The translations under genes and the position numbers were made by a program. The notes under the pieces are model-generated. The model worked only from the letters and a program-made list of their open reading frames with translations, searched no databases and was not told the DNA's origin. From NCBI GenBank assembly GCA_902785355.1, contig CACZYF010000035.1:1-34865 (forward strand): a stretch of DNA of 34,865 nt, in the 5' to 3' direction. Below are positions 1 to 34,865 of this stretch, in pieces. Position 1 is the stretch's first letter; each line of letters opens with the position of its first letter. The DNA is from an uncultured Ruminococcus sp. (GTDB lineage Bacteria; Bacillota; Clostridia; Oscillospirales; Acutalibacteraceae).

Positions 1-734
1 TTGTAGTCCCAGCCGAAGCCGCCCTTCGAGGTCTTGCCGTGAGCGGTGTATGCGTAGGGGTTGCCGCTGTTGGTCGGAACAGGGGACTTGGTGTCGATGT
101 AAACGCGCTCGCCGTTGACGATCTTGATGGTGTCATCGGTGGTGGAAGAAGTCTTGAACAGGGCCTTTACGGAAGCTTCGGTCGGCGCGACGGTAGGAGC
201 CTGAGTAGGAGCCTGAGTGGGTGCCTCTGTAGGAGCGGCAGCTTTCTGAGCGGCAGCCTTTTGAGCGGCGGCCTTTTGAGCGGCAGCCTTTTGAGCGGCG
301 GCTTTCTTCTCAGCCGCTTTCTTCTCGGCGAGCTTCTTCTCAGCCGCCTTCTTCTGCGCTGCCTTCTGCGCTTCGATCTTCTTCTGCGCTGCCTTTACCT
401 CGGCGGCTTTCTTCTCAGCCGCTGTCGTATCGGTCGCCTTTTTCGCTGTGACATTCTCGGTCGGGGCGGTGGTCGCCTTGATGAGATCGGCGGTTTTCTT
501 GTTCGCTGTCAGCGCCGGGGCGTCATTCTTGACGGAGATCGCGGTGGTGGGAGCGGCGGTCTTGCTGAGCTTCGGAGCGTTCATCGCGCCGAATACCATC
601 GCGCCCGCGGCGATCACGCCGACCATAGCGACGGCGACCGCGCCGATGAAGATGCCCTTCTTCGTTGCCTTATCCTTTACTGCGGTGTTGGCTGTGTTGA
701 TGTTCTTCTCGGTATGCATGTTCTTGTTAGTCAT
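1..734 (-). CDS. Membrane-anchored Ala/Lys-rich exported protein, 3' end cut by window edge
   Basis: The start is ATG at 732-734, read leftward, behind an AGGAGGGA ribosome binding site at 741-748. The frame stays open to base 1, so about 244 residues are visible and the C-terminus is missing. Seen: a short polar N-terminus, one hydrophobic membrane segment at about residues 27-50, a Thr-rich stretch, then a long Ala/Lys/Gln/Glu helix-forming region resembling TolA (about residues 105-165) that ends in four AAAQK repeats. A PTEAPTQAPT linker follows, then the start of a C-terminal domain containing VNGERVYIDTK and HGKTSKGGFGW. That domain matches the protein at 8348-8950 (VNGESVYTDIK, PGKTTDGFRW), so the two are paralogues with different stalks. 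The likely arrangement is a membrane anchor, a stalk and an outside domain. Function not recognised. Confidence 0.85.
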   Translation of the reverse strand, partial: MTNKNMHTEKNINTANTAVKDKATKKGIFIGAVAVAMVGVIAAGAMVFGAMNAPKLSKTAAPTTAISVKNDAPALTANKKTADLIKATTAPTENVTAKKATDTTAAEKKAAEVKAAQKKIEAQKAAQKKAAEKKLAEKKAAEKKAAAQKAAAQKAAAQKAAAQKAAAPTEAPTQAPTQAPTVAPTEASVKALFKTSSTTDDTIKIVNGERVYIDTKSPVPTNSGNPYAYTAHGKTSKGGFGWDY

Positions 735-862
735 TTTGATTCCCTCCTGATTTTTGTTTTTATTTTTTTGTTAAATGACTGTTTTGTTCCGCCGTTGTTT
801 CTTAATATTCAGCAGTCTTTCTGATCGGCGGCTTGGGTCGGGCTTTAAGCTCGTTCCCTTGA
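735..862 (-). promoter_or_regulatory. Conserved, probably structured 5' leader (copy 1)
   Basis: About 125 bases lie between the predicted start of transcription near 861 and the ATG at 734. The part from 773 upstream is repeated before the paralogous gene at 8950. The RNA can form GGG/CCC (858-856 with 837-835) around a small hairpin (853-848 with 844-839), and CCGCCG (831-826) can pair with CGGCGG (794-789). GACUG near 812 could alternatively pair with CAGUC near 778. No known riboswitch family was recognised. Confidence 0.5.
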
Positions 863-867
863 CTGTG

Positions 868-907
868 GCTATAGCATAACATACCCACTATGACAACAGT
901 ATGACAA
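868..907 (-). promoter_or_regulatory. Promoter with tandem TTGTCATA operator (copy 1)
   Basis: Reading leftward, TTGTCA at 896-891 and TATAGC at 873-868 are separated by 17 bases. TTGTCATA occurs twice, at 907-900 and 896-889, exactly 11 bp apart, the second copy overlapping the -35 box. Direct repeats at 11-bp spacing are typical of OmpR/PhoB-family response-regulator sites, and the sequence resembles a Pho box. The same arrangement is present at 9082-9121. Confidence 0.6.
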
Positions 908-970
908 AAATCGGGGGATTTTTAAACTTTTTCAATTTTTTTGAAAATATTTCGGCAAATGAAATCGACC

Positions 971-998
971 CTGTTATTTTTTGTTGCAGTTGTATAAT
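971..998 (+). promoter_or_regulatory. Likely sigma-A promoter of the cyclophilin-like lipoprotein gene
   Basis: A perfect TATAAT lies at 993-998, with a weak CTGTTA at 971-976 sixteen bases upstream. The ATG follows 24 bases later, behind AAGGAG at 1009-1014. Confidence 0.55.
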
Positions 999-1021
999 AA
1001 CGTTATAGAAGGAGACTTGGT

Positions 1022-1567
1022 ATGAAGAAAACTATTTTATTATCATTGATCGGATTGATGATGATCCTCTCAGCCTGCGGGAACGGTCAGGGTGAACCGA
1101 AAGCGACCTTACCGACCGATCAGCCCCCGACGGCTGTAGAGGCGACCGAACAATCTGCGCCGGAGACGGAAACAGTCGCTCGGCCGAGCGCCGAAGATCA
1201 TACCCGGGAGGAGCGGGATACGGAGCTGGAAATGACGATAGGGGATACCCCTGTTACGGTCGAGTGGGAGGACAACGAGACCGTTGAAGCGCTGAAAGAA
1301 GCAGTCAAGACGGAGCCGCTTACCGTACAGATGTCAATGTACGGCGGCTTCGAGCAGGTCGGCTCCCTCAACATGACGCTGCCGCGAAACGACGTTCAGA
1401 CGACGACCTCCGCCGGCGATATCGTCCTGTATGCGGGCGATCAATTGGTCGTGTTCTACGGCTCAAACTCATGGGCATATACCCGCCTGGGACATGTTTC
1501 CGATAAAACCCAACAGGAGCTGACCGAGCTTCTGTCAAACGGAGACGTGACCGTCACGCTTATATAA
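1022..1567 (+). CDS. Lipoprotein with cyclophilin-like fold domain
   Basis: This is a 181-residue protein. The N-terminus is a lipoprotein signal peptide with lipobox LSAC (Cys at residue 19), so it should be lipid-anchored on the outer face of the membrane. A Thr/Pro/Glu-rich linker runs to about residue 65. The rest (about 68-181) resembles the bacterial cyclophilin-like fold family: a first strand in MTIGDTPVTVEW, then SMYGGFEQVGSL, LPRNDVQTTTSAGDIVLY, FYGSNSWAYTRLG and a final strand DVTVTLI. Family members are small barrel domains of mostly unknown role; prolyl isomerase activity should not be assumed. The gene is single, with its own promoter and a terminator directly after the stop. 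The start is fixed by AAGGAG eight bases upstream. Confidence 0.85.
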   Translation: MKKTILLSLIGLMMILSACGNGQGEPKATLPTDQPPTAVEATEQSAPETETVARPSAEDHTREERDTELEMTIGDTPVTVEWEDNETVEALKEAVKTEPLTVQMSMYGGFEQVGSLNMTLPRNDVQTTTSAGDIVLYAGDQLVVFYGSNSWAYTRLGHVSDKTQQELTELLSNGDVTVTLI

Positions 1568-1571
1568 TGCG

Positions 1572-1603
1572 AAAGCTGCCTTGATGATTCAAGACAGCTT
1601 TTC
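1572..1603. terminator. Bidirectional intrinsic terminator
   Basis: AAAGCTG-CTTGA pairs with TTCAAG-CAGCTTT around a short loop, with T-rich sequence after it on the plus strand and an A-rich flank that becomes T-rich on the minus strand. It sits between two convergent genes (1022-1567 plus, 1606-1926 minus). Confidence 0.75.
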
Positions 1604-1605
1604 TG

Positions 1606-1926
1606 TTATTTGCTATTCTTTTTGAAGAGCGCCGCTTTTACAACGCCTCTCGGGTCTTTGACGAGTAGGATCACCAACCAGATGATCAGACCGAGCGCTA
1701 CGACGGACAGCCCGAGGAACAGGTCGTTGAGCATATCTGCGGGAGCGGGTGTAAAATACGCGGCTCCCAGCTCGGCGTATTCGAAGATCGCGTCGATCAG
1801 CCACATCAGCGAAGCGCCCCAGAACATCCAGCAGAGAACGCCGATCATCATCTCGTTCTTCGGCGCGTTTTTGTACCAGATGATCGTGCAAATGATCGCG
1901 GCGAAAACGGAAGTCAACAGTGTCAT
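1606..1926 (-). CDS. Small membrane protein, second gene of a pair
   Basis: A 106-residue protein with three hydrophobic segments (about 1-17, 27-47 and 70-90) and a basic C-terminus (KKNSK). Family not recognised. It begins 10 bases after the stop of the 1937-2359 gene, and its ribosome binding site (GAGGT, 1934-1938) overlaps that stop, so the two are co-transcribed and probably translationally coupled. Both proteins contain a similar patch: MFWGASLMWLIDAIFEYAEL here and MLWGGSALLMFEHIWHGEI in the partner. That suggests an old duplication of a membrane subunit, possibly forming a hetero-oligomer. No catalytic motif seen. Confidence 0.75.
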   Translation of the reverse strand: MTLLTSVFAAIICTIIWYKNAPKNEMMIGVLCWMFWGASLMWLIDAIFEYAELGAAYFTPAPADMLNDLFLGLSVVALGLIIWLVILLVKDPRGVVKAALFKKNSK

Positions 1927-1936
1927 ACAATTGACC

Positions 1937-2359
1937 TCAGCCTTCGGACGCGGCGAGGGTATCGGCCTCTTTCTCAGCTCTCTTTTCGATCAGCGCGGTA
2001 ACGCCGACGACGCCCAGCCATACGGCTGTGACGAGAGCCGCCATCGAGACGCCGACCGTCGCCATCTCATGCATCATCTGTGCGGCGTCTGCGGGATCGG
2101 ACGCGGCAGTCAGGAACGGGAAGAACGGAACGATCTCTCCGTGCCAGATATGCTCGAACATCAGCAGCGCGCTGCCGCCCCAGAGCATACGGTTGAGCCA
2201 TTTGAGCTTGCGGGAGAAGGGGATCTTCTGCGCTGCTTCGGTCTTTACGCCGTCGAAGCTTACCTTCAGCTCCTGCTGTTCCTTTTCCTTCTTCTCAATG
2301 ATCTTTGTCGCGACGGTGGTGATCACCGCTTCAGTTGCTGCTACGAGAAAACACGCCAT
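1937..2359 (-). CDS. Small membrane protein, first gene of a pair
   Basis: A 140-residue protein. The start ATG at 2357-2359 follows GGAGGTG (2366-2372). The N-terminus is hydrophobic (about 1-18), followed by a charged Lys/Glu-rich region to about residue 55, then two hydrophobic segments (about 57-85 and 100-123) and a charged tail (EKRAEKEADT). It shares the W-G-x-S patch with the protein of the downstream gene. The region upstream (2370-2400) is a run of TATA-like sequence that probably contains the promoter, but no single -10/-35 pair stands out. Function unknown; the order and overlap with 1606-1926 argue for a two-subunit membrane complex. Confidence 0.75.
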   Translation of the reverse strand: MACFLVAATEAVITTVATKIIEKKEKEQQELKVSFDGVKTEAAQKIPFSRKLKWLNRMLWGGSALLMFEHIWHGEIVPFFPFLTAASDPADAAQMMHEMATVGVSMAALVTAVWLGVVGVTALIEKRAEKEADTLAASEG

Positions 2360-2442
2360 AAAAGCACCTCCGAAATACTATATATATTACTATATTATCG
2401 TACAGGAAAAGACGGCTTTTGTCAATATCCCAAAGCACTGAT

Positions 2443-2477
2443 AATCGGGAAATAAATATGCGTAAATCGGGAAATAA
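2443..2477. repeat. Direct repeat upstream of the hyp operon
   Basis: AATCGGGAAATAA occurs at 2443-2455 and again at 2465-2477, exactly 22 bp apart (two helical turns). It lies about 30 bp upstream of the -35 box of the hypB operon, a position suited to an operator. Confidence 0.55.
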
Positions 2478-2505
2478 TCTTCTTCGCGCAGCTGTGCTTG
2501 TTTGC

Positions 2506-2534
2506 TTGACTTTTTACAGTCCCTTTGTTACAAT
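2506..2534 (+). promoter_or_regulatory. Promoter of the hypB-hypB-oxidoreductase-hypA operon
   Basis: TTGACT at 2506-2511 and TACAAT at 2529-2534 are separated by 17 bases. The start codon at 2541 is only seven bases after the -10 box, so transcription should begin at or next to the A of the ATG, giving a leaderless message. There is no Shine-Dalgarno sequence before the ATG. Confidence 0.75.
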
Positions 2535-2540
2535 TGATGC

Positions 2541-3203
2541 ATGAAAACCGTACTGATTAAAGAGGATATTATTTCCCGTAACAACGAGCGCGCGAGGGAA
2601 GTAAGAGCCCTTACGCGAGAAAAGAAAATATACTACGTAAACGTGATGTCGTCGCCCGGCGGCGGGAAGACCACCCTGCTCACGAAGCTGATCCCCGCAC
2701 TTGGCGACAGCCTGCGCGTCGGGGTGATCGAAGCGGATATCGACTCCGACAAGGACGCGGTCACGATCGAAGGAGCGACCGGAGCGCGCACGATTCAGAT
2801 GCATACCGGCGGCGCCTGTCACATCACCTGCCAGATGAGCCTCGAAGCGCTCGAGGCGCTCGGCATAGACGGACTCGACGTCGTGTTTCTCGAGAACATC
2901 GGCAACCTCGTCTGCCCGGCTGAGTTCGATACCGGCGCCGACATGAATCTGGTGCTTTTGAGCGTGCCGGAGGGGGACGATAAGCCGCTGAAATATCCGC
3001 TGATGTTCGAGGTGGCTTCCGCTGTAGCGATCACGAAGCTGGATGTAGCGCCGATCTTTGATTTTGATCGTGAGAGAGCGGTGCAGAACATCCGTAAACG
3101 CAACGAGGACGCGGATGTGTTCTTTGTGTGCGCGAAGAGCGGCGAGGGCGTCGCGGAGCTTGCGGATTATCTGCTTCAAAAGATCAGTGCAGCGAAAGAG
3201 TAA
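2541..3203 (+). CDS. hypB: HypB-family nickel-insertion GTPase, first copy
   Basis: A 220-residue SIMIBI GTPase of the HypB family, which uses GTP to load nickel during maturation of [NiFe]-hydrogenase and sometimes other nickel enzymes. Seen: P-loop SSPGGGKTT (Lys43), EADIDSD (65-70) of the switch region, the metal-binding Cys-His pair (C93, H94) with the third ligand C125 in LVCPAEFD, TKLD (165-168) as the base-recognition motif, and a CAKSG loop near residue 197. It lacks the N-terminal CxxCGC site of E. coli HypB and any His-rich stretch. The start has no ribosome binding site and coincides with the predicted transcription start. The stop is 16 bases before a second hypB. No hydrogenase subunit or HypC-F gene lies nearby. 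Confidence 0.93.
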   Translation: MKTVLIKEDIISRNNERAREVRALTREKKIYYVNVMSSPGGGKTTLLTKLIPALGDSLRVGVIEADIDSDKDAVTIEGATGARTIQMHTGGACHITCQMSLEALEALGIDGLDVVFLENIGNLVCPAEFDTGADMNLVLLSVPEGDDKPLKYPLMFEVASAVAITKLDVAPIFDFDRERAVQNIRKRNEDADVFFVCAKSGEGVAELADYLLQKISAAKE

Positions 3204-3219
3204 ATCTGCGAGGTGTGCG

Positions 3220-3882
3220 ATGCAAGAGGTCAGAACGATTTTATTATCAAAGAGCGTTTTCGAGGATAACGACCGCGCGGCTGACGCGCTGCGTGAACGC
3301 CTGCGAGAGAAGGGCGTGTGTCTTGTTAACGTGATGTCCTCGCCCGGCAGCGGAAAAACGACGCTCCTCGTATCGCTGATCCGTCGGCTTGCTGAGAAGT
3401 ACCGCGTCGGCGTGATGGAGGCGGATATCGACTCGGACGTAGACGCCGTGACCGTGGCGCGTGAGACAGGCTGCCGCTCCGTCCAGCTCCACACGGACGG
3501 GATGTGCCATCTCGACGCCGGCATGACCGAACAGGGGCTTCGGGAGCTCGGCGAAGGACTCGATCTCATTTTCCTCGAGAATGTCGGCAACCTTGTCTGT
3601 CCGGCTGAGTACGACACCGGCGCGACCTGTAACGTCGTCATCCTGTCCGTTCCCGAGGGGACGGATAAACCGCTCAAATACCCGTTGGTGTTTGAGAACA
3701 GCGACCTGGTCATCATCAGCAAGATCGACGCGCTGCCGTATTTTGATTTTGATATCGAAGAATGTAAAAGCTACGTCGGTAAACGGAACGGCGCGGTCGA
3801 GGTGATCCCCGTCTCCGCTAAGACCGGCGAGAATATGGAAGCACTGGAAAACTGGTTTATCAATAAAGTGACAGGGGTTTAG
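3220..3882 (+). CDS. hypB: HypB-family nickel-insertion GTPase, second copy
   Basis: 220 residues. ATG at 3220 is chosen because GAGGTG (3210-3215) precedes it and the protein then aligns end to end with the HypB just upstream; longer readings into the upstream gene are artefacts. Seen: P-loop SSPGSGKTT (Lys46), EADIDSD (68-73), Cys-His pair C96/H97, third ligand C127 in LVCPAEYD, SKID (167-170) and VSAKTG (198-203). All motifs needed for GTP and metal binding are intact, so it is not a dead copy. The sequence differs widely from the first copy outside the motifs, which points to an old duplication and perhaps a heterodimer, since HypB works as a GTP-dependent dimer. It is three bases from the oxidoreductase gene. 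Confidence 0.93.
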   Translation: MQEVRTILLSKSVFEDNDRAADALRERLREKGVCLVNVMSSPGSGKTTLLVSLIRRLAEKYRVGVMEADIDSDVDAVTVARETGCRSVQLHTDGMCHLDAGMTEQGLRELGEGLDLIFLENVGNLVCPAEYDTGATCNVVILSVPEGTDKPLKYPLVFENSDLVIISKIDALPYFDFDIEECKSYVGKRNGAVEVIPVSAKTGENMEALENWFINKVTGV

Positions 3883-3885
3883 ATT

Positions 3886-6750
3886 ATGCCGAAACAAAAT
3901 GAATTCATTATCAGCAAATACCAGAACGAAAAGGATTTTCAAAAGAGCTACTCGAAGCTCGGTAAGAAGATCACCGACGTTGTGAAGCACAAGCTCGGCG
4001 GCGTGACCGCGAACGATCCCGAATACTGGGGGCTTCGAGAGATGCTCACCCCCGAGATGGTCGACATGCTCAATAAGATGAAGGTGCGCAAGCACTATAC
4101 GCTGGACGACCTTATCAAGCTCCACAAGGGCGTCGATCCCAAGCACGTGGAGGAGGTCTACGAGCAGATGTCGGTCATCGGCATCATCGAGTATGACTAC
4201 GGCGACAACTACACCCATAACCTCAAGGACGATCATCCGATCCCGAACGCCCCGAAGATCAAGCGCTATAAGCTGTCGTTCTTCGTCCCGGGCAGCGCGG
4301 AGCTGTTCAACTCCTCCGTCGACAGGATCGAGAAGAATCCGGCAGTCACCTCGTTTTTTGAGCGGATGACCTTCATCCCGCTCGCGGGTATCACCCAGAT
4401 GGTCGCGCCCGGCGGCATGGGTATCGGCATGCATGTTATCCCGGTCGAGAAGGCAATCGACGCCCAGCAGGAGGCGATCACGCTCGAGCGTATCTCTTAC
4501 TGGCTCGATAAATACGAGGGGCATATCGCCGCGGGCATCTGCTCCTGCCGCGCTTCACGCGCCGTGCTCGGCGACGGCTGTACCGACGACGTGAACGACT
4601 GGTGCGTCCAGCTCGGCGATATGGCGGATTATGCCGTCGAGACCAACCGCGCACATTATATTACTAAGGAACGCGCGCTGGAGATCTTTGAGCTTGCCGA
4701 GAAGAACGGCTATGTCCATCAGATCACCAACATCGACGGTGAGAATAAGATCTTCGATATCTGTAACTGCAACGTGCGTATCTGTAACGCTCTGCGTACC
4801 AGTATGCTGTTCAATACGCCCTATCTCTCCCGCAGCGCCTATACCTCAAAGGTCGACAGGAACAAGTGCGTCGCCTGCGGCAAGTGCGTTGAGATCTGTC
4901 CCGCCGGCGCTGTCAAGCTTGGACAGAAGCTGTGCAAAAAGGACGGCTCCGAGGTGAAGTACCGCCACTCTATCCTACCCGATAAGGTTCGCTGGGGCGA
5001 GTACGCATGGGATGAGAACTACCGCGATACACAGGTCGCCTCCAATACTTTTGACAAGGGCAGCGCGCCGTGTAAGGCTGCGTGTCCCGCTCATGTGCCG
5101 ATCCAGGCATATCTCGCCCTCGCGAAAGAGGGTAAGTACCGCGAGGCACTCGCGATGATCAAGACCGAGAACCCCTTCCCGTCCGTCTGCGGCAGAGTCT
5201 GTAACAAGCGCTGTGAGGACGCCTGCACCAGAGGCACGATCGACGCGCCCGTATCCATCGACGCGGTCAAGAAGTTTGTCGCCGATCTCGAGCTTGCCGA
5301 TAAGGAACGCTACGTTCCCGAGAAGCTCGTGCAGTCCGTCTACGGCAAGTGGGATGAGAAGATCGCTATCATCGGCGGCGGTCCCGCCGGTCTGAGCGCG
5401 GCGTATTATCTCGCCGAGATGGGCTATACCCCGACGGTATTTGAGAAGAACGCCGTCCCCGGCGGTATGCTCACCTACGGTATCCCCGGCTATAAGCTGG
5501 AGAAGGATGTTATCGAAGCCGAGATCGACGTGCTCCGCAAGCTCGGCGTAGAAATAAAGTGCGGCGTGAACGTCGGTGAGGATATCACCATCGATCAGCT
5601 CCGTAAAGAGGGCTACAAGGCGTTCTATATCGCCATCGGCTGCCAGGGCGGCAAACGCCCCGGCGTGAAGAACGATACCGCCGAGGGTACGGATATCGCC
5701 GTATCGTATCTCAGAGACAGCTACGAGCACCGCGCAAGCTTTACCGGCGACGTCGTGGTTGTCGGCGGCGGTAACGTAGCAGTTGACTGCGCGAGAAACG
5801 CCCATCGTCTGGGCGCCACAAGCGTGAAGATGTTCGCGCTCGAATCGCGCGATATCATGCCCGCGTCGAAGGAGGAGATCGCCGAGACCCTCGAGGAGGA
5901 TATCGCTGTCGAGAACGGCTGGGGTCCGAAGGAGGTCCTCACCGACGAAAGCGGCAAGGCTACCGGCATCATCTTCAAGCGCTGCACCTCCGTCTATAAC
6001 GCCGAGGGTAAATTCGCTCCCGAATACGATGAGAACGACACCGTACAGGTGAAAGCTGACAAGATCGTGTTCGCGATCGGTCAGAGCATCGAGTGGGGCA
6101 GGCTGCTCGATGGTACCAAGGTAGAGTTCTGGCACGGCAACTATCCCGTCGCGGATAAATTCACCTACCAGACCGCTGAGGAGGATATTTTTGTCGGCGG
6201 CGACGTCTACACCGGACCGAAATTCGTGATCGACGCGATCGCTGCGGGTCACGAGGCGGCTGAGAGCCTGCATCGCTTTGTCCGTCCGAAGGCGCATATG
6301 ACCATCGGCAGGAACAAGCGCGCCTATACGCCGCTTGACGTCAACGACATCTCCGTGCCTGATTACGATCATGCCGGTCGTCAGGAGGCGGGAATGGACA
6401 ACAGCGAGGATCATCGTATCTCCTTCAAGGATCTGCACAAGACGCTGACCGCCGAGCAGGTCAGGATCGAGACCTCCCGCTGCCTGTCCTGCGGCGCGTC
6501 CTACGTTGATCCCAACAAGTGTATCGGCTGCGGTCTGTGTACTACCAAATGCCAGTTCGACGCGATCCATCTGATCCGCGACAACCCGAAGTGCTCCGAT
6601 ATGCGTATCGCCGAGGATAAGGTGACCGGGCTTTTGAAGTATCAGACAGCCCGTATCGGCAAGATCATCATGAACTCCGGCTCCGAGGACGCGAAGATCA
6701 TGCGCGAGAAACGCAAGGCGTGGAAAAAAGCGCAGAAGGAATCTAAATAA
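3886..6750 (+). CDS. Multidomain Fe-S / FAD / NAD(P) oxidoreductase (GltD/NfnB-like core)
   Basis: A 954-residue cytoplasmic protein in the middle of a hyp operon. Order: an N-terminal region (1-320) of unknown fold carrying Cys motifs CSC (219-221) and CNC with C300 (293-300); a 4Fe-4S ferredoxin motif C328-x2-C331-x2-C334-x3-C338-P; the Fe-S domain typical of glutamate synthase small subunit and dihydropyrimidine dehydrogenase (C396, C400, C435, C439, C443, C447); an FAD Rossmann motif GGGPAG (497-502); an NAD(P) motif GGGNVA (627-632); and a C-terminal ferredoxin part (C866, C869, then C879, C882, C885, C889). The core resembles NfnB/GltD, which bifurcates or passes electrons between NAD(P)H, flavin and Fe-S clusters. 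No glutamine amidotransferase or synthase subunit is adjacent, so glutamate synthase is unlikely. Role inferred: electron transfer linked to a nickel protein. The stop overlaps the hypA start by one base. Confidence 0.9.
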   Translation: MPKQNEFIISKYQNEKDFQKSYSKLGKKITDVVKHKLGGVTANDPEYWGLREMLTPEMVDMLNKMKVRKHYTLDDLIKLHKGVDPKHVEEVYEQMSVIGIIEYDYGDNYTHNLKDDHPIPNAPKIKRYKLSFFVPGSAELFNSSVDRIEKNPAVTSFFERMTFIPLAGITQMVAPGGMGIGMHVIPVEKAIDAQQEAITLERISYWLDKYEGHIAAGICSCRASRAVLGDGCTDDVNDWCVQLGDMADYAVETNRAHYITKERALEIFELAEKNGYVHQITNIDGENKIFDICNCNVRICNALRTSMLFNTPYLSRSAYTSKVDRNKCVACGKCVEICPAGAVKLGQKLCKKDGSEVKYRHSILPDKVRWGEYAWDENYRDTQVASNTFDKGSAPCKAACPAHVPIQAYLALAKEGKYREALAMIKTENPFPSVCGRVCNKRCEDACTRGTIDAPVSIDAVKKFVADLELADKERYVPEKLVQSVYGKWDEKIAIIGGGPAGLSAAYYLAEMGYTPTVFEKNAVPGGMLTYGIPGYKLEKDVIEAEIDVLRKLGVEIKCGVNVGEDITIDQLRKEGYKAFYIAIGCQGGKRPGVKNDTAEGTDIAVSYLRDSYEHRASFTGDVVVVGGGNVAVDCARNAHRLGATSVKMFALESRDIMPASKEEIAETLEEDIAVENGWGPKEVLTDESGKATGIIFKRCTSVYNAEGKFAPEYDENDTVQVKADKIVFAIGQSIEWGRLLDGTKVEFWHGNYPVADKFTYQTAEEDIFVGGDVYTGPKFVIDAIAAGHEAAESLHRFVRPKAHMTIGRNKRAYTPLDVNDISVPDYDHAGRQEAGMDNSEDHRISFKDLHKTLTAEQVRIETSRCLSCGASYVDPNKCIGCGLCTTKCQFDAIHLIRDNPKCSDMRIAEDKVTGLLKYQTARIGKIIMNSGSEDAKIMREKRKAWKKAQKESK

Positions 6751-7118
6751 TGCATGAGCTCGGTATCGTAGTCAAGGTGCTCGATCAGGTCGATGAGGTC
6801 GCCGCGGAGTATAAGGCGCAGAAGATCCTCAAGGTCACCATGGAGGTAGGCGAGGTCAGCACCATCGTGCCCGATCTGTTCACAGACGCCTTTGACTGGG
6901 CGAAGAAAAAGACCCGCTTCGCACAGGAAGCGGAGCTCGAGATGATCATCATCGAGGGACGGACGTACTGTGAAGGCTGCGGCGAGACCTACAGAACCAC
7001 CGAGCACGGGAAGAAGTGCCCTTACTGCGGGAGCCGCGAGACCTATCTTCTCACGGGCGATCAGGTGATTATCAAGAATATCGCGGCGGTCTTCGGCGAT
7101 GAAGACGGCGAGACATAA
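6750..7118 (+). CDS. hypA: HypA-family nickel metallochaperone
   Basis: 122 residues; the start overlaps the preceding stop (TAATG). HypA hands nickel to its client together with HypB. Seen: the invariant N-terminus MHEL with nickel ligand His2, an acidic middle, and a structural zinc site C74-x2-C77 and C90-x2-C93. The length is normal (about 115 in the family), with a slightly longer acidic tail (GDEDGE). Being last in an operon with two hypB genes and an oxidoreductase supports one joint metal-delivery job. A strong hairpin follows 18 bases after the stop. Confidence 0.93.
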   Translation: MHELGIVVKVLDQVDEVAAEYKAQKILKVTMEVGEVSTIVPDLFTDAFDWAKKKTRFAQEAELEMIIIEGRTYCEGCGETYRTTEHGKKCPYCGSRETYLLTGDQVIIKNIAAVFGDEDGET

Positions 7119-7136
7119 AGCTTCATATTATTAAGA

Positions 7137-7166
7137 AAACGGCAGTTCCGCGCGGAACTGCCGTTT
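7137..7166. terminator. Perfect 15-bp palindrome, bidirectional terminator
   Basis: AAACGGCAGTTCCGC is followed directly by its exact reverse complement, with A/T tracts on both sides. It lies between the convergent hypA and CPBP protease genes and probably ends both. Confidence 0.8.
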
Positions 7167-7185
7167 CGATTTATCTGCATATTTC

Positions 7186-8127
7186 TTATTTGTCTGCGGG
7201 AACGGGGACAGGCTGTGCGCGACGGGAGATCTTCGCGTTGAACTGCGCCGCGTCGTCCTTCTTGACCTTATCGAACCAGCCGAGCTTCTTCTTCGCAAAG
7301 ACGAGGAAGCCGATGTACAGACCCATGCAGCAGACGGTCATAACCATAGAGAAAACATCGACCTGCGATCGGATAGCGCCGAAGCCGAAGCCCGCGAACA
7401 GGAACGCCGCGAGGTTGTTGACCGTGTGCGCCGCGCAGCTCGCTTCAAGTCCGTTGGTGACGACCGTACAGATACCCAGGGCGATACCCGTCACTGAAAT
7501 GGAGATCACGCCGACGAGGTTGTACGGGTGCCCGGCGGCGAAGAGGATCGTCTGCAGAATGATCGGTATGACCGGGATCCTGATCCACGAGCCGAACGCC
7601 TGCATGATCAGTCCGCGGAAGATGTATTCCTCGGCAAAGCACTGCAGCGGAACAAGGATGACGCATAGGATGATTCCGATCACGGTAAAGCGGATGTTGC
7701 CGGTCGCCTTTTCGGTGAGCAGCGTCTGGACGGTCAGCGGAATCCCGATGCATACCAGCGCGCCGGCAAGCGTTTTGAAGAACACGCCGAAGTCGAAGCC
7801 GCCGCGGGAGGATGAGTAGGATGAAAAGCTGCGACTGTTGACGATACGGTTGCCGATCAGCAGCGCAGGCAGAAAGACAGCGACGCTGCCGAGCGAGATG
7901 ATCGCGCCGTGAATCGTGTAGACGTCCATCGTGTTATATCCGCCGTTGATCATCTTGAGGACGTCATAGCCCTGCCTTGCGCCGATAACTGTGCCGATCA
8001 GGGTAACACCGAAACTGAATAATAAACAGAATACAATCGTCAGAAGCCCGACCAGCAGCGGCTTGTACCACTTGTACGGTGTGAACTGCTTGGGGTAGGT
8101 AAGGTATGCGGGTACGTTTGACTGCAT
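7186..8127 (-). CDS. CPBP (CAAX/Abi) family intramembrane metalloprotease
   Basis: 313 residues from ATG 8127 (protein begins MQSNVPAYLT). This start is chosen because AGGAG lies nine bases upstream and because the reading further upstream, to 8199, runs into the predicted -10 box. Polytopic membrane protein with about eight hydrophobic segments. The family motifs are intact: EEYIFR (Glu166, Glu167, Arg171), His200 in GHPYN, and HTVNN (His234, Asn238), which form the metal-dependent active site in this clan. Bacterial members process peptides, confer self-immunity to bacteriocins or act as scaffolds; nothing nearby decides which. The tail is basic and Pro-rich (ISRRAQPVPVPADK). Single gene with its own promoter. 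Confidence 0.9.
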   Translation of the reverse strand: MQSNVPAYLTYPKQFTPYKWYKPLLVGLLTIVFCLLFSFGVTLIGTVIGARQGYDVLKMINGGYNTMDVYTIHGAIISLGSVAVFLPALLIGNRIVNSRSFSSYSSSRGGFDFGVFFKTLAGALVCIGIPLTVQTLLTEKATGNIRFTVIGIILCVILVPLQCFAEEYIFRGLIMQAFGSWIRIPVIPIILQTILFAAGHPYNLVGVISISVTGIALGICTVVTNGLEASCAAHTVNNLAAFLFAGFGFGAIRSQVDVFSMVMTVCCMGLYIGFLVFAKKKLGWFDKVKKDDAAQFNAKISRRAQPVPVPADK

Positions 8128-8190
8128 TTTTATCATCTCCTGATTTATCTTTTTCATATGGATTTGCATTACAACCGGAGCTATACGGCT

Positions 8191-8219
8191 ATCATACAAA
8201 AAATCCCGCCGTTTATCAA
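8191..8219 (-). promoter_or_regulatory. Promoter of the CPBP protease gene
   Basis: Reading leftward, TTGATA (8219-8214) and TATGAT (8196-8191) are separated by 17 bases. The -35 box lies inside a copy of the dispersed 20-bp repeat (8212-8232). Confidence 0.6.
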
Positions 8220-8232
8220 GGATTAGTATAAG
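8212..8232 (+). repeat. Dispersed intergenic repeat, copy a
   Basis: TTTATCAAGGATTAGTATAA followed by G. One of six related copies with consensus TATYAAGGATTAGTATWAG, all outside genes. Confidence 0.65.
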
Positions 8233-8305
8233 GTTACGGAGAATCTACAAAACCGGATCGATATGATAACCGGGGTTCGGTAGAACATAAACGCCGCAAC
8301 GGACA

Positions 8306-8329
8306 GGGCACGACCTCTCGGCCGTGCCC
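8306..8329 (-). terminator. GC-rich hairpin after the 8348-8950 gene
   Basis: GGGCACG-CC pairs with GG-CGTGCCC around TCTC. There is no T-run behind it on the minus strand, so termination is only possible, not certain. Confidence 0.4.
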
Positions 8330-8347
8330 GAATGGTTCGATGTCAGC

Positions 8348-8950
8348 TCAAACGACGAAAACGTTGAGGTTTTTGTCGATGGTGAGGTTGAAGGCAGCGG
8401 CGGACTCTACACCGTTGGCGATATCATATTTCAGCTCAACGTGAGAGGTGCCGGGCTTCAGACCGCAGAACTCGAAGTTGTACTGGTTCTTGGTCTTATT
8501 GAAGTCGCAGCGGATCATAACGTTGTCGTTGTCGACGCTGCCGTGCCAGCGGAAGCCGTCGGTGGTTTTGCCGGGAACGAAGAAGCGGTAGGAGTTGCCG
8601 TTGTTCTTGGGAGCGACATTCTTGATATCGGTGTAAACGCTCTCACCGTTAACGGTGTCGAGACGGTAGTACGGATCGAGCTTGTTGTCGATGTCGCCCT
8701 TCTGATCTGTAACGATGGTTTTGCCGTCGGAGAGCGCCTTGGTGTCCGCCTTGGCGGAGATTGCGGGTGTAGGTGCGGGATCGTTGGGATTCGGTGTGTT
8801 CATGGTGTTGGCAATCAGCGCGCCTGCCGCGGTCACGGCGACCAGCGCTGCGACGGTCACGCCCATGAGGATCCTTTTCTTGTAAGCCTTGAGTTTTCTC
8901 GTTACGATGAAGCCTGTGATTGTGTTGGTGAAAGTGTTTGTGTTAGTCAT
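8348..8950 (-). CDS. Membrane-anchored exported protein, paralogue of the 1-734 gene
   Basis: 200 residues, starting at ATG 8950 behind AGGAGGGA (8958-8965). N-terminus MTNTNTFTNT, a basic patch (RKLKAYKKR), one membrane segment (about 28-50), a Pro/Asn/Thr linker, then a domain of about 110 residues with VNGESVYTDIK, PGKTTDGFRWHGS, NKTKNQYNFEFCGLKPG and an all-beta ending NLNVFVV. The C-terminal domain matches the start of the corresponding domain in the 1-734 protein; here the Ala/Lys stalk is absent. The pattern (a strand-rich domain with GLKPGTSHVELKY) looks like a beta-sandwich outside the membrane. No enzyme motif seen. The promoter and leader are near copies of those of its paralogue, so the two are probably co-regulated. 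Confidence 0.85.
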   Translation of the reverse strand: MTNTNTFTNTITGFIVTRKLKAYKKRILMGVTVAALVAVTAAGALIANTMNTPNPNDPAPTPAISAKADTKALSDGKTIVTDQKGDIDNKLDPYYRLDTVNGESVYTDIKNVAPKNNGNSYRFFVPGKTTDGFRWHGSVDNDNVMIRCDFNKTKNQYNFEFCGLKPGTSHVELKYDIANGVESAAAFNLTIDKNLNVFVV

Positions 8951-9076
8951 TTTTTTTCCCTCCTGAAAATTTTGATTTTTATTAAATGACTGTTTTTGCT
9001 TTCCGCCGAAGATTCTTTATATTCAGCAGTCCTTCTGTTCGGCGGCTTGGGTCAGGCTTTAAGCTTGTTCCCTTGA
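8951..9076 (-). promoter_or_regulatory. Conserved, probably structured 5' leader (copy 2)
   Basis: Near copy of the leader at 735-862. The CCGCCG/CGGCGG stem is longer here (CCGCCGAA at 9045-9038 with TTCGGCGG at 9010-9003), and the small promoter-proximal hairpin keeps its pairing through a G-C to A-U change relative to copy 1. Confidence 0.5.
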
Positions 9077-9081
9077 CTGTG

Positions 9082-9121
9082 GCTATAGCATAACACACCC
9101 ACTATGACAACAGTATGACAA
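9082..9121 (-). promoter_or_regulatory. Promoter with tandem TTGTCATA operator (copy 2)
   Basis: TTGTCA at 9110-9105 and TATAGC at 9087-9082 with a 17-base spacer; TTGTCATA is repeated at 9121-9114 and 9110-9103, 11 bp apart. It differs from copy 1 at one base of the spacer. Confidence 0.6.
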
Positions 9122-9167
9122 AAAACGAGGGAATTATATAATTCTTAAAATTTTTTCAAAAAACAGG

Positions 9168-9194
9168 TTTTTATTAAGGACTAGTATTAGTATA
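9168..9194 (+). repeat. Dispersed intergenic repeat, copy b
   Basis: Contains TTATTAAGGACTAGTATTAG and a further TATAA. It shares about 24 bases, including GGTTTTTATTAAGG, with copy d at 18648-18673 read on the other strand. Confidence 0.65.
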
Positions 9195-9231
9195 AAAAAA
9201 GCGAGAACCGATCCGGGGAGGATCGGTTCTC
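9194..9231 (-). terminator. Intrinsic terminator of the EndoU operon
   Basis: GAGAACCGATC (9203-9213) pairs with GATCGGTTCTC (9221-9231), followed on the minus strand by a run of seven T (9200-9194). Confidence 0.85.
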
Positions 9232-9247
9232 AGGCTTAGAGGAATTT

Positions 9248-9619
9248 TTAATGATGATGCTCGTGCTTATGATTATGCTTGAGCAACGCCATCTTTTCTT
9301 TTACCTTGATTTCACGCAGCGCGTAGATATAGTCGAGCAGAACGGTCTTAAAATCCCCGGTGCCGATTTCAAGCTCGCGATCGTCGTTGTCGTTAGTGAT
9401 TTTGCAGGTATCTTTGTTGATCTCGAGCGTAAAGGCGTTTCCCGTAAAGCGCTCCGATTCGGACATTCCTAAATCCACGTCGTTCGTTGCGGATAAGATC
9501 TCTCGTCTAAAGCTTCTTTCCGCAAGCAGAAATTCACCCAGCAGGCTGTAGCTTTCATCCTCGAAAACTACATACGGGACAGGACGCTTGTGCTCGGTTA
9601 TTTTGATCTCGTAATTCAT
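9248..9619 (-). CDS. Small protein coupled to the EndoU lipoprotein; candidate immunity protein
   Basis: 123 residues, cytoplasmic by sequence (no signal peptide or membrane segment). It starts two bases after the stop of the EndoU gene and its AAGGAG lies inside that gene, so translation is coupled. Seen: an acidic, mixed alpha/beta protein (YVVFEDESYSLLGEFLLAE, then NAFTLEINKDTCKITNDNDD) and a His-rich tail KHNHKHEHHH that could bind metal. Family not firmly recognised; there is a loose resemblance to small immunity-like or YacL-type proteins. Its place directly after an RNase gene suggests it neutralises the RNase, but an anchored lipoprotein partner makes this uncertain. The window also encodes nickel chaperones, so a metal role for the His tail is an alternative. 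Confidence 0.8.
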   Translation of the reverse strand: MNYEIKITEHKRPVPYVVFEDESYSLLGEFLLAERSFRREILSATNDVDLGMSESERFTGNAFTLEINKDTCKITNDNDDRELEIGTGDFKTVLLDYIYALREIKVKEKMALLKHNHKHEHHH

Positions 9620-9621
9620 AA

Positions 9622-10233
9622 TCAGTCTCCTTCATAAATCGGGAACGCGGTGGTGATTCTTTTGCTTGAGTCGAGGTACATATCGATTTCTATATCGCCG
9701 CAGTAGCCGATCCATAACGAGCCCTTCGGGTTACTTGGATTGTTGATCGCGTCGTCATAGGCGGTGTTGATCGCGTCTACGATCTGCTGGGGCGTCCAGC
9801 TCTCGGGGTAAAAGGAGCTGAATCCGTTTTTCTTGATTCCGCTGACCTCGACCTTTCCCGTGAACACACCGTTTTCATCTTCATCCGACCGTGTTCCTTC
9901 AATGATCCTTCCCTTGCTGTCCTTCACCAATGTGCAGTGATAACCCGTCGCTTTACCCTTGCTGTTGATCGTACCGTCAAAGATATGCTCCAGCGTTTTT
10001 TTGGCGAAGCGCTCGGTGTTTTTCAGCTTTTTGATATCCGCCATCGTGTACGACGCCTCGGCGGTCTTTTCGGCGGCTTGCGTCGGTTGGAGCCTCTCGG
10101 CGTCCTGTGAGGAGGAAACGGCGGTCTTTTCCGGATTCTCCATGATCTCCGTTATCTGTGTATTACAGCCCGCAGTGATCGCCAACAGCATCACGATGAA
10201 GACTGCCGCGATCAGCCTTTTCAAATTATTCAA
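9622..10233 (-). CDS. Lipoprotein with bacterial EndoU ribonuclease domain
   Basis: 203 residues from a TTG start (10231-10233) behind AGGGGTGA. Signal peptide with lipobox TAGC (Cys23), a Ser/Thr/Glu linker to about residue 65, then an EndoU domain (about 66-203). EndoU enzymes are metal-stimulated or metal-independent RNases with two catalytic His and a Lys. Seen: H83 in LEHIFDG, H99 in GYHC, K134/K135 in GIKKNG, then SSFYPESW (139-146), the helix QQIVDAINTAYDDA and the ending TTAFPIYEGD, all fitting the bacterial toxin-type EndoU pattern. In polymorphic toxins this domain sits at the end of large secreted proteins; here it stands alone on a lipid anchor. Promoter at 10264-10292; coupled to the 9248 gene. 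Confidence 0.85.
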   Translation of the reverse strand: MNNLKRLIAAVFIVMLLAITAGCNTQITEIMENPEKTAVSSSQDAERLQPTQAAEKTAEASYTMADIKKLKNTERFAKKTLEHIFDGTINSKGKATGYHCTLVKDSKGRIIEGTRSDEDENGVFTGKVEVSGIKKNGFSSFYPESWTPQQIVDAINTAYDDAINNPSNPKGSLWIGYCGDIEIDMYLDSSKRITTAFPIYEGD

Positions 10234-10263
10234 AAAATCACCCCTGACGGATAAGATACCTCT

Positions 10264-10292
10264 ATCCTAACACATCCGAATCCGATTGTAAA
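10264..10292 (-). promoter_or_regulatory. Promoter of the EndoU operon
   Basis: Reading leftward, TTTACA (10292-10287) and TAGGAT (10269-10264) with a 17-base spacer. Confidence 0.6.
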
Positions 10293-10374
10293 TAAGGGGA
10301 TGACAGATTCGCTTATCTGTTTGTCGAAATGAAGAAAAATTTCTCTTATTTATCAAAAGAATCGCTGTTTTTTG

Positions 10375-10403
10375 TTGACATGCGAATCTCGGTTTTGTAT
10401 TAT
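10375..10403 (+). promoter_or_regulatory. Promoter of the c-di-GMP gene pair
   Basis: Consensus TTGACA at 10375-10380, a 17-base spacer and TATTAT at 10398-10403. The first gene starts about 42 bases later. Confidence 0.75.
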
Positions 10404-10444
10404 AAAATAAGAGCAAATACCCGAAATAAAAACTCGGAGTGCAA

Positions 10445-13036
10445 ATGATGAAAAGGTATGTATTCAGTGACGCCGAACGAACGGCTCTGGAGAAGCTGCG
10501 CGTTCCTCTCGCAGTCTATCAGTTTTTGAACAAGCGGGTCGTGACGATTCTGGTTTCCGACGGTTTTGTCGAGCTGCTGGGCTATGAGAGCAGAGAAAAA
10601 ACGATCTATGCGATGGATAACAATATGTACGAGGATACCCATCCCGACGACAAGTCGCGCATTTCCGACGCGGCGGTGAGATTTGCCGTAAACGGAGGCG
10701 GATATAACGTCGTTTACCGTTCGCGTTCCGTTAAGGACGGCGACTACCGGATCCTGCATGCGATCGGTGAGCACGTTTATACCGAGGACGGCACACGGCT
10801 TGCGTACGTCTGGTATATGGATGAGGGTCTGTATTCCGATCAGAGTCACAATAAGCTGCTTGCGGAAGGCTTCGACATCCGCCGCGCGATCCGGGATAAG
10901 AGCGAGTCGGAGAACAGCAGCTATGATGTGCTGACCGGTCTGCCCACGATGTCCTATTTTATTGATCTCGTCAACCAGTGGCGGCGCGATCACAGGGGCG
11001 GTAACGGCAGTATGGCGGTCGTGTACATCAACCTGAGCGGTATGAAGCACTATAACAGCCAATTCGGCTTTGCAGAAGGAGATAATCTTCTGAGGCGGTT
11101 TGCACTGATCCTCGAGAGACAGTTCGGACATGAAAACTGCAGCCGCTTCAGTTCCGATCATTTCTGCGTATTCACCCCGACAAACGGATTGGAAGAAAGA
11201 CTCGAGCAAGTTTTTACCGTATTTAAAAAGGATAAAGCGGGTCCCTCGCTGCCCGTGCGCGTCGGCATCTATCCCGAGATCTACGGCATCCTCGGCGTCA
11301 GCTCCGAGTGTGACCGCGCCAAATACGCCTGCGATCTCCTGATAAACACTCGTATCTCCGACTTCCGGTATTATGAAAAATCCATGTTGGCTCAGTCACA
11401 AAAGCGCCATTACTATATCGATAATCTGAATCGCGCGATCAAGGAAGGGTGGATCCAGGTTCACTACCAGCCCATCATCCGCACCGCGAACCGCCGCGTC
11501 AGTGATGAAGAAGCGCTGGCGCGCTGGAACGATCCCGTCCGGGGAATGATCCCTCCGAGCGAGTTTATCCCCGTGCTGGAGGAAGCTAAGCTGATCTACA
11601 AGCTGGATCTCTGTGTTCTGGAGCAGGTTCTTGAGAAGATCAAGATACAGGAGCGGGAGGGGCTGTATGTGGTGCCGACCTCTATCAACCTGTCGCGCTC
11701 GGATTTTGACGCCTGTGATATTGTCGAGGAGGTCCGCCGTCGCGTTGACGCCGCCGGCGTCAGCCGCAGTCTCATCAATATCGAGGTGACGGAGAGCACG
11801 ATCGGCAAGGACTTTGACTATATGAAGTCACAGATCATCCGTTTCCGAGAGCTTGGCTTCCACGTTTGGATGGACGATTTCGGCAACGGCTATTCTGCGC
11901 TCGATACGCTGCACAGCATCCATTTTGACCTGATCAAATTTGATATGTTTTTTATGAAGCAGTTCGCCGACGGCGATAAGAGCCGGATCCTTTTGACCGA
12001 ACTGATCCGCATGGCGATCTCGCTGGGGGTGGATACGATCTGCGAGGGCGTTGAGACCGAGGAACAGGTGGCGTTCCTACAGGAGGTCGGCTGTACGATG
12101 ATGCAGGGCTTCTATTTCTGCCGCCCGATCCCGATGGACGCCATCCTCGACCGCTACCGCACCGGTACTCAGATCGGCTTTGAAAATCCCGAAGAATCCG
12201 ACTACTACGCCGCGATCGGTAAGATCAATCTATATGACCTCGCCATCCTCTCCAACGACGACGAGGAGGTGTTCGAGCATTATTTCAACACGATCCCGAT
12301 GGCGATCTTCGAGTCGACCGAAGAATCGCTTGTGCTGGTGCGCTGTAACTCCACCTATCGTTCACTGATGGTCAGGCAGCACGGCAGGCTCCCGATCGGT
12401 CTTGCTTTGAACTTCGAAAAGGGCGACGGCGTTACAAGCCGAACCTTCTTGAACGCAATACGCGAGTGTGTGAACAAGGGCAGCAAGATGCTCCTGGAGG
12501 AGCGGCACTCCGACGGCACCGTGAGTCAGATCTTTTTGAAGAATATCGCCGTCAACCCTGTTACCGGCGCCAGCGCGATCGCGGTCGCGGTGCTTGCGAT
12601 CACCCCTTCCGATAACAGACCTGTTTCCTTTACCCATCTCGCCAGAGCGCTGACCTCCGATTATCTCACCGTGTACTACGCCAATGTCCGCACGGGACGG
12701 TTTGTAGAATATAGGGGCAGCGATGAGCTCGACGAGCCGGAGGCGGAGCGCTTCGGCGACGACTTCTTCGAATCTATCCGCAGCACGGCGCGCGAGAGGG
12801 TCGCGCCCGAGGATATCGAGCCTCTTCTCGCAGCATTGACCAAAGAGAACATCATGCGCTCGATAGAAGAGATGGGATCGTTCGTCCTTTTCTTCAAGGC
12901 GAAGGTATTTGGCAAGATGAAGCCCGTCAATCTCAAGGCGGTGCGTATCAAGCACGACCGGGATCATATCATCCTCGGTCTGAGAGAAAAGATAGAATTG
13001 ACCGAAGCTGAGGCACAAGAAAACGAGCGGGGGTAA
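10445..13036 (+). CDS. PAS - degenerate GGDEF - EAL c-di-GMP phosphodiesterase
   Basis: About 863 residues; ATG 10445 or 10448 is preferred over the in-frame GTG at 10439 because GGAG (10436-10439) covers that GTG. Order: PAS-like domain (about 10-125), GGDEF-type domain (about 155-310), EAL domain (about 320-570), then two more sensor-like alpha/beta regions to the end. The GGDEF signature has become SSDHF (236-240), so diguanylate cyclase activity is unlikely. The EAL domain looks active: EAL (356-358), INLS, EVTES, DDFGNGYS (477-484), the Lys in DLIKFD, EGVETEEQ and QGFYFCRP. Expected reaction: c-di-GMP to pGpG, perhaps controlled by GTP at the dead GGDEF domain. It has no membrane segment. 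The next gene, an intact diguanylate cyclase, starts five bases after the stop. Confidence 0.9.
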   Translation: MMKRYVFSDAERTALEKLRVPLAVYQFLNKRVVTILVSDGFVELLGYESREKTIYAMDNNMYEDTHPDDKSRISDAAVRFAVNGGGYNVVYRSRSVKDGDYRILHAIGEHVYTEDGTRLAYVWYMDEGLYSDQSHNKLLAEGFDIRRAIRDKSESENSSYDVLTGLPTMSYFIDLVNQWRRDHRGGNGSMAVVYINLSGMKHYNSQFGFAEGDNLLRRFALILERQFGHENCSRFSSDHFCVFTPTNGLEERLEQVFTVFKKDKAGPSLPVRVGIYPEIYGILGVSSECDRAKYACDLLINTRISDFRYYEKSMLAQSQKRHYYIDNLNRAIKEGWIQVHYQPIIRTANRRVSDEEALARWNDPVRGMIPPSEFIPVLEEAKLIYKLDLCVLEQVLEKIKIQEREGLYVVPTSINLSRSDFDACDIVEEVRRRVDAAGVSRSLINIEVTESTIGKDFDYMKSQIIRFRELGFHVWMDDFGNGYSALDTLHSIHFDLIKFDMFFMKQFADGDKSRILLTELIRMAISLGVDTICEGVETEEQVAFLQEVGCTMMQGFYFCRPIPMDAILDRYRTGTQIGFENPEESDYYAAIGKINLYDLAILSNDDEEVFEHYFNTIPMAIFESTEESLVLVRCNSTYRSLMVRQHGRLPIGLALNFEKGDGVTSRTFLNAIRECVNKGSKMLLEERHSDGTVSQIFLKNIAVNPVTGASAIAVAVLAITPSDNRPVSFTHLARALTSDYLTVYYANVRTGRFVEYRGSDELDEPEAERFGDDFFESIRSTARERVAPEDIEPLLAALTKENIMRSIEEMGSFVLFFKAKVFGKMKPVNLKAVRIKHDRDHIILGLREKIELTEAEAQENERG

Positions 13037-13041
13037 GTCTA

Positions 13042-14283
13042 ATGTCATATTCTATCATCGGGATCATTGCGATTATGGTTCATCTGATCATCAACCGTGA
13101 TATGCTGTGGCATTACAGCGACTATACCGACGTCCCCGCCTACAAGGAATACCGCGAGTATATCCTCGGTATGCTGTTCTTCTGCGTGACGGATGTACTG
13201 TGGGGCTTTTTGAATGACCTCGGGGCGATTGTGCCGCTTTACGCGGTGACTGTCCTCTACTTCACCACCATGATGGCGGGCTTTCTGCTGTGGACGCGGT
13301 ATGTCGCCGCCTATATGGAGGGCGACGGACACAGTGTGTTCAGACGTATCCTCTTTGCGGCGGGGATCGTGTTCTTCTCCTGTGAGATCGTGATCCTTAT
13401 CATCAATTTTTTTGTCCCCATCCAGTTTTATTATGACGTAAACGGCGTCTATCACGCCGGCGGCGCGCGCTATGCGACGCTGGCGATGCAGGTCGTGCTG
13501 TTCCTCGTCACGTCGGTCTATACCTTTGTGATGAAGTCGTCGAGTAAGAGCGCGACCGGGCGGCTTCGACGTTCTGTCGGTATGTTCGGTATCCTGATGG
13601 CGGCGCTGATCGTTATGCAGCTCTATTATCCGATGCTGCCGCTGTATTCCATCGGCTACCTGCTCAGCAGCTGTATGCTCCATTCCTTCGTTGTAGAGGA
13701 GGAGAAGGACGAGTATCGCAAGAGCCTGAAAGAAATGCTGGATCGCACCAAGCAGCAGAGCCTCGAGCTCGGCGACGCAAGGCGCAAGATCTATACCGAT
13801 CCGATGACCGGCGTCGGCAGCAAGCAGGCGTATATGGAGAATGTCAACGCGCTCGACGCCCTGATCCGCGACGGCAAATCCGAAGAATTCGCGGTGATCG
13901 TGTTCGACGTCAATAATCTGAAGACCATCAACGATACCCTGGGGCATGATACCGGGGACGTCTATATCTATAATGCATCGATGCTGATCTGTGAGTTCTT
14001 TGACAGCTGTCCCGTTTACCGCATCGGCGGCGATGAATTCGTCGTGATCGTACAGGGTGAGCCCTATCAGAGCCGCCGTAAGCAGCTCGCTGCCTTTGAA
14101 GCGCAGATGGACAGCAATAATGGCTCCGATAAGGTCGTGGTGTCCTCGGGGATGTCCGCGTATCAGCGCGGCTCCGATACGCGCTATCTCGCGGTTTTTG
14201 AGCGTGCCGATCAGCAGATGTATAAGCGCAAGCGTAAGCTTAAGAAATGCGCGGGAGTCAGCCCCGGCAGAATCCGCTCCTGA
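13042..14283 (+). CDS. Seven-TM membrane diguanylate cyclase (GGDEF)
   Basis: 413 residues. Seven hydrophobic segments fill residues 1-225, followed by a short coiled linker (EEKDEYRKSLKEMLDRTKQQ) and a GGDEF domain (about 245-400) with the start motif DPMTGVGSK, FDVNNLKTINDTLGHDTGD and an intact RIGGDEF (GGDEF at 329-333). It should therefore make c-di-GMP from two GTP at the inner face of the membrane. No RxxD inhibitory site is seen at the usual place before GGDEF. The operon partner upstream has a working EAL and a dead GGDEF domain, so the pair gives one enzyme for synthesis and one for breakdown. The 7TM part is the likely signal receiver; its ligand is unknown. Confidence 0.9.
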   Translation: MSYSIIGIIAIMVHLIINRDMLWHYSDYTDVPAYKEYREYILGMLFFCVTDVLWGFLNDLGAIVPLYAVTVLYFTTMMAGFLLWTRYVAAYMEGDGHSVFRRILFAAGIVFFSCEIVILIINFFVPIQFYYDVNGVYHAGGARYATLAMQVVLFLVTSVYTFVMKSSSKSATGRLRRSVGMFGILMAALIVMQLYYPMLPLYSIGYLLSSCMLHSFVVEEEKDEYRKSLKEMLDRTKQQSLELGDARRKIYTDPMTGVGSKQAYMENVNALDALIRDGKSEEFAVIVFDVNNLKTINDTLGHDTGDVYIYNASMLICEFFDSCPVYRIGGDEFVVIVQGEPYQSRRKQLAAFEAQMDSNNGSDKVVVSSGMSAYQRGSDTRYLAVFERADQQMYKRKRKLKKCAGVSPGRIRS

Positions 14284-14392
14284 GCGGGACGGTATCTGCC
14301 GTCGATCGGTGAATCATACCGAATCCGGGTCGTTATCTTCAGCAACCGAAAGAAATAATAGACTACTGTAATAATCAGAAAGGGATAGAATA

Positions 14393-15322
14393 ATGGGTAA
14401 TACGTTTTATTTCGAATGGGAAGTCGCGCTGATGCAGTGGATCCAGTCGTGGCTGGGTCCTGTCGGTACGGCGATCGCTTCCGCTTTCAGCGAAATGGGA
14501 GAACAGCTGGTGTGCGTTGCGGTACTGGGCTTTCTGTATTGGTGTTGGGAGAAGGAGTTCGGCAAATATGTCGGACTGAACGTGCTGGTGGGCATCACCC
14601 TCAACCCCATGATTAAGAATATCTTCGTAAGGCGCAGACCGTATTTTGATCACGCGGGGATCAAATGCCTCAAGCCCGTGGAAAAGGGCGCCGATATTTA
14701 TGATATCTCGGCTCAGGGTTATTCCTTCCCCAGCGGACACTCAACAAACGGCGTGACCCTTTATACTTCTCTCGGACTTTATAAGAAGAACAGGATCCTG
14801 ATGATTATCGGCGTTATCGCGCCGCTGCTGATCGGTATCTCGCGCTTCTGCGTCGGCGTGCATTATCCGACGGATGTCATCTGCGGCTGGGCGCTGGGCT
14901 TGATCGTCGCTTTCCTTGTTCCCGCGCTGCAGCGCGCGATCAAAAACCGCCGGCTCTTCTACGGACTGCTGGTACTGATCGCTCTTCCGGGCTGGTTCTA
15001 CTGCAGAAGCGCCGACTACTACACCGCCTTCGGTATTCTGGTCGGCTTCATCATCGCGGTGGAATTTGAAGAGAGGTTTGTCAAATTTGAGAATACGCGC
15101 AATATCCTACGGTGTATTTTGCGTCCGGTACTGGGCGTCGCCGTTTACTTCGGACTGAATACGCTGTTGAAGCTCCCGTTCGGCAAGGAGTTTCTCGACT
15201 CTGCTACCATGGCTTCTTACGCGGTACGCGCAGCGCGCTACTGTGTGGTTATTTTCTTCACCATCGGCGTGTATCCGCTGATCTTCCGGCTCGGCGACCG
15301 CGTATTTAAGCGTAAGGGCTGA
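14393..15322 (+). CDS. PAP2-family membrane phosphatase
   Basis: 309 residues with about eight membrane segments. The three-part PAP2 catalytic signature is complete: K75-x6-R82-P83 (KNIFVRRRP), PSGH (113-116), and S150-R151-x5-H157 with D161 (SRFCVGVHYPTD). Members remove phosphate from lipid phosphates such as phosphatidate, phosphatidylglycerol phosphate or undecaprenyl pyrophosphate; the substrate cannot be told here. The C-terminal third (about 190-309) adds four more hydrophobic segments beyond the core domain. The start follows AAAGGG nine bases upstream. It is separated from the c-di-GMP pair by 109 bases without a clear terminator, so read-through is possible. Confidence 0.9.
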   Translation: MGNTFYFEWEVALMQWIQSWLGPVGTAIASAFSEMGEQLVCVAVLGFLYWCWEKEFGKYVGLNVLVGITLNPMIKNIFVRRRPYFDHAGIKCLKPVEKGADIYDISAQGYSFPSGHSTNGVTLYTSLGLYKKNRILMIIGVIAPLLIGISRFCVGVHYPTDVICGWALGLIVAFLVPALQRAIKNRRLFYGLLVLIALPGWFYCRSADYYTAFGILVGFIIAVEFEERFVKFENTRNILRCILRPVLGVAVYFGLNTLLKLPFGKEFLDSATMASYAVRAARYCVVIFFTIGVYPLIFRLGDRVFKRKG

Positions 15323-15394
15323 TCCTCCGGTGATCGCAGAAAAAAGGCGCTGACTGATATGAAAGTGAACTGATTCATAAAGGAGAACCATGAT

Positions 15395-16336
15395 ATGGAG
15401 ATTAAAGCAGTAAAATTCAGAAAAGACGGATTCTATTCCCAGCTGTTTGCGTTCGGCGCGGAAGAAGGTCCCGAGAAGTACAGCATGGATATCCGTTATC
15501 GCGGCAGCCTGCAAAACTACCTGATCGACACAGGCGACGAGGTCATCTTAGTCGATACGGGACTTCCCGCGGGCACTCCCGAGGAGAAACCCGACAAGGA
15601 AGTCGCCGCCTATACCGGCAAGGATATTTGCAGTTATATGGAGGCGTTCCGCAACCTCGGCTATGAGCCCGAGCAGGTGACGAAGATCCTACTGACCCAC
15701 AGGCACAGCGACCATTCAGGCGAGTTGAAGTCCTTCCCGAACGCGAAGATCTATGTCAACGCCGAGGAGCTTGACGCGGTCGAATTACAGGGTATCGATA
15801 ACATTGTGCCTGTTACCTTCACTGACGGCGCGTATTACAATTTTCCGGAGAGTCAGAAGATCATCGACGGTATCTATTTCATCAAGGCAAAGGGCCATAC
15901 CAAGGGCAACAGCCTCGTGATCGTCGAGGACGGAGACCTTTTCTATATGCTCCACGGCGACATCACCTATGTGGACGAGGCGCTCTATGAGAATAAAGTG
16001 TCCGTCGTTTTTGATGATCTGCAAGAAGCGAAAACCACCCTCGGCAGAGTGCGTGAGTTCGTCCGCAATCACCCGACCGTCTACTGCGGTACGCATACGC
16101 CCCAGGGCTATGAGAATCTGGAAGCGAAGCGCGTGATGGATCTCGACCATCCTGTTGAGACGGTCTTTGCCGAGATCGACTTCACCGAGCAGGAGGCGAC
16201 AGGCATTTACATCTGCTCCGTCTGCGGTTATGTGTACGATCCCGCCGAGCATGACGGTGTTGCCTTTGAGGACCTGCCCGACGACTGGCGCTGCCCCAGG
16301 TGCAGGCAGCCTAAGGAAAAGTTCAATAAGGCATAA
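15395..16336 (+). CDS. Metallo-beta-lactamase fold hydrolase fused to rubredoxin
   Basis: 313 residues. ATG 15395 is chosen because AGGAG ends nine bases before it; the ATG at 15390 leads to a stop after seven codons. Residues 1-265 are an MBL-fold domain with THRHSDHSG (H102, H104, D106, H107), GHTKGN and HGD, which bind a two-metal site. Residues 272-313 are a complete rubredoxin: C274-x2-C277 and C300-x2-C303 around one iron, with the usual GYVYDP and [10 protein letters not shown]. The order recalls flavodiiron proteins with a rubredoxin tail, but the flavodoxin domain is absent and the metal site is of the lactonase/glyoxalase II type. A redox-gated hydrolase or an electron-accepting di-iron centre are both possible. 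Confidence 0.92.
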
Positions 16337-16367
16337 GCCGATAATCATAATATCAGTTCATAATAGG

Positions 16368-16397
16368 AAAGGGCGGATCGTTTTGAACCGCCCTTTT
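16368..16397 (+). terminator. Intrinsic terminator
   Basis: AAAGGGCGG (16368-16376) pairs with CCGCCCTTT, followed by T. It ends the MBL-rubredoxin gene. Confidence 0.75.
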
Positions 16398-16427
16398 CAT
16401 GAGGAATCAGATCTGCTTCCTTGTGTG

Positions 16428-16449
16428 TTTTATCAAGGATTAGTATTAG
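16428..16449 (+). repeat. Dispersed intergenic repeat, copy c
   Basis: Contains TTTATCAAGGATTAGTATTA; 118 bases before the Cthe_2159-like gene. Confidence 0.65.
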
Positions 16450-16566
16450 CGTTTAAGCCGCAGATGTTTTTTTCGGTTCGACCCCATTTTGAACCTCAAA
16501 ACCTTCGTATAGATGAGTGAAGCAAAAAAGTTTCAACAACAAAAATACAGAACGGAGGTAACTCAA

Positions 16567-18522
16567 ATGAAAAAACTATTTGCTATCATCTTATCCGCTA
16601 TGTTAATCCTTACGATGTGTACCGTTACGGCATTCGCCATAGACCAAAACGTCACGCTTGATGAAATCGACGGACGACTTGAGATCACCGAAGCGGGATC
16701 TTACACGCTTACCGGCACACTGCAGGGCACGGTCTATGTCGATCCCGGTGAGGGCGACGTAGAGCTGATCCTCGACGGCGCGGATATCTACGGTGGCGAT
16801 CAGCCCGGCATCATCGCCGAGAGCGGGGACTCCCTCACCATCAACCTGCCCGAAGGCTCGATCAACCGTATCAGCGGCAACGCGGGCAATCTGTACAGCG
16901 CGACCATCTACAGCACGATCGACACTGCCTTTGAGGGCGACGGCGCGCTTTATGTCATCAGTGATTCGACGGACGGTATTGCTGCCGAGAACGCCGACCT
17001 CACCTTTGACGGCGGCAGCTACGCGATCACCGCAGAGGATAACGCGATCACGGCAACCGGTTATCAGCCGGGCGAGCTTACCGTGAACGACGGTCATTTC
17101 AGCACCGACGCGACAAACAATGTTGATCCTAAAGCGATCTTCACCATGAACGGCGGCGAATTCTTCGAGCCGCTCCCCGAGAGCTTCAATATGAATCAAT
17201 CCAGTCAGCAGATGAACGGTAATATGCCGAGCGGTCAACAGCCGCAGATGAATGGTAATATGCCGAGCGGTCAACAGCCGCAGATGAACGGTAATATGCC
17301 AAGCGGTCAACAGCCGCAGATGAACGGCAACATGCCGAACGGTCAGCAGAACGCAAGCTCTTCCGGCTCCGCGTCAGAAGTCGTCAGCGGCACCATGACC
17401 AACAGCGCGGCTGATCTTGAAGCTGATTACGATAACGCGACCTACATCACCGTATCCGACGATAACAGCGATATCAAGATCACTTCCTCCGGCACCTATG
17501 TCGTCAGCGGTACCAGCTCCGACGGCAATATCACCGTCAAGAAGGGCACCACAGGCGTCGTTCTCGTACTGGACGATCTCGATCTCACCAGCACCACCGG
17601 CGCGACAGTATCCATCAACAAGGAAGCCGAGGTCAAGGTCATCATCAGCGGCGACGTTGTCCTGACCGATAACGAGAATCCCGACGACGAGTATTCCACC
17701 GACGCGGATGTAGCCGACGCGTATGACGGCGCGGCGCTGAAAGCAAAGGCAAATTCTCAGGTCTATGTCACCGGCGACGGTACCCTCACCATCAACGGCA
17801 ACGCGAAGAACGGTATCAAAGCAGGGGACGATTCCTCTCTGATCTTCGACGACGTGACCGTCAACATCACCGCGACCAACGACGGCATCAACGGCAACTA
17901 CGACGTGACCCTGCTCAGCGGCACCTTTAACATCAGCGCAGGCGACGACGCGATCCACGCCGATCATATCCTGACCATCGGCAGTGAGGACGGTACCGGC
18001 CCCACCGTCAAGGTCACCAAGTCGGGCGAGGGTATGGAAGGTACGGTCGTGAACGTACTCGGCGGAGATATCTCCATCGTCTCCTCTGATGACGCGATCA
18101 ACGCGGCGAACGGCGACGGCATATACGAAGGCGAGCTCGACTACTCCTTCAATATGCTCGGCGGTAAGGTCGTCATCAACTCTAGCGGCGACGGTATCGA
18201 CTCCAACGGCAACGTCAATCTCATCGGCGGCAGCGCTCAGGTCAACAGCGCCGCAGGCGGCGGGGAGGCAGGAATCGACTATGACGGTCAGTACTACATC
18301 TCCGATCAGTTCAATCTGAACAACAGGAGCGGCATATCCGGCGCGGACATGATGCCCGGACAGATGGGCGGCATGAACGGACAGATGCCCGGTCAAATAA
18401 ACGGGCAGCAGAGTTTCAACCAGAATGGTAATCAGAACATGAATAATCAGCAAAGCACCACCCAAAACGGTAATCAGAGCATGAACGGCACACAGCCGAA
18501 TATGAACAATAACCGCAGATAG
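16567..18522 (+). CDS. Secreted Cthe_2159-like carbohydrate-binding beta-helix protein
   Basis: 651 residues from ATG 16567, picked because GGAGGT (16554-16559) lies just upstream and the protein then starts with a clean signal peptide (MKKLFAIILSAMLILTMC, cut near residue 24). Two beta-helix-like regions (about 25-210 and 288-585) are joined by a 12-residue repeat (QMNGNMPSGQQP, four copies, 215-262). The second matches the Cthe_2159 carbohydrate-binding family: many short strands with repeated DGI, DDAI, GDGIDSNG turns (KNGIKAGDD, NDGINGNYD, GDDAIHADH, SDDAINAANGDG) that in the family bind calcium and acidic or cellulosic polysaccharide. The C-terminus (about 600-651) is Gln/Asn/Met/Gly-rich. 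No dockerin, sortase motif or anchor is seen, so the protein is probably released or held by sugar binding. Confidence 0.88.
   Translation: MKKLFAIILSAMLILTMCTVTAFAIDQNVTLDEIDGRLEITEAGSYTLTGTLQGTVYVDPGEGDVELILDGADIYGGDQPGIIAESGDSLTINLPEGSINRISGNAGNLYSATIYSTIDTAFEGDGALYVISDSTDGIAAENADLTFDGGSYAITAEDNAITATGYQPGELTVNDGHFSTDATNNVDPKAIFTMNGGEFFEPLPESFNMNQSSQQMNGNMPSGQQPQMNGNMPSGQQPQMNGNMPSGQQPQMNGNMPNGQQNASSSGSASEVVSGTMTNSAADLEADYDNATYITVSDDNSDIKITSSGTYVVSGTSSDGNITVKKGTTGVVLVLDDLDLTSTTGATVSINKEAEVKVIISGDVVLTDNENPDDEYSTDADVADAYDGAALKAKANSQVYVTGDGTLTINGNAKNGIKAGDDSSLIFDDVTVNITATNDGINGNYDVTLLSGTFNISAGDDAIHADHILTIGSEDGTGPTVKVTKSGEGMEGTVVNVLGGDISIVSSDDAINAANGDGIYEGELDYSFNMLGGKVVINSSGDGIDSNGNVNLIGGSAQVNSAAGGGEAGIDYDGQYYISDQFNLNNRSGISGADMMPGQMGGMNGQMPGQINGQQSFNQNGNQNMNNQQSTTQNGNQSMNGTQPNMNNNRR
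17209..17352 (+). repeat. Four 36-bp tandem repeats inside the Cthe_2159-like gene
   Basis: Units start at 17209, 17245, 17281 and 17317 and code QMNGNMPSGQQP (the last ends PNGQQN). They differ only at a few third positions, so copy number probably changes easily. Confidence 0.9.
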
Positions 18523-18546
18523 TTTTCTTTTTCATACTCCTTGATG

Positions 18547-18588
18547 AACAGGGAGCGGCAGGACTTATGTCCTCCGCTCCCTGTTTTC
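18547..18588 (+). terminator. Intrinsic terminator of the Cthe_2159-like gene
   Basis: AACAGGGAGCGG with AGGAC pairs with GTCCT and CCGCTCCCTGTT around TTAT, followed by TTTTC. Confidence 0.85.
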
Positions 18589-18647
18589 ATTTGCCTTTCA
18601 CATAACGGTCATACTCGCTTCACTCGGCGGGTTTAGAATCAATTTGT

Positions 18648-18673
18648 AAATAATACTAATCCTTAATAAAAAC
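18648..18673 (-). repeat. Dispersed intergenic repeat, copy d (reversed)
   Basis: Plus strand reads AATACTAATCCTTAATAAAA; on the minus strand it matches copy b. It lies about 60 bases after the terminator of the Cthe_2159-like gene. Confidence 0.65.
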
Positions 18674-19000
18674 CTTTATCATCTATTGCGCTATATTTCG
18701 TATAGCTTTGTTGTCGTCGTTGTTCGCTGTACTCTGAAGGCTACTCCGGTTGGTATGCCTTGACCTCGTGCCGCGACTCCTCCTCTCCCCACAACGCGAG
18801 GCGTTGTAGGGACCCCGGAAGTGACAGGCGCCAGCCTGTCTGCCTTATCGCACCATGCGGATCAAAGATTTTTTCTCATTCCGACCGTTACAACAGGTTT
18901 TCTCTCATTCATCGATAAGCGGCTTCAATAGATTCAAATGCGTTTATCGAAATAACCCCTATATCAAAAACTGTTGCTTCGGTCGTTTACGTAAAGGAAC

Positions 19001-19043
19001 AAATCGCATTGATATGCTGATTTAGGCTGTCAATGCGATTTTT
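19001..19043 (+). terminator. Stand-alone terminator-like hairpin
   Basis: AAATCGCATTGA (19001-19012) pairs with TCAATGCGATTT (19030-19041), followed by TT. No protein gene ends nearby, so it suggests an unannotated transcript to its left. Confidence 0.55.
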
Positions 19044-19140
19044 GCGTTCAGAGTGAAGCGCGCTTGTTTTTGGGTGATTGCCTGCCTGCGACTTCCGCCT
19101 CGTCGTACAAAAATCATCCTCGAGAATCCGAGTCAGCTTT

Positions 19141-19160
19141 CTATCAGGGATTAATATAAC
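19141..19160 (+). repeat. Dispersed intergenic repeat, copy e (diverged)
   Basis: CTATCAGGGATTAATATAAC; the weakest match of the six. 16 bases before the -35 box of the pcrA promoter. Confidence 0.45.
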
Positions 19161-19175
19161 AATCTGACGAACATA

Positions 19176-19203
19176 TTGACTATTACTCAGAATTCGCTAG
19201 AAT
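19176..19203 (+). promoter_or_regulatory. Promoter of the helicase gene
   Basis: TTGACT (19176-19181) and TAGAAT (19198-19203) with a 16-base spacer; GGAGGAG follows at 19214-19220. Confidence 0.7.
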
Positions 19204-19225
19204 AGTAATATACGGAGGAGAAGCT

Positions 19226-21382
19226 ATGAACGACTTATTCGGTAATCTCAATCAAACACAGCGCGACGCGGTTACATCGACAGAAGGAATGATCCGCGTG
19301 ATCGCGGGAGCGGGCTCGGGCAAGACGCGCGCCTTGACCCATCGATTCGCCTTCCTCGTCAACGAGGTCGGCATCCTTCCCGGCAACATCCTGTGCGTGA
19401 CCTTCACCAATAAAGCCGCTGATGAAATGCGTCAGCGTATCCATCTGCTGACGGGCGATAACGATACCGGCTATATCTGCACCTTCCACAGCTTCTGCGT
19501 GAGTATCCTGCAGGAGGACAGCTTTGCCGTGCAGTATCCGAAGAGCTTTCTGGTTCTCGACAATTCCGATATCGACGATATGCTCCGCGTGATCTACGCC
19601 GAGCGCGGGCTGACCCTGCGCGATATGACCTTTCGCGACGCGCGCGATATGATCGAGATACAAAAGCTGTTCAAGCACCCCGACTACTACCTCGACATGA
19701 TCGAAATGTCGCTCGACACGCTCCATGACAAATATATGCTGGCAACCACCGTTAAGGATATTATCTTCTACGGTTACTTGTATCAGGAGAAAAAGTGTTT
19801 CGGGCTTGACTATAACGATCTGATCAAGTTTGTGCTGTATATCTTCTCACAGAACAATGAGATCAAGCTCAAATGGCAACAGCGGCTCGAGTACATCATG
19901 ATCGACGAGTTTCAGGATATCGATTTTCTGCAATACGAACTGATGGAGAACCTCTGCGGCTATCACAACAACCTGTTTATCGTCGGCGATCCCGACCAGA
20001 CCATCTACACTTGGCGCGGCGCGGACGTGAAGTATCTGCTGAATTTTGATAAGAACTTCCCGAACGTCAAGACCATTATGATGACCGAGAACTACCGCTC
20101 CACGCCGCAGATCATCGCGGCGGTCAATTCGCTGATCGGCAAAAACAAAAACCGCGTGAAGAAGGAACTGATCCCCATGCTTCCCGACGGCGAATCTGTT
20201 TTGTGCTATCACGCCGATACCTCCGAGGATGAGGCGAAGTGGATCGCGTCGCAGATACTTGCGCTGAACGACAGCGGCACACCGTTCCGTGACGTGACCG
20301 TCCTCTACCGCGCCCACTACATCACACGCACAGTTGAGGATGTATTGAGAAAGGCGAAGATCCCATACACCATTTACAGCGGCGCGCAGTTCTATGAGCG
20401 CACGGAGATCAAGAACGCGCTTTCGTATCTGCGAATGATAGCATACAAGGATGATCTGTCGTTCCGAAGGATCGCGAACATACCCAAGCGCAACCTCGGC
20501 GAAAGACGCATGAAGTTCCTCGAGGAATTCGCCGCGGAGCGCAACTGCTCACTGTATGAAGCCCTGAGATTTACGGTTGAGGACGATATTTTCAAGCGCA
20601 CCAAAGCACAGCAGTTCATCAACTTGATCGAGCGTTTTTCGGCGAATTATGCCGACCGTCCGATCTCGGAGATTCTCTCCGACGTACTCGATAAGAGCGG
20701 CTACGAAGAAGCGCTCCGTACCGAGGGCAGTCAGGAACGCCTCGACAACCTCGCGGAGCTGAAGCAGAGCGTGTATGATTATGAGCGGAATTGCGGCGAG
20801 GAGAGTACTCTTGAGCATTACCTCACACATATCGCACTGTACACCAACACCGATACGGAGGTAAAGGGCGACAAGGTCAAGCTGATGACCGTCCACGCGG
20901 CAAAGGGTCTGGAGTTTCCGCACGTGTTCCTCTGCGCGATGAATGAGGGTATCTTCCCATCGAAGAAAACCAATACGCTGGAGCGGATGGAGGAGGAGCG
21001 CAGGCTCGCCTTTGTCGCGATGACCAGAGCCGAAAAGCGACTGTATCTCAGCGAGGCGGAAGGCCGCAACCTCGACGGCTCGCCGAAGTTCCCCTCGCGC
21101 TTCATCCTCGATATCGACCGCGGGCTGCTTGAATACGTCAACGAGCCGAAGGATTCGCTGGTCAAGGAGGCGCGGGATTATATCGACGCGACCGTGAAGT
21201 ATATGCCCGAGAACCTCAACAGCATCATCCTGCCGATCGGACAGCGGGTGCGCCATTCCGTTTTCGGCGAGGGTACGGTCACGGACGTCGATACCGACAA
21301 GGGCGCTCATCTGATTAAATTCGACACGATCGACACGCCCCGCATGATCTCATTTAAAGTGAAATTGGAATTGATACCATAA
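19226..21382 (+). CDS. pcrA: UvrD/PcrA-type superfamily 1A DNA helicase
   Basis: 718 residues, the usual length for PcrA. ATP-driven 3'-5' helicase acting in nucleotide excision repair, replication restart and removal of proteins from DNA. Seen in order: Q motif LNQTQRDAV, Walker A AGAGSGKT (27-34), motif Ia TFTNKAADEM, TFHSFC, Walker B DEFQD (227-231), motif III GDPDQTIYTWRGAD, motif IV TENYRS, motif V VKLMTVHAAKGLEF and motif VI EERRLAFVAMTRA. The C-terminus (about 670-718) carries the small Tudor-like RNA polymerase-binding domain (GQRVRHSVFGEGTVTDVD). Complete, with its own promoter. UvrD and PcrA cannot be separated by sequence alone; in Gram-positives the name PcrA is usual. Confidence 0.93.
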   Translation: MNDLFGNLNQTQRDAVTSTEGMIRVIAGAGSGKTRALTHRFAFLVNEVGILPGNILCVTFTNKAADEMRQRIHLLTGDNDTGYICTFHSFCVSILQEDSFAVQYPKSFLVLDNSDIDDMLRVIYAERGLTLRDMTFRDARDMIEIQKLFKHPDYYLDMIEMSLDTLHDKYMLATTVKDIIFYGYLYQEKKCFGLDYNDLIKFVLYIFSQNNEIKLKWQQRLEYIMIDEFQDIDFLQYELMENLCGYHNNLFIVGDPDQTIYTWRGADVKYLLNFDKNFPNVKTIMMTENYRSTPQIIAAVNSLIGKNKNRVKKELIPMLPDGESVLCYHADTSEDEAKWIASQILALNDSGTPFRDVTVLYRAHYITRTVEDVLRKAKIPYTIYSGAQFYERTEIKNALSYLRMIAYKDDLSFRRIANIPKRNLGERRMKFLEEFAAERNCSLYEALRFTVEDDIFKRTKAQQFINLIERFSANYADRPISEILSDVLDKSGYEEALRTEGSQERLDNLAELKQSVYDYERNCGEESTLEHYLTHIALYTNTDTEVKGDKVKLMTVHAAKGLEFPHVFLCAMNEGIFPSKKTNTLERMEEERRLAFVAMTRAEKRLYLSEAEGRNLDGSPKFPSRFILDIDRGLLEYVNEPKDSLVKEARDYIDATVKYMPENLNSIILPIGQRVRHSVFGEGTVTDVDTDKGAHLIKFDTIDTPRMISFKVKLELIP

Positions 21383-21512
21383 AGCTACACTGCTCAAAAA
21401 ACAAAGTAAAAGGAACAGCGATCGTTTCATGCCCACAAGTGACGTGACCGAAAACCACCGGCTCGGAACAACGATGATTTGAAACGAAAAAACAGCCCGA
21501 AACGCCGAAAAC

Positions 21513-21532
21513 ATCTTAAGGATTAGTATAAG
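21513..21532 (+). repeat. Dispersed intergenic repeat, copy f
   Basis: ATCTTAAGGATTAGTATAAG, 130 bases after the pcrA stop. Confidence 0.6.
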
Positions 21533-21567
21533 CCGGACACGGATCAACCATTGTCTGTCAAAAAACT

Positions 21568-21604
21568 AAGGCAATACCGCATTTTAGGTGTGCGGTATTG
21601 CCTT
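21568..21604. terminator. Strong hairpin between convergent genes
   Basis: AAGGCAATACCGCA (21568-21581) pairs perfectly with TGCGGTATTGCCTT (21591-21604). A T-run (opposite 21565-21561) follows only on the minus strand, so it would act as a back-up terminator for leftward transcription. The remaining bases of 21383-21687 hold repeat f and the next terminator, and no gene. Confidence 0.6.
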
Positions 21605-21642
21605 AATGACATTATGGGATATTTTGATTTTTCTTTGACAAA

Positions 21643-21671
21643 ATCTCTCCGCGGAAAATCCACGGAGAGAT
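21643..21671 (-). terminator. Terminator of the 21688-23646 dockerin gene
   Basis: On the minus strand ATCTCTCCGTGG pairs with CCGCGGAGAGAT (one mismatch-type pair), followed by TTTTG. Confidence 0.75.
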
Positions 21672-21687
21672 CTGTTTCATATCGGTG

Positions 21688-23646
21688 TTAAACCCACAGG
21701 GAGCTCTTGCCTCTGGCGGCGGAGTTGATCTTGCCCGCGTCGGCGGTGGTGACCTTGCCGTCGCCGGTCACGTCGGAAACGGAGAGATCATAGCCCTCGA
21801 GGACTATTTTGCCTCTAGCGGCGGAATTCGCGATACCGAAGTCAACAGTGGAGAGCTTTCCGTCGCCGTTGGTGTCGCCGAAGGCACGGATCTCGGCGTT
21901 CTGCCTGTGCTCCGGCTTAGGCGAATTACCGACGGTGATGATATATTCACGCGTGGCGTTGAATCTCTTTTTGATCGTCAGTTTGTAGGTACCGGGCAAA
22001 ACATTGTAGAACTTGTATTCGCCGCGGGTGCCCTTGATGGTTTTGTAGCGGGTGTTCGGGAGCTCTTCCTGTCCCGGAACATCCAGCGCCTTCAGACTGA
22101 CATGGATGTCGCTGTCGGGTTTTTCGACGGAAGAACCGGCGCCGGAGCCGGAGGAGCCGCCGGAGGATCCCCAGCCCTCAGGAAGAGCGGAAGACTCGTA
22201 ATCCCACTGCGATCTCCAGTCGTTACCTACCTGAGCCGCTTTTTCCAGCAGCTCCTTCATATCTTCCCTACTCATATGATTCCATCCTCGTCGGTCGAGT
22301 CCGAGACGGTCGATCAGTGTCTGAGCGCTCAGACCGGTTACTTTGATCATAGCGGCAAGTCCATCGGAAGAGGCAAGATACCGGATCAACAAATCGTCTT
22401 CCGGGGTCAACCCATAGGCACCGTCTATCGCATAGCCCGATTCGTCAATATAATCATCTGTAATACCTATATAATTGTCGTTGTCATATCTGTCTTTCTC
22501 CTTCCACTTTGACACAAGACGGTTATAGGCGCCTTCCTTTGTAAAGAACGTGCGATTTCCGGTATAATATACGGTGCCATGAAATTCCGAAGAGTGGAAA
22601 TAAAGGTCGAGGGTGCGTTCGCCGGTGGCCGGATTCTCGAGAACAACGTCGAATTCCGCATTCCAGTCCGGATCGTAACCGTGATCTGACAGCGCGTATT
22701 CCCAGATATTGTCGCCGTTTTTGTCGTCGCCGTTGAGGGAGGCGGCGTTCATCAGCTGCTTATTTTTTTCATGATCGACCAGATAGATGTAGAACTTGAC
22801 CGCCTTTACGCCTTTCCATCCGGCAGAATTCGCGTCGAAGTAGATCATGTCGTCCGGTACGGCGGGCTTGATGTCTTTACCCTCGGCGATACCGATGACA
22901 TAATTGGGCGAAGCGCTGCTGTCTACGGGCAGGGGCGAATCCTCAAAGCGCCACTCGGTCATGGTGTCGGTCTCTTCGATGGCGCGTTCTACGTCATTTT
23001 TGGTCATTCCCAGTCCGCTTCCGATATCGTCCAGCAGCTTTTGGTTGCTCTTGTTCGCTCTGGAAACTGCCCATTGATAGTTGCGTGTCAAAAAATCTGT
23101 CAGCCTATTGAAGACCGAATAGTATGACGGAGAGGTTTCGCCGTAAACTTCGCCGAAGGCATCGATGTCGAGCATCGGCTTGCAGGAGCTGTTTTTCCAT
23201 TTTGCTTCGTCATGTGTTCTTTCGGGATCAATCGAGGGATGGTAGCTTTTGCCGGTGACGTAAGCGGTATCGCCCAGACACGAGCTGTCGATCTCCAACA
23301 TGGTTGTTTCATGGTTGGTGTTGTTCTGATCATAGAAGATGATAAAATACTGATGACCGTTTTCAAAGGTGATTCCTTTATCACCGGGACGGTATTCCCA
23401 TATGCCGTCGTTGTTTTCGTCGGTGCCTCTTATCTTTCTTGAGCCCCAGGGTAGTATTTCCTCTCCGTCTTTACAGATATAAAAGTTGATAAGGCAGTCG
23501 CTGCCCCAGCCGGTGGAGTCAAAATAGATGCAGTCGTCGGTTCCGGTCGGCGCGTTTTGTACAGCGGCTCCGGCGGGAATCGCTGTCGCGGTCAGCAGCA
23601 TCACGAGAGCCGTGATGAGAGAGATAAGCTTACAGGTTGTTTTCAT
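21688..23646 (-). CDS. Secreted dockerin protein with two related N-terminal modules
   Basis: 652 residues. Signal peptide (MKTTCKLISLITALVMLL, cut near residue 27); the start follows AAGGAGG. Two related modules open with IYFDSTGWGSDCLINFYI (about 40) and IYFDANSAGWKGVKAVKFYI (about 268), a pattern seen in starch-binding-like beta-sandwich modules; each ends with a Tyr-rich phrase (DTAYVTGKSYH, GTVYYTGNRTFF) and a helical spacer. A Ser/Gly linker (near 495-505) leads to a small beta domain of carboxypeptidase-regulatory type (YNVLPGTYKLTIKK) and then a dockerin (588-652) with two calcium loops, DTNGDGKLSTVD and DVTGDGKVTTAD. Dockerins dock to cohesins on a scaffold or the cell surface. The ending ARGKSSLWV is shared with other proteins here. 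No catalytic motif seen, so a binding or adhesion role is likely. Confidence 0.9.
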   Translation of the reverse strand: MKTTCKLISLITALVMLLTATAIPAGAAVQNAPTGTDDCIYFDSTGWGSDCLINFYICKDGEEILPWGSRKIRGTDENNDGIWEYRPGDKGITFENGHQYFIIFYDQNNTNHETTMLEIDSSCLGDTAYVTGKSYHPSIDPERTHDEAKWKNSSCKPMLDIDAFGEVYGETSPSYYSVFNRLTDFLTRNYQWAVSRANKSNQKLLDDIGSGLGMTKNDVERAIEETDTMTEWRFEDSPLPVDSSASPNYVIGIAEGKDIKPAVPDDMIYFDANSAGWKGVKAVKFYIYLVDHEKNKQLMNAASLNGDDKNGDNIWEYALSDHGYDPDWNAEFDVVLENPATGERTLDLYFHSSEFHGTVYYTGNRTFFTKEGAYNRLVSKWKEKDRYDNDNYIGITDDYIDESGYAIDGAYGLTPEDDLLIRYLASSDGLAAMIKVTGLSAQTLIDRLGLDRRGWNHMSREDMKELLEKAAQVGNDWRSQWDYESSALPEGWGSSGGSSGSGAGSSVEKPDSDIHVSLKALDVPGQEELPNTRYKTIKGTRGEYKFYNVLPGTYKLTIKKRFNATREYIITVGNSPKPEHRQNAEIRAFGDTNGDGKLSTVDFGIANSAARGKIVLEGYDLSVSDVTGDGKVTTADAGKINSAARGKSSLWV

Positions 23647-23747
23647 AATGATTCCTCCTTGGAATATGCTTTGAGGTTTTTGTTCCCTTTGCTTACTTAA
23701 CGAACAAAATGCCGTTTTGGTTTAAGCTACGGAATGTATCCTGATTA

Positions 23748-23775
23748 ATTATAGCACAAGCAGCCAAAAAAGCAA
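23748..23775 (-). promoter_or_regulatory. Promoter of the 21688-23646 dockerin gene
   Basis: Reading leftward, TTGCTT (23775-23770) and a perfect TATAAT (23753-23748) with a 16-base spacer. The message would have a leader of about 100 bases. Confidence 0.65.
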
Positions 23776-23799
23776 TAGGTAGTGGCATGCTTTTTGTTG

Positions 23800-23835
23800 A
23801 AAAAAACAGTCCCCAAACAGAACATTCGAGGACTG
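23800..23835 (-). terminator. Terminator retained by the dockerin remnant
   Basis: On the minus strand CAGTCC (23835-23830) pairs with GGACTG (23812-23807), followed by seven T (23806-23800). Confidence 0.6.
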
Positions 23836-23870
23836 AGGTATGCGGATCAGAGATCGTATTCAAGCGGATT

Positions 23871-23960
23871 TTACGTCCACAACGAGGTCTTGCCTCCGGC
23901 GGCGTTGATCCTGCCCGCGTCGGCGGTGGTGACCTTTCCGTCGCCGGTCACGTCGGCGCG
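23871..23960 (-). pseudogene. Orphan 3' end of a dockerin gene
   Basis: The minus strand reads ADVTGDGKVTTADAG, then RINAAGGKTSLWT and a stop (TAA at 23873-23871): the second calcium loop and closing motif of a dockerin, without anything before it. A 44-base stretch (23913-23956) differs by one base from the end of the 21688 dockerin gene (21733-21776). Upstream of it the sequence changes abruptly into the promoter of the YcxB-like gene. It has no start codon or ribosome binding site. Best read as the remains of a dockerin gene deleted or split by rearrangement. Confidence 0.8.
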
Positions 23961-23980
23961 ATAAAACGCTGAAAAGAGAG

Positions 23981-24009
23981 TTGCTAAAGAACGTAGGAAG
24001 TGCTATAAT
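23981..24009 (+). promoter_or_regulatory. Promoter of the YcxB-like gene
   Basis: TTGCTA (23981-23986), a 17-base spacer and TATAAT (24004-24009). It lies inside the longest open frame, which shows that translation must start further right, at 24038. Confidence 0.7.
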
Positions 24010-24037
24010 CAACCTATTCAAGACGGTAGGTGATCGG

Positions 24038-24679
24038 ATGAAACAAAATAACGCGAAGGGCGGACGACTGCGCGAGATGATCGCGATCGACAAGGCGCAG
24101 ATGCTCCCGCTGAACTTTAAGGTGAACTATATCTTCACACCGCTGTATGTCGTGGTGTCGCTGATACTGCTTCTCGTTTTCGGCGCGCTGATGCAGGCGC
24201 GGCTGGTGGCTCTCGGTCTGGTGTGTCTCGGCGTGATGGCGCTGCTGACCGCGGGTCTGCTGCTCATGGTGCCGATCGTGCGCAAGAGAGCGATACAAGC
24301 GGAGCTCAAACGCTACGGATTCGATACGCGGAAGCATGACGAGATACCCGACGCGGCGGAAGAATGGGATTTTTCCGATAAAGAATTATCTGTGAGCTTC
24401 AACCGTTACGGGATGCGTGTGAACGGCGTGCTGTATTACTATAATCATCTGCAGAAGATCGTGCTGACCGGTAACCGTTATCAGCGCGTGAGCGTGATGA
24501 TCGTCTTTATCGAGTCGCCCGAGCGGTGTATCGCCCTGCCGGCGATCCCCAAGGTGCGGAGGATGCTCGAGAATTATCAGATTACGCTTGAGAATCAGGA
24601 GACCTTCGATTATATTCTCTCCAACCCCGAGCAGGCGTTCACCGAGATCTACAAGAAGGGTGAAGTCGCCGTAAAGTAA
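24038..24679 (+). CDS. Two-TM membrane protein with YcxB-like C-terminal domain
   Basis: 213 residues from ATG 24038 (MKQNNAKGGR), chosen because AGGTG precedes it by seven bases and because the promoter overlaps the longer reading that begins at 23981. Two adjacent membrane segments (about residues 30-55 and 58-78) are followed by a cytoplasmic domain of about 130 residues (SVSFNRYGMRVNGVLYYYNHLQKIVLT, quoted in part; then VFIESPERCIALPAIP and a helix) that resembles the YcxB-like, pleckstrin-fold type domain found in many Firmicutes membrane proteins. Function unknown. Single gene directly next to a broken dockerin gene, perhaps brought there by the same rearrangement. Confidence 0.8.
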   Translation: MKQNNAKGGRLREMIAIDKAQMLPLNFKVNYIFTPLYVVVSLILLLVFGALMQARLVALGLVCLGVMALLTAGLLLMVPIVRKRAIQAELKRYGFDTRKHDEIPDAAEEWDFSDKELSVSFNRYGMRVNGVLYYYNHLQKIVLTGNRYQRVSVMIVFIESPERCIALPAIPKVRRMLENYQITLENQETFDYILSNPEQAFTEIYKKGEVAVK

Positions 24680-24697
24680 ACCTATACTAAGTTACAG

Positions 24698-24739
24698 AAA
24701 AAACAACGCCCGCTGTACCGAGATGGTACGGCGGGCGTT
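24698..24739 (-). terminator. Terminator of the 24744-26864 dockerin gene
   Basis: AACGCCCGC-GTACC pairs with GGTAC-GCGGGCGTT around GAGAT; on the minus strand a run of six T follows (24703-24698). It may also end the convergent YcxB-like gene. Confidence 0.8.
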
Positions 24740-24743
24740 ACTG

Positions 24744-26864
24744 TTATTCAAAGAGGATCGAACCGATAGGGTAGGGGGTATCGAGCAGAGCGGCGTACCG
24801 TCCGATGAAGGTTGCGTCCGTGACGCTGACGTCGCCGGAGCGGTCGGCGTCGGCGGCTTTATCACTGAAGTCGGGGACTTCGATCTCCGCGAGCCGGTAT
24901 TGCACGGCGGTCACGTCGGTGATATCGACCTTGCCGTCGCTGTCGGCGTCGCCGAGGAGGAAGCCCTTCTCCGTACCGACCAGCGCGTAGCAGTCGGCGA
25001 GCTCGCTGAACTGAATGACGAGCGTATCGCCGTCGAGCTCGGCGGGGATCCTGTCATCGCTGTCAATAGTCGGATATTCGGAATCAACAGGGTAGAGGGA
25101 AAGCGTCTTGTAATGCGTCGTTTCTTCCGTCAGCGGGAGCCTCAGCTCTGCGGACGTATGCCTGAGCATATTGCCCTCTTCGTCGAAGATCATGAGCATC
25201 ATCACGTTGAGCAGGTCGCCGTCGGTCAGCTCGCCGAGCTCCTTCATCATGCTGTCCGTCGTGCGGCGGCTGAGTCCGAGAGACGCGAGGGTCTCTTCGG
25301 AGCTGTTCTTGTCGAGGTAGACCATAGTGTATTCATGACCGTTGAGACCGTCAAAGGTCACGGTCACGCCGTCGGCGGTCGATTCATACGCGACCGTATC
25401 GCGTTGAGCCGTCAGAGAGAGGGGATAAGCGGGCATGGTGAGGTAGTGCCAGCCGTAGTCGTAGCTGTTCTCGTCGGTGTCCTTGGTGACGGTCGCCTTG
25501 GGAGAGTCGGTCCACGGAGAGAGTGTGTTCCAGCTGAGGAAGGTTCCGTCGCCGAAGAGACTGTCGCAGTCGACGTCCATGTATTCGAGATACACGCGGT
25601 CGCCTGCCGAAGCGTAGGTGCGGCTGACGGGGGAGAAGCCGTCGCCCGGGTCGACAGCGAGCTCATACAGCGACTCTCCGCTGATCTTGCCGCTTACGGG
25701 AGCGCTCGATGTACCGTAATAGATCACGCCGCAGTCGAGGGCAAAGCCGTTCGTTTGGATAGTGCCGTTATCAGTCAGGACGGGGCATGAGAGCTTGCCC
25801 GAAAGGGACAGGGTGCCGCCCTCGTCAATGCTTACGCTGAACTCCGAGGTCTCGGGCAGCGTGCCCTTCGCTTGTGCAAGACTGCTGCTGTTGACGGTGA
25901 TATCCTGAGCGGGGAGAGGGTAGTAGCGATCCTCCGCGCTTCTGTCGGGACAGAGCGAAACACTCCCGCTGACCGGCGTGATCAGCGCCGTACAGGATGA
26001 GCCGCAGATCAGGGGCGTGCCGTCGATCACGAGCATTCCGCCGCCTTCTTCACAGGTGATACAGCCGTCGCGGCTGAACAGCAGGTTTTGACTCTTCGCG
26101 GTCAGCGATCGGCTCGCGGAGAGCACCAGCTCGCAGTCGTTGATCCACAGAGGCTTGTTCAGCGTGAGGTCGCCGTCGAGGGTGACGCTGCCTGATCGTG
26201 AGTCGAGACAGATCCCGCCGATCGACTTGCTGCTGTTGAGCTTTACGAGCTCGCTGTAATCTGTCGCTTCGGCAAAGATCGTACCGCCGAGCTTTGTGCG
26301 GATCGCTTCGACTGCCTTGACCATGTCGGCGGGGTGAGCGGGGTCGGCATGCGTGACGATGATCTTCGCTTCGTCATCACAGTCCGCCGTACCGTTATGG
26401 ATGAAGCGGCTCCTACCGTCGCTCTCGACGCTGAAATACAGCTTGCCGTACAGCAGCAGATCGCCGTTGTTGACGATCGTGCCGTCGTCGGCGTCGAGCG
26501 CGGCGCCGTCATAGATATTCAGAGAACCGTTGTTCGTGATCGAACCGCCCTCGGCGGGAGCGAGAATCGAGCCGGGCTCCAGCTCGAACGTGCCGCTGTT
26601 GATGATGTCTGCCTGCAGAAGGCTGTCCTCGGCAAGGTCGACGGAAGCGTCCTTCGCGATCACGAGCGTATCTTCAAGGGTGTAATAACCGCTGAGTGTG
26701 AGTTCCGTACCCGCAGGGATGGTGATTCTGCCGTCCGACGGGGGAAAGGCTTGGTATAATTCTAATACAGAATTAAAAGAAAACGACTGCTCCGCGTGAA
26801 CGGTAAAAGAAAATGTACCGAATAACAGGCAAAGCGAAAGTACGATGGAAATCAGTCTTTTCAT
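24744..26864 (-). CDS. Secreted beta-rich dockerin protein
   Basis: 706 residues. Signal peptide (MKRLISIVLSLCLLFGTF, cut near residue 24). Residues about 30-330 are beta-helix-like with repeated turns such as INSGTFELEPGS, ITNNGSLNIYDGA, IVNNGDLLLYGKL and VTLDGDLTLNKPL. A middle region (about 330-620) is also strand-rich. The C-terminus (638-700) is a classical dockerin with calcium loops DADSDGKVDITD and DADRSGDVSVTD and ordinary helices (TAVQYRLAEIEV, ATFIGRYAALLDT), clearly unlike the other dockerins in this window. The start codon overlaps the ABC-F stop (ATGA) and its GGAGGA lies inside that gene, so it is translated from the ABC-F message at least in part. No enzyme motif seen. Confidence 0.9.
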   Translation of the reverse strand: MKRLISIVLSLCLLFGTFSFTVHAEQSFSFNSVLELYQAFPPSDGRITIPAGTELTLSGYYTLEDTLVIAKDASVDLAEDSLLQADIINSGTFELEPGSILAPAEGGSITNNGSLNIYDGAALDADDGTIVNNGDLLLYGKLYFSVESDGRSRFIHNGTADCDDEAKIIVTHADPAHPADMVKAVEAIRTKLGGTIFAEATDYSELVKLNSSKSIGGICLDSRSGSVTLDGDLTLNKPLWINDCELVLSASRSLTAKSQNLLFSRDGCITCEEGGGMLVIDGTPLICGSSCTALITPVSGSVSLCPDRSAEDRYYPLPAQDITVNSSSLAQAKGTLPETSEFSVSIDEGGTLSLSGKLSCPVLTDNGTIQTNGFALDCGVIYYGTSSAPVSGKISGESLYELAVDPGDGFSPVSRTYASAGDRVYLEYMDVDCDSLFGDGTFLSWNTLSPWTDSPKATVTKDTDENSYDYGWHYLTMPAYPLSLTAQRDTVAYESTADGVTVTFDGLNGHEYTMVYLDKNSSEETLASLGLSRRTTDSMMKELGELTDGDLLNVMMLMIFDEEGNMLRHTSAELRLPLTEETTHYKTLSLYPVDSEYPTIDSDDRIPAELDGDTLVIQFSELADCYALVGTEKGFLLGDADSDGKVDITDVTAVQYRLAEIEVPDFSDKAADADRSGDVSVTDATFIGRYAALLDTPYPIGSILFE

Positions 26865-28762
26865 TCCGTGTCCTCCTGTAACTGAGCCCAGAGCTCGTAC
26901 AGCTCCTCGAGTCTGCCTTGGGTTTCTTCTAGCTCGGCAGTCAGCGCCATCAGCTGTTCGTAGTCGCTCTGCACGTCCTCCCGCGCGAGCTGATCTTGCA
27001 GCTTTTCCGATTTCGCTTCCAGCTCCTCGATCTCCGCTTCGGTGCGGGTGAGTTGGGTCTTTCGCTTGCGCTCCTCGCTTTGGCGCTGCTTTTTGAGCTG
27101 CCAGTCGTTGAGGGGCTTTTCCTTCTTCTCGGCGGGCTTCTCTCCGTCCTCTGATACGGCTTGCGCCGAGATGCGCTCGAGGTAGTTGTCGTAGTTGCCG
27201 AGGTATTCAGTCACGCCGTTCTTCCCGAGTGCAAGCACACGGTCGGCGAGCTTGTTGATGAAGTAGCGGTCGTGGCTGATGATGACGAGCGTGCCTTCGT
27301 AATCGCGCAGGGTATCCTCCAACGCCTCGCGTGAGGACGCGTCGAGGTGGTTGGTCGGCTCGTCGAGCAGGAGCAGGTTGTACCCGCCCAGCATGAGCTT
27401 CAACAGCGAGATCCGCGCTCTTTCTCCGCCGCTCATGGCGGACAGCGGCTTGAACACCTCGTCGCCCTTGAACAGGAACGCGGCGAGGGAGGATCGCACC
27501 TTGGTCTCGGTGAGCTGCGGGTAGGTGTTCCAGATCTCGTCGATGGCGGTGTTGTTGAGGTTCAGGTTCTCCTGCATCTGATCGAAGTACCCGACGTCCA
27601 CCATCGCGCCGTATTCATATTCGCCCGTGTCGGGGCGGAGCTTGCCGTTGAGGATACGGAACAGGGTCGTCTTTCCGCAGCCGTTATCGCCGAGGATGAA
27701 GACGCGCTCGCCCTTGGTGATATGCAGGTCGACGTTTCTGAACAGCTTCTTGTCCCCGAAGGCTTTACTGAGATCCTTCGCCATCAGCACGTCGTTGCCG
27801 CTCTCGTGGCGGGGCTCAAAGCGCATTCGGATGCTCTCGAGCGCGCTGTCGGGCTCGACGAGCTGTTCCTTGATGCGGTCGATCTCCTTCTGCTTCGACG
27901 CGGCGGTGCGGATGTTGCGCTCGCGGTTCCATCGCTTCTGCTGTTCGATGATGCCCTCGATACGCCTGATCTCCTTCATATCGTTCTGGTATTTATTCTC
28001 GAGCGCCTTTTCATGCGCCTGCTTCTTCTCGATAAAGACGGAGTACGCGCCCTTGTAAACAGTGCCTCTGCCGTGTTCGATCTCGACGGTCTTGTTGGTG
28101 ACCGCGTCGAGAAAGTAGCGGTCGTGGCTGACGATCAGCATCGCGCCTTTAAAATCGCGCAGAAAGCCCTCGAGCCACGCGACCGAGGCGATATCCAGAT
28201 GGTTGGTGGGCTCGTCGAGCAGGAGCATATCGCTTTTGGATAACAGGAGCTTCAAAAGACTGAGCTTGGAGCGCTGACCGCCCGAGAGCGCCGAGGTCGG
28301 CATCCCGAACTCCGCTTTCTTAAAGCCCAGACCCAGCAGTGCCGAGCGGGTGCGGCTCTTGTAGGTCAAGCCGCCTTCGCTCTCGAATCGCTCCATCAGC
28401 GCTGTCTGGCGGTCGATCAGGTCGACGGCGCCTTCGCTGACGGCGCGGTTTAGCTCGTCGATCTCGCACTCCATCTCCTTGAGGTAGTCAAAGACCGATT
28501 CCAGTTCGTCATAGATACTGCGTGTTCCGTTGGAGCAGGCGTGCTGCTCCATATACCCGATGTTCAGCCCGCGCTGCGAGGCGACAACGCCCGAGACCGG
28601 CTCGAGCTGACCGCAGATGATCTTGAACAGGGTGGTTTTACCGACGCCGTTGCGCCCGATCAAGCCGACCTTGTCGCGTGCTTCGACCTCAAAGCTCAGA
28701 TCCTCGAACAGGGTGCGCTCGCCGAACGCCATCGACACCTTGCTCAGTGATAAGACAGGCAT
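26861..28762 (-). CDS. ABC-F family ATPase (YdiF/Uup-like)
   Basis: 633 residues, soluble, with two ABC domains and no membrane part. ABC-F proteins bind the ribosome E site and rescue or tune translation; some give antibiotic resistance. Seen: Walker A GRNGVGKTT (36-44), signature LSGGQ, Walker B LLLDEPTNHLD; the P-site tip linker, rich in Lys/Arg and helices (about 235-315); second Walker A GDNGCGKTT, MSGGE and LLLDEPTNHLD; then a C-terminal coiled coil (about 545-633, EAEIEELEAKSEKLQDQL). The C-terminal coil favours the Uup/YdiF group over short resistance types, but the exact subfamily is not certain. Promoter at 28800-28828. The dockerin gene downstream overlaps its stop. Confidence 0.93.
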   Translation of the reverse strand: MPVLSLSKVSMAFGERTLFEDLSFEVEARDKVGLIGRNGVGKTTLFKIICGQLEPVSGVVASQRGLNIGYMEQHACSNGTRSIYDELESVFDYLKEMECEIDELNRAVSEGAVDLIDRQTALMERFESEGGLTYKSRTRSALLGLGFKKAEFGMPTSALSGGQRSKLSLLKLLLSKSDMLLLDEPTNHLDIASVAWLEGFLRDFKGAMLIVSHDRYFLDAVTNKTVEIEHGRGTVYKGAYSVFIEKKQAHEKALENKYQNDMKEIRRIEGIIEQQKRWNRERNIRTAASKQKEIDRIKEQLVEPDSALESIRMRFEPRHESGNDVLMAKDLSKAFGDKKLFRNVDLHITKGERVFILGDNGCGKTTLFRILNGKLRPDTGEYEYGAMVDVGYFDQMQENLNLNNTAIDEIWNTYPQLTETKVRSSLAAFLFKGDEVFKPLSAMSGGERARISLLKLMLGGYNLLLLDEPTNHLDASSREALEDTLRDYEGTLVIISHDRYFINKLADRVLALGKNGVTEYLGNYDNYLERISAQAVSEDGEKPAEKKEKPLNDWQLKKQRQSEERKRKTQLTRTEAEIEELEAKSEKLQDQLAREDVQSDYEQLMALTAELEETQGRLEELYELWAQLQEDTE

Positions 28763-28799
28763 AGCTTCACTTCTTTCAGATTAATGGCAATATATCTCT

Positions 28800-28828
28800 A
28801 TTCTACCTTAAATCTGCCGAAAGAGCAA
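28800..28828 (-). promoter_or_regulatory. Promoter of the ABC-F / dockerin operon
   Basis: Reading leftward, TTGCTC (28828-28823) and TAGAAT (28805-28800) with a 17-base spacer. Confidence 0.6.
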
Positions 28829-28892
28829 TAGGAAAATTAACCGGGCGCCTTTTGGCGGAGGGAGTTCCCGTGCAGAACTTTCTTATCGTCCA

Positions 28893-28921
28893 TTGACTTT
28901 TTGCCGCCTTTACATTAATAT
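28893..28921 (+). promoter_or_regulatory. Promoter of the DUF1858 / EEP hydrolase operon
   Basis: TTGACT (28893-28898), a 17-base spacer and TAATAT (28916-28921). Confidence 0.65.
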
Positions 28922-28953
28922 AGTATTATCAATAAAATTTTGAGGTGATTTAT

Positions 28954-29178
28954 ATGAAATTTGACGTAAATACCAAAATAGCAGAGATTTTGAAGCAGTT
29001 CCCGTGGCTGCCTGAGGAACTCGTAAAGATCGACAGCCGTTTCAGCATCGTGAACTCCCCGATCGGTAAGATGCTGATCAAGAACGCTACCGTCGCCGAT
29101 CTGTGCGGCAAAGCGGGTATCGAGCCCGAGGACGCTCTCAAAAAGCTTGACGAGCTGATCGCGTCGCATAAGGGATAA
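28954..29178 (+). CDS. DUF1858-family small protein
   Basis: 74 residues from ATG 28954, chosen over the in-frame GTG at 28945 because that GTG is part of the GAGGTG ribosome binding site. It fits the DUF1858 pattern: VNTKIAEILKQFPWLPEELV, IDSRFSIVNSPIGK, KNATVADLCGKAGI and a C-terminal helix. The domain is a small helical bundle found alone or attached to hybrid-cluster and PAS proteins; its role is unknown. Cytoplasmic. 19 bases before the next gene, so probably co-transcribed with it. Confidence 0.85.
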   Translation: MKFDVNTKIAEILKQFPWLPEELVKIDSRFSIVNSPIGKMLIKNATVADLCGKAGIEPEDALKKLDELIASHKG

Positions 29179-29197
29179 CCCCCTTTCGAGGTGTATT

Positions 29198-30307
29198 ATG
29201 TATGTCAACAAGCCAATGCAGGAGAAGAAAAAGACACGATGGTGGAAGATCCCGCTGACGGTGATCGCGCTGATCCTCGTCGCCGCGATCGTCTACGTCG
29301 CCTACGTCTTTATCTCCTACGACCGTATCGAGGATAATCAGGAGCTGATCCCTAAGGGTACGGCGAAGTCCGCCGCGGTGAAGCTTAATAAGGAATATAC
29401 CGCCCTGACCTATAATGTCGGCTTCGGCGCGTACACGCCCGACTTCACCTTCTTCATGGACGGCGGCAAGAGCTCGTGGGCTGAGAGCGAAGAGAGCGTC
29501 GTCGCCTGTATCGACGGTTCGGCGGATATCATCAAGGAGAACAACGCCGACTTCGCCCTGATCCAGGAGGTCGACTTCGGCTCCACCCGCAGCTATCATG
29601 TTGACGAGCGGCAGCAGCTGATCGACCGATTCCCCGATTACAGCTCGGTCTTCGCGGTGAACTACCATTCGGCGTTCCTCTTCTATCCCTTTACCCGGCC
29701 CCACGGCGCATCCAACAGTGGATTGCTAACCCTCAGTGAGAGCGGTATCGACTACGCGATCCGCCGCAGCCTGCCGATCTCCGAGGGCTTCAAGAAGTTT
29801 CTCGACCTCGACCGCGCCTACAGCATCAGCCATATTCCGACCGAGAACGGTAAGGAGCTGGTCATCATCAACACCCATACCTCCGCCTACGGTACCGACG
29901 GCGACCTCCAGACCCGCCAGATGCAGATGATGTTCGACGATATGGCGGCGGAGTATAAAAAGGGCAATTACGTTATCTGCGGCGGCGACTTCAACCATGA
30001 TTTCACCGGCGACAGTAAGTATAAGCTGAACGACGCGACCCCCGAGGATCTCGAGGCGCTCGCGTGGTGCGCTGAGTTCCCCGCCGAGCTGATCCCCGAG
30101 GGCTTCGCCCGCGTGACGGATTACGCGAGCGGTCTGCGCCCCTCTACCCGCAACACCGACATCCCCTACAGCGACGCGAGCTTCGTCGTTACCCTCGACG
30201 GCTTCATCGTCTCCGATAACATCGAGCCGACCTTCGTCGACGTCATCGATACGGGCTTTAAGTACTCCGACCATAACCCCGTGAAGATGAAGTTCAAGCT
30301 GAAATAG
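29198..30307 (+). CDS. Membrane-anchored endonuclease/exonuclease/phosphatase (EEP) fold hydrolase
   Basis: 369 residues. A basic N-terminus (EKKKTRWWK) and one membrane segment (about 16-40) place the catalytic domain outside. EEP motifs: TYNVGFG (Asn), QEVD (Glu metal ligand), NTHTSAYG (His), GGDFNHD (Asp and Asn), DGFIVS and SDHNPV (the Asp-His pair). All catalytic residues are present, so it should hydrolyse a phosphodiester or phosphomonoester with Mg. Membrane-bound relatives include sphingomyelinase-like and inositol-phosphatase-like enzymes as well as nucleases; the substrate is not known. A terminator follows the stop. Confidence 0.9.
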   Translation: MYVNKPMQEKKKTRWWKIPLTVIALILVAAIVYVAYVFISYDRIEDNQELIPKGTAKSAAVKLNKEYTALTYNVGFGAYTPDFTFFMDGGKSSWAESEESVVACIDGSADIIKENNADFALIQEVDFGSTRSYHVDERQQLIDRFPDYSSVFAVNYHSAFLFYPFTRPHGASNSGLLTLSESGIDYAIRRSLPISEGFKKFLDLDRAYSISHIPTENGKELVIINTHTSAYGTDGDLQTRQMQMMFDDMAAEYKKGNYVICGGDFNHDFTGDSKYKLNDATPEDLEALAWCAEFPAELIPEGFARVTDYASGLRPSTRNTDIPYSDASFVVTLDGFIVSDNIEPTFVDVIDTGFKYSDHNPVKMKFKLK

Positions 30308-30312
30308 TATCA

Positions 30313-30337
30313 GGCTCCCTTTGGGAAAGGGAGCCTT
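30313..30337 (+). terminator. Hairpin terminator of the EEP gene
   Basis: GGCTCCCTTT (30313-30322) pairs with AAAGGGAGCC (30326-30335) around three G; only a short T tail. Confidence 0.65.
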
Positions 30338-30382
30338 GGAAATCGACTGCTCATATATTTTTTGATACTTTCTCGACAAGCT

Positions 30383-30409
30383 GCGGGCTGAATGAATTCA
30401 GCCCCTACA
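30383..30409. repeat. REP-like palindromic intergenic element, copy 1
   Basis: GGGCTGAAT faces ATTCAGCCC, followed by CTACA. AATGAATTCAGCCCCTACA recurs at 34696-34714. Confidence 0.6.
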
Positions 30410-30482
30410 ACACTTTACAACATTTCAATCAGCACATACCCATCATGCACATTCCCAATCTTATCCCTAAGGAGGAATCCAA

Positions 30483-31034
30483 ATGAAAAAGGTATTACGA
30501 ACGTCATTGCGAGGAGGCGGGCTTGTCCGCCGAAGCGGCAATCTCAACCGATTATCAGCGATCATCCTAACGGCGGTCATGCTGTTCTCGATGATCCCGC
30601 TTACGGCGCTGACAGCCACGGCGGCTGAGACCGAGGTCGCGGAAACAGGCGCGGAGCCGACGTTCTCCGGTGTGGCGGTGCCCACCGACGGCGCGGGGCT
30701 GAAAACGCTCCTCGAGGCGGACGGCGATATCATGATCTCGCTGAACAAGGATATTTCCGCACGTATCGGAGAGAAGGGCGACAGAAACGCCGATTTTGTC
30801 GAGCATTGGTGTACGCTGGGCAAGGGTACCAAGGTGCTTGAGCTCAACGGGTATGACCTCACGCTGTACAATGACAGACAAGAATCCTCAAAAGCCATGT
30901 ATATGATCCGTGTTCCTTCCGGAGCAGAGCTGGTCATCAACGACAATAAGAACAGTGGTACATCAATTATAACGGATTACTTCAAAGTGGTACTCTATCA
31001 ACGACAAATTATCATAAAAATAAACACCATTTGA
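30483..31034 (+). CDS. 5' part of a frameshifted large dockerin protein gene
   Basis: 183 residues as read. The start follows AAGGAGG (30468-30474). The N-terminus is long and basic (KKVLRTSLRGGG) before a signal peptide core (LSAIILTAVMLFSMIPL), cut near residue 48. The mature part (VPTDGAGLKTLLEADGDIMI, VLELNGYDLTLYND, ELVINDNKNSG) is the start of a beta-helix domain whose continuation lies in another frame from about 30950. The last residues (YQRQIIIKINTI) do not fit the pattern and are probably out-of-frame. One base gained or lost between about 30950 and 31031 would join it to the following reading frame. Sequencing error, true mutation or recoding cannot be separated here. Confidence 0.75.
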   Translation: MKKVLRTSLRGGGLVRRSGNLNRLSAIILTAVMLFSMIPLTALTATAAETEVAETGAEPTFSGVAVPTDGAGLKTLLEADGDIMISLNKDISARIGEKGDRNADFVEHWCTLGKGTKVLELNGYDLTLYNDRQESSKAMYMIRVPSGAELVINDNKNSGTSIITDYFKVVLYQRQIIIKINTI

Positions 31035-34000
31035 TTGCGGTAACCGGCGGCAAGCTGACTGTTAACGGCGGTGTACTGGAAGCTGGTAGATCACAAAAGT
31101 TTTATGCAGGAGGTGATGCGAAATATTACTATCGCCAGATCAACGGTACTGCTATCATTATGAGCAGTGGTGAAGTACAGATCAACGGCGGCACGATAAT
31201 GGGACGCGGTTTTACTTCTGTCAGATATGACGAGATAAAAAAACGCGCAGCCGCTGTTGAAGCGACCGGCGGTGCTCTGACCATCTATGACGGCGAGTTT
31301 TGGGGCATGGGCTGCGCCGACGTTATGCAGATTAGTGACGAGGTCGATATCCGTGTCTACGGCGGTGAATATGATACCCATAAGCAAGATTATAAAATTG
31401 CAATGGGAACATATTATGATATGGGTATTACGGCTGATGATCCAGTTTCCACCTCCTACGGTAATATCGGTATTCCGGGGCGCGCGCTCTCTCTCGCCGT
31501 TGCCCAAAGCAAGACCGAGGTCTATAAGAATGGCACAGGTAAACTGACTTATGAGCAGGTACACGCGAACGAAACGCTCGAAACCTCAAAATATATCACC
31601 GTCAAGCCGGAAAAGAAACAGTCCTTTAGAACGGTGAGTCAGTTCCTCCCGAACGAGAACCGCTACGGTGAGCTGCCCATCGGTACGGTCTATGAATGGG
31701 ACAAGAGCTCGCCCCTGCGCTTTGTGGTCTACAACTCGCTCTATTATCCTTCCCAGCGCGACTATGATCAGGTCAATCAGCACGAGCACGGCGTGAAAGC
31801 CGGTCTGCGGCTGAGCTATGACGGAGAGAATTATGTTCATTCCGTGGCGGTGAACGAGAACGGTGAGATCGACCTGAACGATATGCCGCAGGTGAACAAG
31901 GACAAGCTGCAGGTCGGACAGACCTTCTATCTGCGCTGTTACGATATGGAGGTATGGTCGAACGGCACCGGAGAGCACGTGGTCAATCATGAGGACGGAA
32001 TGCTGACCAAGGTGAAGATCGTGGAGCCGGATATGTCAGCGCCCGAGCTCGATATCGCCTTTGACTGGTCGAATCCGCTCGATAACTCCCTCTTGTCGAT
32101 GGGCATGCTCAGCCCCGCGGGCGACTGCACCAAGGCGAACCTTGATAAATTGATACGCTCGGGTCGTATCAACAGCTACGTCGCGACCTTCTCGTTTTAT
32201 AATAACAAAGGAACATGGACGAGCCAAAGCTTTAACGATACGGTCAACAAGATCACCCGCGCCGATATGTACCGCGGTATCACCCGGGCGCGGTACATGG
32301 TCGACCTGTACAAGAACGGCGAGAGGCTCAGCCATCTGCAGTCGGACGGCGATATCGTCTGCTTCCCGAATATCACCGCCTCCGTCACGCCCGATTCGTC
32401 CCGCCGCGCGCTGATCGACGCTTCGGCCGCGAACAAGAAGATCACCCTCTCGTGTACCAACGCCAACAGCACCACGGGTATCTTCTGGGCAAAGGACGGC
32501 GCAAAGATCGCAAGCTCCGTAGGAAGCGCCACCTATACTGCCGACCTGAGCTCTTCCGGCGCCATCGGCTGGTACAGCGTAGGCTACACGATGGGCGGCA
32601 AGGACTATATCAGCGACGAGATGATCTATCTCGGTGTCAAGGCGGGCACCAGAACGCTGGGTATCACCGGTTCGGCGGCTACCTGCTCGATCAAGCAGGA
32701 CGGCAGTACTACCCCGACCCTGACAGCAAAGAGCTCCGGCACCGGCTGGGGTACGATCACCCGCTATAAATGGCAGAACGTGAGCTGGCCCGCGGATACA
32801 AAGCCGAATGTCAAATATAAAACTACAACAGGCAACACCATCACCATCGCAGAACTTTTCGGCGCACCGGGGCATGAAACGCAGTTTTTCACCGCGGGCA
32901 CATATAAATTCTCCGTAACCGCATACGACAACTACGACAACTCGGCAACCTCCGGCACTGTAACGATCAACGTCTCACGCCCGCCGCAGGGCATCGAGAT
33001 ACATGCTAACGTTGACGGCTATAACATGGACGTCAGCAACGGCTTTGTCGTAACCGCCCCCTTTAACACAGTCGATTTCGACTACCTGCTGACCCCGCAG
33101 AACAGCACCGGCAGCGCGAGTAATATCAGCTACTCCTCCTCCGATACCTCGGTAGCCGAGCCGGAGGGCGGCGGCAGCGTCTATGCGCGCAAGCCCGGCT
33201 CCGCAAACGTTACCGTGAAGTACGGCTCCTCGATCTCCGCCTCTGCCAAGCTGCTGGTATCGACGACGAAGTATGATCTGACGATCGATGAAAAGCTCCT
33301 GACTCCCAAGGCGGGCGAGACCGTCTACCGCGGCGCGCTGAGCGTACCGTCGAGCGCGAACTTCACCGCCGAGCTGGTCTGGAACTACGTCGGTCAGTAC
33401 AGCTCCAGCTCCCGTGAATTTACAGGCGATACCTTCGAGGGCAATCTCGTCTATTATCCGACCGTTCGTATCTACCCGAAGAATGGCGTCGTCTACCCTG
33501 TAGACATCAAGAAACCCAACGGCGCCTCGGGCAGAACGGATTATACCGTCGACCCCGATCGTTTCGAGATCACCATCAACGGCATGACCTACTACGGCGC
33601 GACCTACTGCGGACAGGATACCTTCTTTGACGCTGAGCCTGTCTCCTCTGGTGATAAGAGCTATGACTTCATCGACCTCGACATGGAGAGGAGCGAGAAG
33701 CTCATCGACTGGCGCGACGACTACCTCGACCGCGTGATGTTCAACCTCGATATCCCCAACGCGGGCTCTAAGAAGCAGAAGATCGACGACATAAGCTGGA
33801 TGCCGCTCTCGTCCGAGCAGGAGGGCGTGCTCTTCTTGGGCAACAGCGTGATGCACGTCACCGATATAAGCAGTATCAAGGACGACGATCCCGCGAACGA
33901 CAAGACCGAGGACTTCTCGACCTATCAGGCGGGCGAGATCTACCGTTATTCTATCCATATCAATAAGCAATTCAGCTACAGAAACGCCCACGGCGGACAG

Positions 34001-34567
34001 CTCTACTTCACCGAGAGCACGCAGGCGATGGAGCCCGAGCACAGAACACTGACCGATTCCAAGAGCGCGGACAGCGGCTATATCACGGCGTTTGTCTACT
34101 TCACACCGTCGGATATCACCTCCGGCGATGTCAGCGGCAGCGTGACGAGCTTCCTCACGGGAGCGGAGAAGGTCACGCTGGAGCTGATCCCCGAGGGCGA
34201 GAGCGAGGCAAAGTACAGCACCGAGGTTTACGGCAACAGCACGACCTATACACTCGGCGGCGTTCCCGAGGGAAAGTACACCCTGCGTGTCAGCAAGAAA
34301 AATCACGTCACCCGCGACTATGAGATCACCGTCAGCGGAGGAACCGTGACACAGGACGTCAAGATCCACCCGTTAGGTGACATCAACGGCGACGGAAAGG
34401 TCACGACTGTGGACTACGGTAGGACCAATTCGCACGCCCGCGGCAAAACGACGCTCACCGGCTACGAATTCAGGTGCGCCGATGTTACCAAGGATAATAA
34501 AGTCACCACCGCCGACGCGGGTAAGATCAACTCTCACGCGCGCGGGAAGAGCACTCTCTGGTCTTGA
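31031..34567 (+). CDS. Main part of a frameshifted giant dockerin protein
   Basis: The frame is open from 30950 and runs 1178 residues from a TTG at 31031, but no ribosome binding site precedes that codon, so this is the continuation of the gene starting at 30483. Order (residues of this part): beta-helix rungs (about 1-120: GGKLTVNGGVLEAG, GEVQINGGTIMG, GALTIYDGEFWG, DIRVYGGEYDT); a long strand-rich region; an Ig-like domain (about 448-535); a second Ig-like (about 570-650); a Big_2-like domain (about 657-745); more beta domains; a small carboxypeptidase-regulatory-type domain (about 1034-1113, GVPEGKYTLRVSKK); and a dockerin (1116-1178) with DINGDGKVTTVD and DVTKDNKVTTAD. It ends HARGKSTLWS, like the 21688 protein. 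Secreted; probably an adhesin or polysaccharide-binding surface protein. Confidence 0.88.
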   Translation: MIAVTGGKLTVNGGVLEAGRSQKFYAGGDAKYYYRQINGTAIIMSSGEVQINGGTIMGRGFTSVRYDEIKKRAAAVEATGGALTIYDGEFWGMGCADVMQISDEVDIRVYGGEYDTHKQDYKIAMGTYYDMGITADDPVSTSYGNIGIPGRALSLAVAQSKTEVYKNGTGKLTYEQVHANETLETSKYITVKPEKKQSFRTVSQFLPNENRYGELPIGTVYEWDKSSPLRFVVYNSLYYPSQRDYDQVNQHEHGVKAGLRLSYDGENYVHSVAVNENGEIDLNDMPQVNKDKLQVGQTFYLRCYDMEVWSNGTGEHVVNHEDGMLTKVKIVEPDMSAPELDIAFDWSNPLDNSLLSMGMLSPAGDCTKANLDKLIRSGRINSYVATFSFYNNKGTWTSQSFNDTVNKITRADMYRGITRARYMVDLYKNGERLSHLQSDGDIVCFPNITASVTPDSSRRALIDASAANKKITLSCTNANSTTGIFWAKDGAKIASSVGSATYTADLSSSGAIGWYSVGYTMGGKDYISDEMIYLGVKAGTRTLGITGSAATCSIKQDGSTTPTLTAKSSGTGWGTITRYKWQNVSWPADTKPNVKYKTTTGNTITIAELFGAPGHETQFFTAGTYKFSVTAYDNYDNSATSGTVTINVSRPPQGIEIHANVDGYNMDVSNGFVVTAPFNTVDFDYLLTPQNSTGSASNISYSSSDTSVAEPEGGGSVYARKPGSANVTVKYGSSISASAKLLVSTTKYDLTIDEKLLTPKAGETVYRGALSVPSSANFTAELVWNYVGQYSSSSREFTGDTFEGNLVYYPTVRIYPKNGVVYPVDIKKPNGASGRTDYTVDPDRFEITINGMTYYGATYCGQDTFFDAEPVSSGDKSYDFIDLDMERSEKLIDWRDDYLDRVMFNLDIPNAGSKKQKIDDISWMPLSSEQEGVLFLGNSVMHVTDISSIKDDDPANDKTEDFSTYQAGEIYRYSIHINKQFSYRNAHGGQLYFTESTQAMEPEHRTLTDSKSADSGYITAFVYFTPSDITSGDVSGSVTSFLTGAEKVTLELIPEGESEAKYSTEVYGNSTTYTLGGVPEGKYTLRVSKKNHVTRDYEITVSGGTVTQDVKIHPLGDINGDGKVTTVDYGRTNSHARGKTTLTGYEFRCADVTKDNKVTTADAGKINSHARGKSTLWS

Positions 34568-34598
34568 ACGATCATTTGAGCTTAACGGCATGATTATT

Positions 34599-34625
34599 GC
34601 GCCTCCCCGAGCGGGAGGCGCTTTT
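34599..34625 (+). terminator. Intrinsic terminator of the giant dockerin gene
   Basis: GCGCCTCCC (34599-34607) pairs with GGGAGGCGC (34613-34621), followed by TTTT. Confidence 0.85.
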
Positions 34626-34644
34626 GTCTGAAAGCACGATCAAT

Positions 34645-34670
34645 ATTGATAATCAATTCTGATTATCAAT
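34645..34670. repeat. AT-rich perfect palindrome, possible operator
   Basis: ATTGATAATCA (34645-34655), spacer ATTC, then TGATTATCAAT (34660-34670). A perfect 11-bp inverted repeat containing TGATAAT and ATTATCA half-sites, in front of a possible gene at the right edge. Confidence 0.55.
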
Positions 34671-34671
34671 C

Positions 34672-34714
34672 GGGCGGGATGAATCCGGCCGCTGCAATGA
34701 ATTCAGCCCCTACA
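34672..34714. repeat. REP-like intergenic element, copy 2
   Basis: GGCGGGATGAATCC followed by AATGAATTCAGCCCCTACA; the second part is identical to the element at 30391-30409. It looks like two degenerate tandem units. Confidence 0.55.
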
Positions 34715-34743
34715 GGATTCTGCGGCGCAAATATTGCCATCAA

Positions 34744-34865
34744 ATGAATGAATACCCATTTTCAACTTGTGTTGGTTTGTCAATGATGTGTTACACAAAT
34801 TCAAGAAAAGATGACCTCGCTGGTATTGAGGAAATGGTAAAGGAACTCGCGAGGGGATTTCCAAC
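34744..34865 (+). CDS. Possible 5' end of a gene running off the window
   Basis: An open frame from ATG 34744 (or 34783/34786) to the edge. The part from 34789 reads CYTNSRKDDLAGIEEMVKEL and looks protein-like. No ribosome binding site is visible and only about 40 residues are available, so this may be chance. No family recognised. Confidence 0.2.
   Translation, partial: MNEYPFSTCVGLSMMCYTNSRKDDLAGIEEMVKELARGFP

Follow-up and report, generated by a model that had tools for sequence, protein, structure and literature searches.

A putative nickel-chaperoned reductase of the IsrA type in an uncultured Ruminococcus, with a fatty-acid isomerase gene in the operons of rumen relatives

What do the nickel chaperones HypA and HypB serve in an operon with no hydrogenase beside them? 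The window analysed here, a 34,865-nucleotide stretch of an uncultured Ruminococcus sp. genome (contig CACZYF010000035.1), raises this question with two HypB genes, an oxidoreductase gene and a HypA gene in a row.

The operon and its oxidoreductase

A sequence-only reading had described a four-gene operon with two complete HypB proteins, and this was borne out. All four ORFs are present in the order HypB1, HypB2, oxidoreductase and HypA, with intergenic gaps of 16, 3 and -1 bases in the ORF list, and both HypB proteins score above the NCBIfam cut-off of 121 bits. HypA exceeds its Pfam cut-off (28.9 bits), but with 75.2 bits it falls below the NCBIfam equivalog cut-off of 88.1. HypB2 is counted from an ATG; the ORF list shows a longer version with a TTG start. 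The features are as follows.

1606-2359, minus strand: two divergent small membrane-like proteins (106 and 140 aa), a possible accessory pair; their relatives adjoin oxidoreductase operons
2506-2534, plus strand: weak promoter-like site, 10 of 12 matches, second hexamer ending 6 bases 5' of the HypB1 start codon
2541-3203, plus strand: HypB1, nickel-chaperone GTPase, 220 aa (TIGR00073, 217 bits); in the tree it nests with the outer HypB of loci L110 and L111
3220-3882, plus strand: HypB2, nickel-chaperone GTPase, 220 aa (TIGR00073, 216 bits); its partner in the tree is the inner HypB of L110
3886-6750, plus strand: putative IsrA-type oxidoreductase, 954 aa (Pfam and PDB matches, alignments, structure model)
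4540-4785, plus strand: six-cysteine site, C219, C221, C240, C293, C295 and C300, with H278 (alignments; CxC spacing as in IsrA)
4867-4899, plus strand: ferredoxin-type [4Fe-4S] motif C328-C338 (Fer4_6 match at 322-342; invariant in alignments)
5062-6249, plus strand: Fer4_20 and FAD/NAD(P) core, residues 393-788, GltD/NfnB-like (Pfam, PDB sequence and fold matches)
6481-6552, plus strand: C-terminal ferredoxin-type cysteines C866-C889 (Fer4 match at 873-894; invariant in the 75-sequence alignment)
6750-7118, plus strand: HypA, nickel metallochaperone, 122 aa (PF01155, 102.6 bits; within the oxidoreductase-linked HypA clade)
7137-7166, plus strand: weak terminator-like hairpin of 13 pairs, 3' of HypA

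The promoter-like site is weak because five such sites were seen against 2.7 in shuffles, and so is the hairpin, with four against 4.3. The divergent pair had no match among Pfam and NCBIfam profiles; relatives of the pair adjoin oxidoreductase operons in six other loci, and its membership of the operon is uncertain. The oxidoreductase gene is present in none of 35 congeners; recent transfer of the operon is nevertheless not visible, since its base composition (57.1% GC) differs little from the 53.6% GC of the remaining window.

Pfam finds Fer4_20, Pyr_redox_2 and two Fer4 regions in the oxidoreductase and no match in residues 1-320. The cysteine motifs at 219-221 and 293-300, already picked out in the sequence-only reading, form part of a six-cysteine site that, together with His278, is invariant throughout two alignments, one of 41 and one of 75 sequences. 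The whole protein was modelled with a pLDDT of 87.7. Modelled alone, the N-terminal domain reached a mean pLDDT of 71.5 (below 50 at residues 304-345) and matched no PDB fold at E<=0.001, giving just weak winged-helix resemblances. The remainder resembles NfnB, StnB and GltD, the NADPH-dependent flavoprotein subunits that are its best fold matches, in its Fer4_20 and FAD/NAD(P) core (about residues 373-871 by sequence); the additional N-terminal six-cysteine domain sets it apart from them, and no Nfn or GltB partner was seen adjacent.

This layout and the cysteine spacing place the protein, by sequence, as a putative member of 'clade 9' of the isoprene reductase family, whose putative representative IsrA from Acetobacterium wieringae ISORED-2 was described by Kronen et al. 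2023 (PMC10134865). It has about 900 residues, PF07992 and PF14691, two further ferredoxin-type motifs and six N-terminal cysteines including two CxC motifs; C219/C221, C293/C295 and C328 correspond to C180/C182, C254/C256 and the motif from 289 at the IsrA positions given there, each shifted by 39. Domain order and HypA/HypB neighbours are also shared with IsrA, and DUF5692 neighbours occur in part of the family. According to the same paper, 73% of 988 IsrA homologues have HypA neighbours and 56% have HypB neighbours, and nickel has been suggested to bind at the six-cysteine site. The module is therefore not undescribed, contrary to the sequence-only reading. The isr operon differs: its five genes include a second HypA and a ferredoxin of its own alongside a single HypB, whereas in the window HypB is the chaperone present twice, HypA is single and a ferredoxin gene is lacking. 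New here are the lack of matches to the usual nickel clients in the window's genome, the co-occurrence with HypA, the separate HypA group and the isomerase linkage.

Chaperone linkage and other nickel clients

We analysed the window with 40 further, unnamed oxidoreductase loci (41 in total) and a set of 80 named loci. HypA lies in the examined flanks of 35 of the 41 loci (one a contig-end fragment) and HypB in 34; both are absent in four, three of which are second copies. The 80-locus set gave 66 with HypA, 58 with HypB and 69 with either, and 13 loci that were cut, lacked both or had one only. The order HypB-oxidoreductase-HypA is common (48/80); the exact four-gene order is rare, found as marker order in three of 80 loci (L110, L111 and L131), with other genes, one an isomerase gene, between the two HypBs of L110 and L111.

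The association extends to whole genomes. In a class sample of 393 genomes, HypA was carried by all 37 that strongly matched the oxidoreductase; among the 323 HypD-negative genomes, all 20 that have the oxidoreductase also have HypA, versus 10 of the 303 that lack it. Chance adjacency is rejected on this co-occurrence and the recurrent linkage. Genomes with HypA, without HypD and without the oxidoreductase include G077, G106, G130, G150, G152, G173, G192 and G295; for five of them, searches of the loci (L105-L109) were confined to the proteins of the operon itself, DUF5692 and the isomerase. In the HypA tree, a single branch with support 100/96 holds 101 oxidoreductase-linked sequences and is separate from the 20 hydrogenase-linked ones; the HypB tree gave no clean oxidoreductase-linked group. 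Metal-binding motifs are kept in 101 of 101 HypA and 99 of 101 HypB, the latter set including one unlinked locus (L108).

The window's genome, that of a gut-type bacterium, is 98.98% complete. Profile searches of the whole genome found neither the [NiFe]-hydrogenase large subunit (PF00374) nor HypD, and a hydrogenase maturation remnant was rejected on that ground. A [NiFe]-hydrogenase with HypC-F, which would have told against the sequence-only reading, was sought through these two markers and did not turn up. LarA, the CODH/HCP family (Prismane) and urease-alpha likewise gave no match in this genome, and chaperone service to LarA, CODH or urease was rejected accordingly. The locus shares HypA and HypB with metal-binding motifs with the HypABCDEF system, and differs from it in these absences and in its separate HypA clade. 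According to PMC10134865, the Acetobacterium genome carries LarA and CODH/ACS, unlike the window's genome, where neither was found; the latter is a cleaner background for the nickel question. Linkage, the failure to find another nickel client and the separate HypA lineage point to the oxidoreductase itself as the most likely client of the chaperones.

Isomerase neighbours and the proposed reaction

A gene within the L110 operon has a single PDB match at E<=1e-8, namely 2b9w (E 1.1e-103), which we take to be the C. acnes polyunsaturated fatty acid (linoleate) isomerase. This name agrees with PMC13365329. The isomerase lies in or beside the operon in five of the 80 loci (L110, L111, L112, L116 and L132), as well as in four loci of the 40-locus set (or the same loci from the genome search) and in L090. 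L110 is from goat rumen, and L116 and L132 are from water buffalo. Among 80 genomes searched, six have 2b9w homologues; all six are oxidoreductase-positive and in five the homologue adjoins the oxidoreductase. The isomerase is present in the four nearest named relatives with enough upstream DNA (L113 and L114 excepted) and in four other families. It was not found in three Pseudobutyrivibrio loci, nor in 32 of the 38 oxidoreductase-positive genomes searched, the window's own included; the window's enzyme would therefore use conjugated dienes from other organisms, or another substrate. Among the titles and abstract openings listed from open-licence PMC papers, none links an IsrA-type reductase to a fatty-acid isomerase.

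We consider it probable, at roughly 60%, that the operon encodes a nickel-chaperoned IsrA-type reductase of conjugated C=C bonds whose substrate in the rumen relatives is probably a conjugated fatty acid. NAD(P)H would reduce the FAD of the GltD/NfnB-like part, and electrons would then run along the [4Fe-4S] clusters to the N-terminal six-cysteine site, into which HypB and HypA would load nickel as dedicated chaperones. There the enzyme would reduce a conjugated C=C bond in a hydrophobic substrate, as an electron sink or for detoxification. In the nearest rumen relatives and some other families that substrate would probably be a conjugated fatty acid formed from linoleate by a C. acnes-type isomerase whose gene lies within the operon or next to it. 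The sequence-only reading is thus supported in part; it had missed the likely C=C reduction chemistry and the isomerase link.

An extension of this reading is more tentative. The rumen and gut family may be a biohydrogenation reductase, a nickel-dependent Fe-S flavoenzyme converting conjugated linoleic acid (CLA) to a monoene; with the co-encoded isomerase, linoleate would be converted by way of trans-10,cis-12 CLA into trans-10 18:1, a complete path linked with the trans-10 shift of dairy cattle, and the enzyme would form a new class of nickel enzymes hydrogenating unactivated alkenes. We regard it as possible but doubtful.

The reductase could also be nickel-chaperoned with the isomerase as a side branch, the window's enzyme then reducing isoprene, similar small alkenes or another conjugated compound. 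IsrA is itself tied to isoprene, being induced in isoprene-reducing cells (PMC10134865), the family is widespread and most positive genomes have no detected isomerase. The gene's presence in the nearest relatives and four other families, and the gut or rumen origin of many loci, argue the other way, and we judge this alternative unlikely, if the best placed of the rivals.

The metal, the client and the wider context

Next comes the case, also unlikely, of a nickel-free oxidoreductase whose six cysteines form an ordinary Fe-S site, with HypA and HypB supplying a different metal or aiding Fe-S cluster assembly. Stand-alone six-cysteine proteins bear on this directly (n=9; pattern judged by eye). 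Seven of the nine have no HypA or HypB in the examined flanks, and four of the genomes that these seven come from have no strong HypA at all, so the argument that six cysteines mean nickel is weakened. The two loci with HypA, L090 and L091, lend less support than hoped because their HypA lies outside the linked clade. Against a nickel-free enzyme stand the nickel motifs kept in HypA and HypB, and CbiM and CbiQ, of cobalt/nickel uptake type, which adjoin the hyp genes of L090.

It is improbable that the chaperones serve an unlisted nickel enzyme elsewhere and that the oxidoreductase merely passes electrons. The genome search spanned five families, outside which lie glyoxalase I, acireductone dioxygenase and nickel superoxide dismutase; the chaperones, however, stay with the oxidoreductase through differing gene orders and species, and its HypA has its own lineage. 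Least probable is an Nfn-like electron-bifurcating enzyme with the hyp genes as passengers: the top PDB matches are NfnABC and StnABC, but a scan of 12 neighbouring genes in the window gave no Nfn partner, and passengers would not remain linked across several gene orders.

Should nickel be confirmed in the IsrA-type reductase, hydrogenation of unactivated conjugated alkenes would join the short list of nickel-enzyme reactions. The position of relatives of the enzyme beside a fatty-acid isomerase gene suggests that its family may carry out the hydrogenation of unsaturated fats in the rumen. The genetic basis of this step is poorly known, and the isomerase link points to candidate genes for it. 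A fatty-acid oxidoreductase sequence was reportedly described by Fukuda in 2007. According to PMC4478896, the fatty-acid oxidoreductase is absent from KEGG, COG and Pfam entries, and PMC7339423 describes the bacteria forming trans-10 intermediates as unclear, with C. acnes unlikely to be the sole or main one. The goat rumen and water buffalo operons are direct biohydrogenation candidates.

The operon and its kinship with IsrA

All four genes of the HypB-HypB-flavoprotein-HypA operon described in the sequence-only reading were recovered at the same positions, with matching gaps of 16, 3 and -1 bases:

2541-3203: first HypB (curated model)
3220-3882: second HypB (curated model)
3886-6750: oxidoreductase of 954 residues (open reading frame, Pfam domains)
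6750-7118: HypA (above the Pfam cut-off, below the NCBIfam equivalog cut-off)

HypA and both HypB proteins were judged genuine using curated models. Pfam assigned a GltD/NfnB-like core to the oxidoreductase (approximately residues 393-800) with ferredoxin-type motifs flanking both sides, and gave no match for its N-terminal 320 residues. Divergent from the operon lie genes for two small membrane-like proteins of 106 and 140 aa (1606-2359, - strand), which had no match in Pfam or NCBIfam. Relatives of the former (locus L034 and a fragment in L110) and the latter (L034, L172, L179, L180, L189) all adjoin IsrA-type operons. The window also encodes a rubredoxin fused to a metallo-beta-lactamase-fold protein (15395-16333) and a small protein that carries a bacterial EndoU nuclease domain (9622-10233, - strand).

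IsrA is a putative isoprene reductase of Acetobacterium wieringae, induced in isoprene-reducing cells (PMC10134865). This account of the IsrA family was the only literature found among open-licence PMC papers on DUF5692, a neighbour of the oxidoreductase operons. It states that HypA adjoins 73% and HypB 56% of 988 IsrA homologues and that DUF5692 co-occurs with them at 0.4, and it proposes nickel at a site of six cysteines that includes two CxC motifs. By the positions published there the layout of the two proteins is alike, C219/C221, C293/C295 and C328 of the window protein corresponding to IsrA C180/C182, C254/C256 and a motif starting at 289 with a single offset of 39.

Probably dedicated chaperones and other nickel enzymes

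Across the window and 40 fetched loci, HypA lay in the flanks at 35 loci, once as a fragment, and HypB did so at 34. Neither was seen in four loci (L055-L058), and three of these four genomes carry a second, HypAB-linked copy. Among 80 named loci, the top-ranking ones of at least 528 relatives and several of them interrupted by contig ends, HypA was present at 66, HypB at 58, either at 69 and DUF5692 at 20. Three loci (L131, L132, L139) have paired adjacent IsrA-type genes. Adjoining the oxidoreductase in L035, L037, L137-L139, L144 and L146 is a conserved cluster encoding a MinD/CooC-like ATPase, two HGD-D (double-cubane type) proteins, a BadF-type activase and a fragment resembling the acetyl-CoA synthase beta subunit (CdhC).

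In a HypA tree of few columns and some long branches, 101 oxidoreductase-linked sequences formed a single branch with support 100/96, separate from 20 HypA encoded on HypD contigs and hand-chosen from 51 genomes having both. Groups in the HypB tree were mixed at their edges. From these trees, a dedicated form is suggested at least for HypA.

The N-terminal 345 residues were matched in 43 of 393 class-sample genomes, 37 strongly (E<=1e-40) and six weakly; the genome sets compared below were compiled by hand, and kinship among genomes inflates p-values from them. HypA (E<=1e-12) was present in 37/37 strong positives and HypD (E<1e-100) in 70/393 genomes. Among the 323 HypD-negative genomes, HypA was found in 20/20 strong positives versus 10/303 others, two of which (G414, G418) have HypA adjoining a weak Cys6-domain match. 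The other eight of these ten (G077, G106, G130, G150, G152, G173, G192, G295) have HypA without HypD or the oxidoreductase; six of these HypA begin at model position 7 instead of 1, or match weakly. DUF5692 occurred in 27/393 genomes, 23 of them strong positives, and had no match in the window's own genome. Linkage, profile and HypA tree thus provide good support for chaperones dedicated to this oxidoreductase. The sequence-only reading was right in this direction; its claim of an undescribed nickel-linked redox module was not, since the IsrA-type family, its HypA/HypB neighbours, the six-cysteine site and the nickel proposal are already in PMC10134865. What this analysis adds is the link to an isomerase, a HypA lineage that looks dedicated, and a genome in which none of the other nickel enzymes searched for was found.

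That genome, a draft in 73 contigs totalling 2.23 Mb, is 98.98% complete, and the window is its contig 35. Of the enzymes and factors that the sequence-only reading suggested checking, none of the five searched ([NiFe] large subunit, HypD, LarA, CODH/HCP family and urease-alpha) gave a match. A second HypA match was below cut-off (E 8e-4, within an 823-aa frame). In contrast, A. wieringae has LarA and CODH/ACS (PMC10134865), and the window's genome is therefore the cleaner nickel case. Of 21 HypD-less positive genomes, 16 carry at least one of LarA, Prismane (a family that takes in nickel-free HCP) and urease above cut-off; five carry none (G000, G054, G270, G341, G424). When all 38 positives were searched, 16 matched the [NiFe] large subunit and 17 HypD; the module is therefore also present alongside hydrogenase systems.

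The gene was found in 0/35 congeners and 1/23 other genomes of the order (G054). A survey of 72,556 plasmid records found the module once, on a mobilizable 267-kb Subdoligranulum variabile plasmid (L217; OY725877.1, 188194-201114) with HypB, oxidoreductase, HypA and DUF5692. The module can therefore be mobile.

The Cys6 site and predicted fold

Six cysteines (C219, C221, C240, C293, C295, C300; Cys6) and H278 were kept in 41/41 and 75/75 aligned sequences, and nickel at this putative metal site is plausible. Judging from the domains, electrons would pass from NAD(P)H to FAD, then along the Fe-S clusters. Counting against a simple reading of the site are stand-alone Cys6 proteins, nine of which were found via weak matches and their pattern judged by eye: HypA/HypB adjoin two (L090, L091) and not the other seven (L092-L098), four of whose genomes (G128, G230, G331, G411) lack a HypA match at E<=1e-12.

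Locus L090 (6648-17704) combines HypA, HypB, a stand-alone Cys6 ferredoxin, DUF5692, an isomerase homologue and an FAD protein that weakly matches geranylgeranyl reductase, and has no full IsrA-type protein; its hyp genes adjoin uptake genes (CbiM with PDGLE, CbiQ, ABC ATPase).

The full-length oxidoreductase model was good (pLDDT 87.7, pTM 0.88), and its predicted fold best matched NfnABC, StnABC and relatives, with residues 373-871 the part common to this type by sequence. Modelled alone, the N-terminal part gave a poor model with no PDB match at E<=0.001.

A probable fatty-acid isomerase beside the operon in relatives

Among the 80 named loci, the closest relative is L110 (goat rumen; 90% identity across the N-terminal 345 residues), where the gene for an isomerase homologue of 483 aa sits between the two HypBs. 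The same holds in L111, with one more gene; the isomerase is upstream of HypB in L112, divergent in L116 and upstream in L132. Two further near relatives, L113 and L114, showed no isomerase in the flanking DNA available. The only PDB match of the 483-aa protein at E<=1e-8 was 2b9w (E 1.1e-103), labelled 'putative aminooxidase', which we take to be the polyunsaturated fatty acid isomerase from C. acnes (Liavonchanka 2006). Divergent copies score 139-252 bits to 2b9w versus approximately 30 for other amine oxidases. The Liavonchanka work is cited in PMC13365329.

A profile from four isomerases, run on the 38 positives and 42 hand-picked negatives, matched 6/80 genomes, all oxidoreductase-positive and spanning four families (Fisher p 0.009). 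In five the match lay 1.1-3.6 kb from the oxidoreductase, though in G093, one of these, it was no more than a 115-aa frame; in the sixth, G254, it was on a different contig. The window's genome has no isomerase at E<=1e-20. HypB2, oxidoreductase and HypA align with L110 in a single stretch almost free of gaps (3,865 columns, 81% DNA identity), and the isomerase was probably lost from the window operon, because L110 and L111 both carry it between the HypBs.

Isoprene reduction takes a conjugated diene to a monoene, and the isomerase converts linoleate to a conjugated diene (PMC2885616). Read together, the oxidoreductase family and the isomerase suggest fatty-acid biohydrogenation, for which we infer an extension from isoprene to fatty acids. 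PMC10134865 contains no word starting 'linole', 'rumen' or 'gut', and reports an oleate hydratase neighbour for the A. woodii homologue. Gene knowledge of biohydrogenation is thin, as seen from PMC4478896, PMC6249431 and PMC7339423, the second of which did not find a linoleate isomerase gene in Butyrivibrio and the third of which describes Pseudobutyrivibrio as a trans-11 producer. Three of the 80 named loci belong to Pseudobutyrivibrio, with no isomerase in their flanks. A GntR/FCD regulator cluster was found in 14 of these 80 loci, mostly adjoining the operon, one regulator having a marginal FadR_C match.
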